A stretch of 64,000 bases of DNA. Origin: Taibaiella sp. KBW10 (lineage in GTDB: Bacteria > Bacteroidota > Bacteroidia > Chitinophagales > Chitinophagaceae). Within the stretch, counting starts at the first letter, position 1. Each line of letters starts with the position of its first letter. The notes under the pieces are model-generated. The model was not told where the DNA came from. It made no database searches and saw only the letters and a list, made by a program, of their open reading frames with translations. A program made the translations under genes and the position numbers. The DNA lies in contig NZ_QAJI01000004.1 in assembly GCF_003852495.1 (NCBI RefSeq), positions 463,111 to 527,110 of the forward strand, given 5' to 3'. Shown piece by piece: positions 1 through 64,000 of the stretch.

Positions 1-108
1 TTCTACAACAAAACTGGCATTCTTAGGTGCCGGGATATTCTTACTCTGTGCATTGATCGTCATGGGCACAAACAAGCCCATGGCAATGAGGTATTTAATT
101 TTCTTCAT
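1..108 (-). CDS. Secreted protein, N-terminal fragment
   Basis: This gene runs off the left edge of the window, so only its first 36 codons are visible. It begins with ATG at 108 and encodes a typical Sec signal peptide: a basic start (MKKIKY), a hydrophobic core, and an A-Q junction at about residue 20, the usual Bacteroidota signal peptidase I cleavage context. It starts 5 bases after the stop of the lipoprotein gene upstream, so the two are probably co-transcribed. Function cannot be judged from the fragment; periplasmic or outer-membrane location is inferred from the signal peptide only. Confidence 0.7.
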   Translation of the reverse strand, partial: MKKIKYLIAMGLFVPMTINAQSKNIPAPKNASFVVE

Positions 109-113
109 GATAA

Positions 114-785
114 TTATTGTAAATTAATAGCGTTATTGATAGAGGTTCCGTAGTTGAAGATATTGGTGATCGCCGTTCTGAACATAACCGATTTTTGGGA
201 ACCGGAAATTTTGGCTTCTTTATTACTGAGCGACTTTACAGGCGTCGCAAAACGGTATACGCTTGTGTACAGGGCATTTTTGAACACTTCTTTATCTTCT
301 GCTTTCATCTGCTGAAACTGTTTCTTGGTTTCTGCATTGAGCTGATAGGACTTCGCAAATGTTTTGGTGCTTTTATTATAACTGTAGGTCGCAAAATTAT
401 AAGTAGGTACTTTATATTGCTGCATAATCTTACCCGAAGCCGCATTAATATTGGCTACTTCCTTAAAATCGAAGGAAACGGTAATGATATAGTTGCTAAA
501 ATCGCTGGTAGTTTTCACATTACTAATGCCTGGTGTTGCTCTTAACGCAATAGCCGTTTGGTTTAGTTCGGCTACAATTTCCTGTTGGCTGGGAATTTTA
601 TGTCCGTTCACCGTTTTCAGTTTCATTAAAGAGGCTACTTTTGCTTTACTCTGCGACACATTTAAGGTCAGGATCATCCTACCGCTGCCATCCGCATTTA
701 AATTAATTTCCTCTACCGTCTCGAAGCAGGAACTAAATGTTATGCAACAGATTATAACGGCAAGCATTTGCACAATTTTTCGCAT
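114..785 (-). CDS. Lipoprotein of unknown function
   Basis: A 223-residue lipoprotein. Residues 1-19 are a signal sequence ending in a lipobox (FSSC, lipidated Cys20). The mature part opens with a beta-rich stretch (EEINLNADGSGRM) that resembles lipoproteins in which charged beta-strands alternate with Gly/Asn turns; I cannot name the family. The rest is mixed alpha/beta with no catalytic motif. It is probably anchored to the outer or inner membrane facing the periplasm. The gene is followed after 5 bases by another signal-peptide protein, suggesting a two-gene envelope operon. A TATATTTG promoter box at 810-817 lies about 20 bases upstream of the ATG. Confidence 0.75.
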   Translation of the reverse strand: MRKIVQMLAVIICCITFSSCFETVEEINLNADGSGRMILTLNVSQSKAKVASLMKLKTVNGHKIPSQQEIVAELNQTAIALRATPGISNVKTTSDFSNYIITVSFDFKEVANINAASGKIMQQYKVPTYNFATYSYNKSTKTFAKSYQLNAETKKQFQQMKAEDKEVFKNALYTSVYRFATPVKSLSNKEAKISGSQKSVMFRTAITNIFNYGTSINNAINLQ

Positions 786-809
786 ATTGGTATTTTATAG
801 TACAGATTA

Positions 810-817
810 CAAATATA
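810..817 (-). promoter_or_regulatory. Promoter -7 box (TATATTTG) of the lipoprotein gene
   Basis: It matches the Bacteroidota -7 consensus TAnnTTTG on the minus strand. The predicted transcription start is about 805, giving a leader of about 20 bases before the ATG at 785. Confidence 0.55.
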
Positions 818-825
818 GAGCATAA

Positions 826-857
826 AAAAACTGCGACCGAATTTCGATCGCAGTTTC
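826..857 (-). terminator. Rho-independent terminator after rpmE2
   Basis: A hairpin with 9-bp arms (AAACTGCGA at 828-836 and its complement at 848-856) is followed on the minus strand by a run of seven T. It lies 18 bases past the rpmE2 stop. Confidence 0.8.
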
Positions 858-874
858 TAAAATAAAATATGGGA

Positions 875-1123
875 TTATTTTTTCTCGTAACGTTTTTTGT
901 ATTTTTCGATACGACCCGCAGTATCCACAAATACAGATTTACCTGTATAGAAAGGATGCGACGTGTTAGAGATCTCCACTTTAATCAATGGATATTCTTT
1001 ACCATCTTCCCAAGTAATTGTCTCGTTGGAAGCAGTAGTCGATTTTGTTAAAAACGTAGTTTCATTAGACATATCTTTGAATACTACGAAGCGATAATTT
1101 TCCGGATGTGTACCTTTTCTCAT
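875..1123 (-). CDS. rpmE2: 50S ribosomal protein L31, type B
   Basis: An 82-residue large-subunit ribosomal protein. It has the family signature MRKGxHPENYRxVVFKDMS at the N-terminus, the [11 protein letters not shown] segment near residues 52-62, and a basic C-terminus ([12 protein letters not shown]). The zinc-binding CxxC cysteines of the other L31 class are absent, which makes this the zinc-independent type B form usual in Bacteroidota. It is a single-gene transcript with its own promoter (1172-1179), a small hairpin in the leader (1140-1158) and a terminator directly downstream. Confidence 0.97.
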
Positions 1124-1139
1124 TGTTTTTTATATTTAT

Positions 1140-1158
1140 GTATGGTTTCTAGCCATAC
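1140..1158 (-). promoter_or_regulatory. Hairpin in the rpmE2 5' leader
   Basis: The sequence has 6-bp arms, GTATGG and CCATAC, around a 7-base loop. It falls about 10-28 bases into the predicted transcript and ends 16 bases before the ATG. Many ribosomal protein genes are autoregulated through such leaders; that role is inference here. Confidence 0.35.
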
Positions 1159-1171
1159 GACATTAAGGGTG

Positions 1172-1179
1172 CAAAAGTA
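1172..1179 (-). promoter_or_regulatory. Promoter -7 box (TACTTTTG) of rpmE2
   Basis: Exact TAnnTTTG match on the minus strand, with a predicted start near 1167 and a leader of about 44 bases. Confidence 0.6.
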
Positions 1180-1211
1180 TATCTTTTTATTTATTTATAC
1201 AAATAATAATG

Positions 1212-3263
1212 CTAGTAGGCCAATAAATAAGCAATTTTGTCGGCTACTTTTTGCGCATTAGGCAGCATTTCCGCTTCCAGACCGGTGTTCAGCGGTACTG
1301 CAGGTAAGTTTAAAGCGCCGATGGTTTGTACCGGTGCATCAAGGTATTTAAAGCATTCCTGTGCAATTCTGCCGGCTAAGGCTTCTGTAAAGGAGCTATT
1401 CAACTGCTCTTCTGTAAGTACAATACACTTACCGTGTTTTTTTACGGTATCGTAAACCAAGGCCTCATCTAAAGGATAAATGGTTCTTAAATCTATGATT
1501 TCAACTTTACCTTCGTGCTGCTTAGCCGCGGCTGTAGCCCAGTGCACACCCATACCATAAGTAATGATGCAGACGCTTTCTCCATTATCCATGTGTTCAG
1601 GGCTCGCAGCCAAAGTAACCTTACCAATCCCGAAAGGCAGGATATAATCTTCTGCCGGTTCAATGGTTTTAGCCGCTTCGGTACCCGGTACTTTGCTCCA
1701 GTATAAACCCTTATGTTCCAGCATCACGACCGGATTATTATCATAAAATGCAGCTTTCATCAATCCCTTAAGATCGGCAGCATTGGAAGGATAAGCAATC
1801 TTAATCCCTTTAATAGTAGCCAAAGTGCTTTCTACACTCCCGCTATGGTAAGGACCACCACCACCATAAGCACCGATGGGCACCCTGATGATGTTGCCTA
1901 CCGGGTATTTCCCGCAACTCAAATAACAGGATTTAGATATTTCTGTAACCAATTGATTCAATCCGGGATAAATATAATCGGCAAACTGCACCTCCACGAT
2001 CGGTTTAAGACCTACTGCACTCATTCCAACCGTAGATCCGATAATGTAGGCTTCTTGTATAGCGGTATTGAAGACGCGTTTATCGCCAAATTTCTGTGCC
2101 AGAGTGGCTGCTTCTCTGAACACTCCTCCTATCCTGCCGCCTACATCCTGTCCATAAAAAAGGGCTTCAGGGTGTTTGCGCATAATCTCTTCAATAGCAT
2201 GCAAGGCCGCATCAACCATCACTACTTTCTCTCCGTTTTCCGGTTGACGGGTTCCGCGTTCTGTCGTGATTTCCAAAGGTGCAAACACATGATCCGCAAC
2301 GGTGGATAAATCCGGATCCGGCGCATTGACCGCACGCTCAAATTCCTGCGCAATAAAATCAATTTCTTCCGTTTCTATTTTATCAAGATCGGTTTCTGTA
2401 AGCCCGAGAGCCATCAGCCTTTGTTTTAATTTCGGCCCCGGATCGTCTTTTCTATGTTTTTCCAGGTCTTCCTCGGTACGATACCATTCTCTGCGTACCC
2501 CGGAAGTATGGTGCCCGATCAGTGGTACCGTTGCATGTACCAGAATCGGTTTTCTTTCTGTTCTTACAAAATCAATAGCCTCTTTCATAACCTCATAAGA
2601 GGCTTCAAACTGGCTACCATCAACAGTTCTGCGGGCAATGCCTTTAAACCCTTCAATGAATTCATAGGCCGTCATGGTCCTGGCTTCATCGCTGGAGACC
2701 GAAATACCCCATTCATTATCCTGTACCAAAAATATAATGGGCAATTGGTGTAAGGCGGCATATTGAAAGGCTTCACTTACCTCTCCTTCCGTGACGCTAC
2801 CATCTCCAAAAGAACAGATGACCACCGGTGGGGTCTCATAAGTCTTTAGTTGTTGTGATTCAATATAGGCGATCCCCTGAGCGACGCCGGTTGTCGGAAT
2901 GGCCTGCATTCCGGTAGCGCTGCTCTGATGAATGATCTTAGGGAAATTATCTCTTTTGATATTGGGATGGCAATAATAAGCCCTGCCTCCGGTAAAAGGA
3001 TCATCTCCCTTCGCCAGTAATTGCAGCATCAGTTCGTATGGACGAAATCCCATACCCAGCATAATGCTTTCATCGCGGTAATAGGGACTTACATAATCTT
3101 CGGGTTGTAACAAAAATCCCGTAGCCAGCTGAATGGCCTCATGTCCCCGGGAGGTACTGTGTACATATTTACAAATAGGTCTGTTGGCTTCATAAATATC
3201 TGCCATCGCTTTAGCAGACATCATTAATCTATATGCTTTTAAAAGCAAATCTTTATCAGTCAT
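1212..3263 (-). CDS. Fused alpha/beta 2-oxoacid dehydrogenase E1 (thiamine-diphosphate dependent)
   Basis: A 683-residue fusion of the E1-alpha and E1-beta subunits of a 2-oxoacid (branched-chain 2-oxoacid or pyruvate type) dehydrogenase. E1 decarboxylates the 2-oxoacid and passes the acyl group to the lipoyl-E2 subunit. The alpha half (about 1-320) carries the ThDP-binding motif GDG at 153-155 ending with Asn183 (QDNEWGIS). The beta half (about 345-683) has the transketolase-like pyrimidine domain (EAYIIGSTVGMSAVGLKPIVE) and a C-terminal transketolase domain with EEQL near 618. Such fusions are common in Bacteroidota. No E2 or E3 gene is adjacent, so the complex is assembled from dispersed genes. 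Substrate specificity cannot be fixed from sequence alone. Confidence 0.93.
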   Translation of the reverse strand: MTDKDLLLKAYRLMMSAKAMADIYEANRPICKYVHSTSRGHEAIQLATGFLLQPEDYVSPYYRDESIMLGMGFRPYELMLQLLAKGDDPFTGGRAYYCHPNIKRDNFPKIIHQSSATGMQAIPTTGVAQGIAYIESQQLKTYETPPVVICSFGDGSVTEGEVSEAFQYAALHQLPIIFLVQDNEWGISVSSDEARTMTAYEFIEGFKGIARRTVDGSQFEASYEVMKEAIDFVRTERKPILVHATVPLIGHHTSGVRREWYRTEEDLEKHRKDDPGPKLKQRLMALGLTETDLDKIETEEIDFIAQEFERAVNAPDPDLSTVADHVFAPLEITTERGTRQPENGEKVVMVDAALHAIEEIMRKHPEALFYGQDVGGRIGGVFREAATLAQKFGDKRVFNTAIQEAYIIGSTVGMSAVGLKPIVEVQFADYIYPGLNQLVTEISKSCYLSCGKYPVGNIIRVPIGAYGGGGPYHSGSVESTLATIKGIKIAYPSNAADLKGLMKAAFYDNNPVVMLEHKGLYWSKVPGTEAAKTIEPAEDYILPFGIGKVTLAASPEHMDNGESVCIITYGMGVHWATAAAKQHEGKVEIIDLRTIYPLDEALVYDTVKKHGKCIVLTEEQLNSSFTEALAGRIAQECFKYLDAPVQTIGALNLPAVPLNTGLEAEMLPNAQKVADKIAYLLAY

Positions 3264-3288
3264 GTAACAAGTTTGTGCTATAAGATAG

Positions 3289-3296
3289 CAAATTTA
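3289..3296 (-). promoter_or_regulatory. Promoter -7 box (TAAATTTG) of the E1 dehydrogenase gene
   Basis: TAnnTTTG match on the minus strand about 26 bases upstream of the ATG at 3263. Confidence 0.5.
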
Positions 3297-3355
3297 ATGT
3301 TTTAAATTTATTCGCTATAAGAATCAACCGAAAACTATCCGGGGGTATCCAAAAA

Positions 3356-4612
3356 TCAATAATGCTCGAGTATAAATGTGCGTAAAAATGCCCAACCCTC
3401 ATTGATCACCGCTTCTTTATTGGTGAGGCGGGTATAACGCAGGTGCAATTGTTTGGTCTCGACCCTGCCCTCTTTATTGGCAATGGCCATCCATACCAGC
3501 CCAACAGGTTTGGTCTCTGTGCCGCCATCAGGGCCCAAAATACCGGAAAACGAAATGGCGAGGTCAACTTCTAATTGTGTAAGGGCTCCTTTTGCCATAG
3601 CGATTACCGTTTCTTCACTAACGGCACCATGGGCAGCTAAGGTTTCAAAAGGCACCTGAAGAATATGTTCTTTTACTTCATTGGCATACGAAATGATACC
3701 TCCTTTATAATACCGGGAGCTACCGGGAATATTGGTAATCAAATGACCAAAATAGCCTCCGGTACAACTTTCGGCGGTGCCAAACTTCAGTTTTCTATCC
3801 GCCAGCAATCGCGTGGCGTATACATCCAATCCTACATCCTCGTACCCGATAATATATTTTTCCACCCGTTCGGTGATGGCTTGCACGACCTGCTGCGCTT
3901 CTGTTTCCAAAACATGTGCATCCAATCCTTCGGAAGTAATACGCAACTTAACCATTCTTAAAGAAGGCAGATAAGCCAGGTGCATGTGTGCAGGAAAAGC
4001 GGTTTCTATATCTTGAATTCGGTCGGCCAGCAGACTTTCCGGTATACCGGAGGTGACAATATGCTTATGTAATACCACGCGCTCCGAATGCACTTTATCC
4101 TTTAATATTGGCATCAGTTCCTGCTCCAGGATATATTTCATCTCGAAAGGCACGCCCGGCAAGGAAGCAATATATTTACCTTCTTTTTCAAACAACATAC
4201 CCGGAGCCGTGCCCATCTTATTAAAAAGAATCCGGCAATTGTCGGGTACATCGGCCTGCATGGCATTACGTTGCAACATGGGCAGGTTTCGTTTGCTGAA
4301 AATGCCCTCTATATGCTCGAGTACTTCGGCATTCCGCACCAGCGTGCCACCAAAGTAAGCACAAAGAACCGGTTTCGTAATGTCATCGGCAGTAGGCCCC
4401 AAGCCACCGGTGAAAATCACGACATCTGCTTTCTTCAGGGCTTCATCAAGGGTTTCGGTAATATCGTCTTTATTATCTGATATAGCGATTTTACGGATCA
4501 CTTCTATATTGTGTTCGCCCAAAACGAGGGCAATATGTGTAGAGTTAGTATCAACAGTCTGACCGATCAAGAGTTCATCTCCTATGGTGATGATGATGGC
4601 TTTATTGGGCAT
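3356..4612 (-). CDS. cinA: CinA family nicotinamide-nucleotide amidohydrolase / competence-damage protein
   Basis: A 418-residue two-domain CinA protein. The N-terminal MoCF-like (COG1058) domain begins with the diagnostic IITIGDELLIGQTVDTNS and contains the FTGGLGPTADD motif. The C-terminal CinA domain contains GTAESCTGG followed by GSSRYYKGGIISY. The C-terminal domain deamidates NMN to nicotinate mononucleotide in pyridine-nucleotide salvage, and the N-terminal domain is an ADP-ribose pyrophosphatase in characterised homologues. I place the start at ATG 4612 because the family begins there. An in-frame ATG at 4684 would add 24 unconserved residues, but it lies only about 16 bases after the predicted transcription start, so it is a real alternative. 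Confidence 0.93.
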   Translation of the reverse strand: MPNKAIIITIGDELLIGQTVDTNSTHIALVLGEHNIEVIRKIAISDNKDDITETLDEALKKADVVIFTGGLGPTADDITKPVLCAYFGGTLVRNAEVLEHIEGIFSKRNLPMLQRNAMQADVPDNCRILFNKMGTAPGMLFEKEGKYIASLPGVPFEMKYILEQELMPILKDKVHSERVVLHKHIVTSGIPESLLADRIQDIETAFPAHMHLAYLPSLRMVKLRITSEGLDAHVLETEAQQVVQAITERVEKYIIGYEDVGLDVYATRLLADRKLKFGTAESCTGGYFGHLITNIPGSSRYYKGGIISYANEVKEHILQVPFETLAAHGAVSEETVIAMAKGALTQLEVDLAISFSGILGPDGGTETKPVGLVWMAIANKEGRVETKQLHLRYTRLTNKEAVINEGWAFLRTFILEHY

Positions 4613-4704
4613 AATATTTTGCGATTTATAAGTGCTATCGTTTTTGGCAAGGAACAAAGAAAAGTCATTAGGGCGCTCATCCATATTCCTTTTTCAATAA
4701 AGTC

Positions 4705-4712
4705 CAAAGGTA
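4705..4712 (-). promoter_or_regulatory. Promoter -7 box (TACCTTTG) of cinA
   Basis: Exact consensus on the minus strand. The predicted start near 4700 leaves a leader of about 16 bases to the ATG at 4684 or about 88 bases to the ATG at 4612, so it does not by itself settle the cinA start. Confidence 0.5.
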
Positions 4713-4755
4713 ATAATTTCTCTGTCTGTAAGGCATTGTATATAAAAGATAAACG

Positions 4756-4785
4756 ACAAAGCCATTGAAAAATCAATGGCTTTGT
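4756..4785 (-). terminator. Terminator after the DUF4465 gene
   Basis: A 13-bp perfect stem (arms 4756-4768 and 4773-4785) with a 4-base loop. It starts 25 bases past the stop at 4811. The T content after it is moderate on the minus strand and short (TTTT) on the plus strand. Confidence 0.65.
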
Positions 4786-4810
4786 TTTAAGATCATCTAA
4801 GCATTGCTGC

Positions 4811-5785
4811 TTATTGTTTAACAAACTGGGTAACAGCTGTTTTATCTCCTTTAAGGGTAGCAATCTTTATAAAGTAATTACCTTGTGCTAATGAGCTGAT
4901 ATCAGCATTATTGGTGTTTTGTGCGGCCAGTATCAATTTACCGTTCACATCAAAAATCTGATAATTAACCGGCTCCTTATATGCTATAGTCAGGTTATTC
5001 ACAGCAGGGTTAGGATATACTTTTGTCGCTAAAGGCGTTACATCATTAAGACTTACCGGAGTAACAAATGTAAGGTTGTCCATACAAAAATAAACCGGTG
5101 TATTAACTCCAAACGATCCTACATCAGAAGAAGCATATTTGAAAGACAGGCTGTCCACCGAACCTAAAGTTGTCAGGTTCACCGTACGCCACGCTTTTAC
5201 AATATAATCATTGGCATTATTTGCATCTCTGAAATCAGCAAGATAAAAAGTAACGCTATCCGGCTTTACCGTACCATTCAAGTATCCAAAAACAGTTACA
5301 GAAAAGAAATCCGGATCATTACCGGTAACCCCTCCAAATTTTTTGGAATAGGAGTCTCCGTTTTTCATGCTTAAACCGGCATAGGTAGCATTTGTATAGT
5401 CAAATGCTTTCAACTTCACACTGTGGTTAAAGCTGATACCATAACCCTCTCCATAAGAAATTACATATTTAGCAGAACTCCCTGCTCCGGATGGAGCATA
5501 AGCCGCACTCGCATTCGTATAACCGGCAGTTGTATCATTTACAACATTAGAATAGTTAAATCCTGAATAACCACCCCAGGAAGGCTTTGTGCCGTAAAAA
5601 GTAGCAATATGACCTCCGGTATTGGAAGTACCGGTGAAGGTATAATCAAATGTATCCTTCGTTGAGGCATAATCTGTATTCGTACCGGTCAGCGTTAATG
5701 CTTCAAAATCGATATTAATTGTTTGTGCTTGTACAAACATAGAAAGACATACAGCCGATGCTGTTAAAAGTAAATTTTTTACCAT
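4811..5785 (-). CDS. DUF4465 protein secreted by T9SS, under cobalamin riboswitch control
   Basis: A 324-residue exported protein. Residues 1-20 are a Sec signal peptide ending VQA-Q. Residues about 25-245 match the DUF4465 pattern: an opening F-E-x-L-T-L segment, a G-x-SGFNYSNVVNDTT core, and a VTFYLADFRDAN block followed by an aromatic-rich beta segment ending MDNLTFV. Residues about 255-324 are a T9SS type A sorting domain (YPNPAVNNLTI, then VNGKLI and GNYFIKI). It is therefore probably released or anchored at the cell surface. The upstream cobalamin riboswitch links its expression to vitamin B12. I infer a role in capturing corrinoids; some surface B12-binding proteins of gut Bacteroides come from similar loci. 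No TonB receptor is adjacent. Confidence 0.88.
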   Translation of the reverse strand: MVKNLLLTASAVCLSMFVQAQTINIDFEALTLTGTNTDYASTKDTFDYTFTGTSNTGGHIATFYGTKPSWGGYSGFNYSNVVNDTTAGYTNASAAYAPSGAGSSAKYVISYGEGYGISFNHSVKLKAFDYTNATYAGLSMKNGDSYSKKFGGVTGNDPDFFSVTVFGYLNGTVKPDSVTFYLADFRDANNANDYIVKAWRTVNLTTLGSVDSLSFKYASSDVGSFGVNTPVYFCMDNLTFVTPVSLNDVTPLATKVYPNPAVNNLTIAYKEPVNYQIFDVNGKLILAAQNTNNADISSLAQGNYFIKIATLKGDKTAVTQFVKQ

Positions 5786-5859
5786 TTTTAGTATATATGT
5801 AATTTAAATAAATAAAATACGTCCTTTTCCTTTTTCCCGAGAAAAAACAGGTTTAATAG

Positions 5860-6035
5860 CATAGGGCAGGTCTTCTGACTCGTTCTTTTTGTTAGGCACC
5901 TTCCCGCGATCATGCAGTGGTTATGAAGAAAATATAACAAAATACAATAGAACTTACAGCAACGGGTATTGTTTTGGATTTACACCAAATTCCCTTTTAA
6001 TTCTGTCAAACTGAGGTTTGATCGAAACCAAATGC
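5860..6035 (-). promoter_or_regulatory. Cobalamin (adenosylcobalamin-type) riboswitch
   Basis: Read on the minus strand the region contains, in order, the conserved blocks of the cobalamin aptamer: AAAAGGGAA and GGTGTAAATCC (near 5995-5976), CCCGTTGCTGTAA (near 5965), CCACTG (near 5918), GCGGGAAGGTGCC, and the B12 box AGTCAGAAGACCTGCC at 5880-5865. It begins just after a promoter box (6040-6047) and ends about 75 bases before the ATG of the DUF4465 gene. A short hairpin with arms TTTTTC and GAAAAA (about 5833-5848) follows and may be part of the expression platform. It lacks a clear T-run, so control may be translational. This is the only riboswitch I recognise in the window. Confidence 0.93.
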
Positions 6036-6039
6036 GCTG

Positions 6040-6047
6040 CAAATATA
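6040..6047 (-). promoter_or_regulatory. Promoter -7 box (TATATTTG) for the riboswitch transcript
   Basis: TAnnTTTG match positioned so that transcription starts near 6035, exactly at the 5' edge of the aptamer. Confidence 0.6.
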
Positions 6048-6125
6048 TAAAAATATAGATAGATATGGCGACTTTGTTTCGTAAATTTATGATCTTGATG
6101 GCGATACACAAGTATAAATATATAC

Positions 6126-6133
6126 TACCTTTG
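6126..6133 (+). promoter_or_regulatory. Promoter -7 box (TACCTTTG) of anmK
   Basis: Exact consensus 26 bases upstream of the anmK ATG, divergent from the riboswitch promoter. Confidence 0.6.
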
Positions 6134-6158
6134 CTCCTCTTGATAATAAGTACAGATT

Positions 6159-7232
6159 ATGATTTATAATGTAATAGGATTAATGTCCGGAAGTTCTCTT
6201 GATGGATTGGATATTGCCTTCGTAGAGATTACGGATATGCGAAACGATTGGAGTTTCGATATAAAAGTGGCGGATTGTATTGCTTTTGAGGACACCTTAA
6301 AGCAGCAGTTGAGAAATGCGGCGCAACTAAGCGTACCGGAATACCTGAACCTGCACACGGCCTTTGGAAAATGGCTGGGCAGCCAGGTGAATACTTTTAT
6401 CGATCAAAATGAATTACACCATAAGGTACATTTTATTGCCTCTCACGGGCATACGGTATTTCATGAGCCGCATAAAGGAACCAGTGTCCAGATCGGAGAT
6501 GGTGCGGGCATTGCTGCCATAACAGGATTGACGGCGATTACCGATTTAAGAAATATGGATGTGGCCCTGGGCGGACAAGGTGCTCCGATTGTACCGATGG
6601 CAGACCGCATGTTGTTTAAGGAATATGATTTTTGTCTGAACCTTGGGGGAATTGCTAACCTAACGGTTAATACGGAGCATCCGATTGCTTTTGATATTTG
6701 TCCCGCAAACCAATTACTGGACTTTTATGCACAACAACTGGGACATCCCTATGATGCGCATGGTGCCATCGCCCGCCAGGGTACGGTACATGATGGTTTA
6801 TTGGCACAGCTTAATGCACTCGAATATTACCAAGTCAATGCGCCAAAATCTTTGGCAAATGATTATACCGCACAGTTGCACCAATTGGCTGATAGCAGTG
6901 GTCTTGCCGCCGCCGATATACTGGCCACTTATGTAGCGCATATTGCCCAGCAAATTCAAAAGGCCATAGCGCCTTATCAACAGGAGGCTATGCAGAAAAT
7001 GCTGGTTACCGGTGGGGGTGCCTTAAACACTTACTTAGTGGAATGTATTCAGGCACACTTAAATAACCTGAGCCTTGTGGTACCTGAAGACAGTATTGTG
7101 ATGCATAAAGAAGCGGTAGCCATGGCTTTAATGGGCGTATTACGCTGGCGCGAAGAGACTAATGTTTTTGCGAGTGTTACCGGTGCCAGCCGCAATAGTA
7201 TAGGCGGAGCCGTATGGTTAGGTAATAACTAA
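6159..7232 (+). CDS. anmK: Anhydro-N-acetylmuramic acid kinase
   Basis: A 357-residue cytoplasmic sugar kinase of the ASKHA fold. It opens and phosphorylates 1,6-anhydro-MurNAc to MurNAc-6-phosphate in peptidoglycan recycling. The phosphate-binding motif MSGSSLDG is at residues 9-16, SHGHT at 95-99, the catalytic-region motif GGQGAPIVPMAD at 138-149, NLGGIANLT at 161-169, and the adenosine motif VTGGGA near 285. Length fits the family. It sits alone on the plus strand with its own promoter, divergent from the B12-controlled gene, and no other recycling gene is adjacent. Confidence 0.97.
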   Translation: MIYNVIGLMSGSSLDGLDIAFVEITDMRNDWSFDIKVADCIAFEDTLKQQLRNAAQLSVPEYLNLHTAFGKWLGSQVNTFIDQNELHHKVHFIASHGHTVFHEPHKGTSVQIGDGAGIAAITGLTAITDLRNMDVALGGQGAPIVPMADRMLFKEYDFCLNLGGIANLTVNTEHPIAFDICPANQLLDFYAQQLGHPYDAHGAIARQGTVHDGLLAQLNALEYYQVNAPKSLANDYTAQLHQLADSSGLAAADILATYVAHIAQQIQKAIAPYQQEAMQKMLVTGGGALNTYLVECIQAHLNNLSLVVPEDSIVMHKEAVAMALMGVLRWREETNVFASVTGASRNSIGGAVWLGNN

Positions 7233-7316
7233 AAAGCACCTTGCTTGTTTATAATATTTCGAATTATCATAGGTTAACGTTTCGCTAATTACAATTTCCT
7301 ATTAAACTAATCAGCT

Positions 7317-7324
7317 TAATTTTG
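7317..7324 (+). promoter_or_regulatory. Promoter -7 box (TAATTTTG)
   Basis: TAnnTTTG match upstream of the barrel gene at 7374, leaving a leader of about 45 bases that is A-rich and G-poor. Confidence 0.5.
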
Positions 7325-7373
7325 TCCAATAATTCACAAACTAAATAAACAAACAATTTAAAAACAAAATTTT

Positions 7374-7985
7374 ATGAAAAAAGTAATCTTAAGTATTGCT
7401 ACCCTTGCAGGATTTGCCGTTGCCACTCAGGCGCAAGTTAAATTCGCTCCAGAAGTAGGTTTAAATGTAACTACCATGAAGTCGTCAAGCGATCTTGCTA
7501 CAAGTACATCTAATGCGCTTGTCGGATTAAGAGCGGGTGCTTATGTAGAATTACCCTTCAACAATATGATCTCTTTAGAGCCTGGTGTATTTTATAGCAT
7601 GAAAGGCGGCGAAAACACGTTTTTAGGGGTTAAAAGCACAACTACTTTAAGTTATATTGAAGTTCCGGTAAACATAAAATTCAATTTACCTTTAGGTATT
7701 GCCGGTAAAGTATTTGCTTATGCAGGACCGCACATTGCTTATGCAGTAGCCGGACAAACAAAAATAGGAAGTGTATCTTCTGACATTAAGTTTGGTGACG
7801 GAAACGCCCAAATGAATCCTTTGGATATCGGTGCGCAAGTGGGTGTTGGCTATCAATTGCCTTTTGGCCTGTATGCCAGAGCACAATACGGTATGGGCTT
7901 TAACAATCTGAGCAATGCATCTACAATGAATACCAAATTAACAAACAACAGTAACTTCGGTATCAGCGTAGGTTTTCAATTCTAA
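7374..7985 (+). CDS. Outer-membrane beta-barrel protein (PorT-like)
   Basis: A 203-residue protein with a signal peptide (residues 1-20, ending ATQA-Q). It continues as alternating amphipathic beta strands typical of the small eight-stranded outer-membrane barrel family: EVGLNVTT, GLRAGAYVELPF, LEPGVFYSMKG, YIEVPVNIKF, FAYAGPHIAY, DIGAQVGVGYQL, and a terminal strand ending in Phe (GISVGFQF). The exact role is unknown. The gene immediately downstream encodes a related barrel, suggesting an old tandem duplication. Each copy has its own promoter, and a strong terminator separates them. Confidence 0.85.
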   Translation: MKKVILSIATLAGFAVATQAQVKFAPEVGLNVTTMKSSSDLATSTSNALVGLRAGAYVELPFNNMISLEPGVFYSMKGGENTFLGVKSTTTLSYIEVPVNIKFNLPLGIAGKVFAYAGPHIAYAVAGQTKIGSVSSDIKFGDGNAQMNPLDIGAQVGVGYQLPFGLYARAQYGMGFNNLSNASTMNTKLTNNSNFGISVGFQF

Positions 7986-7992
7986 TTTATTG

Positions 7993-8054
7993 ACCTAAGA
8001 TTTTAGGTAAAAGCAAAAGATTCGCGGATGATTTTCCGCGAATCTTTTGCTTTT
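7993..8054 (+). terminator. Tandem hairpins and terminator between the two barrel genes
   Basis: A small hairpin (ACCTAA/TTAGGT, 7993-8008) is followed at once by a 20-bp perfect stem (8009-8028 paired with 8035-8054) ending in TTTT. The large stem carries A and T tails and could act on either strand. Confidence 0.8.
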
Positions 8055-8087
8055 AAAAATTCCATTTCTTTTTTTAATATAAGTTTT

Positions 8088-8095
8088 TACCTTTG
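8088..8095 (+). promoter_or_regulatory. Promoter -7 box (TACCTTTG)
   Basis: Exact consensus. The predicted start near 8100 rules out translation from upstream in-frame codons and supports the ATG at 8139. Confidence 0.6.
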
Positions 8096-8138
8096 TAAGC
8101 ATACAAACAGTCCATCGTATATACTCCAATATAAGTAC

Positions 8139-8837
8139 ATGAAGAAAAGTTTATTATTCTTAGCTATCTTATCAGGCCTTGCCGCTCATACCTATGCACA
8201 GGTAACCGTAACTCCTGAATTCGGTTTTTTAACCACCAAATTCAGCGCCTACACGACCGATAACGGTATGAGAAATTCATTAAACTATGATTGGCAAATC
8301 GGCCCTCGCGGCGGTATTGCATTTGATATTCCGATCGGATCAAAAGGCTTTTCAGTAGAGCCGGGATTATTTTACAATTCTAAGATGATACGGGTAGTGG
8401 ACGAAAACAGTATGATGCGTTCTGACCTGAAAATGTCTATGAGCAATGCAGAATTGCCTATAAACCTTAAATACAGCTGGTCGATCAGAGAGTATACCGG
8501 TAAGCTTTTTGTGTTTGCAACGCCTTATGTATCCTATTCCTTTTCGGGAAGAAGAACAGGAGATATTACCGTGAAACAACCTACGGTAAGCATCAAGCAA
8601 ATCGATGATAAAATCAATTTCAAGAGCGGTGCCACTCAGGAATTAAAACCCCTGGATTATGGCGCGTATGTAGGCTTTGGATATCAATTCCAAATGGGTT
8701 TTCAGCTTAAAATGACTTATGGTGTCGGCATGAGCAACTTATCTGTCGTACCTGGTGCCAGCCTTAAAAGCAGCAGCATGTTTGGCCTCAGTGCCGGTTT
8801 TGTTTTAGGCAGAAAAATTGCGGGAAGGTTTTACTAA
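8139..8837 (+). CDS. Outer-membrane beta-barrel protein, paralogue of the upstream gene
   Basis: A 232-residue protein with signal peptide MKKSLLFLAILSGLAAHTYA-Q. It shares with its neighbour the layout of strands (PEFGFLTTKF, RGGIAFDIPI, VEPGLFYNSKM, ELPINLKY) and the closing block PLDYGAYVGFGYQ...GVGMSNLS. The neighbour has PLDIGAQVGVGYQ...GMGFNNLS. The ATG at 8139 is chosen because an extension upstream would cross the promoter. Function is unknown; an outer-membrane location is inferred from the signal peptide and barrel strands. Confidence 0.85.
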   Translation: MKKSLLFLAILSGLAAHTYAQVTVTPEFGFLTTKFSAYTTDNGMRNSLNYDWQIGPRGGIAFDIPIGSKGFSVEPGLFYNSKMIRVVDENSMMRSDLKMSMSNAELPINLKYSWSIREYTGKLFVFATPYVSYSFSGRRTGDITVKQPTVSIKQIDDKINFKSGATQELKPLDYGAYVGFGYQFQMGFQLKMTYGVGMSNLSVVPGASLKSSSMFGLSAGFVLGRKIAGRFY

Positions 8838-8862
8838 TCCACTTCAAATAATATTAATCAGG

Positions 8863-8893
8863 AAGCCCTTGCCCATGTGTAAGGGCTTTTTTA
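8863..8893 (+). terminator. Terminator after the second barrel gene
   Basis: AAGCCCTT at 8863-8870 pairs with AAGGGCTT at 8881-8888 and is followed by further T residues. Confidence 0.8.
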
Positions 8894-8949
8894 TGACCGT
8901 CGCGTTTAAGTTTTTATGTGCCGCTTTCCTATAAATGCGCCTGAATGCT

Positions 8950-8957
8950 TACTTTTG
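8950..8957 (+). promoter_or_regulatory. Promoter -7 box (TACTTTTG) of leuS
   Basis: TAnnTTTG match 38 bases before the leuS ATG. Confidence 0.55.
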
Positions 8958-8994
8958 CGATTATTTTTTAGACAATTGACTTATTATACAAACG

Positions 8995-11900
8995 ATGAAA
9001 TATAATTTTTCCGAAATAGAACAAAAGTGGAAACAATACTGGACCGACCATAATACCTATGCTGTGGCAAATACAACCGATAAGCCCAAGCATTATGTAT
9101 TGGATATGTTCCCCTACCCCAGCGGTGCGGGTTTACACGTGGGTCATCCTTTAGGTTATATTGCATCGGATATTTATGCCCGTTTCAAAAGAATGCAGGG
9201 CTTTAATGTATTGCATCCTATGGGATTTGATGCCTTTGGACTGCCTGCAGAACAATATGCACTGGACACGGGTCAACACCCGGCGGTGACTACCGAGAAA
9301 AATATTGCCCGTTATAAAGAGCAATTAAACAATATCGGCTTTAATTACGACTGGAGCAGAGAGGTGCAGACCAGCGATCCAAAATATTATAAATGGACCC
9401 AATGGATCTTTAGCCAGTTATTCCATAGCTGGTATAATAACAAAACGCAGAAAGCAGCGCCCATTGCCGACTTGATTACAATTTTCGAACAGGAAGGTAA
9501 TGCCGGCTATCCCAGTCCGAAAGAAACAGAAATGTTTAATGCCGAAACCTGGAATGCTTATGATGAAGCGGCAAAACGCCACGTCTTAATGCAATACCGC
9601 CTGGCTTATCTCGACTATGCTGAAGTATGGTGGTGTGCTGCATTGGCAACCGTTTTGGCCAACGATGAAGTGGTGAATGGCGTATCGGAAAGAGGCGGCC
9701 ACCCGGTAGAAAAGAAAAAAATGCGCCAATGGTTTTTGCGGATTACCGATTATGCTGATAATCTTTTATCCAGCCTGGATCACCTGGAATGGAGCGAAGC
9801 GATGAAAGAAATGCAACGCAACTGGATCGGTAAAAGTGAAGGGGCACAAATCGGGTTCTCTATCGCCGGTACGGATCATAGTATCGAAGTATTTACCACA
9901 AGACCGGACACCATCTTTGGAGTAGACTTTATGGTTTTGGCACCTGAACATGAACTGATCTTAGACATTACGACTGCGGCACAAAAAGAAGCTGTAGAAT
10001 CCTATATTACTTATGTAAAAAGCCGTTCCGAAAGAGAGCGGATGGCCGAGAAAAAAATCAGCGGCTGCTTTACCGGAGCGTATGCAGTACATCCTTTCTC
10101 CGGAAAACAGATTCCGATCTGGATTTCAGAATATGTACTGGCCGGATACGGTACCGGCGCCATTATGGCGGTACCTTCGGGTGATGAGCGTGATTTTGCT
10201 TTTGCGAACCATTTCAATATCCCAATCACTAATATTTTTGGCGATCATTATACGGGGGAGCATGCTTTTACGGACAAAAACGTATCCATAGAAAACAGTG
10301 ATTTTATTTCCGGATTGTCTATTGCCGCGGCCACAGAAGCGGTATTGACTGCGGTTGCCGAAAAAGGTATTGGTAAGCGTACGACAAATTTCCGTTTGCG
10401 GGACGCGGGCTTCAGCCGTCAGCGCTATTGGGGAGAACCCTTCCCGATTGTGTATAAAAACGATATTCCCTATACAATTGATGAACCCGAGCTGGCATTA
10501 CAGGATGCGGATAAAACCTTACCGGTATTATTGCCCCATGTAGATACCTACAAACCCGGACCAAACGGGGAAGGCCCTCTGGCGAATATCGACAGCTTTG
10601 TACACCTTACGAATAGTGCAGGTGAAATTTTGCGCAGAGAAACCAATACCATGCCCGGTTATGCCGGTTCTTCCTGGTATTTCTTACGCTATATGGATCC
10701 TCATAATGATACCGAATTTGTGGGCGCTGACACTGCGCAATACTGGAACCAGGTAGATTTGTATATCGGTGGTACCGAACATGCCGTAGGGCATTTGCTA
10801 TACAGCCGTTTTTGGACAAAGGTTTTGTATGACCTGGGTCATATTGGTTTTAATGAGCCCTTTAAGAAATTATTGAACCAGGGTATGATCCAGGGTAGCT
10901 CTAGGTTTGTATATAGATTGAATACAAGCATTAATAAATCAAATAAGAACACTTTTACAGGACAGGTTACAGAAGACAAAGGAGCTATTAATCCATTGCT
11001 CCCCTCCGTAAACCCTAATGATAATCCAATAATTTTTGTTTCTGAATCTATTGCAAAAAAATTAAGAACAAAGGATGATACAGAAGCTAAAACTATAATT
11101 GATGATTTTTTAACCCCTATAAATAAGGGGTTATCAGAAAAATATAATGGCAAGGCGGTATATATTTCAACCGAATATATAATTAATGCCATCCATGTAG
11201 ATGTAAGTATGGTAGATGGTGTGGAATTGGATATCGAACAATTCAAGCAATGGAGAGCAGAATATAACAATGCCGAGTTTATTTTGGAAGATGGCAAGTA
11301 TATCTGTGGTGCAGAGGTGGAGAAAATGTCCAAATCTAAGTACAATGTGGTGAACCCGGATGAGATTGTTGCCCAGTATGGTGCCGATACCTTCCGTATG
11401 TATGAAATGTTCCTGGGGCCAATCGAAATGAGCAAACCCTGGGATACCAAAGGTATTGAGGGCGTACATCGTTTCCTGAAAAAACTATGGCGTTTATTCT
11501 TTGAGGAACAACAAGAGCAAACCCAATGGCTGGTTGTAGATGAGGAGCCCACTAAAGAGGAATTAAAAGCGCTGCATAAGACCATCAAAAAGGTAGCGGA
11601 TGATATTGAGAAATTCTCGTTTAATACGACGGTGAGCCAGTTTATGATCATTACGAATGAGCTACATGAGCTTAAATGCCATAAACGAGCGATCCTGGAA
11701 CCTTTGGTAGCCCTGTTGGCGCCATTTGCCCCTCATGTTGCAGAGGAATTATGGCAGCGTTTAGGTCACGACACAAGTGTGGCTGCTGCTGACTTCCCGA
11801 AATTTGAGGAACAATATATTACCGAAAGTGCCAAGCTCTACCCGATTGCCATCAATGGTAAACACCGTACCAATATGGAGTTTGCCCTGGATGCAGCTAC

Positions 11901-12015
11901 TGAAGCCATCGAGCAGGAAGTATTGGCTAATGAAATCGTGCAAAAATGGCTGGAAGGGAAACCACATAAAAAAATAATCTTCGTAAAAGGAAAAATGATC
12001 AATGTGATTGTTTAA
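8995..12015 (+). CDS. leuS: Leucyl-tRNA synthetase with an enlarged internal insertion
   Basis: A 1006-residue class I aminoacyl-tRNA synthetase that charges tRNA-Leu. The HIGH-type motif is HVGH at residues 48-51. The CP1 editing domain contains TTRPDTIFG near 304-312, the catalytic core resumes with GGTEHAVGHLLYSRFW, and KMSKS is at 777-781, followed by the anticodon-binding domain. Bacteroidota LeuRS carry a short extra segment between FVYRL and the IHVDV strand. Here that segment is 90 residues (643-732, bases 10921-11190) and is markedly AT-rich compared with its surroundings. The reading frame is intact. The gene stands alone, with its own promoter and a very strong terminator. Confidence 0.97.
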   Translation: MKYNFSEIEQKWKQYWTDHNTYAVANTTDKPKHYVLDMFPYPSGAGLHVGHPLGYIASDIYARFKRMQGFNVLHPMGFDAFGLPAEQYALDTGQHPAVTTEKNIARYKEQLNNIGFNYDWSREVQTSDPKYYKWTQWIFSQLFHSWYNNKTQKAAPIADLITIFEQEGNAGYPSPKETEMFNAETWNAYDEAAKRHVLMQYRLAYLDYAEVWWCAALATVLANDEVVNGVSERGGHPVEKKKMRQWFLRITDYADNLLSSLDHLEWSEAMKEMQRNWIGKSEGAQIGFSIAGTDHSIEVFTTRPDTIFGVDFMVLAPEHELILDITTAAQKEAVESYITYVKSRSERERMAEKKISGCFTGAYAVHPFSGKQIPIWISEYVLAGYGTGAIMAVPSGDERDFAFANHFNIPITNIFGDHYTGEHAFTDKNVSIENSDFISGLSIAAATEAVLTAVAEKGIGKRTTNFRLRDAGFSRQRYWGEPFPIVYKNDIPYTIDEPELALQDADKTLPVLLPHVDTYKPGPNGEGPLANIDSFVHLTNSAGEILRRETNTMPGYAGSSWYFLRYMDPHNDTEFVGADTAQYWNQVDLYIGGTEHAVGHLLYSRFWTKVLYDLGHIGFNEPFKKLLNQGMIQGSSRFVYRLNTSINKSNKNTFTGQVTEDKGAINPLLPSVNPNDNPIIFVSESIAKKLRTKDDTEAKTIIDDFLTPINKGLSEKYNGKAVYISTEYIINAIHVDVSMVDGVELDIEQFKQWRAEYNNAEFILEDGKYICGAEVEKMSKSKYNVVNPDEIVAQYGADTFRMYEMFLGPIEMSKPWDTKGIEGVHRFLKKLWRLFFEEQQEQTQWLVVDEEPTKEELKALHKTIKKVADDIEKFSFNTTVSQFMIITNELHELKCHKRAILEPLVALLAPFAPHVAEELWQRLGHDTSVAAADFPKFEEQYITESAKLYPIAINGKHRTNMEFALDAATEAIEQEVLANEIVQKWLEGKPHKKIIFVKGKMINVIV
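11111..11133. repeat. Inverted repeat inside the leuS insertion
   Basis: TAACCCCT at 11111-11118 and AGGGGTTA at 11126-11133 form an 8-bp perfect stem with a 7-base AT loop. It lies within coding sequence, in the AT-rich insertion of LeuRS. A T-run precedes it rather than follows it, so it is not a terminator. Confidence 0.6.
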
Positions 12016-12033
12016 TTTCTTAAGGATAAATAA

Positions 12034-12080
12034 AATTAAAGATGTCGGGCGCCGCTTTGCGGCGCCCGACATCTTTAATT
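12034..12080. terminator. Bidirectional terminator after leuS
   Basis: A 22-bp perfect GC-rich stem (12034-12055 paired with 12059-12080) with a TTT loop. Its outer arms are AATTAAAG and CTTTAATT, so both strands end in A/T tails. Confidence 0.9.
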
Positions 12081-12160
12081 AAAGTATCACCCAAACAACG
12101 GCACACTGCTCCATAAAACCAAATGAAAAAAAGAGAGATTGTTTTTTTATTAAAAAATAC

Positions 12161-12168
12161 TACTTTTG
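12161..12168 (+). promoter_or_regulatory. Promoter -7 box (TACTTTTG) of the GntR gene
   Basis: TAnnTTTG match. The operator-like repeat begins 3 bases downstream and covers the predicted transcription start. Confidence 0.6.
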
Positions 12169-12170
12169 CA

Positions 12171-12191
12171 AACATCAGATGATATGATGAA
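12171..12191. promoter_or_regulatory. Probable GntR operator, autoregulatory copy
   Basis: The left half AACATCAG is identical to the perfect operator at 12867. The right half (ATGATGAA) is degenerate but keeps the CATCA/TGATG core. It lies over the start point of the regulator's own promoter, as expected for autorepression. Confidence 0.6.
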
Positions 12192-12199
12192 CCAAGTAT

Positions 12200-12853
12200 A
12201 TGCACGTAATTAAAAAAACATCTTTAGCAGAGGGTGTGGCAGAAGCCCTGGAGCTCCGGATCAAAAACGGCGCCTTGGCTATTGACGCGCAATTGCCCGC
12301 AGAACCTGAGCTGATGAAAACATACGGGGTTGGCCGGTCTTCTATTCGGGAGGCCATCAAAATACTGGCACAGTCGGGTTTTGTAAAAGTACAACAGGGG
12401 CTGGGTACTTTCGTGATCAGCCACACCGGCAATACGGCATTAAGCAATAAAATTGAACAAGCCGATTTTGCCGAAATATTTGAGGTACGTCAGATTTTAG
12501 AAATAAAAATTATAGAAAAAGCAGCGGTGTACAGAACGGATAAGCAAATCGCCAATATGCGCCGGGAACTGAAACAACGGGGCATATATGCCCAGGAACA
12601 TAAGCTTAATGAATGTATTAAAGCAGACATCCGGTTTCATATCATGATCGCTGAAAGCTGCGGCAATGGCATTTTAGCAGCTTTGTATCAAACCCTGTCC
12701 GAGCATGTGGAGCGTTTTTTCTATAATATATACAAAGATACCGAACCGTTTCTGGCCTCACAGGAACTACACGAAAAGCTCTTACTATATATTGAAGCGA
12801 AAAATGCACAAAAAGCCGTGATCACTGCACAAAAAATCATTGGCAAACTCTAA
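12200..12853 (+). CDS. FadR-type GntR transcriptional regulator
   Basis: A 217-residue regulator. The N-terminal GntR winged helix (about 1-75) contains LPAEPELMKTYGVGRSSIREAIKIL and the wing GFVKVQQGLGTFV. The C-terminal all-helical FCD domain (about 90-217) is the FadR-subfamily ligand-binding part, with FAEIFEVRQILE, the metal/ligand-site motif DIRFHIMIAESCGN, and a late helix. It probably binds a small organic acid and represses its targets. The same palindrome occurs over its own promoter and again just upstream of the adjacent MFS gene, so autoregulation and control of the exporter are likely. The effector is unknown. Confidence 0.92.
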   Translation: MHVIKKTSLAEGVAEALELRIKNGALAIDAQLPAEPELMKTYGVGRSSIREAIKILAQSGFVKVQQGLGTFVISHTGNTALSNKIEQADFAEIFEVRQILEIKIIEKAAVYRTDKQIANMRRELKQRGIYAQEHKLNECIKADIRFHIMIAESCGNGILAALYQTLSEHVERFFYNIYKDTEPFLASQELHEKLLLYIEAKNAQKAVITAQKIIGKL

Positions 12854-12866
12854 AAATTTAACTCAA

Positions 12867-12887
12867 AACATCAGATGACCTGATGTT
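12867..12887. promoter_or_regulatory. Probable GntR operator upstream of the MFS gene
   Basis: A perfect inverted repeat, AACATCAG and CTGATGTT separated by 5 bases (ATGAC), ending 9 bases before the MFS ATG. It lies in the 43-base gap between regulator and transporter. Confidence 0.7.
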
Positions 12888-12896
12888 ATAAAAATT

Positions 12897-14126
12897 ATGA
12901 AAACACAGTCGTCCCCTCAAGCCGCTGTACTTACAGCACAGCAAACCGTTTATCCCATATTATTTGCGATCAGCTTTTCGCATCTGTTAAATGACCTGAT
13001 ACAGTCCGTCATCCCGGCGATTTATCCCTTATTAAAGGAAAATTATGTCTTAACCTTCACACAGATCGGGATCATTACGCTGGTCTTTCAGCTGACGGCC
13101 TCTATCCTGCAACCCTTTATAGGCTTATATACAGACAAGAAGCCCAATCCAAAATCCCTGGCCATTGCGATGTTGTTTTCTCTTTTAGGTTTGTTATGCC
13201 TGGCCTTTGCCTCTAATTTATATTATATCCTGGCCTCTGTCAGTTTAATTGGTATTGGCTCTTCTATTTTTCATCCCGAAGCATCTAAAGTAGCTCATTT
13301 AGCCTCGGGAGGGAAGAAAGGCTTGGCACAATCTATTTTCCAGGTAGGGGGTAATGCAGGCGGCGCTACAGGGCCTTTACTTGCTGCGCTCATTGTTATT
13401 CCTTTTGGACAGAAATACGTTGGTTGGTTTGGCGTATTGGCCATTCTGGGTATGATCCTCCTTACGTTTGTGGGCAAATGGTATCAGCAAAATATGCTGG
13501 CCAGATCTCTCACAAAAAACGTCGCCCATCACAGTGCGCCAACGGTAACGATTTCCAGGAAAAGAGTAATTATTTCTATCGTCATTTTATTGGTATTGAT
13601 CTTTTCGAAATATTTCTACATGGCCTCCATGACGAGTTATTTTACCTTTTATCTGATCGATAAATTCCATGTGAGTGTACAGCAATCCCAAATTTATCTG
13701 TTTGCTTTCCTGGCGGCCGTGGCAGCAGGAACCATATTAGGTGGCCCTTTGGGCGATCGCTATGGAAGAAAATTAATTATCTGGATTTCTATATTAGGTG
13801 CCGCACCCTTTACCTTACTGCTCCCCCATGTAGGACTGAATATGACCATTATATTAGCCATACTGATTGGTTTGATCATTTCTTCTGCATTTTCAGCCAT
13901 TTTGGTTTATGCAACTGAACTCATCCCGGGAAAGATAGGCCTGGTATCGGGGCTGTTCTTCGGTTTTGCCTTTGGTATGGGTGGAATCGGTTCTGCTCTC
14001 TTAGGTTGGCTGGCCGATAAAACCAATATTGAATACGTCTTTAATGTCTGTGCTTACCTGCCCTTGATTGGGATCATCACCGGCTTTTTACCCAATATTG
14101 AAGGCAGTAAAAAAAGAAAAGGCTAA
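12897..14126 (+). CDS. MFS exporter of the Fsr (fosmidomycin resistance) type
   Basis: A 409-residue inner-membrane protein with about 12 hydrophobic segments. It resembles the Fsr subgroup of the major facilitator superfamily: FSHLLNDLIQSVIPAIYPLLK in TM1, FIGLYTDKKP in the loop after TM2, and the distinctive GSSIFHPEASKVAHLASGGKKG block followed by AQSIFQVGGNAGGATGPLLAA. A second-half GDRYGRK loop is near residue 290. Family members export small hydrophilic drugs or metabolites by proton antiport. The natural substrate here is unknown, but control by the neighbouring FadR-type regulator suggests an organic acid or related metabolite. It is co-directional with the regulator and preceded by a perfect copy of the operator. 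Confidence 0.9.
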   Translation: MKTQSSPQAAVLTAQQTVYPILFAISFSHLLNDLIQSVIPAIYPLLKENYVLTFTQIGIITLVFQLTASILQPFIGLYTDKKPNPKSLAIAMLFSLLGLLCLAFASNLYYILASVSLIGIGSSIFHPEASKVAHLASGGKKGLAQSIFQVGGNAGGATGPLLAALIVIPFGQKYVGWFGVLAILGMILLTFVGKWYQQNMLARSLTKNVAHHSAPTVTISRKRVIISIVILLVLIFSKYFYMASMTSYFTFYLIDKFHVSVQQSQIYLFAFLAAVAAGTILGGPLGDRYGRKLIIWISILGAAPFTLLLPHVGLNMTIILAILIGLIISSAFSAILVYATELIPGKIGLVSGLFFGFAFGMGGIGSALLGWLADKTNIEYVFNVCAYLPLIGIITGFLPNIEGSKKRKG

Positions 14127-14160
14127 GCAAGAAAGCGAATTAGAAATAAAAATCATCATT

Positions 14161-14211
14161 AAAGGATAGCGGAATAAGCAAGTATGTTACTCGCTTATTC
14201 CGCTATCTTTT
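14161..14211. terminator. Convergent terminator overlapping the end of the TamB-like gene
   Basis: A long stem pairs GATAGCGGAATAAGC (from 14165) with its complement ending near 14208 and has A/T tails on both sides. It serves the MFS gene on the plus strand. Its right arm also encodes the last codons of the minus-strand gene that stops at 14187. Confidence 0.8.
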
Positions 14212-17200
14212 GTATGTGCATCCAAAGTATCTTTGGGGGCTGTCATATTTCTAAAGAATAAGTCTTTGAGGTTGGTAAAGGATTTACGATAAGAAATCCC
14301 TACACCCTGCCGGGAGATATTTTGTTGAAACAAGGCATCATAATTGCTCGTTCTGAAAATATTGAAGCGGATCCGGCCATCCGGTGTCATCAGGTATTGC
14401 ACCCTAAAATCGCCTGCCAGATTGGATGAATATGATTTGGAACCTGCCGTAGCCGGCCGGCCCCAGTCGTATACCCCACCCACATCAACAAACAGACGGT
14501 TGTTCAGGAAGTTCTTACGCACATTTACTTTGGCCTCATTCCGGTTTAAATAGGATAAACTTGTGGGATCATTACTATTGCTCAGGTTATAATTTTTATA
14601 ACCAACCCCTACATGTAAATCCCGTACTTTAAACAGTTTATTGGCCATATTGGTCAACTGTGAAGAAGCTACAGAGGAGAAAATATCACTCATATTATTG
14701 ATGGTTCCTGAAGATACTGCCGCCGTATTATTCATAAAGCCTTCCGGTGGGGCAAACTGATCTAACAGCAATAAAGAGGCCACCTGGTTCAATAATTGTT
14801 TCTCATCATTATTGATCCGCTCTAATTTTTGGTAGGCGTAGGTACCGATAGAACGGTTTTCCAACAGTTCCAATTTAAAGTTCACTTCGGGGTTTTGCAG
14901 GGTACCCGATGCATTCAGTTTTACATTGACTAACTGTGCCAGCTGTGCATCCCGTATTTCCTGATTGGAAAGGTTGATTCTATTGATTTCATTGCTGATC
15001 AGGTCATATAAACGTGCCTTTACCGCAGTGGTACCGGTCACATCGAGATGGGCATCGTATAAGTCTCCGTTCCAAACAATGGTACTGCCCGGTACGATAG
15101 AGAACAGCCTGTTATAATTCAGGATTTGCATCTTTCGAAACGCAAAGTTGTAGGTACCTTCTTCGATTTTATACATACCATTCAAGCGAATGTCTCCATC
15201 GGAAGGTATTTCAAGAATGATGTTCCCGTTCCCTTTAGAGATTAACTGATCGCCTGTTTTGGGATCCAGGATAATGTTGCTGCCCAGATTATTATTGATC
15301 GTGGCATCGATCCTGATATTGTATTTGTTGGATAGTTTTAGTTTTTTTCTTTTGGCGAGCTCGTAATCAACATTCCTTTTCTTGAAGCGGATAAATGTAT
15401 ATTCCCCTAAATCGCTGGAGAAATCTATGGGAATAACCAAGTTGGAATTGGGTAAAGGGATTGCAGAGATAAACACATTCAGGTCTTGTGCCAGCCCAAA
15501 GATACGCGCCCGTGTTTTGGCATATATCGTGCCGTAAAAACGCTCTCCCTCCGCACTATTCAGGTTTAATACCCTGATCTTATCGCTATTCATTTCCAGG
15601 TTGAGGGAAAAGGTCTGCAACTTATTATGGGTAATACTCCCCGTTATCAGCCCTGTGTTTTTCTCCTGGTCTTTTACATACATGGTGCCGATGTCAATAG
15701 TATTTTCATTGACCCTAATAGTGGCGTCGGCTACGGTATAGGTCTCCCCGTTTATTTCGGGACGCACTTCAATATCTTTTAAGGACAATTGGCCTGAAGT
15801 GATCGGATGCGCGGCATTGCCTTTAATGCTGATAGCCCCATTCACCTTACCATTAAGATTGCTGACAAAGCCTCTTAAAAAAGGGGTCAGCCAGGCGATA
15901 TTAGCATTGTTGAACTGCAATGTGCCGTCTATAGCTTGCGCAGAACTGGTATCTAAAGATAGTTTTCCACTAATGGTTGCAGAGGCATTTTGTGCTGAGA
16001 TGCCGGTATTATTGGTTAGCTCCACCATACCTTTGGCCACATCATAATTGCCCTGAAGGGAAATTTTCTGTAAGGTATCTTCGTAAAAACGGGTGTCTTT
16101 GGAGGATAGGTCAAAATTGATTTTCTGTTTACTCCATAAAGACTGGATTTTAAGCGTCCCGTTAATACTCCCTCCCTTGATCATATCGTCTATCTGCAAT
16201 AAACGGGTGAGCGGTGCATTGCTCAGGTTCTTAAGCTCAATATAAGCCGTATTATTTTCTACTTCACTTTTACCGACATAGATATGTTGTTGCCCGGAAT
16301 TGATCGAGAGGTTTTCGATATTCAGTTCCTCGTTTTCATAAACGATCCGGTTACCGGCAGGGATATTCCATTTATTGTTATTGATAAAAATCTGAGAAGG
16401 TAAAATATGTAAAGTAAAACGTCCGCCCTGCATATAACCCCTGCCATTCAATTCTGCATTTCCGAATTCTTCAAAGGTAGAGGTGACAATATTAAAATCT
16501 AAAGAATCGCGGTACCACTTGGAATCAAGGTTTACATTTCTGAGAAACACATTGCTGCCCGAACGGATCTCTGCAAGATCAATATTTATTTTCAGGTCTT
16601 TATTGTTTCCATTCCCGTTCACCTGCAGGGAGTCAAAAACAAAACCATCAAAAATCAATTGAGGCAGATTGGAAGAGAGGCGTAACTGATCATTTTGGGT
16701 GTTCAGGGAGCCCTCCAGCACGCCGCCTTTTGGCAAACTAATATCTTTGTTGAATATAGACAGCAGATCGGTAATATCTTCTGTCTGCATATCAAAATTG
16801 ATCAATTGGTTTCTGTTGTACTGTTTGGGTGCCTTGAAATAATTGGGCATATAGGTAGACAACAATTGCTGAAAGGATTCTGGCAGATCGACCAGTTTAT
16901 AATTACCCCATATCCTTGCTTTAATGTTATTGGTACCGGCATACAAGTATTTCTGTCCGTTTTCTATCGTCGATTTCAGATATACCGAATCGATATCCAG
17001 ATAGGTAGAATCCCGGTAGATTTTCATTTGCTGCAATAAGGCTTCTCCTGTAAAATCATCGAAATTAGTCCCCGTAAAATGAGCCGTCAGTAAGCCATTT
17101 GCACGGATATTTTCGTTCATCAGTTTCAGGTTCAGAAAATTAAGGTGTCCTATTTTGGCAGTAAAATCGGTTTTTGCGATGGCATGATCATATTGTAGTT

Positions 17201-18956
17201 TCCCGTCAAAATCTACTAGTGCATTCGGATCATTCAACAATACTTTTCCCTGAAAATAGGCAGGGGTGATATCTCCTTTTACCGTAACATCAGTGTAGAC
17301 ATAGTCTTTAAAACCGAAACGGGTGAAATTGCCATCGACAAGAATATTCATTTTTGCCGGATCAAGGTATTTCCCTTTGAAAGAAAACGCCCCATCAGTT
17401 TGACCAATCATGGGCTGCTGCAGGAGCGCGCCCAAATTAAACTGCTGCACCTTTACCTGACCTTCATAATTGGGTTCGGGACTCACCACCTGGGTAATGG
17501 TAGTATTGGCCTGTACGAGCCCTAAACCGGTTTGTATGCGGGCATTAACATGAAAGTTATGCATCGTACCGTTAAAGTCAAAGGGTGCCGTAATCTGATC
17601 CAGTGCCAGCAGGTTAATACCGGTAGCCTCTTTCAGAAAAGGAAAATAATGGTATAGGTACGCACCGGATGTTTTCAGGGTTGATTGTTCAAAAACAATA
17701 TTTGAATTGTCTACATCAGGCAATTGATCCATACGGAAGGCCCCAACATTCAACTGGCTCTTACCATCATTAATGATCGCGTTTGTTGCATATAGTTTGT
17801 CTACCGTACCCCCGCAATGTCCGTCCACCGAAACTTCCATGTTTTGGAATAATTTCATTTCCGGTGCAAAAAAGATGATATCGTTTACGGCTACTTTTGC
17901 CTGACGTAAACGGCCTTCCATCCTTACTTTGCTGATGTAATCGATAAAATCCGGAAAGCGGTCATAATGCATGGCATAATAATCCTTGATAATGCTGTTG
18001 TTTGTCTCCAGATACAGATCGGCACATTCAGAGATGCGGGGAGAAACTTTTACTTTGGCCCGCATTTCTTTAATATTGAGCCCGCAGCGTTCCTGAGCAG
18101 AGAGGTGCAGCAGATCGCCACGTATGGTATCGCCTGCAATACGCACATCTTTGATCTGGATGCTGATATTTCGCACATCCATCTTCCATTCATCAAATAA
18201 GCCTGCCGGTGCAACCGTTCTGTCCGGATCATCCATAAAATACCGGCCATCTTCAATCGTCACATTTTTGACCAAAACCTTCCATTGATCCGGATTAAAG
18301 GCAGTGGTATCAATCTCATTTGTTTTTTTCCGGCGCCGGAGGTGCTCGGGTCTGCCCCCTTTATAATCCCGGAGGCCGAAAGTCGTTTGCAGCCCGGAGA
18401 TATTGTTGATGTCAATTAGTTTCGTTGCAAAATCAAGCTTATTGAAGTCCATCGTGAAATCGGTCAGCGCCATTTCCATGTCACTACCCACCCATTGGTC
18501 TATTAAGGCAAACCTTATCTGGTGCAGCTTTATTCTTTTCAGGTCAATTTCGAGGGGATCTGATGCTTCTTTATTGGTCTGCGCGTCTGAAGAGAAGGCA
18601 TCTGCGATAAACTGGTAATTCCAGACCGAATCATTTTTAGGTCTCCGGAGGTTGATAAAGGCGCCGTCTAAACCGACATAATGCAGGACAGGCTTGTCTT
18701 TAAAAATAAACCAATCGGTAATGCTGATCTCCAGGTGTTTGGTGTACAGTAAAGTATCCCCTCGCTGGTCTGCAACAAAAACGCCATCCAAGGTCATTTT
18801 ATCCAGCAGTTGCAGGTGAAACCCCTTAACGGTTACGGTTGTCTTTAATTTTCGGGAAAGAAAAGCAGCGGCCTTTTCTGCTACATATTGTTGTACGGAA
18901 GGAATATTGATTAGCACCGCTATCAAAAGCAATAATGCCAATACCGTACCCAACAC
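14187..18956 (-). CDS. TamB-like translocation/assembly protein (AsmA/DUF490 type)
   Basis: A very large (1589-residue) envelope protein. One N-terminal membrane anchor (residues 1-20) is followed by a long beta-rich repeat region (LTLDGVFVADQRGDTLLYTK, then many strand-Gly-strand units). The C-terminal TamB/DUF490 domain (about 1200-1540) contains GNGNIILEIPSDGDIRLNGMY and a barrel-like ending. TamB-type proteins form a hydrophobic groove bridging inner and outer membranes and are thought to help lipid transport or barrel assembly. No TamA/BamA homologue is adjacent. No ATG is available: the frame opens at a stop at 18996 and the first acceptable start is GTG at 18956. The preceding codons would encode a basic KLKRFLK stretch, so a rarer start further upstream is possible. 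Confidence 0.9.
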   Translation of the reverse strand: MLGTVLALLLLIAVLINIPSVQQYVAEKAAAFLSRKLKTTVTVKGFHLQLLDKMTLDGVFVADQRGDTLLYTKHLEISITDWFIFKDKPVLHYVGLDGAFINLRRPKNDSVWNYQFIADAFSSDAQTNKEASDPLEIDLKRIKLHQIRFALIDQWVGSDMEMALTDFTMDFNKLDFATKLIDINNISGLQTTFGLRDYKGGRPEHLRRRKKTNEIDTTAFNPDQWKVLVKNVTIEDGRYFMDDPDRTVAPAGLFDEWKMDVRNISIQIKDVRIAGDTIRGDLLHLSAQERCGLNIKEMRAKVKVSPRISECADLYLETNNSIIKDYYAMHYDRFPDFIDYISKVRMEGRLRQAKVAVNDIIFFAPEMKLFQNMEVSVDGHCGGTVDKLYATNAIINDGKSQLNVGAFRMDQLPDVDNSNIVFEQSTLKTSGAYLYHYFPFLKEATGINLLALDQITAPFDFNGTMHNFHVNARIQTGLGLVQANTTITQVVSPEPNYEGQVKVQQFNLGALLQQPMIGQTDGAFSFKGKYLDPAKMNILVDGNFTRFGFKDYVYTDVTVKGDITPAYFQGKVLLNDPNALVDFDGKLQYDHAIAKTDFTAKIGHLNFLNLKLMNENIRANGLLTAHFTGTNFDDFTGEALLQQMKIYRDSTYLDIDSVYLKSTIENGQKYLYAGTNNIKARIWGNYKLVDLPESFQQLLSTYMPNYFKAPKQYNRNQLINFDMQTEDITDLLSIFNKDISLPKGGVLEGSLNTQNDQLRLSSNLPQLIFDGFVFDSLQVNGNGNNKDLKINIDLAEIRSGSNVFLRNVNLDSKWYRDSLDFNIVTSTFEEFGNAELNGRGYMQGGRFTLHILPSQIFINNNKWNIPAGNRIVYENEELNIENLSINSGQQHIYVGKSEVENNTAYIELKNLSNAPLTRLLQIDDMIKGGSINGTLKIQSLWSKQKINFDLSSKDTRFYEDTLQKISLQGNYDVAKGMVELTNNTGISAQNASATISGKLSLDTSSAQAIDGTLQFNNANIAWLTPFLRGFVSNLNGKVNGAISIKGNAAHPITSGQLSLKDIEVRPEINGETYTVADATIRVNENTIDIGTMYVKDQEKNTGLITGSITHNKLQTFSLNLEMNSDKIRVLNLNSAEGERFYGTIYAKTRARIFGLAQDLNVFISAIPLPNSNLVIPIDFSSDLGEYTFIRFKKRNVDYELAKRKKLKLSNKYNIRIDATINNNLGSNIILDPKTGDQLISKGNGNIILEIPSDGDIRLNGMYKIEEGTYNFAFRKMQILNYNRLFSIVPGSTIVWNGDLYDAHLDVTGTTAVKARLYDLISNEINRINLSNQEIRDAQLAQLVNVKLNASGTLQNPEVNFKLELLENRSIGTYAYQKLERINNDEKQLLNQVASLLLLDQFAPPEGFMNNTAAVSSGTINNMSDIFSSVASSQLTNMANKLFKVRDLHVGVGYKNYNLSNSNDPTSLSYLNRNEAKVNVRKNFLNNRLFVDVGGVYDWGRPATAGSKSYSSNLAGDFRVQYLMTPDGRIRFNIFRTSNYDALFQQNISRQGVGISYRKSFTNLKDLFFRNMTAPKDTLDAHTKDSGISE

Positions 18957-18984
18957 GTATTTTGATATTTTTAGAAACCGTTTC

Positions 18985-19002
18985 AGCTTAATTAATTAAG
19001 CT
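18985..19002. promoter_or_regulatory. 18-bp perfect palindrome at the TamB-like gene transcription start
   Basis: AGCTTAATT and AATTAAGCT meet without a spacer. The palindrome begins 2 bases after the -7 box (19004-19011) and covers the predicted start point. It could be an operator or a 5'-end hairpin. Confidence 0.5.
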
Positions 19003-19003
19003 G

Positions 19004-19011
19004 CAAATATA
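19004..19011 (-). promoter_or_regulatory. Promoter -7 box (TATATTTG) of the TamB-like gene
   Basis: TAnnTTTG match on the minus strand. The predicted start is near 18999, about 43 bases before the GTG at 18956. Confidence 0.55.
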
Positions 19012-19048
19012 CTTTTATTCAGGCAATTCAGCACCAGCGAATTACGAT

Positions 19049-19546
19049 TTAAAAGTAGCCTAAATAGGTCTTGGAATGCTTGGCAAATTCTATACTTACC
19101 GTATCGCCTATGGCAAATGTGCGGAAGTCTTCGGGGCTGACCTGAATGGTCAGCAGACCCGGATAATTCAGGTGAAAATGGCAGGAATTGGTCTGAGGAA
19201 TAAATTGTTTTTGCTGAATGGGAATGGCAATGATGGTTTTGAGGCCATCTCTAAGATCGGCTTTAAACTTACGGGAGAAGCGCTTTTTTCCAAAAATGGC
19301 CAATCCGTATATGAGTATAAAGAAACAGGTCGCAGCCAGGATATATTCGGGCAGGGAGAATTTTTTCTCCAGCTCATTGGCCGGTGTAGCTAAAGAGGCG
19401 ATGAGCCCGACACATACCACCAGACCCATACCGATTATGCCCATAAGTCTCAGCGTGCGAAAATAGCCCACCGATTCTGCCTCCAGCAAACCTTGGATAA
19501 ACGCACGTTCTTTATGGCTCATTTCCTCTTCGTAGGCCGTCAGCAT
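19049..19546 (-). CDS. Small membrane protein of unknown function
   Basis: A 165-residue protein with a charged N-terminal stretch, two hydrophobic segments (about 33-53 and 69-87), a basic cytoplasmic stretch (KKRFSRKFKADLR), and a soluble C-terminal half predicted to be beta-rich (CHFHLNYPGLLTIQV, GDTVSIEF). I do not recognise the family. It has its own promoter box (19576-19583) downstream of the enolase terminator, so it is probably a separate transcript. ATG 19546 is the first start; ATG at residue 9 is possible. Confidence 0.7.
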   Translation of the reverse strand: MLTAYEEEMSHKERAFIQGLLEAESVGYFRTLRLMGIIGMGLVVCVGLIASLATPANELEKKFSLPEYILAATCFFILIYGLAIFGKKRFSRKFKADLRDGLKTIIAIPIQQKQFIPQTNSCHFHLNYPGLLTIQVSPEDFRTFAIGDTVSIEFAKHSKTYLGYF

Positions 19547-19575
19547 ATTGTTTTTGTTTTAAGAAAACTAAGATA

Positions 19576-19583
19576 CAAAAATA
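19576..19583 (-). promoter_or_regulatory. Promoter -7 box (TATTTTTG) of the small membrane protein gene
   Basis: TAnnTTTG match abutting the enolase terminator; the predicted start is near 19571. Confidence 0.45.
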
Positions 19584-19616
19584 AAAGTCGCGTCCGAAAA
19601 CGGACACGACTTTTTT
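19583..19616 (-). terminator. Terminator after enolase
   Basis: A 14-bp stem with one mismatch, AAAAGTCG(C/T)GTCCG type, and an AAAA/TTTT loop. On the minus strand it is followed by TTTTATTTTT. Confidence 0.8.
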
Positions 19617-19634
19617 ATAAAGAATGATGTTTTA

Positions 19635-20984
<1,350 letters not shown>

Positions 20985-20987
20985 TTA

Positions 20988-21031
20988 AAAATCCGCATTC
21001 GGCCTATACTTTATAAAACCAAATGCGGATT
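20988..21031 (-). terminator. Terminator after the GT14 gene
   Basis: AATCCGCATT and AATGCGGATT pair across a 22-base loop. On the minus strand the stem ends in TTTTTAAC, 14 bases past the stop. Confidence 0.6.
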
Positions 21032-21044
21032 GTATTGTGTACGC

Positions 21045-22010
21045 TTAGTTACACTGGGTGGTATTCATTAAGCGATTCCCTTCGGTATTCAGCTCTTTTT
21101 CTTTTCTAAGTGGTGTGTCAAAATATGCTTTCAATCCGCCAATCACATTGGCATCTACATTATCATCAAATTTTCGGGCAAAGAGATTATTGCCTTTTTT
21201 TAGAAACCCAAGATCTTCGTTGGTAAATGTTTTGGGCCTCAGTTTAATATCGCCATCCGGTATCCAGATAATGGCGCGCATATCGTCGTTGACCAGCGTT
21301 CCTTTGAAGGAACTGTTCATCAGCACTGTCTGAAAGAAGGATTCATCAGGAATCAGTGTGTTTTTATAATATTCTTTGAATTTCTTAACCTCTTCACTGC
21401 CACACAGGAATTCACAACAGTCACGGGTCAGCATCATCCATTGCCCGCCAATATAAGGAACCACACCGTCCATATACTTCCTTTTATGTGTTGTGACAGA
21501 CATGGCTCCGTCGATCTCGCTAAAGTGGTTTTCAATTCTGTTCAGGGTTTCGGGGCGGGTCAGTATCTGATTGGCATATTTCAGATAACTCGTTCCTTTA
21601 TGCTCGGCCAGGAACTCGCCAATAATCTTTTGGGACTTTAAAGGATAATCCTGTCCGCTCAGGTTGATAAAATAATCCCATTGTGTTTCCTGCTTCAGCA
21701 AATAGCGCATACCGCTGAGTTCTGCCTGAACCATACTGTAACCGCCCCATACGACGGTTTGGTTTTCCAACACATGTATGCCGGAAAATTTACTTAAAAA
21801 GGAACCTATTTGTTCTTTGGTTATCTGATCGGCCTTTTTGTCGATATTGACAAGATAGATATTATTAGGATGATAAATGGCATTAAACAGGCGCCTGAAC
21901 TGCTTAGACAACCGGTGTGCCATGATAAAATATGCTATTTTAATCTTTGGCGGCTGTTCTTCATGCAATGATGAAGGACTGGGTTGTGTGTTTAACTGTA
22001 CTGCGCTCAT
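21045..22010 (-). CDS. GT14-type (core-2/I-branching) beta-1,6-N-acetylglucosaminyltransferase family protein
   Basis: A 321-residue protein without signal peptide or membrane helix, so probably cytoplasmic. The family pattern is clear: IKIAYFIMAHRLSKQFRRLF near residue 23, IYLVNIDKKAD, VVWGGYSMVQAELSGMRYLL, FINLSGQDYPLKS near 136, GGQWMMLTRD near 200, and IPDESFFQTVLMNS near 230. The family transfers sugars from nucleotide donors in glycan branching, here perhaps for capsule or surface polysaccharide. No other glycan gene is nearby, so the acceptor is unknown. The gene is divergent from the NYN-domain gene. Confidence 0.9.
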   Translation of the reverse strand: MSAVQLNTQPSPSSLHEEQPPKIKIAYFIMAHRLSKQFRRLFNAIYHPNNIYLVNIDKKADQITKEQIGSFLSKFSGIHVLENQTVVWGGYSMVQAELSGMRYLLKQETQWDYFINLSGQDYPLKSQKIIGEFLAEHKGTSYLKYANQILTRPETLNRIENHFSEIDGAMSVTTHKRKYMDGVVPYIGGQWMMLTRDCCEFLCGSEEVKKFKEYYKNTLIPDESFFQTVLMNSSFKGTLVNDDMRAIIWIPDGDIKLRPKTFTNEDLGFLKKGNNLFARKFDDNVDANVIGGLKAYFDTPLRKEKELNTEGNRLMNTTQCN

Positions 22011-22178
22011 AATAGAAATATAAAGGGGTATTTAATACTATTGTACCCCTCTTTTGTAAGGTACGACTATTAGCCGGATAAGGGCTTGCCTCATTTGCCC
22101 CTCCCTGGCATTTAGGGTACGGGGATGATCTCCCGAACATAATTATAGTTTACCTTTACGGGATACAAATTGTATCAA

Positions 22179-22913
22179 ATGAAAGAATTAAGACTCGCCG
22201 TATTGATCGACGCCGATAATGTGCCTTATGCTAATATTAAGGAGATGCTGGAAGAGATTTCTAAAAACGGCACCCCAACTATAAAAAGAATTTACGCAGA
22301 CTGGACCAAACCCACCCTTTCGGGCTGGAAAAATGTATTACTTGAGAATGCCATCACCCCTATCCAGCAATATAGCTATACCACCGGTAAAAATTCGAGT
22401 GACAGCGCGCTGATTATTGACGCGATGGATATCCTGTACTCCGACAAAGTCGACGGATTCTGCATCGTTTCTTCCGATAGTGATTTTACACGCCTGGCCA
22501 CAAGGCTCAGAGAGGCCGGAATGAAGGTAATCGGTATCGGGGAACAAAAGACCCCCTATCCTTTTATTACTGCCTGTGATAAATTTATCTACATTGAAAT
22601 CCTGAAATCTTCAGCGCAGGAAGAAGCTCCCGAAACCACTAAAAACAAAAAAGAGGAGCATAGCATCTCTAAGATCGATAAACGCCTGATCAAATTACTG
22701 TCTGACAGTGTCAGTGACCTTGCGGATGAGAGCGGCTGGACCTTCCTGGGGGAAGTAGGCAACTTTATCCTGAAGAAAAAACCGGATTTCGATCCCAGGA
22801 ATTATGGATTCCCTAAACTGCTGCTCCTAATCAAGAGTACCGATAAGTTCCTGATTGAGGAGCGGGAAACGGGCACTAAAACCGTTAAACACATTTATGT
22901 AAAAACGAAGTAA
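22179..22913 (+). CDS. NYN-domain putative RNase with a C-terminal OST-HTH/LOTUS-like domain
   Basis: A 244-residue protein. The N-terminal NYN (PIN-like) domain shows LAVLIDADNVP at residues 6-16, DSALIIDAMDILYS, and SSDSDFTRLATRLREAG, with the acidic residues expected for metal-dependent RNA cleavage. A charged linker (EEAPETTKNKKEEHS) leads to a C-terminal winged-helix region (about 165-244: GWTFLGEVGNFILKKKPDFDPRNYGFPKLLLLIKS), typical of the OST-HTH/LOTUS domain that binds RNA. This pairing is widespread in bacteria and usually annotated LabA/DUF88-like. ATG 22179 is preferred over TTG 22170. A role in RNA turnover is inferred. Confidence 0.9.
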   Translation: MKELRLAVLIDADNVPYANIKEMLEEISKNGTPTIKRIYADWTKPTLSGWKNVLLENAITPIQQYSYTTGKNSSDSALIIDAMDILYSDKVDGFCIVSSDSDFTRLATRLREAGMKVIGIGEQKTPYPFITACDKFIYIEILKSSAQEEAPETTKNKKEEHSISKIDKRLIKLLSDSVSDLADESGWTFLGEVGNFILKKKPDFDPRNYGFPKLLLLIKSTDKFLIEERETGTKTVKHIYVKTK

Positions 22914-23000
22914 ATCTATTTATAAAGACAGGATACAAATTAGCGCGGGTAAATCGGATACGATCGAATAAAAATCCCGCTAAAAATCAATATTTCTGTA

Positions 23001-23008
23001 TAATTTTG
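23001..23008 (+). promoter_or_regulatory. Promoter -7 box (TAATTTTG) of the nitroreductase gene
   Basis: TAnnTTTG match 42 bases before the ATG. Confidence 0.5.
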
Positions 23009-23049
23009 GCAGCATTCTTATACAGACATATAAAATATACATAGCTCAG

Positions 23050-23631
23050 ATGAACGCTTTTGACACTTTAAAACAGATTATAGAAACAAGAAGAACAACC
23101 AAACCGGGCCAGATGAATGGCAAGGCCATTACTAATGAAGACCTGCAAGAAATACTGGCGCTGGCCGATTGGGCACCTACCCACGCCCGCACTGAACCTT
23201 GGCGGTTTTTTGTCTTAACCGGCGAAAATCTTCAAAAATTCTGTGAGCATCATGCACAACTCTACTGGGCCAATACCCCACTGGAATCCAGAACGGAAAC
23301 CAAACGTGATGCCCTGATGAATATGGGTAACAAGGCCTCTCATCTTGTGATCTCTGTGATGCGTCGCACCCCTGAGGCCAAAATCATTACCGAAGAAGAG
23401 TACGCTGCGGTGGCTACGGCAACCCAACATATTTTACTGGGCGCGACTGCTAAAGGCATTGCGTCTTTCTGGAGTACAGGAGGTATGACGCACCACCCTG
23501 CCATGAAACTATACCTGGAGTTAAAAGATGATGACCTCCTTATGGGATTGATTTATCTGGGTTATACGGATGAACCGGCAAAAGAAGGCATGCGTAAAAT
23601 CCCTCTGGAAGATAAAATCATCTGGATATAG
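23050..23631 (+). CDS. Nitroreductase family flavoprotein
   Basis: A 193-residue FMN-dependent oxidoreductase of the nitroreductase fold. Signature segments are the Arg-rich N-terminus ETRRTTKPGQMNG, LALADWAPTHARTEPWRFFVLTG (FMN phosphate and ring binding, residues 36-58), ATQHILLGATAKGIASFWSTGG near 120-141, and the C-terminal LMGLIYLGYTDEP. Members reduce nitro groups, quinones or enoyl substrates with NAD(P)H; the natural substrate here is unknown. Length is normal. The dipeptidase gene follows 52 bases downstream on the same strand. Confidence 0.93.
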   Translation: MNAFDTLKQIIETRRTTKPGQMNGKAITNEDLQEILALADWAPTHARTEPWRFFVLTGENLQKFCEHHAQLYWANTPLESRTETKRDALMNMGNKASHLVISVMRRTPEAKIITEEEYAAVATATQHILLGATAKGIASFWSTGGMTHHPAMKLYLELKDDDLLMGLIYLGYTDEPAKEGMRKIPLEDKIIWI

Positions 23632-23683
23632 CTTGTAATAAAAATGTAAACAACCCAAATATTAATCAATAAAAATTATAATT

Positions 23684-25045
23684 ATGGAAGCTTGGAAAGC
23701 CTATTTGGCCGAACATAAGGATCGTTTCTTGAACGAATTACTGGATCTGTTAAGAATCCCCTCTGTAAGTGCTGATAGTAAATACAAAGGTGATGTAGCC
23801 CGTTGTGCAGACGCAGTGAAGCAAGCGATGCTGGATGCCGGTTGTGATATGGCAGAAGTATGTCCTACGGAAGGGCATCCGATCGTGTATGGCGAAAAAA
23901 TAATTGATCCTGCCTTACCTACTGTTTTGGTATATGGCCACTATGATGTGCAACCTGCCGATCCCCTGGAACTATGGACCAGCGGGCCTTTTGAGCCGGT
24001 AATTAAAGATGATAAGATTTATGCACGTGGGGCCTGTGATGATAAAGGACAGTTTTATATGCACATCAAAGCATTTGAGGTAATGGCAAAAACCAATACC
24101 CTGCAGTGTAATGTAAAAATGATGATCGAGGGTGAGGAAGAAGTGGGTTCGGCTAACCTGGGTAAATTCCTGGAAGACAATGTTGCTAAATTAAAGGCCG
24201 ATATCGTTTTGGTTTCTGATACGTCTATGATCAGTATGGAGCATCCTTCTATAGAAACGGGTTTACGTGGCCTGGCTTATATGGAAGTGGAGGTGACCGG
24301 TCCTAACCGCGATCTGCATAGTGGTGTATACGGTGGTGGTGTCGCGAATCCGATCAATGAATTGTGTAAGATGATCGCATCGCTACATGACGAAAACAAA
24401 CACATTACGATCCCGGGCTTTTATGATAAAGTACAGGAACTGACTGATGCGGAACGCAAAGCCCTGAATGATGCTCCTTTTGAGCTTGATGAATACAAAA
24501 AAGACCTGAATGTTACCGAAGTAGCCGGTGAAAAAGGCTATACCACAATCGAACGTACGGGTGTACGCCCGACACTTGATGTGAATGGCATCTGGGGCGG
24601 CTATACGGGTGAAGGGGCTAAAACGGTATTACCGTCTAAGGCATTCGCTAAAATATCAATGCGTTTGGTTCCCCATCAGATTTCTACCGAGATCACAGAA
24701 TTGTTCCAAAAACATTTTGAAGGACTGGCTACTGCGGGTACAACCGTAAAAGTAACGGCACATCATGGCGGCGAACCGGTGGTAACTCCTACTGATGGTA
24801 AGGCGTATCAGGCTGCGGCAAAAGCAATCAAAACAACTTTTGGTAAAGATCCGATCCCAACCAGAGGCGGTGGCAGCATTCCGATCATTGCTTTATTTGA
24901 GAAGACTTTGGGTTTAAAAACCGTGTTATTGGGCTTTGGACTGGATAATGATAATATCCACTCTCCTAATGAGAAATATGATATCGCCAACTACTTTAAG
25001 GGTATTGAGACGATTCCGTATTTCCATAAATATTTTGCGGAGTAA
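23684..25045 (+). CDS. M20 family dipeptidase
   Basis: A 453-residue cytoplasmic metallopeptidase of the M20 (PepV/carnosinase-like) family. Zinc ligands are visible: YGHYDVQPADP with His86 and Asp88, ARGACDDKGQ with Asp119, and the catalytic pair Glu151-Glu152 in MMIEGEEEVGS. The dimerisation lid lies around 210-370 and a late zinc His is in DNDNIHSPNEKYD near 433. It hydrolyses dipeptides or similar amides. It may be co-transcribed with the nitroreductase gene and ends at a strong convergent terminator. Confidence 0.94.
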   Translation: MEAWKAYLAEHKDRFLNELLDLLRIPSVSADSKYKGDVARCADAVKQAMLDAGCDMAEVCPTEGHPIVYGEKIIDPALPTVLVYGHYDVQPADPLELWTSGPFEPVIKDDKIYARGACDDKGQFYMHIKAFEVMAKTNTLQCNVKMMIEGEEEVGSANLGKFLEDNVAKLKADIVLVSDTSMISMEHPSIETGLRGLAYMEVEVTGPNRDLHSGVYGGGVANPINELCKMIASLHDENKHITIPGFYDKVQELTDAERKALNDAPFELDEYKKDLNVTEVAGEKGYTTIERTGVRPTLDVNGIWGGYTGEGAKTVLPSKAFAKISMRLVPHQISTEITELFQKHFEGLATAGTTVKVTAHHGGEPVVTPTDGKAYQAAAKAIKTTFGKDPIPTRGGGSIPIIALFEKTLGLKTVLLGFGLDNDNIHSPNEKYDIANYFKGIETIPYFHKYFAE

Positions 25046-25058
25046 GATACGCTCCCCA

Positions 25059-25110
25059 TTATAAATTAATAAAGGCTAACCGGATTCGGCTAGCCTTTAT
25101 TAATTTATAA
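25059..25110. terminator. Convergent terminator
   Basis: A 24-bp stem with a single mismatch and a GATT loop. Outer arms are TTATAAATTAATAAAGG and complement, so it works for both the dipeptidase gene and the convergent DsbA-like gene. Confidence 0.9.
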
Positions 25111-25122
25111 TCTTACTCATTT

Positions 25123-25776
25123 TTAATTCTGTGCCGACTGTATCTGTATCAATACAGAAGAGATCGTCTGCTTTAAGGTTTCATAGTCTGTATAGCCCTT
25201 AGCTAAAAGATAGAATTTACTCTCTGAAACCTGCAACAATACCTGCGGATAGCTTTCTACCTGTAATTGTTTCACCAATTGAAATTCATAGTAGGCTTTT
25301 TCTTTGTAGGTTTCGCTGTGCAGGCGCGTATAAAACTCGTCCGGATCAATTTCGTATTGATGCAATAAATGGCGATAAGCCTCATCATCGGTCAGGTCGC
25401 GGCCTTCATAATGTAAGGCATACTGCAGATCGGCGGCAATCTGCACGGCTTTGTCAGGCATATATTCTTTCAGAATGCACAAGGCAATTGCCGGCTTTTC
25501 CGAATTGGGAAACCAATCGCTGTCCTCTGCCTGATTGATATGAAATAAATAATCGGGGCCGAATTTAATACCGGTGTGGGCTTCTACTTTTTTATAGTTT
25601 TCCTTTATCACATCGGCAATTATACTAATAGGTTGCGGATGTTCAGGTAATAACATGCCCCCACTCAATACCTCAAACTGGAATTCCTTTTGAAATTCCT
25701 CAGCAATTCTTTTAATCACCGGGCTGAAACCATAACACCATCCACAATATGCGTCGTAACAATAAATAATAGTCAT
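25123..25776 (-). CDS. DsbA/FrnE family thioredoxin-fold protein
   Basis: A 217-residue protein with a CGWC redox motif at residues 11-14 (YDAYCGWCYGF) right after the first beta strand, the long DsbA-type helical insertion (about 60-165), and a returning thioredoxin half with the cis-Pro region VESYPQVLLQVS. It lacks a signal peptide, so it is probably a cytoplasmic FrnE/2-hydroxychromene-isomerase-like oxidoreductase rather than a periplasmic disulfide catalyst. Substrate unknown. Monocistronic, convergent with the dipeptidase gene. Confidence 0.9.
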   Translation of the reverse strand: MTIIYCYDAYCGWCYGFSPVIKRIAEEFQKEFQFEVLSGGMLLPEHPQPISIIADVIKENYKKVEAHTGIKFGPDYLFHINQAEDSDWFPNSEKPAIALCILKEYMPDKAVQIAADLQYALHYEGRDLTDDEAYRHLLHQYEIDPDEFYTRLHSETYKEKAYYEFQLVKQLQVESYPQVLLQVSESKFYLLAKGYTDYETLKQTISSVLIQIQSAQN

Positions 25777-25835
25777 ACCGCAAAATAAAAGATTTTTGAA
25801 CTATTTAAATATAGATATTTGTGAAAAATATCCAA

Positions 25836-26066
25836 ATGGAACCAAATCCCGAACTCCTCACCGAACTATTTGAACTGCGCATGCCTTTTGGGAAATATAA
25901 GGGTACCCTGATCGGCGATCTGCCGGAGGCTTATATTTTATGGTTCAACAGGCAAGGATTCCCAAAAGGAAAACTAGGATTACTACTCCAAACCATGTAT
26001 GAAATTAAGTTGAATGGCTTAAGTTTTCTTTTAGACCCGATCAGAAAAAGCAAAACAAAAGGATAA
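25836..26066 (+). CDS. DUF3820 family protein
   Basis: A 76-residue protein with the DUF3820 core: MPFGKYKGTLIGDLPEAYILWF, then KGKLGLLLQTMYEIKLNGL. Small proteins of this kind occur widely; similar modules are linked to nucleases, but the function is not established. I chose ATG 25836; GTG 25821 would add five residues. Confidence 0.85.
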   Translation: MEPNPELLTELFELRMPFGKYKGTLIGDLPEAYILWFNRQGFPKGKLGLLLQTMYEIKLNGLSFLLDPIRKSKTKG

Positions 26067-26115
26067 ATACTGCCCTTCTCTTAACCGTAATGATGGGCAA
26101 AGGCATTTTTATCCC

Positions 26116-26123
26116 TAAATTTG
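26116..26123 (+). promoter_or_regulatory. Promoter -7 box (TAAATTTG)
   Basis: TAnnTTTG match 17 bases before the ATG at 26140. Confidence 0.5.
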
Positions 26124-26139
26124 CGGATCGGTATCATTT

Positions 26140-26847
26140 ATGTCATCACAACACACTACTAATCCTAAAAAGAGGAAACTACATACAACATTGCTCATTG
26201 CAATGCTGATCACTTTTGTGGTGGTTTACAACAGAAACCTGATTGCAAAGGAGATTTATCCTGATTACAAACTGGGAAGCAGCCTTAATGAAAAGCTTAA
26301 TAATCCCATTAATATCCGGTATATTGACATGGGTATGGATATTTTGGAAAATGGCTACCTGATCGTTATCTCCGGTAAGGATACCAAAAGTGAGCTTTTT
26401 AGTAGCGTCAACCGGAAAGATAAGACTTATGCTTATGCAGGGCTTGTGTTTATCGAAAATAATTACCCTTTTGTTTATACCATAGCCCTTCCGACCACTA
26501 CCAGTAAAGGTGGCCTGGTAAGAGACTCTTTCGAAAATTATGTTGGAGCCAAGAATGTAACCGGATTCGGTATTTATAAATTCCCGGTCAGTAATATGCA
26601 GGTACTTGCGATGCAAAAAATCATCCGGAGTTACTATCAAAAAGGAGTCGCTTATGATAATAATTATCAATTGAGCACCGATGAAGCAATGTATCCTTCA
26701 GAATTCGTCTTTAAAGTAATGACACAGGCCACGAAAAACAAAAAATTCATCTCTTATACCAATGCGGGGCCTTATCAGTTTGTCTCGATCGACGATCTTT
26801 TCTTAAGACCTCAAAATCAAAAAATTTATTCCGCCGTTTTTAATTAA
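26140..26847 (+). CDS. Membrane-anchored protein of unknown function
   Basis: A 235-residue protein. A basic N-terminus (KKRKLHTT) and one hydrophobic segment (about 16-31) form a signal anchor, leaving a mostly alpha/beta extracytoplasmic domain. Segments such as GYLIVISGKDTKSELF and YAYAGLVFIENNYPFVYTI suggest a beta-sheet core. I do not recognise the family. It ends 5 bases before the lipoprotein gene downstream, with which it forms an operon. Confidence 0.75.
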   Translation: MSSQHTTNPKKRKLHTTLLIAMLITFVVVYNRNLIAKEIYPDYKLGSSLNEKLNNPINIRYIDMGMDILENGYLIVISGKDTKSELFSSVNRKDKTYAYAGLVFIENNYPFVYTIALPTTTSKGGLVRDSFENYVGAKNVTGFGIYKFPVSNMQVLAMQKIIRSYYQKGVAYDNNYQLSTDEAMYPSEFVFKVMTQATKNKKFISYTNAGPYQFVSIDDLFLRPQNQKIYSAVFN

Positions 26848-26852
26848 TCTTC

Positions 26853-27350
26853 ATGTCTCATTCTTTACGCAATTATATTACCCTCGGCTTTATTGCTTGT
26901 TTATTATTTTCTTGTAAAAGTACTAACTCTCCAAAGGCAGTCACCGAGACTTTCCTGGTGAGTGTAGCCCGTCTCGACATTAATGCTGCGCGGAATTATT
27001 CCACCAGGCCCACCTGGGATTTCCTGAAAGTATTGGATAAATCGACTAAAGACTTGACTCCGGAACAAAAGGAGAGCTTCCTGAATGGCTTCAAAGTGAA
27101 GATACTGGGCGAAAAGAAATTGAATGACAGCACGGCGATGGTGCGCTTCAGTACCACGCCCGTATTATTACCTTTCAACGAACTGGAACTAAAAGCAGAG
27201 AAGAACCTGGAGGGCAATATCAAATGGAAAGTGAACTATACAACGCTCTCTTATGTGGAGGCCGACACCTCTATTCAGGAGGTGATGATGCCCGGAGTGG
27301 ACTCTCTTGAGGAACAATTAGAGCTATTGAACACGCCATCTGCTAAATAA
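26853..27350 (+). CDS. DUF4878-like lipoprotein
   Basis: A 165-residue lipoprotein with lipobox LLFSC (lipidated Cys21). The mature domain matches the NTF2-like DUF4878 pattern: [25 protein letters not shown], a helical middle ([17 protein letters not shown]), then strands [17 protein letters not shown] and [10 protein letters not shown]. Such proteins face the periplasm and have no assigned activity. Its start is 5 bases after the upstream stop, so it is the second gene of a two-gene operon. Confidence 0.85.
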
Positions 27351-27385
27351 AAGCCGCTTTATCTTTTTATTAAAAGATAGTTTAG

Positions 27386-27393
27386 TACTTTTG
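27386..27393 (+). promoter_or_regulatory. Promoter -7 box (TACTTTTG) of metK
   Basis: TAnnTTTG match. It overlaps the in-frame ATG at 27391, so translation must begin downstream at 27433. Confidence 0.6.
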
Positions 27394-27432
27394 AAATCAT
27401 TTTTTACACAACAAATCATATTAAATATAACA

Positions 27433-28686
27433 ATGCCTTATTTATTCACATCTGAATCCGTATCTGAAGGACATCCTGACAAAATTGCCGATCAAATTTC
27501 TGACGCGCTGATTGATAATTTTCTTGCATTTGATAAAAATAGTAAAGTAGCTTGTGAAACGCTGGTTACTACCGGACAGGTAGTATTGGCGGGAGAAGTA
27601 AAATCCACTGCTTATCTTGATGTACAGGAAATAGCCCGTAACGTCATTAAAAAGATCGGGTATACTAAGAGTGAGTATATGTTTGAAGCGAATAGCTGTG
27701 GAATTATTTCTGCTATTCATGAGCAGTCTCCGGACATCAACCAAGGTGTAGAGCGCAAAAGCAAAGAAGAGCAAGGTGCTGGTGATCAGGGTATGATGTT
27801 TGGTTATGCAACCAACGAAACAAAGAACTATATGCCTTTGGCCCTGGATTTGGCCAATACGCTACTGATCGAATTAGCCGCACTGCGCAGAGAAGATAAA
27901 GAGATTAAATATTTACGTCCTGATGCGAAAAGCCAGGTAACTTTAGAATACAGCGACAACCACAAACCGCAAAGAATTGATGCGATTGTAATCTCAACAC
28001 AACATGATGATTTCGATACAGAGAAAAGCATGTTGAAAAAAATCGAAAAAGACATCAAGGAAATCCTGATTCCGCGTGTGATCAAAAAATATCCTGAATA
28101 CAAACATTTCTTCAATAATAAAATCAATTACCACATTAACCCAACCGGTAAATTTGTAATTGGTGGACCACATGGTGATACCGGTCTTACCGGTAGAAAA
28201 ATCATCGTAGATACTTATGGTGGTAAAGGGGCACATGGTGGTGGTGCCTTTAGTGGTAAAGATCCTAGTAAGGTAGATAGAAGTGCCGCTTATGCTACAA
28301 GACATATTGCCAAAAACATGGTCGCTGCAGGTATTTGCGATGAAATTCTGGTACAGGTATCTTATGCGATTGGTGTGGCACAACCTATGGGTATTTTTGT
28401 AGATACCAAAGGAACGGCAAAAGTAGATATGAACGACGGACAAATTGCAAAAATTGTATCCGAATTGTTCGATATGCGCCCTTATGCTATTGAAACCAGA
28501 TTAAAATTAAGAAATCCTATCTATAGCGAAACGGCCGCTTACGGACACATGGGCAGAACGAACGAAATCAAAGAAGTAACCTTCTACGATCATAACAAAA
28601 AGCCTAAAAAGATTAAGGTAGAACTGTTTACCTGGGAGAAACTGGACTACGTGGCTAAGGTGAAAAAAGCTTTTGGCATAAAATAA
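27433..28686 (+). CDS. metK: S-adenosylmethionine synthetase
   Basis: A 417-residue methionine adenosyltransferase that makes SAM from methionine and ATP. The N-terminal ATP site [12 protein letters not shown] is at 13-24, [12 protein letters not shown] at 115-126 and, near 240, [21 protein letters not shown] is followed by [20 protein letters not shown]. The middle domain has an insertion ([20 protein letters not shown]) that makes it somewhat longer than the E. coli enzyme, as is usual in Bacteroidota. The start at 27433 is fixed by the promoter position and family alignment. No SAM riboswitch is visible in the 40-base leader. Confidence 0.97.
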
Positions 28687-28736
28687 TGACTTTTCGATAT
28701 CTTTATATATCTTTATAAAAATTAACGAATTATTAT

Positions 28737-29177
28737 ATGAAAAAGACCCTGTTTCTTATGATGTTTGCAGCTACCGCTTTTATGGCCTGTAACAAAAATG
28801 AAGGAAAGCCTACCTCTGAAAGCGTTGGAAAAGTGTTGCAGCAAAAAACCTGGCGTATGACCATTTATTTTGATGACGGCAATGATAAACTGACTAACTA
28901 TACAGGATATGCCTTTACTTTTTCTGCCAATAACAGTGTGATGGCGGTAAGAAACTTTGTAACTAAATATGGTAGCTGGAAAGATTCCATGATTACCGAT
29001 ACGGTTACCAAAACAAAAGTGGCTTCTTTTTATATGGATTTCGGTAATGAGAAACCATTTCGCGATCTGAATAAGAACTGGGAAATCGTTACAAAAGATA
29101 CCAAATCAATACATTTAAGACAAAAGGATAAGCCCGTAAATCCTTATGACGAAATATATTTCAACCTTAATTATTAA
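28737..29177 (+). CDS. Lipoprotein of unknown function
   Basis: A 146-residue lipoprotein with lipobox FMAC (lipidated Cys18). The remaining sequence is beta-rich (TWRMTIYFDDGNDKLTNYTGYAFTF, a repeated MAVRNFVTKYGSW pattern, ending KPVNPYDEIYFNLNY) and resembles the lipocalin-like small lipoproteins of Bacteroidota, in which strand pairs read as "model error"-type descriptors; I cannot assign it further. It is 50 bases downstream of metK and ends at a strong terminator. Confidence 0.75.
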   Translation: MKKTLFLMMFAATAFMACNKNEGKPTSESVGKVLQQKTWRMTIYFDDGNDKLTNYTGYAFTFSANNSVMAVRNFVTKYGSWKDSMITDTVTKTKVASFYMDFGNEKPFRDLNKNWEIVTKDTKSIHLRQKDKPVNPYDEIYFNLNY

Positions 29178-29212
29178 TCAAAAAGCAACTCTTAAAGAGT
29201 TGCTTTTTGATT
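29176..29212. terminator. Convergent terminator
   Basis: AATCAAAAAGCAACTC pairs with GAGTTGCTTTTTGATT around a short TTAAA loop. A/T tails on both sides suit the lipoprotein gene (plus) and the methyltransferase gene (minus, stop at 29234). Confidence 0.85.
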
Positions 29213-29233
29213 ATATATGATCAGTATTGATTA

Positions 29234-30037
29234 TTATAATGGTTTCGTCGCTTTTAAGGCATATACCATCGGGATTTTATGCTCCAGATGGGCAATGCGG
29301 AACTTACCGGGTTCAAATTCCACCGTATTGAAAAAACAGTTATAGGGAGCATAATCATACTCATTAAAACAGTCTATCGACAGTTTATTCCCGATCAGGC
29401 TAGTCAATACTTCGGCAATCCCGTGGTTCCAGTTCACATAAGACAGGTTAATGTCGGCTTCCCTGTCGGCATAAGTACCCTCCTGGGTTTCCAGGATCGG
29501 CCCGGAATTAAAATAATCGTAGCCTACTTTTGTAAACTGATCATCAAACATCCAGACTACCGGGTGAAATTCCGCAAAAACGAATTGCCCCCCGGGTTTC
29601 AGGTATTGTGCCACGATGTTTGCCCAACGGTCCAGATCCGGTAACCAACCGATCGTACCATAACTGGTAAACACAATATCAAATTGCGTATCCAAATGCT
29701 GTGGCAAGTCATAAAGAGCACAACAAACAAACGTTGCATCTTCACCCGTTTGCGCCGCTAATTCCCGCGCGCGTTCAATCGCCTCGTCCGATAAGTCTAC
29801 ACCGGTTACTTTGGCGCCCATACGCGCTAAAGAAATACTATCCTGTCCGAAATGACATTGGAGATGTAAGACCGTCTTGCCTTTAAGATCACCCAAAAGC
29901 GCCAGCTCGATTTCTTTCAAAGACGTTTTTCCCTGCAGAAAGCCGGCTACATCATAAAATTCAGAGCTGAGGTGACTTGCCACCCGCTCATTCCAGGATT
30001 GTTTATTAATAGCAATATAATTAATTTGATCGCTCAT
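29234..30037 (-). CDS. SAM-dependent methyltransferase (class I)
   Basis: A 267-residue soluble methyltransferase. SAM-binding motif I is LHLQCHFGQDSISLARMGAK (about 57-76), followed by the acidic loop VTGVDLSDEAIERAREL, and motif IV FDIVFTSYGTIGWLPDLDRW. The C-terminal part is aromatic-rich and may define the substrate, which I cannot name. The ATG overlaps the end of the upstream acetyltransferase gene by 17 bases, so the two are translationally coupled. Confidence 0.92.
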   Translation of the reverse strand: MSDQINYIAINKQSWNERVASHLSSEFYDVAGFLQGKTSLKEIELALLGDLKGKTVLHLQCHFGQDSISLARMGAKVTGVDLSDEAIERARELAAQTGEDATFVCCALYDLPQHLDTQFDIVFTSYGTIGWLPDLDRWANIVAQYLKPGGQFVFAEFHPVVWMFDDQFTKVGYDYFNSGPILETQEGTYADREADINLSYVNWNHGIAEVLTSLIGNKLSIDCFNEYDYAPYNCFFNTVEFEPGKFRIAHLEHKIPMVYALKATKPL

Positions 30038-30542
30038 AATCTGTTCTTCTTACAGCGTATATCAGTTCGTCGATATAACGTCCATTTTTAAAAATAGTGT
30101 TTTTCATATGGGCTTCTAAAAGAAAGCCATTTTTTATCAAAACGCTTTGGGAAACGATATTATTACCAAAGGTCTTTGCAAATATACGATTGATATCGAA
30201 TGCTTTAAAGGCAAAGACAATCATCTGCGGAATGGCCCTACTGATAATACCCCTACCCCAATACGTTTCGCCCAACCAATAACCCAGTTCGGCATTTTTA
30301 CGCATAATATCTGTTTGTGGATGAATACCAATACCACCCACCGCCTTACCATTTACTTCAATAGCAAAGATATGAACGGGGTCTGCTAGTGTGGCGAATT
30401 CAATAAAAGACAGTCCTTTCTCTCTGGTATAAGGATATGGAAACATATCCGTCATAAACTGAGCGATATTAGGGTTGTTAGCCTGTTCCAACAGGCTATC
30501 CAGATCTGTTTTTTGCCAGGGCCTTAAAAGAAAATCTGTCAT
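30021..30542 (-). CDS. GNAT family N-acetyltransferase (RimJ/RimL-like)
   Basis: A 173-residue acetyltransferase of the RimJ/RimL type: LLRPWQKTDLDSLLEQANNPNIAQFM at the N-terminus, the beta4 strand VGGIGIHPQ, then LGYWLGETYWGRGIISRAIPQMIVFAF, the acetyl-CoA loop, and FAKTFGNNIVSQSVLIKNGF. It probably acetylates an alpha-amino group of a protein or a small amine. ATG 30542 is preferred to TTG 30563. It is first in a two-gene operon with the methyltransferase; the joint substrate, if any, is unknown. Confidence 0.92.
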   Translation of the reverse strand: MTDFLLRPWQKTDLDSLLEQANNPNIAQFMTDMFPYPYTREKGLSFIEFATLADPVHIFAIEVNGKAVGGIGIHPQTDIMRKNAELGYWLGETYWGRGIISRAIPQMIVFAFKAFDINRIFAKTFGNNIVSQSVLIKNGFLLEAHMKNTIFKNGRYIDELIYAVRRTDYERSN

Positions 30543-30675
30543 GCTAATTGTTTGCTGAGCCAATTCCGCTCATGGTTACTTGAAGTATATCTATTGTTTT
30601 TTATTAGTCGCAAAGACTTCTGTCAACGTATGTTTTACTGCCATAAGCTTTGTAAACACCGATTGCAACATAAAA

Positions 30676-31368
30676 TTATTCCGGTTTATATTTTAAAAAG
30701 ATACCCGTATCAAAAGCCGTCCATAAACAAGCCTTTTGCCCACAGGCTTTTAGCGCATTATTGGACCAAGTATTACAGGTGCCAAACAGGCTGTAGCTTC
30801 CTACTGCTTCATAAAAGGCATCATTCCGCCCATAGTTGGCATTGGTCACAATGTGTTTAAAATGCCCGCTGCTATCCGTTTGGAATGTTTTCCTAATATA
30901 AGAAATTAACCGTGAATATTGTACTTCGCTGATCATGATTTTGCGGCAACGCGCTCCTTCGGTCATAGTCTTATAATAAGTAGCGTGAATGGCGGTATTC
31001 CCTAAGCCAAAAACAGCTTTAAAGGCAACGGAGGCTTTCAGGTCTGACCATTCGGGTGTCTCGAGATAAAAACCTTTATCACCCCAGCCCATGGCCAGGT
31101 AAGGCAAAGCGGTATCGTTGGCAAGGGTATTGCTGTAGCGGATCTCTTGTGTCCAATCCATCTGCTCCGTTTTCGCAGGCATTACGATATCGGTATGCAC
31201 CCCGTTTGTAAGGATATAAATCGCTATTTCTTCCGGGGCATCCGGTTCTTTTTTCACCGTAATACGTGCAGTAATATACTCCACCGATAAATAGAGCAAT
31301 ATTAAAATAACAAAAGCGAGCACACTTTTGCCTAGAATAATCAAGGTATTTTTTAGGGTACGATTCAT
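30676..31368 (-). CDS. DUF2459/TIGR02117-type membrane-anchored protein
   Basis: A 230-residue protein with an N-terminal membrane anchor (about 8-28) and an extracytoplasmic domain. The diagnostic block is IYILTNGVHTDIVMPAKTEQMDW (about 49-71), followed by YLAMGWGDKGFYLETPEW and, near the C-terminus, SLFGTCNTWSNNALKACG with a conserved-looking Cys-Asn-Trp motif. The family is uncharacterised; the layout (anchor, His-Thr-Asp, Cys-Asn) suggests an enzyme of the papain-like NlpC type, which is only inference. Promoter box at 31388-31395. Confidence 0.88.
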   Translation of the reverse strand: MNRTLKNTLIILGKSVLAFVILILLYLSVEYITARITVKKEPDAPEEIAIYILTNGVHTDIVMPAKTEQMDWTQEIRYSNTLANDTALPYLAMGWGDKGFYLETPEWSDLKASVAFKAVFGLGNTAIHATYYKTMTEGARCRKIMISEVQYSRLISYIRKTFQTDSSGHFKHIVTNANYGRNDAFYEAVGSYSLFGTCNTWSNNALKACGQKACLWTAFDTGIFLKYKPE

Positions 31369-31387
31369 ATCGGGGCTTTAGAATAAA

Positions 31388-31395
31388 CAAATGTA
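31388..31395 (-). promoter_or_regulatory. Promoter -7 box (TACATTTG)
   Basis: TAnnTTTG match on the minus strand, 20 bases upstream of the DUF2459 gene ATG. Confidence 0.5.
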
Positions 31396-31439
31396 TATTG
31401 CTTTATACCCTGTTATCTCAAATGGTAACCCTTTTCAAT

Positions 31440-31862
31440 TCAGGATTTACGAAGTAATTTTTCAATTGCTTCTTTATAGCCCTCAAGGCCTTTTCCTGTA
31501 ATCATGTGCTGTGCATACGCTGCTGTGTACGTATGTTGCCTATAGGCTTCTCTTTGATAAATATCCGAAATATGCACTTCTATAATGGGCATATCCAGGC
31601 AAGCCAAAGCATCTGCAAGGGCAATGCTGGTATGACCATAAGCGGCTGGATTAAGTATCAGGCCGTCATACTGCCCTATCATCAACTGCAGTTCATCAAT
31701 CAATGCACCTTCATGATTACTCTGGAAATAAGAGAGCGTCACCTCCGGAAAGTGAGCACTTAATGTTGCAAAATAATCTTCAAAACGAGTGCTGCCATAT
31801 AACTCCGGCTGTCTTGTACCCAATAAATTCAGATTGGGGCCATTCATAATTTTGATCTTCAT
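31440..31862 (-). CDS. aroQ: Type II 3-dehydroquinate dehydratase
   Basis: A 140-residue shikimate-pathway enzyme that dehydrates 3-dehydroquinate to 3-dehydroshikimate. Motifs are MNGPNLNLLGTRQPELYG at residues 6-23 with the catalytic Tyr22, a FQSNHEGALIDEL block with Asn and His, NPAAYGHTSIALADAL with the catalytic His, and IEVHISDIYQREAYR. Length fits the dodecameric type II class. Monocistronic, divergent from the M13 peptidase gene. Confidence 0.97.
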   Translation of the reverse strand: MKIKIMNGPNLNLLGTRQPELYGSTRFEDYFATLSAHFPEVTLSYFQSNHEGALIDELQLMIGQYDGLILNPAAYGHTSIALADALACLDMPIIEVHISDIYQREAYRQHTYTAAYAQHMITGKGLEGYKEAIEKLLRKS

Positions 31863-31998
31863 ATACTTTATTACAGGTTTACAGAAATCTTATACGTATT
31901 AATATTATATAAATCCCCCTTATTTTACCCCTTGCGAAATTACGTTCTTAAGCTACAATAAGTTATTTTTACCTTCAAAATATAAAATTTCAAGAAAA

Positions 31999-34056
31999 AT
32001 GAAGTTCCAAAAAATAGTTTTAGCCACTTACCTGATGTGTGGTAGTGCTATGCTTAGTCAGTTGCATGCACAAGGGGAATTGAACACCTCTGCTAAAGAT
32101 TTCAAATTTATTGATCCCAAAAACATGGACCTGTCGGTGAAGCCGGGAGACAATTTCTTTGAATATGCCAATGGTGCCTGGTTAAGAACTACTGAAATCC
32201 CGGGAGACAAAACCCGCTGGGGCAGTTTTGATGAATTAAGAGACAGAACAAATAAAGCCGTACAAAAATTATTGGTTGATGTAAGCAGTGGTAGTAATGC
32301 AGCTAAAGGCACAAAAGAATATAATGTAGCCAGCTTTTACAAAAGCGGTATGAATACTGAGGCGATCAACAAACTTGGGGTAAACGCCATCAAACCGGAA
32401 CTGGATGCGATCAAAGGCATTAAAACACCACAACAAATCCTGGATGTGGTAACGATGCTTACAAAGAAAGGAATCCAAACGGTGATGAACGGATATATCG
32501 GACCTGATGATAAAGATGTAACCAAGATAATTGTACAATTTGGTCAGGGTGGTCTTGGTTTACCTTCTAAAGATTATTATACCGATAAAGATGAAAATGC
32601 GGTAAAAAACAGAGCAGCTTATACCAAATACATTACGGATATCTTAATCGCTTCCGGACAAACGGCTGCTGAAGCCGCTAAGAATGCAACTGCTGTATTT
32701 GCTTTGGAAAGCAAATTGGCTACCGCTTCTTATTTCCCTACAGAAATGCGCGATCCACAAAAGATGTATAATAAATTTTCTTTAGCCGCATTTTCTAAAC
32801 AAACACCAAATATTAACTGGAGTACGCTGTTTGGTAAATTAGGTATTAAAGGTCAATCAGAAATGCTGATCAGTAATCCCAATTACTACAAAGCGGTTTC
32901 TAAAGAAATCACGGCTACTCCATTGGCTAGCTGGAAACAATATTTATTGTTCCATACCCTGAGCCATATGTCTCCTTATTTAAGCGACAATTTCGAAAAC
33001 CTGAGTTTCGAATTTTACGGTAAAACCTTAAGTGGACAAAAAATGCAAACACCCCGTTGGGAGCGCGTAATGGGTGTGATCAACGGAAGCATCGGTGATC
33101 AGCTGGGACAATTATATGTAGACAAAAACTTTCAGCCGGAAGCAAAAGAAAAAATGCTGGAATTGGTGAATAACCTTCAAGTCGCCTTTGGAGACAGAAT
33201 TAAACAGTTAGACTGGATGAGTGCTGCTACCAAGACTAAGGCCATGACCAAGCTGAACTCTTTCATGAAGAAAATCGGATATCCCGACAAATGGAAAGAC
33301 TATAGCGCACTCACGATTACAGAAAACAACTATGCACAGAATGTCTTAAAGGCATCTGCTTTTGAATATGACTATTACCTGTCTAAATTGGGTAAACCGG
33401 TAGACAGAACAGAATGGGGCATGACGCCGAATACAGTAAATGCTTATTATAACCCGGCATTTAACGAAATCGTTTTCCCTGCTGCCATTTTACAATTCCC
33501 CTTCTTCGACTTCAATGCTGATGATGCGGTAAACTATGGTGGTATCGGTGCGGTGATCGGGCATGAGATGACCCACGGTTTTGATGACCAGGGAGCACAA
33601 TATGCTGCCGATGGTAACCTTAAAAACTGGTGGACTCCAGAAGATGAAAAGAAATTCAAAGGAAAAACACAGGTTGTCGTAAACCAGTTCAACAGCTATA
33701 AAGTACTGGATACAGTAGCAGTAAACGGAGAGCTGACTTTGGGTGAAAACATCGCGGATTTGGGTGGACTGGCTGTTGCCTATGAAGCATTTAAGAAAAC
33801 GAAACAAGGACAAAGTTCTGAGAAAATAGATGGCTTTAGCCCCGATCAACGCTTTTTCTTAAGCTGGGCACAGATCTGGAGAGGAAAAGCTACCGATAAG
33901 CGTACTTTACAGCTGATCAAGATCGATCCGCACTCTCCGGGTGTATGGAGAGCAATTGGTCCTTTGAGCAATTTTGAACCTTTCTATAAAGCATTCAACA
34001 TTCAACCCGGCGACAAAATGTACCGTCCGGAAAATGAAAGAGCTAAAATCTGGTAA
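31999..34056 (+). CDS. M13 family zinc metallopeptidase (PepO/neprilysin-like)
   Basis: A 685-residue exported peptidase. A signal peptide (1-25, ending LHA-Q) precedes the mature domain (PGDNFFEYANGAWLRTTEIPGDKTRWGSF), typical of M13. Zinc-binding HEMTH is at 522-526 in VIGHEMTHGFDDQGAQYAADGN. The third ligand is in ENIADLGG (583-587) and DPHSPGVWR near the C-terminus binds substrate. It ends in the family's ...IW. It probably degrades peptides in the periplasm. Leader: a weak -7 box, TACCTTCA. Confidence 0.96.
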   Translation: MKFQKIVLATYLMCGSAMLSQLHAQGELNTSAKDFKFIDPKNMDLSVKPGDNFFEYANGAWLRTTEIPGDKTRWGSFDELRDRTNKAVQKLLVDVSSGSNAAKGTKEYNVASFYKSGMNTEAINKLGVNAIKPELDAIKGIKTPQQILDVVTMLTKKGIQTVMNGYIGPDDKDVTKIIVQFGQGGLGLPSKDYYTDKDENAVKNRAAYTKYITDILIASGQTAAEAAKNATAVFALESKLATASYFPTEMRDPQKMYNKFSLAAFSKQTPNINWSTLFGKLGIKGQSEMLISNPNYYKAVSKEITATPLASWKQYLLFHTLSHMSPYLSDNFENLSFEFYGKTLSGQKMQTPRWERVMGVINGSIGDQLGQLYVDKNFQPEAKEKMLELVNNLQVAFGDRIKQLDWMSAATKTKAMTKLNSFMKKIGYPDKWKDYSALTITENNYAQNVLKASAFEYDYYLSKLGKPVDRTEWGMTPNTVNAYYNPAFNEIVFPAAILQFPFFDFNADDAVNYGGIGAVIGHEMTHGFDDQGAQYAADGNLKNWWTPEDEKKFKGKTQVVVNQFNSYKVLDTVAVNGELTLGENIADLGGLAVAYEAFKKTKQGQSSEKIDGFSPDQRFFLSWAQIWRGKATDKRTLQLIKIDPHSPGVWRAIGPLSNFEPFYKAFNIQPGDKMYRPENERAKIW

Positions 34057-34066
34057 TCCGGATAAA

Positions 34067-34118
34067 TTATATAAAAATGAAAGCGCCCGAATGATCGGGC
34101 GCTTTCATTTTTATATAA
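34067..34118. terminator. Convergent terminator
   Basis: A 24-bp perfect stem (34067-34090 with 34095-34118) around an ATGA loop, with a GC-rich top and A/T outer arms. It serves the M13 gene (plus) and the M14 gene (minus, stop 34130). Confidence 0.93.
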
Positions 34119-34129
34119 CATTTAGGTTT

Positions 34130-36514
34130 TTATGGTAACACAATCATCTTCTTGACCTCTGACCTAAGCCCTTGGTCAGAAACAATATGGTAGAAATATA
34201 CACCACTGCTGTATGGGCGCAGATCCAAATCGAAGCTTTCTGTTCCCGGATTTAATCGCTCTTGAACGATGATTCTTCCAGTCGCATCGGTTATGTTCAA
34301 GTAATATTGGTGCTTTTTTTGCGGCAACTTGTATACAATCCGCGTATTGGTCGTACAGGGATTCGGTACATTTTGTAAGGTAATACCCGATAACTGCCGT
34401 TCCTTAATTCCCACATTACCCCCTATCTTCACCACCGCCATTTCATCAAAATAAAAACCATCTTTCTCTCCTCCCGGGTCTGATTTTAAGGTAAAGCGTA
34501 TGTTTATTTTCTTGCCCAGATAATCCTTCAGGTCAATATATTCTTTAACCCATTCCGATTGGCTACCATCATAAATAGCTTTCCTGTTGTTTTGTCTTTC
34601 ACTACCCAAATGACTGAACCGTCCACAAAGGATATTATAACTGCCATTTTCTTGAGCAGCAGAAACGGTTACATCATCATAGCTTTTTTCAATATCCCAT
34701 TTTGCATAAAAAGAAAGATAAGCTGCCGAAGCACCGGTAAGATCAATAGCCGTAGATGTGGTCACATTACTCGTACTCGACGCAGTATAATCGCCATTAG
34801 GACTTTCGGTAATGCTACCGCCGGGCGTTTGGAACTGAGTAGTAGAAACACCCCAACCATCACTGCTTTGTAGTCCGGCCATACTACTACCATTATTATG
34901 GAAAGCCGTATCGCCTGTTCCTATGTAACGGGTTACGGTATCGGAATGGCTAAAGCCATCCGCATTTTCCCATTTAAGGGCAAAACGAACCGTACTGCCC
35001 GGCGCGGCGCTGCTTATAATATTATATCCTATAGAATCTGCATAGTTTATTAAATGATCGGGATTATTAAACGTAACGGGCGCCACAAAACTGATATTCG
35101 ATGTAACAGGGATAAGTGATACCGTAAAGTTGCTGGTTCCCAGACCCACTCTCTTTAAGTTAAGGTGTACCCGTCCGGTGCCTACTTTCATAAACGGAGC
35201 ATCGGTGCTGAATAATTCAGCAAAGGGAGTGGCGAATTTTGCAAGATCCAGATTTTGATCCATCGTTTGCTTGGCAATTGGAATAATGCGGTTTGACATT
35301 GGCCAAAAGCCATCGCTTTCGTTTCCGGCTTCCGGTGTCATGGAAAAAATTTTGGGTTTTGACGTCTGCTCTCCATACATCCAGTCGTCACTATCTCCAT
35401 TCACCACATAACCAACTGTTTCATTTCCTGTGCCGGCTACAAATCCGCTACAGGAGGTCAGATCCTTTCCAAAATGCCTGAATGCAAGGGAGTCTGGCGT
35501 CTCCGCAGAAGGAATATGCCCCCAGGGATAAATAAGCAGGTTACTAAAGGTATGTGCATTTAAAGCCATTTTAAAAGAATGGCTGTTACAAAAAGCACGC
35601 ATTATCTGTGTTTCCGGCTCAGAGAAACCTGCGGTACCCTTGTAGCTTTCATCTTGTGAATCATTAGAAGAACCTAAATTATCATAACCCCAAAACTGAC
35701 CGTAGTTCCTGTTAATATCTACACCAAAACTGCCATCCCCATTATTTCTGCGGTTCTTGCGCCACATACCGCCGCCATTGGGATTAGTGGTTTCATTATA
35801 AATGTAGCCATCGGGATTGAGGCAGGGTACAAAATACATTTCTGTATGATCTACTAAATATTTTACATAATCATCGGTAGCATAATTTTCCAGCAGATAC
35901 CACATATAGAATATTAACTGAGATAAAGATTCTGCTTCACGGGCATGATGTAGTGCAGAGTACATCACTTGTGGCCGCGTGCTGGCGACATCCGCATTTT
36001 GGCTGATTTTTACATAGTATATAGGCCGGCCCTCAATAGTAGTCAAGGTTGTAGAAATAGGCTGTTTTACGGTGATTAAAGTAGGGTATTTACTCCGCAT
36101 ACTATCCAGTGCCCGTAAGAGTTCCTGGTATTTATAAAAACCGCCCATTGTGCCTAATTGAAAATTAACAGGTGTTGCATACACTTCACAGGCATCACAA
36201 CCTTCCCCACCAAAAGCCTTCTGAGTGGTTTGCTCTTTATTTCTATTGGCATAATAAGTGCTCACATCTTCTATTTGAATTTCATAGGGCAAGCCGGATG
36301 CTTTGATCTTTGTGAGCTCCCAGGGAGAAAAATCAGAAATGAAGTATTGGTCTTTTTTAAAAGTTCCGTGATCAACGGCGATACCCGCTTCAGCTAATTG
36401 TTTCAGGCCATCAGTACCTGTGGTAATCTTTACCCGGGAATAGATTTCCGGGGTTTGCGCATACATACTGCTACTGATTAGCAACAGAAAGAACGCATAG
36501 AAAAATTTAGTCAT
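34130..36514 (-). CDS. M14 zinc carboxypeptidase secreted by T9SS
   Basis: A 794-residue secreted peptidase. Signal peptide 1-20 (SMYA-Q), an N-terminal propeptide-like region to about 120, then the M14 domain (about 125-430). Zinc ligands His190 and Glu193 lie in LHHAREAES, VDINRNYG carries the substrate Arg/Asn pair, the third zinc His is in NAHTFSNLLIYPWGH, and the catalytic Glu is in MTPEAGNESDGFWP. A middle beta region and an LamG/MAM-like sandwich (about 545-700, YLSFYAKWDIEKSYDDVTV) precede a T9SS sorting domain (about 712-794, NVPNPCTTNTRIVYKL ... GVYFYHIVSD). It probably trims peptides outside the cell. Confidence 0.95.
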   Translation of the reverse strand: MTKFFYAFFLLLISSSMYAQTPEIYSRVKITTGTDGLKQLAEAGIAVDHGTFKKDQYFISDFSPWELTKIKASGLPYEIQIEDVSTYYANRNKEQTTQKAFGGEGCDACEVYATPVNFQLGTMGGFYKYQELLRALDSMRSKYPTLITVKQPISTTLTTIEGRPIYYVKISQNADVASTRPQVMYSALHHAREAESLSQLIFYMWYLLENYATDDYVKYLVDHTEMYFVPCLNPDGYIYNETTNPNGGGMWRKNRRNNGDGSFGVDINRNYGQFWGYDNLGSSNDSQDESYKGTAGFSEPETQIMRAFCNSHSFKMALNAHTFSNLLIYPWGHIPSAETPDSLAFRHFGKDLTSCSGFVAGTGNETVGYVVNGDSDDWMYGEQTSKPKIFSMTPEAGNESDGFWPMSNRIIPIAKQTMDQNLDLAKFATPFAELFSTDAPFMKVGTGRVHLNLKRVGLGTSNFTVSLIPVTSNISFVAPVTFNNPDHLINYADSIGYNIISSAAPGSTVRFALKWENADGFSHSDTVTRYIGTGDTAFHNNGSSMAGLQSSDGWGVSTTQFQTPGGSITESPNGDYTASSTSNVTTSTAIDLTGASAAYLSFYAKWDIEKSYDDVTVSAAQENGSYNILCGRFSHLGSERQNNRKAIYDGSQSEWVKEYIDLKDYLGKKINIRFTLKSDPGGEKDGFYFDEMAVVKIGGNVGIKERQLSGITLQNVPNPCTTNTRIVYKLPQKKHQYYLNITDATGRIIVQERLNPGTESFDLDLRPYSSGVYFYHIVSDQGLRSEVKKMIVLP

Positions 36515-36573
36515 AGTAGTGTGTGTTAAAGTGTAAAATAAATTATATAAAAAAACTTCTATGCAAGATAAAA

Positions 36574-36581
36574 CAAAATTA
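36574..36581 (-). promoter_or_regulatory. Promoter -7 box (TAATTTTG) of the M14 gene
   Basis: TAnnTTTG match on the minus strand with a leader of about 55 bases. Confidence 0.5.
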
Positions 36582-36606
36582 TTATATCCAATATAGGATC
36601 ATAAAA

Positions 36607-36647
36607 AATAAGCAGATCAGATGCAAAGGCATCCGGTCTGCTTATTT
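36607..36647 (-). terminator. Terminator after lipA
   Basis: A stem pairs AAAATAAGCAGA and TCTGCTTATTTT, with an inner GATGC/GCATC helix and an AAAG loop. A T-rich tail follows on the minus strand, about 60 bases past the lipA stop. Confidence 0.8.
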
Positions 36648-36708
36648 TTATCCCTATTTTATCCGAAACAGCTTGTAAAAAGTGTCCACGGGGAAAACGG
36701 AAAATATC

Positions 36709-37677
36709 CTACAGCGCTATCTGTAACTTTTGTTCTTGTTCCCATTGGGTTTTACCATAGCCGGGTATAACGTGTCTTTCACTATGATAAGAAGAGCGTA
36801 CTAAAGGACCGCTTTCAACATAATCAATACCCATTTTATAGCCTTCTTCTCTGTAAAAAGCAAATTCATCGGGATGTACAAAACGTATTACCGGTAAATG
36901 CTTTGGTGTGGGTTGTAAATATTGCCCTATGGTAACCACATCACATCCATTCTCTTTCAGTGCATGCAAAGTCTCCAATACTTCTTCTTTTTCCTCTCCG
37001 ATACCCAGCATAATACCGCTTTTGGTGCGTACACCGGCATCATGCAGACGACGAATCACTTCAAGGCTACGGTGATATTTTGCCTGTATCCTTACTTTAC
37101 GGGTCATCCGTTCTACCGTTTCCACATTATGCGAAATCACTTCAGGAGCTACATCAATTACATTTTGCAGGTTCTTCCAATCTCCTCTGAAATCCGGGAT
37201 CAGCGTTTCTAAAGTCGTTTGTGGATTTAAGGCTTTTACAGCTTTAATCGTATTAGCCCAGATAATAGAACCCCCATCTTTTAATTCATCCCTGTCTACA
37301 GAGGTAATTACGGCATGTTTTACTTTCATCAGGTGGATTGCCTCTGCTACGCGCTGTGGCTCATCCCAATCTACCGCCTCCGGTCTGCCCGTTGCTACGG
37401 CACAGAAGCCGCAACTGCGGGTGCAGATATTACCCAAGATCATAAACGTTGCAGTACCCTCTCCCCAGCATTCACCCATATTAGGGCAATTACCGCTTTC
37501 ACAGATGGTATGTAATTTATGATTATCTACTAATCCTCTTACGTGTTTATATCCCTCTCCGGTAGGCAACTTCACACGAAGCCAATTGGGTTTTTTGGCC
37601 TTCCCGTTTACATAAGTTACTTCCTCTTCTTTATTTCTTGCTGCAGTCACAGCAGAAATCACCGGTAATTCTATCAT
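36709..37677 (-). CDS. lipA: Lipoyl synthase
   Basis: A 322-residue radical-SAM enzyme that inserts two sulfurs into octanoyl groups on lipoyl domains. The auxiliary cluster motif CX4CX5C is Cys59, Cys64, Cys70 ([12 protein letters not shown]). The radical-SAM motif CX3CX2C is Cys85, Cys89, Cys92 (CTRSCGFC). Other landmarks are [32 protein letters not shown] and the C-terminal RSSYHSE that carries the auxiliary-cluster Ser. Lipoate is the cofactor used by the E2 partner of 2-oxoacid dehydrogenases such as the E1 at 1212-3263. It may be the last gene of a three-gene operon with two exported proteins. Confidence 0.97.
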
Positions 37678-37716
37678 GTATTATATTAATTTATTCAAAA
37701 CACTTTGGCAAAGTTC

Positions 37717-38178
37717 CTAAAATTTAAGTCTTAAACCAAGTCCATTTTCACTTAAACCTAATTCTACCTGCAGCTTTCTGTTTGCGCTGCTCAAACCTTC
37801 ATTATAGTGGTGTACCGCGCTCCGTAAATGCCGCTTATAGGCAAGGTCACAAGGAATACTAATAGTTATGGCGGCGGAGCCGGCACAAAGCAAGTATATA
37901 TTCATCGGTTGCCCTGCTATTGCACCACCTATTTGCGAACCGATCAAGGCGCCACCAATGATACTAAAAATCATGGACGCGTCCTGATTCGTACCCGATT
38001 TAACTACTGCATGATAGGCAATCGGATCATTTTTCGTTATGTACAATAAGTCTTTACGGCTTTGTGACACACCTTTGTAAAATACCTTTCTGCCGGACAA
38101 TTGCAGCGGCTGATTTTGGGCCGAAACAGTTGTTGTACTAAAAAACAATAAAAAGACTACGCTTATCTTTTGAATCAT
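37717..38178 (-). CDS. Exported protein of unknown function
   Basis: A 153-residue protein with a signal peptide (about 1-20, TVSA-Q). A central glycine-rich hydrophobic stretch (FSIIGGALIGSQIGGAIAGQPM, residues about 70-90) resembles the glycine-zipper segments of small outer-membrane or membrane-associated proteins, followed by a second hydrophobic stretch and a polar C-terminus. I do not recognise the family. It lies 27 bases downstream of another exported protein gene and 39 bases upstream of lipA. Confidence 0.72.
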   Translation of the reverse strand: MIQKISVVFLLFFSTTTVSAQNQPLQLSGRKVFYKGVSQSRKDLLYITKNDPIAYHAVVKSGTNQDASMIFSIIGGALIGSQIGGAIAGQPMNIYLLCAGSAAITISIPCDLAYKRHLRSAVHHYNEGLSSANRKLQVELGLSENGLGLRLKF

Positions 38179-38205
38179 ATATGCCGGTGCCTGAACTATC
38201 CTTTT

Positions 38206-39069
38206 TTATTTTTTCCAGCCGATTTCGAAAGCCGCATAAGCATTCAAAAATACGGATTTAGGGTCCTGAAAAGCCATTTGGTGAATTTTGGAAAAGTATA
38301 CTTCCACATTCATCCCTACTTCAACGCCTGCTAATCTTTTGCGCTTATCGGCATAGTCAAACTTCAATCCGGAGCGCAGGTGTAAACCCGGTACAAACTT
38401 CAATTCATCCCATCCTTTACGGTATCCGTATCCACCCAGTAAGCGGGTATAAGGAAGTACATCATACACTTTATCCGGATCCAGCTTTATATCTCCCTGA
38501 GAGCTTTCAAAATAATAAGGTTTAAGTATCCCCAAACTAAAACCACCAACGGTAGACCAATGAATAGACACCGTATTGGGCTCGGGTTTCCCGGCAATCA
38601 GTTTTTTATAACCTACGCCTATTTTCGCCTGATAAAATGTATTGATCTTACCATAACGGAACAACTCCGTGCTAAAAGCAGATAATAAAGGATTTTTAAA
38701 CCTACCGCTACCTTCATAAGCAAACTCACGCATCTCTTTAGCATGTCGTTTTTCACCAATTTCCAATTGCAAAAACAATACATCAAAATAACGATCTATT
38801 TCGTGTTTTTCTCTATCGTTTTTCTTGATGAAGCCATAGTTATAATAGGCATTCCAACCATCAGTATTGATCCGAAAACCCAAGGCACGCTCTTTGGATA
38901 AAGGCTTAGGACCTTTTACCCTCGGCAATTTTTCCTGGGTATTCACCAAAACGACCGTGTCTGCTACGCGATTTCGATATTGTATTTTCTTACCCTGCTG
39001 GGCCTGAACGGAAGTCGTCCCCAAAAGAAGCACAGAAAATATTAAAGGTAATTTTGTAAATAAGTTCAT
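38206..39069 (-). CDS. Exported, probably beta-barrel, protein of unknown function
   Basis: A 287-residue protein with signal peptide (MNLFTKLPLIFSVLLLGTTSVQA-Q). The body has many aromatic-bounded strands (ALGFRINTDGWNAYYNYGFI, TVSIHWSTVGGFSLGIL, YTRLLGGYGYRKGWDELKFVPGLHLRSGLKF, AGVEVGMNVEVYF) and ends in an amphipathic strand (YAAFEIGWKK), which suggests an outer-membrane barrel. Function unknown. ATG 39069 is preferred to the TTG one codon upstream. Confidence 0.75.
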   Translation of the reverse strand: MNLFTKLPLIFSVLLLGTTSVQAQQGKKIQYRNRVADTVVLVNTQEKLPRVKGPKPLSKERALGFRINTDGWNAYYNYGFIKKNDREKHEIDRYFDVLFLQLEIGEKRHAKEMREFAYEGSGRFKNPLLSAFSTELFRYGKINTFYQAKIGVGYKKLIAGKPEPNTVSIHWSTVGGFSLGILKPYYFESSQGDIKLDPDKVYDVLPYTRLLGGYGYRKGWDELKFVPGLHLRSGLKFDYADKRKRLAGVEVGMNVEVYFSKIHQMAFQDPKSVFLNAYAAFEIGWKK

Positions 39070-39080
39070 CAAATGCGATT

Positions 39081-39088
39081 TATCTTTG
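39081..39088 (+). promoter_or_regulatory. Promoter -7 box (TATCTTTG) of the OsmC gene
   Basis: TAnnTTTG match 24 bases upstream of the ATG at 39112; divergent from the exported-protein operon. Confidence 0.6.
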
Positions 39089-39111
39089 TAAATTTATAAG
39101 AAAAATTTCAA

Positions 39112-39534
39112 ATGACTTCGAAAATAATTTATAAGGGTGATTTACGCACGGAAGCCACACATTTACAGTCTGGCAGCGTCATAGAAACCGATGCTCCTAC
39201 CGACAATAAAGGCAAGGGTGAACGCTTCTCTCCTACAGATATTGTAGCCACTGCATTGGGTTCCTGTATGCTTACGATTATGGGGATTGCCGGCAATACG
39301 CATAATATCAATATCGTGGGTACAACTTGCGACATTACTAAACTGATGGCGGAAAATCCTAGACGTATCGGGGGCATTAAAGTAAACCTGAATATTATAG
39401 GACAGGAAAGCTATTCCAGCAAAGAAAAAATGATCCTGGAGCATGCCGCTATGACCTGCCCCGTCATCGAAAGTTTGCACCCGGAAATAGAGAAAGTGCT
39501 TACCTTTACCTGGAACGGTGTGGCAGAAAATTAA
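39112..39534 (+). CDS. OsmC family protein
   Basis: A 140-residue cytoplasmic protein of the OsmC/Ohr fold. Seen are SVIETDAPTDNKGKGERFSPTDIVATALGSCMLTIMGIAG, with the first conserved Cys in GSCM (about residue 52), and the second in MTCPVIESLHPEI (about 123). Such proteins reduce peroxides with the two cysteines. Unlike Ohr, no resistance-operon partner is present. The FUSC membrane gene follows 21 bases downstream. Confidence 0.94.
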   Translation: MTSKIIYKGDLRTEATHLQSGSVIETDAPTDNKGKGERFSPTDIVATALGSCMLTIMGIAGNTHNINIVGTTCDITKLMAENPRRIGGIKVNLNIIGQESYSSKEKMILEHAAMTCPVIESLHPEIEKVLTFTWNGVAEN

Positions 39535-39555
39535 ACGTAAGATCAAATTCAGGCT

Positions 39556-41703
39556 TTGGGCATCAATACACAATTACAAAATTTTAAAAACCGGCTGGCA
39601 AATGAGATTGTAGAGCCCGCTTGGGGCTGGGGATTTCGTGTAGCCATATCGGTAACCCTTCCGGTGCTGCTCAGTATCTTTTCGGGCAATCCTAATTACT
39701 TCTGGATGGTCATAGCGGGAGAAACGGTTTCTATTGTAGAACTGAAAGGTTCTGCAGGCTTCCGTTCGCGCCTGTTGATCGCTGCCGTTATTTTTGCGGT
39801 CTTATTTACCATAATCGGCGGCCTGGCCGGCGGCCATCTCTGGTGGAGCGTCCTGCTGATGTTTCCTATTGCCCTGGGTTGCGGGCTTATGAAAAACCTG
39901 GGTGACTGGGGCTTAGGGCTAGCCATCAATATTTACCTTTTTTATCTTATATCCTCCTCCCACCCACCCCCAACAGTAGCTGCCTTTTGGGACAGGATTT
40001 ATTTTGTGGGCTTAGGAGGCCTTTGGGCTTTGTGTGTAGGGGTATTTAGTTTTTCTTTTTTACCACAGGGCAAACCGTACCGCAGAACGATAGCACATAT
40101 CTGGAAGGCAGTAGAAAACCTGATGGTCTTAGTCTCCAATGATTGGGATCTGGGTACCAAAAAAAGTTCCATACGAGCCATTTATCTTAAAGAGAAAGAA
40201 ATCAGAACAGCTATTGACGCCTCTTTGGCTCTTTATGGCAATCTTTATGATGAGAAGAAACAACAGCCGGAAAATGAGCGCAAACTGAGCTATGCCAGAA
40301 GATGCGCCTCTATGGCGAGTTTACAGATCATCAGCATTACCAATAATGCTGCACTGCTCTTCAAAAAACCGTTGAGCCAGGCCTTTATCATTCAGATGCA
40401 TACGATCTTAAAGGTATTAGAACAGCTGTCTAACAGGATGGGCTTTTATTTTTACACGATAAAAGAGGAAGAATTACTGCTGATCCAATCCCGATTAGAA
40501 CGCCTGAATAAATTCAAAACGAACCTGAGCACTTTCGAAGAAAGTAAAATCCCCGAATGTGAACGAATCATCCATCACATCAACCGTTTTGCGCATTTGG
40601 TAGAACTGTCGGTAAAAACAGTTTCTTCGGAAAAAGAGAAGATGATGATCAGCCAGTATTCGCTGATGCAAACCCTCAATATCCTGCATCCAAAACACCT
40701 GCAAAACAATATTCGCCAGTTCCTGAACTTTGACAACCTTACCCTGCGTTATGCCCTGAGAATGGCGATTACCGCTACTTTAGGGCTCGGGTTAGCCATG
40801 TTTTACTTTCCCAATCATGGGTATTGGTTGCCGCTTACGATCATTATTGTGAGCCAGCCTTTTTTTGGGGCTACCTTAAAAAAAGGGATACAGCGAAGTG
40901 TGGGTACCATTGCGGGGGTGATCCTCGGTTCCCTGATCATGATCGCTCCTTATGCCCATATTACCAAACATTTCATGGTTGTGTTCGGGGCCATATTGAT
41001 GATCTATAATCTGCGGAAGAACTATTCCTGGGCCGCGTTTTTCATTACTATATTTTTGATCGGACTGCTGTCTACAGAAAATCAGGTGAGTAATGCTTTA
41101 TTAATCGAGCGCATTATCTCTACGGCGCTGGGTGCAGCCATGGCGATCATTTCGGGCTTCCTGCTCTTTCCATCCTGGGATAAAAAATTATTACCCAATT
41201 ATCTCGGAAAGGCGGTCGCTGCCAATTACAAATATTTCCAGTTTTTATTTAATGCACAAGTCTCGGAACAGGAACAAAAGCCCTGGGTGGTTTATAAGAT
41301 TGCGGCAGAATCAAGCAACAGCAATGCTTTCGATTCTTTAAACCGGTATATTACGGAACCGAAATACCGCAGCAAGAATGTAGGTGCGGCATACTTTACG
41401 GCAATTACGTATAACATTAGGATCACCAGAGAACTGAATGCTTTCATTGATGAAAAAGAGGCCATCGATACGGATGCCAATCTGATCACCGGCGCACCCT
41501 TGAAGCCTTTGCTCCTGCAGATTGATACACTTTTCAAGCATACCATCGCCCTGCTGAAAACAAATTACGCGATCGAAATCGACGAATATACCTTGTATCC
41601 TACAGCCCAATATGATGTGCTGAATATATCGGCACAGCAAAAAATAAACCTGGAACGCCTGCACATAGAACTATCGGCTTTGTATGCCAGTCTTGAGCAT
41701 TAG
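39556..41703 (+). CDS. FUSC family membrane protein (YccS/YhfK-like)
   Basis: A 715-residue inner-membrane protein. Two clusters of about six transmembrane helices (about 28-170 and 390-545) flank a soluble helical domain (175-380), and a C-terminal soluble domain follows. The fusaric-acid-resistance-like core is visible in the second cluster: LRYALRMAITATLGLGLAMFYF, NHGYWLPLTIIIVSQPFFGATLKKGIQRSVGTIAGVILGS. Such proteins are thought to export aromatic acids or act with efflux systems; substrate unknown. The only usable start is TTG at 39556, because the frame opens at a stop at 39538 and holds no ATG before the first helix. Confidence 0.92.
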   Translation: MGINTQLQNFKNRLANEIVEPAWGWGFRVAISVTLPVLLSIFSGNPNYFWMVIAGETVSIVELKGSAGFRSRLLIAAVIFAVLFTIIGGLAGGHLWWSVLLMFPIALGCGLMKNLGDWGLGLAINIYLFYLISSSHPPPTVAAFWDRIYFVGLGGLWALCVGVFSFSFLPQGKPYRRTIAHIWKAVENLMVLVSNDWDLGTKKSSIRAIYLKEKEIRTAIDASLALYGNLYDEKKQQPENERKLSYARRCASMASLQIISITNNAALLFKKPLSQAFIIQMHTILKVLEQLSNRMGFYFYTIKEEELLLIQSRLERLNKFKTNLSTFEESKIPECERIIHHINRFAHLVELSVKTVSSEKEKMMISQYSLMQTLNILHPKHLQNNIRQFLNFDNLTLRYALRMAITATLGLGLAMFYFPNHGYWLPLTIIIVSQPFFGATLKKGIQRSVGTIAGVILGSLIMIAPYAHITKHFMVVFGAILMIYNLRKNYSWAAFFITIFLIGLLSTENQVSNALLIERIISTALGAAMAIISGFLLFPSWDKKLLPNYLGKAVAANYKYFQFLFNAQVSEQEQKPWVVYKIAAESSNSNAFDSLNRYITEPKYRSKNVGAAYFTAITYNIRITRELNAFIDEKEAIDTDANLITGAPLKPLLLQIDTLFKHTIALLKTNYAIEIDEYTLYPTAQYDVLNISAQQKINLERLHIELSALYASLEH

Positions 41704-41811
41704 TACCAGGATTAGTTATTCGTTTTTGTCCGGCCGATAATTGGAAACAGCTGCATACGATGCTTTAGATTTCCGTTTGTATTTAAAAATAATAAAATGG
41801 AGCGCCCTTTA

Positions 41812-42090
41812 TCAGGCATCCAGTTCTTTCAGTACTTTTTGATTGTTTTCAATCAATTGTACGAGTTTTTTACGGTCTACTTCTGATAAGCTCACCGAAT
41901 CATCTGCTAATATTTTGCGTAGCGACTCCAGTTCGTCTTCTTTTCCTTTAAAAATATGGTCGAGTTTCGATTTAATGCCTGAAGCTACATTGGCCACTGT
42001 TCTCCTTGTATTTGCCCCTCTGGAGGGTGCAAATAAAATACCTAAGGTAAAACCGCCGATTGCTGCCCATGAGAATTTTGATAATGCCAT
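41812..42090 (-). CDS. YtxH domain protein
   Basis: A 92-residue protein. A hydrophobic N-terminal segment (WAAIGGFTLGILFAPSRGANTRR, with the characteristic GILFAP...G...R block) is followed by a charged, helical coiled-coil-like region (KSKLDHIFKGKEDELESLRKILADD). YtxH proteins are small membrane-associated proteins of general-stress type with no known activity. ATG 42090 is preferred to TTG 42099. Divergent from the rhodanese gene. Confidence 0.88.
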   Translation of the reverse strand: MALSKFSWAAIGGFTLGILFAPSRGANTRRTVANVASGIKSKLDHIFKGKEDELESLRKILADDSVSLSEVDRKKLVQLIENNQKVLKELDA

Positions 42091-42211
42091 ATGAATCAAT
42101 TATTTTATTCGTAAATATACCCATTTTACCTTAGACCATTTTTCTAAAATTTTGCTAAAGCAACACACATATTTTTAACCTAATTTTTCCAAGAATGTAG
42201 CTATATTTTAT

Positions 42212-42219
42212 TAGGTTTG
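42212..42219 (+). promoter_or_regulatory. Promoter -7 box (TAGGTTTG) of the rhodanese operon
   Basis: TAnnTTTG match. An in-frame ATG at 42217 lies inside it, so translation begins at 42247. Confidence 0.55.
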
Positions 42220-42246
42220 CATCATCACACAAACAATTTACCTGTT

Positions 42247-42564
42247 ATGACAAATACTACTGTACAAGCCGTAAAAGAAAGACTGGATAATGGCGAGCAA
42301 TTGAACATTATCGACGTAAGAGAGTCTGCGGAATATTACAATGATAATATCGGTGCCATCTTGATGCCCTTAAGCAAATTAAGAAATTTTGAAGCGGATA
42401 ATCTGGAAGACATCCTGGATCAGGAGATCATTGTGCATTGCCAAAGCGGCAAAAGAAGCATCGAAGCGTCTATCCTTATGGAACAAATGGGCTTTACCAA
42501 TGTGGTAAACCTGGAAGGTGGAATTGTGGCCTGGCGTAAAGCTTTTGGAGCCGAAAATATTTAA
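42247..42564 (+). CDS. Rhodanese-like sulfurtransferase
   Basis: A 105-residue single-domain rhodanese. It has NIIDVRESAEYYNDNIGAILMPLSKL and the active-site loop HCQSGKRS with the catalytic Cys at about residue 64, followed by NLEGGIVAWRKAFG. Such proteins carry persulfide sulfur for transfer. It is the first gene of a four-gene run ending at 44447: rhodanese, unknown, cysteine-rich protein, thioredoxin-like. Confidence 0.94.
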   Translation: MTNTTVQAVKERLDNGEQLNIIDVRESAEYYNDNIGAILMPLSKLRNFEADNLEDILDQEIIVHCQSGKRSIEASILMEQMGFTNVVNLEGGIVAWRKAFGAENI

Positions 42565-42565
42565 T

Positions 42566-43129
42566 ATGCAAAACATAGAGCCTTACTACCAGTGGCGACA
42601 CTTATACACGGCAGAGGAAGACCCTTTATCTCCCTTCTATGGCAGAACCTATAGTGAATTTGAATTCAGCCAGACTGTTTATAATTATTACATTCATCCG
42701 CAATGGGACGAATTCGGTTCTAATACCCTTTACCTCAAAATCTTATTTACCGATTACGAGGAAGGCTATACAATCATAGAATTTTTAGGAGAGTGGAACG
42801 ATGCTATCGGAAATGATATCATGATGCTGAAGCGGGAGGTCATAGACCTGCTCATCAGGGAAGGTATTCGCAAGTTTATCCTGATTACCGACAATGTATT
42901 GAATTTCCATACGAGTGATGATAGCTATTACGAAGAATGGAATGAAGATCTTATGGAGGACGGTGGATGGGTAGTTATGCTGAATATGCCGGAACACCTG
43001 CAAAGGGAGCTCAGATCGGCCGGGATCAACCGTTATGTATTCTTTCAGGAATATGAAGAATGGCGCACGCACCAACCCCCAATTGTATTACAAAAGGTAG
43101 AGGAACAAATTTTAAAAAGGATAGGATAA
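42566..43129 (+). CDS. Conserved-looking protein of unknown function
   Basis: A 187-residue soluble protein with no signal peptide, rich in acidic and aromatic residues (YYQWRHLYTAEEDPLSPFYGRTY, YTIIEFLGEWNDAIGNDIMMLKREVID, YEEWNEDLMEDGGWVVMLNMPEHL). The pattern suggests an alpha/beta fold with two central strands (FILITDNVLNF, WVVMLNM). I do not recognise a family. Its ATG begins 1 base after the rhodanese stop and its stop is 1 base before the next ATG, so it is tightly coupled to both neighbours. A link to sulfur or redox metabolism is inferred from that context only. Confidence 0.82.
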   Translation: MQNIEPYYQWRHLYTAEEDPLSPFYGRTYSEFEFSQTVYNYYIHPQWDEFGSNTLYLKILFTDYEEGYTIIEFLGEWNDAIGNDIMMLKREVIDLLIREGIRKFILITDNVLNFHTSDDSYYEEWNEDLMEDGGWVVMLNMPEHLQRELRSAGINRYVFFQEYEEWRTHQPPIVLQKVEEQILKRIG

Positions 43130-43130
43130 A

Positions 43131-43865
43131 ATGGAGAAGGCGATTCAGGTAGATATTTTCATTCCCTGCTTTATAGATCAGTTGTTTCCCGAGACGGGAA
43201 TTAATATGGTTAAAGTATTGGAGAAACTAGGCTGCACCGTACATTACAATAAAAACCAGACCTGTTGCGGACAACCCTCCTGCAATAGTGGTTTTCAGGA
43301 TGAAGCCAGAGCCATCGCTAAAAAATTCTGTAAAGACTTTGGTCATTCAGAACATTATATTGTGGCACCCTCCGGTTCCTGTGTGGGTTATATTGCCAAC
43401 CAATACGATCATCTGCTCAAGAATGCAGCAGAGTACAATACCTTTAAGAAAATCAAACCAAGGTTGTTTGAATTTGCAGACTTCCTGGTTACCGTGTTAC
43501 AGACGACTTCTGTAAATGCCGTTTTTCCGGCAAAAGCAACTTATCATGACGGATGCGGTTCGCTTAGAGAATGCCATATCAAATCGCAACCCAGGCAATT
43601 GCTCGAACAGGTAAAAGGCTTAAGCCTCACCGAAATGAAGGAATGTGAAACCTGTTGCGGTTTTGGGGGTACTTTCGCAGTGAAGTATGAAACCATCTCA
43701 ATCGGCATGGCTCAGACGAAGGTGGAAAGCGCTCTGGCAGTCGATGCGGAATATATTATTTCCAGCGATCTGTCCTGCCTCATGCACTTGGATGCCTATA
43801 TCAAAAAGCAAAATATTCCTTTAAAAACCATGCACATTGCCGACATACTCGCTTCGGGTTTATAG
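43131..43865 (+). CDS. Cysteine-rich (CCG) domain Fe-S protein, LutA/YkgE-like
   Basis: A 244-residue protein with two CCG domains as in LutA (lactate utilisation) and the heterodisulfide-reductase/glycolate oxidase family. Seen are IFIPCFIDQLFPETGINMVKVLEKLGC and CCGQPSCNSG (first CCG), then YHDGCGSLRECH and CETCCGFGGTFAVKYE (second). It is likely to hold an iron-sulfur cluster for electron transfer. LutB and LutC, its usual partners, are not adjacent, so it is either an orphan LutA-like protein or part of a different redox system. Coupled at 1 base to the unknown gene. Confidence 0.92.
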   Translation: MEKAIQVDIFIPCFIDQLFPETGINMVKVLEKLGCTVHYNKNQTCCGQPSCNSGFQDEARAIAKKFCKDFGHSEHYIVAPSGSCVGYIANQYDHLLKNAAEYNTFKKIKPRLFEFADFLVTVLQTTSVNAVFPAKATYHDGCGSLRECHIKSQPRQLLEQVKGLSLTEMKECETCCGFGGTFAVKYETISIGMAQTKVESALAVDAEYIISSDLSCLMHLDAYIKKQNIPLKTMHIADILASGL

Positions 43866-43886
43866 GCGAGTGCCCAAACATAAAAA

Positions 43887-44447
43887 ATGGCCTCAATCAA
43901 ATATCTTTTCCTGAGCTTAACCATCCTGTTGATCGGCACCTGTTCCTGGCAAAAAAGCTTTGCACAGCAGCATACACCTGCCGATACTGATACCACAGTA
44001 TTGACACAAATGCGCAAGATATTTTACGGTTTAAAATTTAACGACATCAAAGACGATGCTTTGGTTACGATTAAAGACATGCCTAAGGATAGCCCTGTAC
44101 TTATTATCTATTTCAAAACAGATTGCGGGCACTGCCGTATGGATGCAGAAAGGATGCCACAAATTGCCGCTGCTTATAAAATACCGATATGGATGGCTTC
44201 CTATCAAAGCAAAACGGAACTCAGTGCCTTTGCCACCGAATTTAAGCTGGACAAGGTACCGAACCTGCGTATCTTAAACGATTTCAGCAAGGGGATGCAT
44301 AACTGGTTTGATTTTAAATATGTGCCCTTTATTGTATTGGTTGATGCGAAAGGTAATTTCATCAAAGAGTTTGACCGCCTGCCCAAACCGGAAGAACTGC
44401 AGGAAATAATCAGAACGAATGACTTTTTAGAAATGTATCAGAAGTAA
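43887..44447 (+). CDS. Exported thioredoxin-like protein
   Basis: A 186-residue protein with an N-terminal signal segment (about 1-26, SFA-Q) and a thioredoxin-like domain. CGHC (residues about 73-76, in YFKTDCGHCRMDAERMP) is the redox motif. A helical section and the cis-Pro region KYVPFIVLVDAKGNFIKEF follow. It probably acts in the periplasm, like TlpA/ResA proteins, on disulfides. It is the last gene of the rhodanese run, 21 bases after the CCG protein. Confidence 0.9.
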   Translation: MASIKYLFLSLTILLIGTCSWQKSFAQQHTPADTDTTVLTQMRKIFYGLKFNDIKDDALVTIKDMPKDSPVLIIYFKTDCGHCRMDAERMPQIAAAYKIPIWMASYQSKTELSAFATEFKLDKVPNLRILNDFSKGMHNWFDFKYVPFIVLVDAKGNFIKEFDRLPKPEELQEIIRTNDFLEMYQK

Positions 44448-44472
44448 AAAACGATTCGAAATAAGAAATAAA

Positions 44473-44506
44473 CAGAAAGGCAGCCATGAAAATGGCTGCC
44501 TTTCTG
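44473..44506. terminator. Convergent terminator
   Basis: A 15-bp perfect stem (CAGAAAGGCAGCCAT at 44473-44487 with 44492-44506) around GAAA. It separates the thioredoxin-like gene from the LLM oxidoreductase gene. Confidence 0.85.
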
Positions 44507-44546
44507 TACTAAAAACTAAAAACCAAAACAAAAATGCGTGCAGGTC

Positions 44547-45581
44547 TTATTTACTTAATGCTTTTCTTACTTCCGGAGCCACTTTGGTCCCGAATAGTTC
44601 TATCGATTTCATCATTTGCTGATGATCTGGAGCACCCACATCCATATGCCCGATAAAACGGGTAATGCCAAACAATTCGTGCATGTAGAGAATCTTATCC
44701 ACCACCTGAGCCGGTTCCCCGATAAACAATGCACCTTTGGGGCTACGTCCACCATTAAACTGTGCTTTGGTATAAGGAGGCCAACCGCGGGACGCACCGA
44801 TGCGGTTCATTTGCGCCGCATAGTTTTGGAAGTACTGATCGCATTTCGCTTCTTCATCGCTTACAAAAGTATGAGAATGGATTCCGATTTGCATTTTTGA
44901 TACATCATGTCCGTGCTTGATATACTCTGCCTTGTAGAACATCACCAAATGTTCAAACTGCTCCGGCATACCACCGATAATGGCCAGGATCAAAGGCAGT
45001 CCCAGTTTTGCTGCTCTTAAAATAGATTCAGGAGTACCGCCTACGGCAACCCATATCGGCAACTGACCGTTATTAGTTGCTCTGGGGTATACCGTTTGAT
45101 TGTTAAGCGGTGCCCTTAATTTACCCGACCAGTTCACCACTTCATTATTATTGATATTTAATAAAAGATCCAGTTTTTCTTCAAACAATTGATCGTAATC
45201 TTTCAGATCGTATCCGAACAAAGGAAAAGATTCAATAAAACTTCCGCGGCCCACACCGATTTCCGCACGGCCGCCGGAGATCAGGTCTATGGTTGAAAAA
45301 TCCTGATACACTTTTACCGGTTCTGCAGAACTCAATACCGTTACCGTACTCATCAACTTGATGTTTTTGGTAATGCTTGCCGCCGCTGCCAGTACAATCT
45401 CGGGTGAGGATACCGCATAGTCGGGCCGATGATGCTCCCCCATCCCAAATACATCCAATCCTACTTCATCTGCCAGTTTTATCTCTTCTAATATCTCTTG
45501 TAATTTTATTTTTGGATCCTGTGGTTTGCCCGTAGCCGGGTCAATTGCCAAATCTCCAAACATACCGATACCTAATTCCAT
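44547..45581 (-). CDS. LLM class flavin-dependent oxidoreductase
   Basis: A 344-residue bacterial-luciferase-like (TIM-barrel) oxidoreductase. Seen are MGEHHRPDYAVSSPEIVLAAAASITKNIKLMSTVTVL (about 47-83), YQDFSTIDLISGGRAEIGVGRGSF, LPIWVAVGGTPESILRAAKLGLPLIL and a C-terminal barrel end. It likely uses reduced FMN or F420 to oxidise an unknown substrate. Monocistronic, with a promoter box at 45598-45605. Confidence 0.93.
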   Translation of the reverse strand: MELGIGMFGDLAIDPATGKPQDPKIKLQEILEEIKLADEVGLDVFGMGEHHRPDYAVSSPEIVLAAAASITKNIKLMSTVTVLSSAEPVKVYQDFSTIDLISGGRAEIGVGRGSFIESFPLFGYDLKDYDQLFEEKLDLLLNINNNEVVNWSGKLRAPLNNQTVYPRATNNGQLPIWVAVGGTPESILRAAKLGLPLILAIIGGMPEQFEHLVMFYKAEYIKHGHDVSKMQIGIHSHTFVSDEEAKCDQYFQNYAAQMNRIGASRGWPPYTKAQFNGGRSPKGALFIGEPAQVVDKILYMHELFGITRFIGHMDVGAPDHQQMMKSIELFGTKVAPEVRKALSK

Positions 45582-45597
45582 AATTATTTATTTTATA

Positions 45598-45605
45598 CAA
45601 AAATA
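45598..45605 (-). promoter_or_regulatory. Promoter -7 box (TATTTTTG) of the LLM gene
   Basis: TAnnTTTG match on the minus strand, 17 bases before the ATG. Confidence 0.45.
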
Positions 45606-45674
45606 CACCAATGATGGTGCCCAAAACATTGATGTATGATAAGTTATGATTATAGTAGTCTATAGTATTGTTCC

Positions 45675-47285
45675 TTATTGGTATTGGAGCACCAAAAATT
45701 CTGTGCCATAAGGATGGGTATGCGCATAGAGATCTTCAAAGAAACGCTGCCCGTAGGTCAGGTAAAAAGGTAAAAAAGTATCATAACGCTCCTGCAAACT
45801 GTCATTCGGAAAGGTATGTTCTTTTAAAGAACGGATCTGCTGTACCTTGTCGTCCATCTTTCGCTTAACCGCTTTTAAAATCTTTTTCTCCAAGACCAGT
45901 ACTTGCTTTTTCATTTTGGTAAACACTGCTTCTGCACTATGATGCAATTGATGGTCTAAACCGGATAGATCCGCTTTCGTAGCCATTTCCAATTGCTCCA
46001 GCTGAGCCTTTAGATCATTCACCTGCCAGGTATCATCACCATATTGTTGTACATATTGATTGATCAGCACTTCTGTCTTCTGAAATAATTCCGATAAAGA
46101 AATCTGCAATTTTTGTTGCAGCTCTATAGACTTACGCTCAATAATCAATGCCGATTGTCTTAAGACAATGGCCGGAAAAAATACCTGATAATGATGAAAC
46201 AGCGCCCTGAGCTGCATCCAGTAAGCCACTTCGCTGCCGCCGCCGATAAAGGCAACATTAGGCAAGATCGTTTCCTGGTAAAGCCCGCGCAGGATTACAT
46301 TGGGGCTAAAACGCTCGGGATGGTTATTTATTTCGGCACGCATAGCCGCGGCGTCAAATAAGAAATCCGTATTTAAAACTTGCCACTGCTCCCCTACCTG
46401 TTCTATACGCTCCCGGATATTATCCTTCATGTAAAAGAAATTGATGGGGCGAACAAATGCCTGTGCCGCATAAACAGCATTCAAATGGTCGGAGGTCTCG
46501 GTAACGATAGCCTGCGCGGAATGTTGGAACATTTCGTTTTCAATGACCGGGATAAAGGCTTTTTTGAACCGGTAATCATTCGCATCTAGCACGACCACAC
46601 CCAGAAAACCGAGCAATTCATTTACCATGATGCGTGTGGCCTGTGCAATGGTATGGCCACTGCTGTAAGCGGTACCGATGATGTGTTTGATCTGCTGCTC
46701 GGGAACGCCTACCGGCCCTAAAACCTGGAACAGTTCTTTGATCAACGGTTGCAGGTCATCGGTATGCATACTGCCTACCGCACCGGTCTGTGGAGTGTTC
46801 CAGCGATACGTATTATGATTATAGCGAAATACACCTAGCTCGTCCAGATCATTATCTTCTGAACCAATATAAAATACAGGTACAAAATTTTGATCGGGAT
46901 GTTTTGTTTTTAAATGCTGTGCGAGTTTCGCAGCATGAATTATTTTATAGATAAAATATAAATAACCCGTCATCAGGTTAGGCTGATGTGCGGTACAAAT
47001 GGTAAAGGTATTTTCCTGTTGTAAAGAAGCAATGTTTTGTCTTACGATATCTGCAGCCTCGATAGTGCTGTATTGTTCCTGTAAAACGGAGACCAAAACG
47101 CTGCGGTCTACCGGAAACTGTTGCCGCAACGACACGGCTTCTGCTAAACCCTGATCATCGGGTGTAAAGGTGTAAAATGGCTTTAAGCTTGGCGCTGCGG
47201 CAAGGTAATCTTTTACCAAAGCAGAAAAATAACCGGTCTCTTTTATTGGAAGATATTGCGCAATGCAGTCAGCTGGATTGTCCAT
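45675..47285 (-). CDS. bshC: Bacillithiol biosynthesis cysteine ligase BshC
   Basis: A 536-residue cytoplasmic protein. The Rossmann-like core has FTICTAHQPNLMTGYLYFIYKIIHAAKLA (about 95-123) and FVPVFYIGSEDNDLDELG (about 133-150), a helical middle follows, and a long coiled-coil region (about 395-495, LQISLSELFQKTEVLINQYVQQ) is typical of BshC. It attaches cysteine to GlcN-malate in the last step of bacillithiol synthesis. The bshA and bshB genes are not in the window. Promoter box at 47303-47310. Confidence 0.95.
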   Translation of the reverse strand: MDNPADCIAQYLPIKETGYFSALVKDYLAAAPSLKPFYTFTPDDQGLAEAVSLRQQFPVDRSVLVSVLQEQYSTIEAADIVRQNIASLQQENTFTICTAHQPNLMTGYLYFIYKIIHAAKLAQHLKTKHPDQNFVPVFYIGSEDNDLDELGVFRYNHNTYRWNTPQTGAVGSMHTDDLQPLIKELFQVLGPVGVPEQQIKHIIGTAYSSGHTIAQATRIMVNELLGFLGVVVLDANDYRFKKAFIPVIENEMFQHSAQAIVTETSDHLNAVYAAQAFVRPINFFYMKDNIRERIEQVGEQWQVLNTDFLFDAAAMRAEINNHPERFSPNVILRGLYQETILPNVAFIGGGSEVAYWMQLRALFHHYQVFFPAIVLRQSALIIERKSIELQQKLQISLSELFQKTEVLINQYVQQYGDDTWQVNDLKAQLEQLEMATKADLSGLDHQLHHSAEAVFTKMKKQVLVLEKKILKAVKRKMDDKVQQIRSLKEHTFPNDSLQERYDTFLPFYLTYGQRFFEDLYAHTHPYGTEFLVLQYQ

Positions 47286-47302
47286 TACAAAATTCGTTTG
47301 CG

Positions 47303-47310
47303 CAAAAATA
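47303..47310 (-). promoter_or_regulatory. Promoter -7 box (TATTTTTG) of bshC
   Basis: TAnnTTTG match on the minus strand; leader of about 13 bases. Confidence 0.45.
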
Positions 47311-47350
47311 GCAGAATAATAGCGAATGTAATCTGCAATTTTTTCCTAAA

Positions 47351-47380
47351 AAAAATTAGCCCCCGTATGGAGGCTAATTC
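47351..47380 (-). terminator. Terminator after citrate synthase
   Basis: AATTAGCC and GGCTAATT arms pair across the loop; on the minus strand the stem runs into eight T residues. Confidence 0.8.
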
Positions 47381-47401
47381 AATATAATTGTGATCAATAA
47401 A

Positions 47402-48721
47402 TTAATCTTCTTTTACTTCTCCTTTGATAAAGGCTTTGATCCAATGAGTATCTACAGACTTAGGACGCTCCAGAGGGAATCCTAAGGCTCTATCCCAACA
47501 TAAGCCGGCCAATACACCCAAAGAACGGCTTACACCGAAAATAACGGTATAAAACTCTTCTTCTACCAAACCAAAGTATTTCAGTAAAGCACCGCTATGA
47601 GCATCTACGTTAGGGAATGGATTTTTGATCTTACCGGTAGCACCTAAGATATCCGGAGCCACATCATATACATTCCATACCGTTTGTACCATAGGATCTT
47701 CAGGGCAATGCACTTTTGCAAATTCCATTTGTGCCGTAAAGCGCGGATCTGTTTTGCGCAATACTGCATGGCCATAGCCTGGTACTACTTTACCATCGGC
47801 TAAGGTTTTCTTGATATAGTCGCTGATCTGCTCTTTACTTGGTGCCTGAGTACTCAATTCAGCACACATTTCTTCGATCCATTTGACCACTTCCTGATTG
47901 GCTAAACCATGTAAAGGACCTGCCAAACCATTCATACCGGAAGCGAAACAAAGATAAGGATCAGATAAAGCAGAACCTACCAAATGCGTAGCATGTGCAG
48001 AAACGTTACCCCCTTCATGATCGGCGTGGATGGTTAAATATAAACGCATCAAGGCATAAAATCCTTTATTGTCATAACCCAGCATATGAGCAAAATTACC
48101 CGCCCAATCTAACATTCCGTCCGGTTGGATATGATCACCATTTTTATATTTTCTGCGATAGATATAAGCTGCGATGCGCGGTAAACGGGCAATCAGGTTC
48201 ATACAATCTTCAAATATGAAAGACCAATAATCCTTTTTATTGATTCCGTTAGCGTATTCTTTAGCAAAGATGGATTCTTTTTGTAAGGCAGTGATGGCAA
48301 TAGAAAATTGCGTCATCGGATGGGTGCCCACCGGCAATTTTTCAATTACATCAAATACATAATTCGGTACATGAGATTTTCTCGCGAAGGTAGCAGACAA
48401 ATGGTCTACATCTTCAGCCGTAGGTAACTCTCCGATCAACATTAAATAAAATAAGCCTTCCGGTAAGGGTTCTGTACCGCCGGGTGCTTTAGGTAATTTT
48501 TCTCTTAATTCCGGTATCGAATATCCTCTAAAGCGGATGCCTTCCTCTGCGTCAAGTAAAGATGTTTCTGTGATTAGCCCCACAATACCTCTCATACCCT
48601 GATAAGCCTGTGCAATTGTCGTCTCTCCTAAAACTTTATTTCCGTGCTCCGCAATAATTGTTTTGATTTCCGCTGCTACTGAATCAGCTTTTACTTTAAA
48701 CCTGTCTTTTACGAGTCCCAT
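47402..48721 (-). CDS. gltA: Citrate synthase
   Basis: A 439-residue TCA-cycle enzyme that condenses acetyl-CoA and oxaloacetate. Active-site segments are HADHEGGNVSAHATHLVGSALSDPY (His), GLAGPLHGLANQEV (His) and GYGHAVLRKTDPRFTAQMEFA, with a C-terminal Asp in DAHSGALLKYFG. It is longer at the N-terminus than the short bacterial form. It has an uncommon promoter setting: a 28-bp palindrome upstream of the -7 box and a hairpin at the very 5' end of the transcript. Confidence 0.97.
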   Translation of the reverse strand: MGLVKDRFKVKADSVAAEIKTIIAEHGNKVLGETTIAQAYQGMRGIVGLITETSLLDAEEGIRFRGYSIPELREKLPKAPGGTEPLPEGLFYLMLIGELPTAEDVDHLSATFARKSHVPNYVFDVIEKLPVGTHPMTQFSIAITALQKESIFAKEYANGINKKDYWSFIFEDCMNLIARLPRIAAYIYRRKYKNGDHIQPDGMLDWAGNFAHMLGYDNKGFYALMRLYLTIHADHEGGNVSAHATHLVGSALSDPYLCFASGMNGLAGPLHGLANQEVVKWIEEMCAELSTQAPSKEQISDYIKKTLADGKVVPGYGHAVLRKTDPRFTAQMEFAKVHCPEDPMVQTVWNVYDVAPDILGATGKIKNPFPNVDAHSGALLKYFGLVEEEFYTVIFGVSRSLGVLAGLCWDRALGFPLERPKSVDTHWIKAFIKGEVKED

Positions 48722-48746
48722 ATTAAGTTTTTATTTATGAAAAATT

Positions 48747-48770
48747 CCACTCAATTTCTTTTTTGAGCGG
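48747..48770 (-). promoter_or_regulatory. 5'-end hairpin in the gltA leader
   Basis: CCGCTCAA pairs with TTGAGTGG on the minus strand (one G-U pair) across 8 bases. The predicted transcript starts near 48768, so the hairpin sits at its 5' end and may protect the mRNA. Confidence 0.4.
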
Positions 48771-48772
48771 TA

Positions 48773-48780
48773 CAAAGTTA
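48773..48780 (-). promoter_or_regulatory. Promoter -7 box (TAACTTTG) of gltA
   Basis: Exact TAnnTTTG match on the minus strand, with a leader of about 47 bases. Confidence 0.6.
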
Positions 48781-48792
48781 ACTAATTATCAT

Positions 48793-48820
48793 AGAAATCG
48801 GAAGAGCTCTTCTGATTTCT
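48793..48820. promoter_or_regulatory. 28-bp near-perfect palindrome between PD40 gene and gltA promoter
   Basis: AGAAATC(G/A)GAAGAG and its complement meet with no spacer and one mismatched pair. It lies 30 bases after the PD40 gene stop and across the gltA -33 region. It can be read as a terminator for the PD40 gene or an operator for gltA. Confidence 0.5.
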
Positions 48821-48849
48821 TAACAATATAAAAATATACCATACATAAG

Positions 48850-50739
48850 CTATTCTATATATTCTAAGGTAAAAGAAACGATACCCGTTTCCTGCTTATT
48901 TTCTTCCGGAAATGCCGCATTTTGCGACAGCTCCCACACATTATTGGTCAGGTACTCTTCCGTAACCCCTATCTTATATAAACATTCTTTTAAAACTTTT
49001 GAATAGTCATGTAACAAGCCCGTATCCGTAAGGCCTACATAACTGTTCATTTCCAATCCTACAATCTTACCGGAATAAGGTTTTAAAGCCCTGCTGATTG
49101 CAATACAAAAACTGTCGTTACGCAAGAGCGCACTATCTTTCATGTTTAGGGTCAGCAAAACAATATTTTTCTTATTGGGCACATACCCTTCAGGTACCAA
49201 ACGGCATTGCAACGTATCCATAACCCGGAGCGTAGAAAGCGTTATCGTATCGGTCCATGATTTATAATAGTTATGGTTAATGGCCAGGCCATAGCGATTA
49301 CCTGCGGGTAAAGTGGCATAAAAACTACCATCTCCACGGTTACTTTTCAAGGTATACAATACCTTTTCACGGACTAGATCGGTGATGGTAATCGTTGCTT
49401 TACTGAGCTGGCTTTCCGTTTCATAATCGGTAACCAAACCATACAATATAGCCATAGGTAAGGGTTTCAAGTGTTGGGGCAATTCGGCTTTATAGAGATC
49501 TAAGCCCCCAAAACCACCGGCCCGGTTTGAAGCAAAATAAAGTGTATTGCCTTCTATCGTTACCGTACCACAGAACTCGTCATCAGTTGAATTGATCGGT
49601 GTGCCCAGGTTCATGGCTTTCGTCCATTTACCATCTGCCTGCCTGACGGCCTCATACATATCATATCCCCCAAAACCCGTGTGTCCGTTAGAAGCAAAAA
49701 ATAAAGTCTTGTTGTCGGCAGCAATCACCGGGCTCATCTCATCTTTATCAGTATTGATTTCCGGTCCCAGATTCTCGGGTACCTGCCAATACCCCTCTTT
49801 AAAATAACTTACCCAGATATCTTTCCCACCATATCCACCCGGACGATTACTGACAAAGTATAAAGCCGTTTCATCGGTCGACAGTGCCGGCATACCTTCA
49901 AAAGCAGTCGTGTTGATGGTATACCCGAAAGGACGTGGTGTAGACCAGCCTTTAGCAGTGGCATAAGACAAATACAGATCGCAGCCGCCCATCTCCCAGC
50001 CGTTCGGGCTGCGGTTATCGCACTTTTGATAAATCATGTATTTTTCATTGAAAGAACGGATCTGTGCGCCTTCTGGATTAGGGGAATTTAAGGGGAAGCC
50101 AAGATCGGCCGATCGGGACCATACCCCGCAACTATCCAGACGGGTGATGAAAAAATCTTCGTTGACACCGGCACTTCTGCGGGTAAAGATAAGATCATTG
50201 CTGAGTACCGAAAAAGAAGGGAAATAATCATCTTCCGCACTATTCACGCTATCTCCCAGGTTCACGACCTTGACATTATGCTTGTTATACCCGATCAATC
50301 GACCAAAATCAATGGAACGCTGCAAGGCGGCCACTTCTGTTTTTAACTGGGGCTTGGCATTAACCGGCATTTGATAGGTTCGTAAAACCGATCCTGCTTT
50401 TTCCGCGTTACCGGAACGAAATAGTGCATTAGCCCAGGGAATAGCAAATAACTGAGTGCCTCCCGAACAGGATTTTGTTCCGGACTCAAATATATAAGCG
50501 GCATCAAGATATCGTCCCTGGTCAAAATAATATTTACCCACAACACCATACACATAGGGAGCGTGTACCGCAGCCGCAAGGGCTTTCTTGTAGAAATTTT
50601 CTGCTTTCTTGGATTTGCCTTCGTTTAAGAAAGTATTGGCTTTGTTTAAATAGCGGTCCGCCATTGCCGAGCCTGATTGAGCATAAGTTTGCTCAAAAGC
50701 CGTTAACAGAAACACTAATATAATACAATACCTAAACAA
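48850..50739 (-). CDS. TPR / PD40 beta-propeller protein with a degenerate OmpA-like end
   Basis: A 629-residue exported protein. Signal peptide about 1-20 (TYA-Q), a TPR-like helical region (about 25-115, KANTFLNEGKSKKAENFYKKALAA), then a beta-propeller of PD40/WD40-like repeats (about 160-420) with repeated LYFVSNRPGGYGGKDIWVS-type blades. A carboxypeptidase-regulatory-like beta domain (about 435-520) follows. The C-terminus (525-629) has OmpA-like topology but lacks the canonical peptidoglycan-binding Asp and Arg motif. Similar proteins (PorE type) belong to the T9SS envelope. Start is TTG at 50739, since no ATG precedes the signal peptide. It follows the proline dehydrogenase gene by 23 bases. 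Confidence 0.88.
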   Translation of the reverse strand: MFRYCIILVFLLTAFEQTYAQSGSAMADRYLNKANTFLNEGKSKKAENFYKKALAAAVHAPYVYGVVGKYYFDQGRYLDAAYIFESGTKSCSGGTQLFAIPWANALFRSGNAEKAGSVLRTYQMPVNAKPQLKTEVAALQRSIDFGRLIGYNKHNVKVVNLGDSVNSAEDDYFPSFSVLSNDLIFTRRSAGVNEDFFITRLDSCGVWSRSADLGFPLNSPNPEGAQIRSFNEKYMIYQKCDNRSPNGWEMGGCDLYLSYATAKGWSTPRPFGYTINTTAFEGMPALSTDETALYFVSNRPGGYGGKDIWVSYFKEGYWQVPENLGPEINTDKDEMSPVIAADNKTLFFASNGHTGFGGYDMYEAVRQADGKWTKAMNLGTPINSTDDEFCGTVTIEGNTLYFASNRAGGFGGLDLYKAELPQHLKPLPMAILYGLVTDYETESQLSKATITITDLVREKVLYTLKSNRGDGSFYATLPAGNRYGLAINHNYYKSWTDTITLSTLRVMDTLQCRLVPEGYVPNKKNIVLLTLNMKDSALLRNDSFCIAISRALKPYSGKIVGLEMNSYVGLTDTGLLHDYSKVLKECLYKIGVTEEYLTNNVWELSQNAAFPEENKQETGIVSFTLEYIE

Positions 50740-50762
50740 TATGTGGATGATTGATTTGTGTG

Positions 50763-51929
50763 TTAAGATTTTCTTCGCTGCATTTCTCTTTTGATCAGCG
50801 ACAATTCTCTGCCGGTCTGTCCTTTTACAGAAGTATTTTCCTGTGCCCGGCGCATGAGGTAAGGGATCACATCTTTTACCGGACCATAAGGCAGGTATTT
50901 AGAAGCATGATAGCCTTCATTCGCCAGGTTAAAGGTCATGTTATCGCTCATGCCAAATAACTGTGCAAAATATACTTTATCCGTATTGTTGGGTAAACCT
51001 TGTTGTTTTAAGATATCGGCGGCGATCAGGCAACTGTCTTCGTTATGGGTACCGATAAAGGTAGCAATATCCTGATGATGGTGCAGGCAATAATGCACTG
51101 CAGCATTATAATCCTTGTCCGTAGCCTCTTTATTGGCCTGAATGGGACTTAAATAACCCATCTCCATGGCACGGTTTCTTTCCTTTTCCATATAAGCGCC
51201 CCGTACCAGCTTTGCTCCTAAGATAAAGCCTTTGGCCTTTGCTTTCTCATGCGATTTTTTTAGGAATTCGAGCCTGTCGTGACAGTATAGCTGAAAGGTA
51301 TTAAATACAGTAACCTTTCCTTTATTATACTGCTCCATCATGGCATCGGTAAGATCATCCACCGGTTTTTGTATCCAGGATTCTTCTGCATCAACCAGGA
51401 TCATCAGCTGATGATCGTTGGCCACACTGCAGATGGCATCAATGCGGTCTTTTACCCTGTCATACTCTTTAGTCTCTTCGGGCGTTAAGGGTGTTTGTGC
51501 ATGCAACTTTTCTAATAATCCGAAACGGGCAAAGCCGGTAATCTTTATCGGAATGAATGGGATATTCTTTTGCGAGGCCGCATATTGAATCGCTTTAATA
51601 AATTCGGGAACGGCTTTATCAAACTCTGCTTCTCCATGTTTTCCTTCTACCCCGTAATCCAAAGCTACCCCGACATTATACTGCGCCAGCATATGTGCTG
51701 TAGCCGCTACTTCCTGTAAGGTTTCCCCGCCACAAAACTGTTCAAAAATAGTTCGCTTGATAATACCCTCTACAGGCAGGTTTATCTTTAAAGCCACACT
51801 GGTAAAGGCGATTCCTATTTTCGTAAGCGTAGAAGACGACATAGAAGAAAATAAGAAATGGGCTTGCTTAAGTTGTTTGTTGTTTTTATAGCGAAATGCT
51901 ACTTCAGTATTGTCGAACGAAAGAGACAT
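50763..51929 (-). CDS. Proline dehydrogenase
   Basis: A 388-residue FAD-dependent enzyme that oxidises proline to pyrroline-5-carboxylate. The TIM-barrel segments are YNVGVALDYGVEGKHG, FIPIKITGFARFGLLEKL, LMILVDAEESWIQKPVDD, NTFQLYCHDRLEFL and GAKLVRGAYMEKERNRA (FAD-binding Arg), plus IATFIGTHNEDSC and FAQLFGMSDN. It is the monofunctional form, without the P5C dehydrogenase of PutA. ATG 51929 is preferred; an upstream start at 51968 lies at the promoter. It is probably co-transcribed with the PD40 gene. Confidence 0.95.
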   Translation of the reverse strand: MSLSFDNTEVAFRYKNNKQLKQAHFLFSSMSSSTLTKIGIAFTSVALKINLPVEGIIKRTIFEQFCGGETLQEVAATAHMLAQYNVGVALDYGVEGKHGEAEFDKAVPEFIKAIQYAASQKNIPFIPIKITGFARFGLLEKLHAQTPLTPEETKEYDRVKDRIDAICSVANDHQLMILVDAEESWIQKPVDDLTDAMMEQYNKGKVTVFNTFQLYCHDRLEFLKKSHEKAKAKGFILGAKLVRGAYMEKERNRAMEMGYLSPIQANKEATDKDYNAAVHYCLHHHQDIATFIGTHNEDSCLIAADILKQQGLPNNTDKVYFAQLFGMSDNMTFNLANEGYHASKYLPYGPVKDVIPYLMRRAQENTSVKGQTGRELSLIKREMQRRKS

Positions 51930-51965
51930 TATAAAAATAAATTTATAAGATATAAGATTTAAACG

Positions 51966-51973
51966 CAAATATA
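51966..51973 (-). promoter_or_regulatory. Promoter -7 box (TATATTTG) of the proline dehydrogenase gene
   Basis: TAnnTTTG match on the minus strand; it is divergent from the plsC promoter box about 70 bases away. Confidence 0.55.
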
Positions 51974-52039
51974 AAACAAAATGAAGCTTTAAAAGATTTT
52001 AAAATACAAGTTTTTAATTCACATTCTTAATGTAAGCTG

Positions 52040-52047
52040 TACCTTTG
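52040..52047 (+). promoter_or_regulatory. Promoter -7 box (TACCTTTG) of the plsC operon
   Basis: Exact consensus. It overlaps an upstream in-frame ATG at 52045, so the true start is 52072. Confidence 0.6.
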
Positions 52048-52071
52048 CCCCTAAACGTTTATATCCTCATA

Positions 52072-52815
52072 ATGAATATATTCAAACGCGTATTCGGTCA
52101 TCTCTATTTTGTATATGGGATGATTCTGTTTTTTATCACTATGCTGATTGCCCTTATTCCGGCAAGTATAGCCCTGTTGTTTCCCGAACCAAGGCGCGCC
52201 AAAATCATCCACCCCACTTACAAAATATGGATGAGTATTTTTTTACCCCTTGTCGGCTGCCCGGTAAGAAGGACCGGTAAAGCTCATTTTAAGAAAGGCG
52301 AAAACTATGTGGTCGTCATCAATCATAATTCCTTAGTAGACATTCCGGTATCCATGCCATGGGTGCCTGGTCCCAATAAAACGCTGGCCAAAATTGAAAT
52401 GACAAAAGTGCCTTTATTTGGCATTATTTACCGGGCCGGTTCTATCCTCGTAGACCGCAAGAATGACCGCAGCCGTAATGAAAGTCTGACCAAGATGCAA
52501 GAAACCTTAAAAATGGGATTGCACCTGACCTTATACCCGGAAGGCACCCGAAACAAAACGGACAAACCCTTACAACCCTTCTATGACGGCGCTTTTATGA
52601 ATGCTATTATGGCACAGAAACCCATTATTCCGGGTCTGATATTTAGTACAAAAGAAATCTTGCCGCATCATATTAAACTTTGGGCCTGGCCAAAAACCAT
52701 TCGGATTCACTTCCTGGAACCTATACCTACTGCGGGTTTGGAACTAAAAGATAAAAAAGTGCTCAAGGAGCAGGTATACGCAATCATGGAACAACATTAT
52801 CGTACAAATCGTTAG
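52072..52815 (+). CDS. plsC: 1-acyl-sn-glycerol-3-phosphate acyltransferase
   Basis: A 247-residue membrane-associated acyltransferase that makes phosphatidate from lysophosphatidate. An N-terminal hydrophobic stretch (about 15-37) anchors it. The catalytic HX4D motif is His85-Asp90 (NHNSLVD), followed by GSILVDRKN and YPEGTRN (about 157-163, glycerol phosphate binding), then PIIPGLIF. It is the first gene of a four-gene operon ending with a kdsC-like gene, so envelope lipid synthesis is a plausible theme. Confidence 0.95.
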   Translation: MNIFKRVFGHLYFVYGMILFFITMLIALIPASIALLFPEPRRAKIIHPTYKIWMSIFLPLVGCPVRRTGKAHFKKGENYVVVINHNSLVDIPVSMPWVPGPNKTLAKIEMTKVPLFGIIYRAGSILVDRKNDRSRNESLTKMQETLKMGLHLTLYPEGTRNKTDKPLQPFYDGAFMNAIMAQKPIIPGLIFSTKEILPHHIKLWAWPKTIRIHFLEPIPTAGLELKDKKVLKEQVYAIMEQHYRTNR

Positions 52816-52819
52816 GCTT

Positions 52820-53587
52820 ATGAAAGTAGTGCTGCTGGGTACGGGTAATATCGCGCATTTTTTTGCACAGCAATTATCCTCACATCCGGACATAAACATC
52901 GTACAACTATACAACAGGACGCTGGAAAGTGGTCTGGTATTAAGCCAGGCTTACGGCATTCCGATCGTACAACAAATAGAAGCCATTGATACAACGGCAG
53001 ATGTCTACATCTTTTGTGTCAAAGACAGTGCAATCGCGGCGCTGGCAGATGCCCTACCCTTAAAAGGTAAACTTGCCGTGCATTGTGCCGGTTCGCAACC
53101 CTTGTCGATCCTGGAAGGTTGTAGTGAGCAAAATGCGGTCATCTGGCCCGTTTATTCCATCAATAAACACAACTTGCCACAACACCGCGACGTTCCTCTA
53201 ATCGTAGAAGGAAATCAGGAAGCCGCGCTGCAAAAGGCGCTTTACTTAGCCGAACGTCTCTCCGATCGCAGCACCGCAGTGAATTACCAGCAAAGGCAAT
53301 ATATGCACCTGAATGCGGTTATTGCGAATAATTTCACCAATCACTTATTGGCCATTTGTACAAAAATCAGCGCGGAACAACAAGTTCCTTTTAACTTTCT
53401 GCTGCCTATTATTACACAAACCCTGCAACAAGTGGAACAACACCCGCCTGAACAATTGCAGACGGGACCCGCTATCAGAAAGGATATCCCGACGATGGAG
53501 GCGCATATCCGATTACTAAAGGATCATCCCGAATGGGCTGCTGTTTATGAAAGTATTAGTGCCTCTATTTTAAAAATGTATTCGTAA
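52820..53587 (+). CDS. Rossmann-like / DUF2520 domain protein
   Basis: A 255-residue protein. The N-terminal NAD(P)-binding domain has MKVVLLGTGNIAHFFAQQL (GxGxxA type) and strands IFCVKDSAIAALA and LAVHCAGSQPLSILEG. The C-terminal DUF2520 helical domain contains YMHLNAVIANNFTNHLLAICTKI. It resembles ketopantoate/6-phosphogluconate-type dehydrogenases, but its substrate is unknown. In many Bacteroidota it sits next to kdsC; here a HEAT gene lies between. The TAA stop overlaps the next ATG by one base. Confidence 0.9.
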   Translation: MKVVLLGTGNIAHFFAQQLSSHPDINIVQLYNRTLESGLVLSQAYGIPIVQQIEAIDTTADVYIFCVKDSAIAALADALPLKGKLAVHCAGSQPLSILEGCSEQNAVIWPVYSINKHNLPQHRDVPLIVEGNQEAALQKALYLAERLSDRSTAVNYQQRQYMHLNAVIANNFTNHLLAICTKISAEQQVPFNFLLPIITQTLQQVEQHPPEQLQTGPAIRKDIPTMEAHIRLLKDHPEWAAVYESISASILKMYS

Positions 53588-54351
53588 TGGCCTATTACGA
53601 TTTACCTAAAGAGGCTCGTGCAGATTTGTTCCGGGAAATGACTGCCCTTATAGAAAAGGAAACCCATCAGGGAACATGGCACACAACCTATACCTACCTG
53701 CAGGATGAGGATACCTACATCCGCAAAAATGCTTATCTTGCCTTGGGTAAAGTATCAAAACGCAATGCTGTAGCAAAGGTAAATGCCCTTATGCGCTTAG
53801 AACAGTTGCTTGATGATACGAATCCGCTGGTGCGGCAAACGGTAATTAATGCTGCCGGTGAAATCGGTTGTTTCGATTTCGAAGCGGTATCTTTCTTTTT
53901 TGATAAGGGCCTCTTCGATCCTCACCATAGAGTAAGAAACGCGGTGATCGGATCTATTAAGAAAATGAGTGAAAAGAATCCGGTACCGGTATTGGCCTAT
54001 GCAGCCCGCTTTTTACAGCATGAAGATTATGAGATACGCAGGGAGATTGTACATGGTATCGAACTAAGAGGAAGAACCCATCCGGAAGACATTTTACCCT
54101 TATTGCGGGTATTGGAGCAGGATACCAAAGCCAGGGTACGCAATACCCTAGTTCATGTACTGGGGCAGATTGCCTACAAAAAAGGTTGCCTGGAAACGGT
54201 ATGTGCCGATTTAAAGCAACATTGGCAAAACAAAAAGCTTATTGCCGATGCTTTGGCCGAAATTATCGATGTGCACCATCGTTACCGTAACTTTTCTTTT
54301 TACACACAAGAGCAGGCTCGGAACTATATTGAACACTATTTTAGAAATTAA
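53587..54351 (+). CDS. HEAT-repeat protein
   Basis: A 254-residue protein made largely of HEAT repeats: paired helices such as DTYIRKNAYLALGKVSKRN, NPLVRQTVINAAGEIG, HHRVRNAVIGSIKKMSEKN, DYEIRREIVHGIELRG and KARVRNTLVHVLGQI, spaced about 35-40 residues. This forms a superhelical binding surface, with a scaffolding role inferred. No catalytic motif or signal peptide is visible. The stop and start overlap with the upstream gene, and the kdsC-like gene starts 8 bases downstream. Confidence 0.93.
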   Translation: MAYYDLPKEARADLFREMTALIEKETHQGTWHTTYTYLQDEDTYIRKNAYLALGKVSKRNAVAKVNALMRLEQLLDDTNPLVRQTVINAAGEIGCFDFEAVSFFFDKGLFDPHHRVRNAVIGSIKKMSEKNPVPVLAYAARFLQHEDYEIRREIVHGIELRGRTHPEDILPLLRVLEQDTKARVRNTLVHVLGQIAYKKGCLETVCADLKQHWQNKKLIADALAEIIDVHHRYRNFSFYTQEQARNYIEHYFRN

Positions 54352-54358
54352 TCAGACT

Positions 54359-54856
54359 ATGAATATTTTATCTTTATTTGAACATATCAAAGTATTTGTT
54401 TTTGACATTGACGGTGTGCTGACCGACAGTATGCTGCATGTACAGGAAACAGGAGAGCTACTGAGGAGAATGAATATCAAAGATGGCTATGCCCTGCAAC
54501 TGGCGGTAAAAAAAGGATACCATGTATGGATCATTTCGGGAGGACATTCTAATGCTTCTAAACGACGATTAAATAATTTGGGCATACAAGAAGTGCATAT
54601 AGGCGTACAGGATAAGCTGGCTTTATTAAAAGAAAAAATGGCCGCACTGTCTATTACCACGGAACATGTTTTGTACATGGGCGATGATATGCCGGATATT
54701 CCTTCCATGCAATTTTGTGGCCTTGCTACCTGCCCTAATGATGCTGCCGTAGAGGTATGCAACATTGCTCATTATATTTCCCCTTTAAAAGGCGGCTCGG
54801 GTTGTGTACGGGATGTAATCGAAAAAGTACTAAAGATCAATAAACATTGGGAATAA
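54359..54856 (+). CDS. kdsC: HAD phosphatase, KdsC-like (KDO-8-phosphate phosphatase)
   Basis: A 165-residue HAD phosphatase lacking a large cap domain, as in KdsC tetramers. The catalytic Asp16 and Asp18 are in FVFDIDGVLTDSML, then LRRMNIKDGYALQLA, IISGGHSN (motif II), and a lysine/aspartate block VLYMGDDMPDIPSM (motifs III and IV). It makes free KDO for lipid A core from KDO-8-phosphate. No other KDO gene is in the window. ATG 54359 is chosen because it is where family homology begins. Confidence 0.93.
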   Translation: MNILSLFEHIKVFVFDIDGVLTDSMLHVQETGELLRRMNIKDGYALQLAVKKGYHVWIISGGHSNASKRRLNNLGIQEVHIGVQDKLALLKEKMAALSITTEHVLYMGDDMPDIPSMQFCGLATCPNDAAVEVCNIAHYISPLKGGSGCVRDVIEKVLKINKHWE

Positions 54857-54870
54857 AAAAACCTGTATGC

Positions 54871-54906
54871 ATACAAAAGGCCACAATATATTGTGGCCTT
54901 TTGTAT
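54871..54906. terminator. Convergent terminator
   Basis: A perfect 36-bp palindrome (ATACAAAAGGCCACAATA and complement) that must form a hairpin with a small loop at its centre. It ends both the kdsC-like gene (plus) and the DUF4268 gene (minus, stop 54922). Confidence 0.85.
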
Positions 54907-54921
54907 CAGCATATATCTCAA

Positions 54922-55383
54922 TCATTTAAACAATTCAAAACCATATTGGGCATCAGCCCAAAAAGCATCCAGGGCAATGAGCCGGGGTTTAAAAAAGGAG
55001 ATCAGTCTGCTCCACTCTTCTTTTCTAAACATATTGACGCCTTCAAGTTCATATCCTATCCTGCTGACCGTTTTATCGTAATCATTCAACACATCTTCTT
55101 CCCAATTCCATCGTTCTTCCAAAGCGCTTTCCAGAAGTTTTTTCAACTGGGTAAACTGTTCAAACATTAAGGCACGCATGCCTTGATCCGGATGGGATAA
55201 TTCTATTGCAATACGGGCATGCTTACTATCTGCGTCAGTTTTAAAATTCAGGTATTTGATCCCCGTTTTATAATTAATCCAATTAATCTTTTGTCCTTCT
55301 GCAGACGGCACCGAAGACATATATTGCCCAAAGGTTTTCCAAAAGGTTTCTTTTATAGCTGCGGCTTCTTCTCTTGTATACAA
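54922..55383 (-). CDS. DUF4268 family protein
   Basis: A 153-residue protein. Its N-terminus (YTREEAAAIKETFWKTFGQYM) and body (INYKTGIKYLNFKTDADSKHARIAIEL, ALEERWNWEEDVLNDYDKTVSRI) match the DUF4268 family; the fold is likely nuclease-like (PD-(D/E)XK-type) but without proven activity. It starts with TTG at 55383: no ATG exists between the stop upstream and the conserved N-terminus, and the family alignment begins right at the TTG. Confidence 0.88.
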   Translation of the reverse strand: MYTREEAAAIKETFWKTFGQYMSSVPSAEGQKINWINYKTGIKYLNFKTDADSKHARIAIELSHPDQGMRALMFEQFTQLKKLLESALEERWNWEEDVLNDYDKTVSRIGYELEGVNMFRKEEWSRLISFFKPRLIALDAFWADAQYGFELFK

Positions 55384-55398
55384 ATCCTGTTTTTAAGG

Positions 55399-55406
55399 CA
55401 AAAATA
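55399..55406 (-). promoter_or_regulatory. Promoter -7 box (TATTTTTG) of the DUF4268 gene
   Basis: TAnnTTTG match on the minus strand, with a leader of about 11 bases before the TTG start. Confidence 0.45.
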
Positions 55407-55510
55407 AATATTTTGATGTAAAGAAGCCAATATTCAGGGATTGTATATTGCCCGAATAGTGAACAAAACCTGCATATTTATAAAATCAAAAGAGGCTTAT
55501 CTGTATTGGT

Positions 55511-58500
55511 TCAGACTTTGAGTTCTATCCGGAAACCCTCATCATATATTGCTGTCAGTACACCACCGATTTTATCGGCTCTTAGCCGCATATTATCAAG
55601 CCCCATGCCATCTGTAGGGATACCGGTCTCTTTTTTTCCGTTATCCTGAATACTTAAATAAAGGATATCTTTTCGTTTGATGAGTTTGATCACTACTCTT
55701 GTAGCATCGGAGTGCTTCACGATATTGGTTAAGGCCTCTTTAAAAATAAGATAGATGGCCTGCCTTTTTTCCGGATTAATGAATGCTTCACCAATAACCC
55801 TTTCTATTGAAAATTCATATCTTATTCCTCGTGCCGGTAACGTTTTATCTGCGAATGACCGCATGCGATCAATCATATTTTCGTATTTATCTTTCCGGTT
55901 ATCCATAGACCATACTATATCTCGCATTTTCTCCATTGCATCCCGGCTCTGGCTGCTGATGTAATCCAGCGCGCCTTTATTTTCCGGCGCACTGGTATAG
56001 CCCAGCATTTCGCTTTGCACTGCCAGCCCTGATAAGATACTTCCGACATCATCGTGCAGATCCATACTGATTTTAGTACGCAGATTGGCAAGATATTGTT
56101 GCCTCTTTAATTTTTGTCGGTAACGGAGCCGCATAAATAAGGATACAATCGTGATGGTAGCCAACAAGAATAAAATACGCACCCAAATCATTCTGTGCCA
56201 TACCTGCCGGATAACGATATTGATTTGAAAGTAGCGTGCATTATCATCATTCAGATCGGTAGAGGCTTTTATCTCCAGCGTATAGCTTCCCGACCTAAGG
56301 TTATACAGATAAAGGCTGCCATTCAAGGAATAATCTGTCCATTGTCCATTTTGCTCTTTAATCCGGTAACTGTAATAAACACTCCTTCCGAATTCCGGCA
56401 CTGAAAAATCTATGGTTATGGTGTTATCGAAAGGTCCTAAAACAAGTTCTTTACTCAGATTGTTCCAGGCACCCAGATAATAATATTTTTTCTTCTGACT
56501 GTTAAAGACGATAATATTGGATACTTTTAAAGGCCTGATAAGCATTACCGCTTCCTGATTAAAAGGAAGTTCAGAAGGAAGAAAAGAATACAAACCATTG
56601 GTACCGCCGAAGTAATAACGGTTATCGGAGGTTTTCAGCGCTGAAGCCCGGTTAAATTCTAGGGCAGCTAAAGGGTGATCTTCATGAAGGTTATAAAATT
56701 TTTTCTTTACAACATCAAAATAGCAAATCCCGAAACTCGTACCTAAATAAAAGTTACCTGTCGTATCTACAAGCAGAGAATAAATATTCCGGTCTACCAG
56801 GTTGCCGTCCTTATTATATTGATTTTTATAGATCTTATAGGTTCCAGTCTGCGTATTTAACAATCCTAAACCACCGGCGCAGCCAAACCAAAGCCCTTCT
56901 TTGGAAAGATACAGCATATTGATGGTGGCTCCTATGTCACGTTCCATTTTGAAATACTTCTGGTCGTATTTCTTTAATAGCTTTCCGTCCTTTGTCATTA
57001 GTGCAAGACCATTCAATTTGGTAGCCAGCCAAAAGTTATTTCCGCTGGCATCCGGAATTATATCGCTGATTTCTTCTAAAGCCTCTCCAAAACTGCCTAG
57101 GTTTTTGTCCATAGGGTGCATGATCAGTTTTTTTCTCGCTAGGTCATAGCGAAACAATTTGCCTGATTCCCAGGGATAAAACCACATCGTATCTTTATTC
57201 AGGCATTGTACGGTATGCATTATTAGATTATGATCATTCTTATCTCCTAAAAAATCGTACTGTCCGGTTTTTAGATCTAATATAAGATTGCTCCAAAGTA
57301 AAGAGCCTTTCCAACAATTAAGGTCATAAGTGGACTGCACTTTGGATGACAATTGCTTCGATATCGGGAAAACCCGAAAATCGTTTGCATTTTTCGGTTT
57401 GATGAGCAATCCGTTATAAAAAGAAGCATAGATATTTTTCTGGTCATCTTCTGCCAAGCCCCTAAAACTAAGCAAAGGGTATTTTTTGTAAACTTCCGCA
57501 TCAATTCCAACGAAAAATGGATTTTCCGATTTGGGTCTTTCTGTCAAGGAATACATTCCTTTATCTTTAACCAGGTAGGTATTATTCCCTGCAAATATTA
57601 TTTTTTTCAATAAATTATTGAAGGGCAAACCCTTTTGCCCTTTACGCAATTCACTGTACATTCCGGAAAAATCCTGTATGCTATGGTCTTTTTTATCAAT
57701 AAGATAAAAGTATATATCATTACCGATATAAACCATATCATTTTTGACGGCAAAAGCAGAAGCCCATTGCCATGAAAAAGCGGAACTAGAATAGTTTATA
57801 TTGAAAAGAGCAGGCAAGGTCATATAATGCACCATTTTATCTTGCCGGGCATCCCATGTATAGATATTTTTACATTTTTGATCAAGGAAAAAAAAATGTT
57901 CTTTATCGGAATAGACTCTAAAAACGCCCCTGTTATCTGGTGCCTGGTAGCTTTTTACTTGGCTGCCATCGGCGGCAATCCGGAGAATCTGGTTATCATT
58001 GACCAGCCAGTGATAACCACAACTGAATTCAAAATGCCAAATATCGTCCTTGTTATACAAACCACTATATACCTGTTTCGCATTTTTATCATTGGTTACC
58101 CTTCTTACAAAATATGTTCCTTTTTCTCGATCAAAAGCTACGGCCATTATTTCGTTACGATCAGAAATACTCATCCTAAAATGAAAACCTTTATTGTTCT
58201 TATGCCTGGTTTCATAGCGGTACTTCACTTTACGGCTATAAGGATCAAAACAAATAAAGCTATGATAACTACCTTCCTGGACATATAGTAATCCTGCTGC
58301 TCCTTTACGGATATTTCCAAAAACCTCCAAAGACGAGTCCTTTTTCAGGGGATAGGCCGCATTGGTCTTGGAGTAATTGATTACATTGTAACCGTCATAT
58401 ACATGGAGTCCTTTGCTACCGGACAACCAAATATATCCTTCATTGTCTTCAATAGCATCCCAGAAAAAAACATCTTCTCCTTTTGTATTGAATTTAATCT

Positions 58501-58612
58501 GTGTTATATCATATTCCGGCGATATGTAGTGATACTGCGCTTGTGCCTTATAAGCAATAAGCCACAAAAAAATAGTATATATCCACCGCATATTAAAAAA
58601 AAATTTGTGCAT
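55511..58612 (-). CDS. Two-component sensor histidine kinase with periplasmic propeller
   Basis: A 1033-residue membrane kinase. A signal peptide (about 1-25) is followed by a periplasmic two-component-regulator beta-propeller (about 30-700) and a Y_Y_Y domain (about 720-790, YYSYRIKEQNGQWTDYSLNGSLYLYNL). One membrane helix (about 808-828) leads to a cytoplasmic NarL-type kinase: HisKA_3 dimerisation with phosphoacceptor His853 in MDLHDDVGSILSGL and an HATPase domain (KEALTNIVKHSDATRV near 960, DNGKKETGIPTDGMGLDNM near 995-1013). It senses an extracytoplasmic cue and phosphorylates the regulator encoded upstream. Unlike the hybrid systems of gut Bacteroides, no receiver or AraC domain is fused. 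Confidence 0.95.
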   Translation of the reverse strand: MHKFFFNMRWIYTIFLWLIAYKAQAQYHYISPEYDITQIKFNTKGEDVFFWDAIEDNEGYIWLSGSKGLHVYDGYNVINYSKTNAAYPLKKDSSLEVFGNIRKGAAGLLYVQEGSYHSFICFDPYSRKVKYRYETRHKNNKGFHFRMSISDRNEIMAVAFDREKGTYFVRRVTNDKNAKQVYSGLYNKDDIWHFEFSCGYHWLVNDNQILRIAADGSQVKSYQAPDNRGVFRVYSDKEHFFFLDQKCKNIYTWDARQDKMVHYMTLPALFNINYSSSAFSWQWASAFAVKNDMVYIGNDIYFYLIDKKDHSIQDFSGMYSELRKGQKGLPFNNLLKKIIFAGNNTYLVKDKGMYSLTERPKSENPFFVGIDAEVYKKYPLLSFRGLAEDDQKNIYASFYNGLLIKPKNANDFRVFPISKQLSSKVQSTYDLNCWKGSLLWSNLILDLKTGQYDFLGDKNDHNLIMHTVQCLNKDTMWFYPWESGKLFRYDLARKKLIMHPMDKNLGSFGEALEEISDIIPDASGNNFWLATKLNGLALMTKDGKLLKKYDQKYFKMERDIGATINMLYLSKEGLWFGCAGGLGLLNTQTGTYKIYKNQYNKDGNLVDRNIYSLLVDTTGNFYLGTSFGICYFDVVKKKFYNLHEDHPLAALEFNRASALKTSDNRYYFGGTNGLYSFLPSELPFNQEAVMLIRPLKVSNIIVFNSQKKKYYYLGAWNNLSKELVLGPFDNTITIDFSVPEFGRSVYYSYRIKEQNGQWTDYSLNGSLYLYNLRSGSYTLEIKASTDLNDDNARYFQINIVIRQVWHRMIWVRILFLLATITIVSLFMRLRYRQKLKRQQYLANLRTKISMDLHDDVGSILSGLAVQSEMLGYTSAPENKGALDYISSQSRDAMEKMRDIVWSMDNRKDKYENMIDRMRSFADKTLPARGIRYEFSIERVIGEAFINPEKRQAIYLIFKEALTNIVKHSDATRVVIKLIKRKDILYLSIQDNGKKETGIPTDGMGLDNMRLRADKIGGVLTAIYDEGFRIELKV

Positions 58613-58648
58613 TCAAAATAAACCTCTTAAACACGATATACCCACATC

Positions 58649-59290
58649 TTAATTGATTTCTCCACGCATGTATTTAGCAATGGCTTCCGTTTTATTATTA
58701 ACCTGCAAAATCTTGTACATTTTTTTCACATGGCTCCTTACCGTTTCTACAGACACAAATAGTTCTGTACCAATGACATCATACGTTTTGCCATCAACAA
58801 GTCTCTGTAGTATCTCTCTTTGTCTGCTTGTTAGAATGGTTGCTTTACTTACCCTACCGCCCATTAAATAAGTAACAATCTCGCGGGCAATAGAAGGTGA
58901 CATATAAGAACCACCTTCACCAACGATGTACAAGGCAGATACGATATCACTCATGGAAGCCGTTTTGGAGATATAGGAACAGGCTCCCGAACACAAAGCC
59001 TTTAATATCACATCTTCCTCTTCATATGTCGTAAGCATAACGATGTTAATATCCGGCATTTTTTCAATAATAAGCGGAATAGCCTCTAAACCAGATATAT
59101 CAGGAAGCCCTACATCCAATAGTAAAATATGTGTCTGGCCCTCATACCTGCCCATCAGTTCGTCTAAAAAGGGACGTACAGCCGAAAAACGCACACCCAA
59201 TTCAAATTCTTCTTGTAAACTTATATACTGCATTAAAGTATCCCTAAAAACAGTATTATCTTCTATAATGCTAACCCTTGTCTTCTTCAC
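58649..59290 (-). CDS. LuxR/NarL-type response regulator
   Basis: A 213-residue regulator. The receiver domain has acidic pocket Glu10-Asp11, phosphoacceptor Asp59 (ILLLDVGLP) and the Thr/Lys pair (LTTYEEED, YISKTAS). The C-terminal LuxR-type HTH has LTSRQREILQRLVDGKTYDVIGTELFVSVETVRSHVKKMYKIL. It is phosphorylated by the kinase encoded 36 bases downstream. It starts with GTG at 59290, because the upstream frame opens at a stop at 59303 without an ATG. A 16-bp NarL-like dyad lies at 59427-59442, upstream of the gene. Confidence 0.94.
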   Translation of the reverse strand: MKKTRVSIIEDNTVFRDTLMQYISLQEEFELGVRFSAVRPFLDELMGRYEGQTHILLLDVGLPDISGLEAIPLIIEKMPDINIVMLTTYEEEDVILKALCSGACSYISKTASMSDIVSALYIVGEGGSYMSPSIAREIVTYLMGGRVSKATILTSRQREILQRLVDGKTYDVIGTELFVSVETVRSHVKKMYKILQVNNKTEAIAKYMRGEIN

Positions 59291-59426
59291 AATAATAAAT
59301 TTTCAATTAAAACGCCCCAATAAATAGTATAAAGTGACAATATAACGATTTTTTAAAGATTCAAAATGGCTTAAACCCAGATTTTAGCAATAGCTTGAGT
59401 ATCTATTTCAAAAATCAACCTATATT
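59291..59426. other. Leader region of the response-regulator operon
   Basis: This AT-rich stretch lies between the regulator gene and the dyad at 59427. I see no clear -7 box on the minus strand here; the operon promoter may deviate from consensus. Confidence 0.3.
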
Positions 59427-59442
59427 TCACCCTATAGGGTGA
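59427..59442. promoter_or_regulatory. 16-bp perfect dyad (TCACCCTATAGGGTGA), probable regulator site
   Basis: The half site CACCCTA and its complement resemble the NarL-type heptamer arrangement. It directly adjoins a TTG -33 box on the plus strand and lies about 137 bases upstream of the regulator gene. It may be the binding site of the adjacent LuxR-type regulator. Confidence 0.55.
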
Positions 59443-59473
59443 TTGTTAGATTGATTAATTTTTAGCACTTTTG
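59443..59473 (+). promoter_or_regulatory. Candidate plus-strand promoter after the dyad
   Basis: TTG at 59443-59445, 20 bases of spacer, then CACTTTTG at 59466-59473 (one substitution from TAnnTTTG). The predicted start near 59479 places the dyad centre at about -44, a typical activator position. Confidence 0.4.
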
Positions 59474-59478
59474 TATTG

Positions 59479-59699
59479 TCAATGAGAGCATTACACTTTT
59501 AATCCTTACAATACTAATTTACTTATATAAGATTAAATATTTGAGATAAATTTAAAAAAAATAAGAAAAAAAATGCAATATTTACCAAAGTAAATAGTAA
59601 AAAGATTACCTATGATTAAAAATCAAGGCCCATAATTATAAGAGGAAAGGGTTTATGATTTAAGAGACTGATTGTATTCAATCAGTCTCTTTTCATTTT
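59479..59699 (+). ncRNA. Candidate non-coding RNA divergent from the two-component operon
   Basis: Predicted from three signals: the promoter at 59443-59473, the absence of any open frame longer than 7 codons starting with ATG, and a strong terminator at 59662-59699. The predicted length is about 220 bases and it is strongly A-rich in the middle. It could be a regulated small RNA; no known family is recognised. Confidence 0.35.
59662..59699 (+). terminator. Terminator of the candidate plus-strand RNA
   Basis: AAGAGACTGATTG pairs perfectly with CAATCAGTCTCTT (13 bp, TATT loop), followed by TTTCATTTT on the plus strand. On the minus strand the tail is not T-rich. Confidence 0.75.
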
Positions 59700-60184
59700 G
59701 CGAAAGTGATTTAGCTATATTTTATTCCTTTTTAAAAATACACAGGGACAATGCTGAAAAAGAGGATACTGTATCCTGAAGCAGGGAAATAAAACGGGGA
59801 AATAAAAAAGCCCCTTAACAGGGGCTCTACTGAATTTCTCTAGAGCCCCCCCTGGAAAACCAATAGTAATACAAATCTAAAAAGAAGCAGCCATTGAACA
59901 TAAGGGATTTCCCACATTTATAGCTAAATAGAGTACTTTAAGGGAAAAAGGCCCATTGTTAGAGCAAAATGAAACAATAATCTTCATATACTTGATGATC
60001 AATACAGAATAAAATCACATTACGGTTTAATAAAACAAAGAAAACGCCATTGTAGCAAACAGAACGCTTATTATACGATTATAGATGGCACGCAAACAAT
60101 CCTTCAATCCGTCCGGCCCAAACTCGTTTTACGTAGATAAATATCCTTATATAGGAAGCAGCTTAAAAAAAATTCCAAAAACAA
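59700..60184. other. Gene-free region
   Basis: Apart from the minus-strand hairpin element (59795-59879) and a 15-bp odd palindrome (AGGATACTGTATCCT at 59763-59777) I see no gene here. A 36-codon ATG frame at 60085-60195 overlaps the terminator and is not convincing. Confidence 0.4.
59795..59879 (-). ncRNA. Candidate minus-strand leader/attenuator element
   Basis: A -7 box (TAGATTTG at 59872-59879, minus strand) predicts a start near 59867. About 20 bases later two overlapping hairpins follow. An antiterminator-like 9-bp stem pairs 59821-59829 with 59841-59849. A terminator stem pairs 59809-59814 with 59821-59826 and ends in seven T. Both use the bases 59821-59826, so only one can form at a time. 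The predicted terminated transcript is about 70 bases and has no gene immediately downstream. Confidence 0.4.
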
Positions 60185-60185
60185 A

Positions 60186-60205
60186 AGGCTCCTAGAAAGG
60201 AGCCT
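60186..60205 (-). terminator. Terminator of the nuclease transcript
   Basis: AGGCTCCT pairs with AGGAGCCT (8 bp) around AGAA. On the minus strand the tail is TTTTGTTTTT. It lies 75 bases past the small frame at 60281, so that frame is inside the nuclease transcript. Confidence 0.75.
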
Positions 60206-60280
60206 CGATAAAATCAATCGTTGAAAAGCATTAAATAGGTTCGTAGTATTTTTAATGTCTCCTAAAAGGAGGGGTACCAT

Positions 60281-60463
60281 TTACTTTGTAATAATTTTTT
60301 GTTGTTTATTTTTCGATAGTAAGCAAATGTAATACGGTTCCGGTTCAATATCTAAGGGAAATCCCACATATCTCTCAATGAAGTTTATAGTACTTAATGT
60401 ATATGATATCCATCGCCTTAGCTTAATCTTACCGGGGAATAACCTTAGGTACTTATTCAGCAT
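60281..60463 (-). CDS. Possible small protein (60 aa) coupled to the nuclease gene
   Basis: A 60-residue open frame starting with ATG at 60463, overlapping the nuclease stop by 11 bases, and ending before the transcript terminator. Composition is basic (KIKLRRW, SKNKQQKIITK) with an aromatic segment (RYVGFPLDIEPEPYYICLL). No family is recognised. Position inside the transcript and overlap with the stop favour translation, but it could be chance. Confidence 0.35.
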   Translation of the reverse strand: MLNKYLRLFPGKIKLRRWISYTLSTINFIERYVGFPLDIEPEPYYICLLSKNKQQKIITK

Positions 60464-61865
60464 AACGATTATCGTTTAGTATAACCCTGTCTACAGGCAT
60501 TACTTTATGAGGATATTTTTCAACGTAGTTACGAATCAACTGCGCCATATAGTGGTTACCATAATAGCGTGTCAGGCTGTTTTTAAGGTCTTCCGATTCA
60601 GAAATCTGTGTATAGGCGTCAATATAACCCATAGCATACAGGTTCCCCTTTTCCACCCAAATACAGCTTTGCTCTTCTGCCACCCTACCCTTATCGATAA
60701 TAATAAAGCTTTTTTGCCTTTGTGTCAGATCGCTGAGGGCCAGGTATACCCTTTCGTTGTATTCCGCCAGATCAGGTAAAACTGCTGCTTCCTCAAAAAC
60801 ATCCTCTGTCCGGTCCGGTTTTGATGGTAACCCGAATTTACAAAACCGATGATCCAGCTGAAACTCATCGATCAAATTTCGAAGCAATACAATGCCATCA
60901 TACTGCCGGTCAAATACGTGCACACACTGATGAAACTTACTTAGTTTGCCTATAGCCAAATATTGATAACCGTTCCTGGCTTCATACTGAAATAAGCCAA
61001 ACTTAGGCTCGAAGCGCTTTAAAGATCGGTTATAAGCAGGCCATAAACGCTTGATTTCTATGCATTCTAAAAGTAGTGCCATCAATTCTGTCGCACAAGG
61101 CTCAAAGGAAATGGAGTAGATCTCCCGTAAAAAATGTTGCCTTTGGGGACTGATGTTATGACCGGAAAAATGCGAAGCAACCCTCTTTTTAAGGTTTACC
61201 GCCTTGCCCACGTAAATCGCTTTACCAACATGATTGTGAAAATAATATACCCCTGTGCCCTCCGGTAGCGCCTCAAAATATTCGGGAGGCAGATTTGGTG
61301 GGAGCCGCTGATCCTTTGAAGTCTTTTTAAGCATGTCTGCAATCACATTATGCGCATCCCAGGCCAATAATTTCTCAAAAAGCTCAGCTGTGGCATCGGC
61401 GTCGCCACCGGCCCGGTGCCTGTTTTCAATAGAAATATCTAAGTCGCCACAAAGATTACCTAAGCTATAGGAACGCAAGCCGGGTTTTATTTTACGGCTC
61501 ATCCTTACCGTACAGAGTTTGGGGGCAGTCCACTTATAACCGGCATGCTCCAATTGGTGACGTACAAAAGAGTAATCAAAATTGACATTATGGGCCACAA
61601 ATACCCGGCCCTCCAAAAGGTTAAAAACCTGCTCTGCGACTGCGCTAAAAACAGGCGCATCTTTTACCAAGTCGTTATCGATACCCGTCAAAGCAAAAAT
61701 GGAATAGGGAATGTTTTTCTCCGGGTTAATGAGGCTTTCCCAGCGATCGATAAGCTCCTTGCCATTATGTATCAGAATGGCAATCTCCGTTATATTACTC
61801 CCTGCAGCATTGCCACCCGTGGTCTCAATGTCCACAATCGCATATTCTATATTTTTCATTGCCAT
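60453..61865 (-). CDS. Exonuclease-GIY-YIG fusion nuclease (DnaQ-like plus UvrC/Cho-like)
   Basis: A 470-residue protein joining two nuclease domains. The DEDDh exonuclease (about 1-170) has Asp12 and Glu14 (DIETTG), Asp97 (AHNVNFDYSF), and His150-Asp155 (HRAGGDADAT). The GIY-YIG domain (about 200-285) has GVYYF, IYVGKAVNLKKR with Arg228, and a later Glu-rich part. A C-terminal domain (about 290-470) is unassigned. The layout matches the Cho/UvrC-like incision nucleases fused to a DNA polymerase III epsilon-type exonuclease that occur in several phyla; DNA repair is the likely role. The gene lies between two gene-poor regions, with a promoter box at 61943-61950. Confidence 0.93.
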   Translation of the reverse strand: MAMKNIEYAIVDIETTGGNAAGSNITEIAILIHNGKELIDRWESLINPEKNIPYSIFALTGIDNDLVKDAPVFSAVAEQVFNLLEGRVFVAHNVNFDYSFVRHQLEHAGYKWTAPKLCTVRMSRKIKPGLRSYSLGNLCGDLDISIENRHRAGGDADATAELFEKLLAWDAHNVIADMLKKTSKDQRLPPNLPPEYFEALPEGTGVYYFHNHVGKAIYVGKAVNLKKRVASHFSGHNISPQRQHFLREIYSISFEPCATELMALLLECIEIKRLWPAYNRSLKRFEPKFGLFQYEARNGYQYLAIGKLSKFHQCVHVFDRQYDGIVLLRNLIDEFQLDHRFCKFGLPSKPDRTEDVFEEAAVLPDLAEYNERVYLALSDLTQRQKSFIIIDKGRVAEEQSCIWVEKGNLYAMGYIDAYTQISESEDLKNSLTRYYGNHYMAQLIRNYVEKYPHKVMPVDRVILNDNRYAE

Positions 61866-61942
61866 TAAAACCCGGTGTCTATTGTAAACGATATGATATG
61901 CACTCTTTTATAGGGCATCTTCATGACTACTCAAAGTATATA

Positions 61943-61950
61943 CAAAAATA
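61943..61950 (-). promoter_or_regulatory. Promoter -7 box (TATTTTTG) of the nuclease gene
   Basis: TAnnTTTG match on the minus strand, giving a leader of about 73 bases. Confidence 0.45.
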
Positions 61951-61977
61951 ACATTATAGGAAATACACATTTCACTT

Positions 61978-62052
61978 ACAACACACTTCTTATTCACCTT
62001 TTTATATTTTACAAAAATGATATGTATACATAAAATATAAAGTGCGTGTTGT
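61978..62052. repeat. Nested inverted repeat
   Basis: Inner arms TTTATATTTTA (62001-62011) and TAAAATATAAA (62031-62041) are perfect. Outer arms ACAACACACTT (61978-61988) and AAGTGCGTGTTGT (62040-62052) pair with a 2-base difference. The loop contains TGTATACA. It could be a miniature repeat element or a folded RNA region. Confidence 0.45.
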
Positions 62053-62266
62053 ATAATGAATTAACTATTAAGGGAAGGCAAAGAGCAAGAGCTGCTTAAA
62101 GACAAACTAGAGGATAAAATAAAAAGAGCAGGTAGATACCCACTCTCTTGTTGTATAACGTTTAGCTCAATTAGGGATACATTGGTTTCATCCAGTTTGG
62201 CATGTCCTAATTAATACCAGTTTCTTATAGTGCAAAGGAACGACTTACTTTTTCTATTTATGTTAA

Positions 62267-62282
62267 CCTATGTTAACATAGG
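62267..62282. repeat. 16-bp perfect palindrome (CCTATGTTAACATAGG)
   Basis: It overlaps a second copy of TATGTTAAC at 62259-62267. Such a site could be an operator; no adjacent regulator is visible. Confidence 0.4.
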
Positions 62283-62664
62283 AAAAATTATTTTGAACGC
62301 ATAGGAATTATTGAAAACGGTATCGCATTTACCGGGCTTTAAATCACAGTATGCGCTCAGAGCACTATATATAAGAATATACATTTACGAAATTTTACGC
62401 ACAATAATCAAAAGTTAAATAATAATATAGAATAATTAACATTTGTGGGATTTCCCCTTCTTTTTGGTATAGCGCAACAATATCTTTATCCGGTACTTAT
62501 TCAATTTTGAGTTGTGCTTATGGATAAAATTTACGATCGTGAAAACGCTTCATTTTTATCATATAACTGCCACCCTCCTATAGCAATAAGTCTTTGAAAC
62601 TTTCTGTTTCAGCCCTAATTAAGCATACAATAAGCGATTATTTTTAATTTTTAAACCTTTCAAA

Positions 62665-63963
62665 ATGAAAAAACAAATCTTTACGATTTCAACCTTGGCC
62701 CTATTAATGGCAGGAAGCCTGAGTTCCTGTAAAAAAGATAAGGAGACCATGCCCGAAGCGGCCCGACCGAAAGTAAGTACACTATCCAACAACATTTCTT
62801 TCACCTTTTATGACTTCGGTACACAGATTGAAGAAGATGATTTTCTAAAAAACCCGGATGATGCTAATGATGAAGCCTATAACTATGTAGAATATGCTTT
62901 AACCTTAGGACTGCTGGAAATGTACAACAATCATCCTCAGTTAGTAGACCAGTTGCTTCAAAAAACAAACAGCACCCGTAACAAATGTTACAACCTGTTT
63001 AATTTTGCTGATGAAGTACCACAGGTTGATGCTATTTTTAATGCCGTTTTTGACGCCCGTTTTTCCGATTTCTCGGTTTATGGCAATAACTGGAGAGCTT
63101 ATGTACAGGAAAAGTATAAGTACGATGTGCATTATACACCTTTCGTAAGATTTGCGAACAATGGCACTATTAACTTTAATATGCCCGCATATGTAGCCGC
63201 ACCTTTCGAGATCAGTGAAGAAAAGTTCAGCGATTTTGACAATAATATTCCCCTTTGGATCAAAGATGGTAATGTGACGAAATTCACCACCCTTAATGAA
63301 GATATGTCAAAAGTGATCGGTAATCCGGTACTGTTGATTTCAAACGGTTTCGCAGGAGATGAATCTAACGTAACCCAACTGATCCGGGAAGAGGAACAAA
63401 CCATGGTTCCTTATAAATGTACCTTCCCGAACCATCGTCATGAATACCTGACCCATCACTATTTCAAGATCAACGAAAGATATGAGGGTACCGGTAAAAG
63501 TGATTATGTGTTTGTATGGGTGGCCAGAGCAGCCTTCCGTGCCGATTTATTAAATTGGGAAAATGCTACCGTAACGGGCACACATTCCAAATCGGTTCAT
63601 AAAAATGATATCGGCAAGTTATTCCATGAAGAATTTACCGTGTTCAGCCCAGATATGTATAATCCACATCCAAGATGTTTTGAGATACAACTGATGGCTT
63701 CCTACCCAAGTGTGTATAAATCATACGCTGTAGGGGCTTATGAAAAAGACTGGTATGCCGGTTGGAAAGATGTAATGAAAGCGGCCAACTCTGCAGGCGT
63801 CTACGAATCTTGGCAAGGTAGAAGAAAGTATTCTAATGAATGGTACTACTTCGATCCGAGTACAAATAATTCATATCCTTTCAATGTACGTAATCCGGCA
63901 CAGCACACCACTTATTACAACTATAATAAAGGAGAATTAAGACTACACAGATGGAATTTGTAA
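62665..63963 (+). CDS. Lipoprotein of unknown function
   Basis: A 432-residue lipoprotein with lipobox LSSC (lipidated Cys22). The mature part is a mix of helices and aromatic-rich segments (YNYVEYALTLGLLEMYNNHPQL, PLWIKDGNVTKFTTL, FNMPAYVAAPFEI, CTFPNHRHEYLTHHYFKINERYEG, CFEIQLMASYPSVYKSYAVGAYEKDWYAGW) with several His and Asp residues. I do not recognise the family and see no clear catalytic motif. It stands alone after the gene-poor region and is likely exposed on the cell surface or in the periplasm. Confidence 0.8.
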   Translation: MKKQIFTISTLALLMAGSLSSCKKDKETMPEAARPKVSTLSNNISFTFYDFGTQIEEDDFLKNPDDANDEAYNYVEYALTLGLLEMYNNHPQLVDQLLQKTNSTRNKCYNLFNFADEVPQVDAIFNAVFDARFSDFSVYGNNWRAYVQEKYKYDVHYTPFVRFANNGTINFNMPAYVAAPFEISEEKFSDFDNNIPLWIKDGNVTKFTTLNEDMSKVIGNPVLLISNGFAGDESNVTQLIREEEQTMVPYKCTFPNHRHEYLTHHYFKINERYEGTGKSDYVFVWVARAAFRADLLNWENATVTGTHSKSVHKNDIGKLFHEEFTVFSPDMYNPHPRCFEIQLMASYPSVYKSYAVGAYEKDWYAGWKDVMKAANSAGVYESWQGRRKYSNEWYYFDPSTNNSYPFNVRNPAQHTTYYNYNKGELRLHRWNL

Positions 63964-64000
63964 GTCCATTGACAAGTCTGTAAATATGTACATCGCATGC

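Follow-up and report, generated by a model that had tools for sequence, protein, structure and literature searches.

The DUF4465 gene analyzed here most probably encodes a BtuJ-type protein, a predicted extracellular binder of B12 that is likely exported by the T9SS and likely repressed by B12 through a cobalamin riboswitch. The gene lies within a 64-kb stretch of DNA (the window). The aptamer, a promoter box, the protein domains, a terminator-like hairpin, both B12 tyrosines and a modelled BtuJ1 fold were observed at the locus, and sprA was observed in the genome. The closest known proteins are BtuJ1 (BT_1491) and BtuJ2 (BT_1957) of Bacteroides thetaiotaomicron from the family PF14717/IPR027828, described in PMC13398666 and PMC12751083; corrinoid binding by DUF4465 is thus already in print. 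BtuJ1 and BtuJ2 share with the window protein the DUF4465 jellyroll, the two B12 tyrosines, a cobalamin-riboswitch locus and a signal peptide. However, they are predicted lipoproteins encoded within B12-uptake operons. The window protein lacks a lipobox and ends in a T9SS tail instead, and its gene lies in a locus without a receptor and has a riboswitch, promoter box and terminator-like hairpin of its own. The original prediction, a surface or released corrinoid-capture protein relying on the T9SS rather than on a lipid anchor, agrees with these tests and is the best reading, with both binding and export being predicted properties.

Aptamer, promoter box and layout of the locus

Across the window, the cobalamin riboswitch RF00174 was the sole Rfam match at the gathering threshold. 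The match covers the model from end to end (positions 1-189 of 189) and scores 94.2 bits, well over the cut-off of 31.5 bits, with an E-value of 3.7e-22; a whole-genome RF00174 search assigned the same 94.2 bits to this aptamer. The original prediction had placed on the minus strand, between positions 4811 and 6047, a cobalamin aptamer with a promoter box exactly at its 5' edge, followed by a DUF4465 protein with a signal peptide and a T9SS domain, in a locus without a receptor; all of these elements were recovered (Table 1), the signal peptide by eye only.

Table 1. Features of the DUF4465 locus and of related loci (window positions unless a locus is named)
Feature	Position	Strand	Basis
-7 promoter box, Bacteroidota type, TATATTTG (consensus TAnnTTTG), at aptamer 5' edge	6040..6047	-	sequence
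Cobalamin riboswitch aptamer (RF00174)	5848..6047	-	cmscan, full length
62-nt gap from aptamer to start codon, presumed expression platform	5786..5847	-	sequence
Gene for 324-aa BtuJ-like DUF4465 protein with T9SS tail	4811..5785	-	ORF 5785-4811, profile matches, fold model
Signal peptide, about residues 1-20, no lipobox	5726..5785	-	translation, by eye; helix 2-15 in model
DUF4465 domain, residues 69-238 by Pfam (BtuJ1 match spans 18-243)	5072..5581	-	
Tyr135 codon, counterpart of BtuJ1 Tyr146 (B12 contact)	5381..5383	-	alignment; residue per PMC13398666
Tyr232 codon in NTPVYF, counterpart of BtuJ1 Tyr245 (B12 contact)	5090..5092	-	alignment; residue per PMC13398666
T9SS type A C-terminal sorting domain, residues 256-324	4814..5020	-	
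Terminator-like hairpin, 13-bp stem, loop 4	4756..4785	-	terminator scan
Second solo B12-riboswitch unit, T9SS-tailed BtuG-like propeller	L005:11287-13080, G000 C7 ~187.3-189.1 kb	-	
Q3 examples	L161:8738-9727; L131:5416-6414	-	

The promoter box TATATTTG coincides with the first eight positions of the aptamer model. In F. psychrophilum, the TAnnTTTG box occupies -12 to -5 according to PMC9723704; with the box placed in the same way, transcription is predicted to start near position 6035, about where P1 begins. Of 100 aptamers having at least 60 nt of upstream sequence, 68 have a TAnnTTTG box whose start falls between -6 and +8 relative to the aptamer edge (these are related sequences and not independent), compared with 0.0055 per locus expected by chance from its density 60-500 nt upstream. 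The abutment of promoter box and aptamer is real, frequent and beyond chance. A scan for sigma-70 promoters, which are of the wrong type, returned 6 sites versus 6.0 in shuffled sequences.

Since the leader folds no better than its shuffles (z 0.43) and folding revealed no clear switching hairpin in it, the direction of riboswitch control is one that we only infer. At the other end of the gene, the terminator-like stem suggests that the DUF4465 transcription unit is probably monocistronic; the scanned region contained two terminator-like sites versus 1.0 (sd 1.1) in shuffles, the second having 5 pairs. The neighbours of the gene are cinA, which is next, and the divergent anmK. Beside anmK, two adjoining genes for small outer-membrane beta-barrels (PF13568) occupy 7374-8837(+), and locus L112 of the congener has a similar gene (by eye) in the corresponding position.

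RF00174 riboswitches preceding btuB, btuG, metE and nrdAB have the same full-length aptamer, and other copies in this genome and family precede nrdB, metE, receptors and BtuG-like genes. In contrast to these, the window riboswitch precedes a single predicted secreted binder and neither a transporter nor an enzyme.

Domain, fold and export signals of the DUF4465 protein

At E up to 1, the only Pfam matches of the window protein are PF14717 (DUF4465, 145.6 bits against a cut-off of 25) and PF18962 (T9SS tail, 47.6 against 27, residues 256-315). The modelled fold is the augmented jellyroll of BtuJ1, with a structural fit of 27.7 to BtuJ1 versus 9.5 for module fits, and the B12 tyrosines of loops DE and HI are both present in the alignment to BtuJ1. 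In 100 aligned sequences, the Tyr135 column contains 82 Y, 11 F and 4 W and the Tyr232 column 74 Y and 26 F; the HI-loop tyrosine of the latter, which the window protein retains, was reported in 97% of homologues by PMC13398666, against the 26 Phe counted here. Eight DUF4465 members with identities down to 16% bind B12 (PMC13398666), and by analogy the window protein is predicted to bind cobalamin as well. These eight binders, the difference between the two fits, the presence of both tyrosines and the B12-uptake-type neighbours in many relatives make it very unlikely that DUF4465 here binds another ligand, such as a glycan or another tetrapyrrole, with the riboswitch merely reporting B12 status.

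BtuG and BtuH, which the original prediction had named for comparison, are surface lipoproteins that likewise capture extracellular B12 for BtuB, as is predicted for the window protein. However, their folds (a propeller and the BtuH domain, respectively) are different, the window sequence matches neither, and its nearest relative is BtuJ instead. A BtuG identity was rejected for lack of a PF16819 match, and a BtuH identity because the PDB search at E up to 1 matched 12 sequences and neither 7biz nor 8blw chain B was one of them. Among the homologues listed (best 120 of 910 and best 120 of 3064), four proteins of 545-565 aa (P0003, P0012, P0020 and P0046) contain, by eye, two tandem DUF4465 domains before the T9SS tail, which would make them two-site B12 binders.

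The N-terminus MVKNLLLTASAVCLSMFVQAQ was recognized by eye as a signal peptide, and it has no lipobox since its single Cys comes after Val. Thus, the lipoprotein anchor of BtuJ1, BtuJ2 and over 70% of members, which is no requirement of the family, is absent from the window protein. Its C-terminus matches the type A sorting domain TIGR04183 (45.9 bits against a cut-off of 23), and the modelled tail folds like tails bound to the translocon. The T9SS translocon gene sprA is present in the window genome (SprA_N, 510 bits at C6), which is one of 17 sprA-positive genomes among 20 searched. Based on tail and signal peptide, the window protein is likely T9SS type A cargo, and its export is predicted; it resembles known cargo such as NucA and Mirolase in sorting-domain sequence and in modelled tail fold.

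The T9SS cargo studied so far consists mostly of enzymes, adhesins and haem binders. No B12-binding T9SS cargo was found in the open-access literature searched, which was judged mostly by title or abstract and left subscription papers mostly outside. Some such proteins among the matches listed already bear the NCBI name "T9SS type A sorting domain-containing protein". The tail can thus be recognized from database entries, though no discussion of it was found in the literature searched.

DUF4465 is uncommon, occurring in 9 of 296 genomes sampled from the phylum (8 over the cut-off) and in 15 of 60 sampled from the family. A set of 21 members found by DUF4465 alone comprises the window and 20 loci, with 15 of the 21 from the window's own family. 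Both Pfam and NCBIfam assign a T9SS tail to 14 of them, while the other seven have no TIGR04183 match and are of lipoprotein type (a lipobox motif in six, L116 by eye). Within the family, 12 members are T9SS-tailed and three are of lipoprotein type, and outside it two of six carry the tail. In a tree of 99 domains, from which L101 was left out, one change separates the two anchor types, compared with at least four in 200 shuffles. A tail motif was detected in 85 of 99 proteins; the 14 that it missed include seven of lipoprotein type without TIGR04183 and seven matching TIGR04183 at E up to 0.001 (L037, L049, L085, L096, L099, L119 and L126, with L099 below the cut-off). The tail share among the best 80 of 564 relatives is biased, since these were ranked by a T9SS-tailed query.

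According to PMC13398666, over 70% of DUF4465 members are lipoproteins and the remainder have periplasmic targeting signals; on that assumption the tail would be unused and the window protein periplasmic. The main text of that paper mentions neither T9SS nor type IX nor a sorting domain. Against a periplasmic location stand a tail over the cut-off in both libraries, its translocon-bound-like fold, its presence in 14 of the 21 members and SprA in the genome, and we consider this location highly improbable. T9SS export is the preferred reading.

Riboswitches and gene neighbours in related loci

Among the best 80 of 564 relatives, ranked with the T9SS-tailed query, 76 have a same-strand RF00174 aptamer upstream, located within 520 nt of the gene in 41 loci and further upstream in 35. 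For comparison, the chance expectation in these genomes is about 1.6e-4 same-strand aptamers in the 520 nt preceding any one gene. The contig identity of the aptamers was assigned from mapped coordinates together with a B12 box at the position so obtained (at most 3 mismatches in 70 of the 76, 4-6 in six), while 2711 of 3000 random control segments had 6-8 mismatches. As for the four aptamer-less loci, the contig starts 249 nt ahead of the gene in L046, inside the preceding receptor gene in L050, and some 100-250 nt ahead of the preceding receptor in L080 and L089; the genome of L050 gives no RF00174 match anywhere. In the genome sample, 20 of 22 over-cut-off DUF4465 genes tested, the window's excluded, have an aptamer at most 5.3 kb upstream, versus a chance of about 0.17% per gene. 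The two exceptions, extra DUF4465 copies of G297 (C12 and C39), have no aptamer nearby. The test left out G012 (below the cut-off) and G077 (26 bits, 1866-aa frame), and the wide-flank analysis left out the two other DUF4465 genes of G297. A T9SS-tailed DUF4465 also lies behind a cobalamin riboswitch in L058 (CP034120.1, titled Glaciecola amylolytica, Gammaproteobacteria by taxonomy), a perhaps mislabelled record with four riboswitches in all.

Twenty further aptamers were traced to genes in seven family genomes and G245, the ten aptamers of G230 and G238 being left out of this count. They precede metE (five) and nrdB (four), both assigned by eye, TonB receptors (three), DUF5074 lipoprotein-type genes (three, one of them 1.9 kb away), T9SS propellers (three), and unassigned genes in L147 and L149, the latter with a T9SS tail. 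Altogether, genes of B12 supply or B12 economy stand behind 18 of the 20.

Of the best 80 of 564 loci, 33 encode a BtuB-type receptor downstream of the aptamer and ahead of DUF4465. In an alignment of 33 such receptors (31 from this set and two from the genome sample), PF00593 and PF07715 each match 30, and TIGR01779 matches all 33 below its cut-off. The aptamer directly precedes DUF4465 in 52 loci of both sets, which include the best 80 of 564; 33 of these have a same-strand BtuB-type receptor downstream, within 2.2 kb in 32, and 19 have no receptor in the flanks examined, some of which end at contig ends. L121 was removed as a duplicate of L043. In 51 of 99 loci, a T9SS-tailed protein of about 330 aa, here called Q3, is encoded at or near DUF4465. 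Its gene is usually the adjacent one, and in L083 and L104 it is fused to DUF4465. No Pfam domain of its own was detected in the Q3 proteins scanned. Their predicted fold resembles the BtuH domain; they are also weakly similar to the LIC_13355 lipoproteins of Leptospira, scoring 43.9 bits where the cut-off is 120, and in L109 the Q3 position is taken by a clear, T9SS-tailed BtuH homologue (E 2.7e-33 to 7biz). Q3 is probably BtuH-like. In several loci studied in detail, a BtuG-type (DUF5074) lipoprotein and a receptor follow, the lipoprotein of L131 falling short of DUF5074.

In studied T9SS organisms, the type A tail (TIGR04183) often leads to attachment to surface LPS. The window protein has a tail of this type, and BtuG-like lipoproteins and BtuB-type receptors are among the partners encoded in relatives; both observations argue against a freely released, diffusible B12 carrier, or "cobalophore", that would act far from the cell and could be shared or stolen and not be held at the surface. 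The T9SS tail without a lipid anchor, the tandem domains seen by eye among the homologues listed, and the placement of B. thetaiotaomicron BtuJ on vesicles carrying B12 usable by the wild type, as described in PMC12751083, point the other way. We consider such a carrier possible, though on the unlikely side.

B12 uptake genes elsewhere in the genome and proposed function

None of the ten BtuB-profile matches in the genome falls within the window. A BtuB-type receptor was found at C7:571769, 103 kb from the window locus; it has no riboswitch at E up to 1 and scores 42 against the TIGR01779 cut-off of 600, so its substrate is presumptive. This gene (L136:7770-9710(+)) has a TTG start and lies between DedA-like and mnmE-like genes (by eye), an odd setting for a regulated receptor. 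The genome contains three cobalamin riboswitches: that of the window, one before a T9SS propeller (Table 1), and a weak one before nrdB/nrdA. The propeller has 587 or 597 aa depending on the start codon, with DUF5074 (22.8 versus 27.2 bits) and HYR domains both below threshold; its congener orthologue passes DUF5074 with 33.2 bits, and relatives 51-69% identical lie behind riboswitches in G017, G296 and G317 (L144, L137 and L138). The weak aptamer scores 32.1 bits in the whole-genome search and is absent from the L006 scan at the gathering threshold. In L006:6042-9123(+), the genes behind it are nrdB and nrdA with a small gene between them that looks thioesterase-like by eye, hence class I ribonucleotide reductase is possibly under B12 control. 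A Q3 homologue is encoded on C1 and has no riboswitch at E up to 1. The genome, which is 99.84% complete, encodes four proteins whose B12-binding domains pass the cut-off, and a search for CbiC in it gave no match. In the congener G017, the solo locus also lies between anmK and cinA, and its DUF4465 protein is 34% identical.

Counterparts of the genome's receptor, propeller and Q3 are kept beside DUF4465 in many relatives. On the simplest reading, an ancestral operon would have been scattered, with two T9SS binders keeping their B12 control. The stand-alone scavenger of the original prediction, a protein with no dedicated partners, would fit a window free of receptor-profile matches, the terminator-like hairpin directly 3' of the gene, the likewise solo congener locus and the 19 of 52 aptamer-direct loci (from sets that include the best 80 of 564) without a receptor in the flanks examined, some cut by contig ends. 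On the other hand, 33 of these 52 have the downstream receptor, and likely partners (the BtuB-type receptor, the BtuG-type T9SS propeller and the probably BtuH-like T9SS protein) are encoded elsewhere in the genome; a scavenger of this kind thus appears quite improbable.

For the partnered, T9SS-exported binder that we favour, the following steps are proposed. When corrinoids are scarce, the aptamer would be empty and the mRNA expressed. The signal peptide would carry the protein over the inner membrane and the T9SS over the outer membrane, where the tail would be cut off and the mature protein either kept on surface LPS or released. Cobalamin would be bound in the loop pocket and then handed to the BtuB-type receptor, with the T9SS-tailed BtuG-like propeller, which has its own B12 riboswitch, and the probably BtuH-like T9SS protein as partners. 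For the gut lipoproteins, PMC10404256 presents the idea that loosely associated binders load the BtuB-BtuG complex, and by analogy this idea fits here if the tether is changed.

Tentatively, and with slightly less than even confidence, we suggest that many Bacteroidota run a T9SS B12-capture kit consisting of tailed BtuJ, BtuG and BtuH types, several with their own riboswitch. In the genus of the window, this kit would be split into separate units of one gene each. B12 would then set the level of the surface or released cobalophores but not that of the receptor.

Many bacteria depend on capturing B12, which is a scarce compound. The surface B12 binders studied so far are lipoproteins of gut Bacteroides held in the outer membrane; if the present reading is true, the T9SS route places B12 binders of other Bacteroidota on LPS at the cell surface or in the surrounding medium. 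This would correct the view of non-lipoprotein DUF4465 proteins as periplasmic, and opens the sharing and theft of B12 and its handover to BtuB to experimental study. In Bacteroidota, such units can be conveniently searched for by a promoter box that abuts the aptamer.
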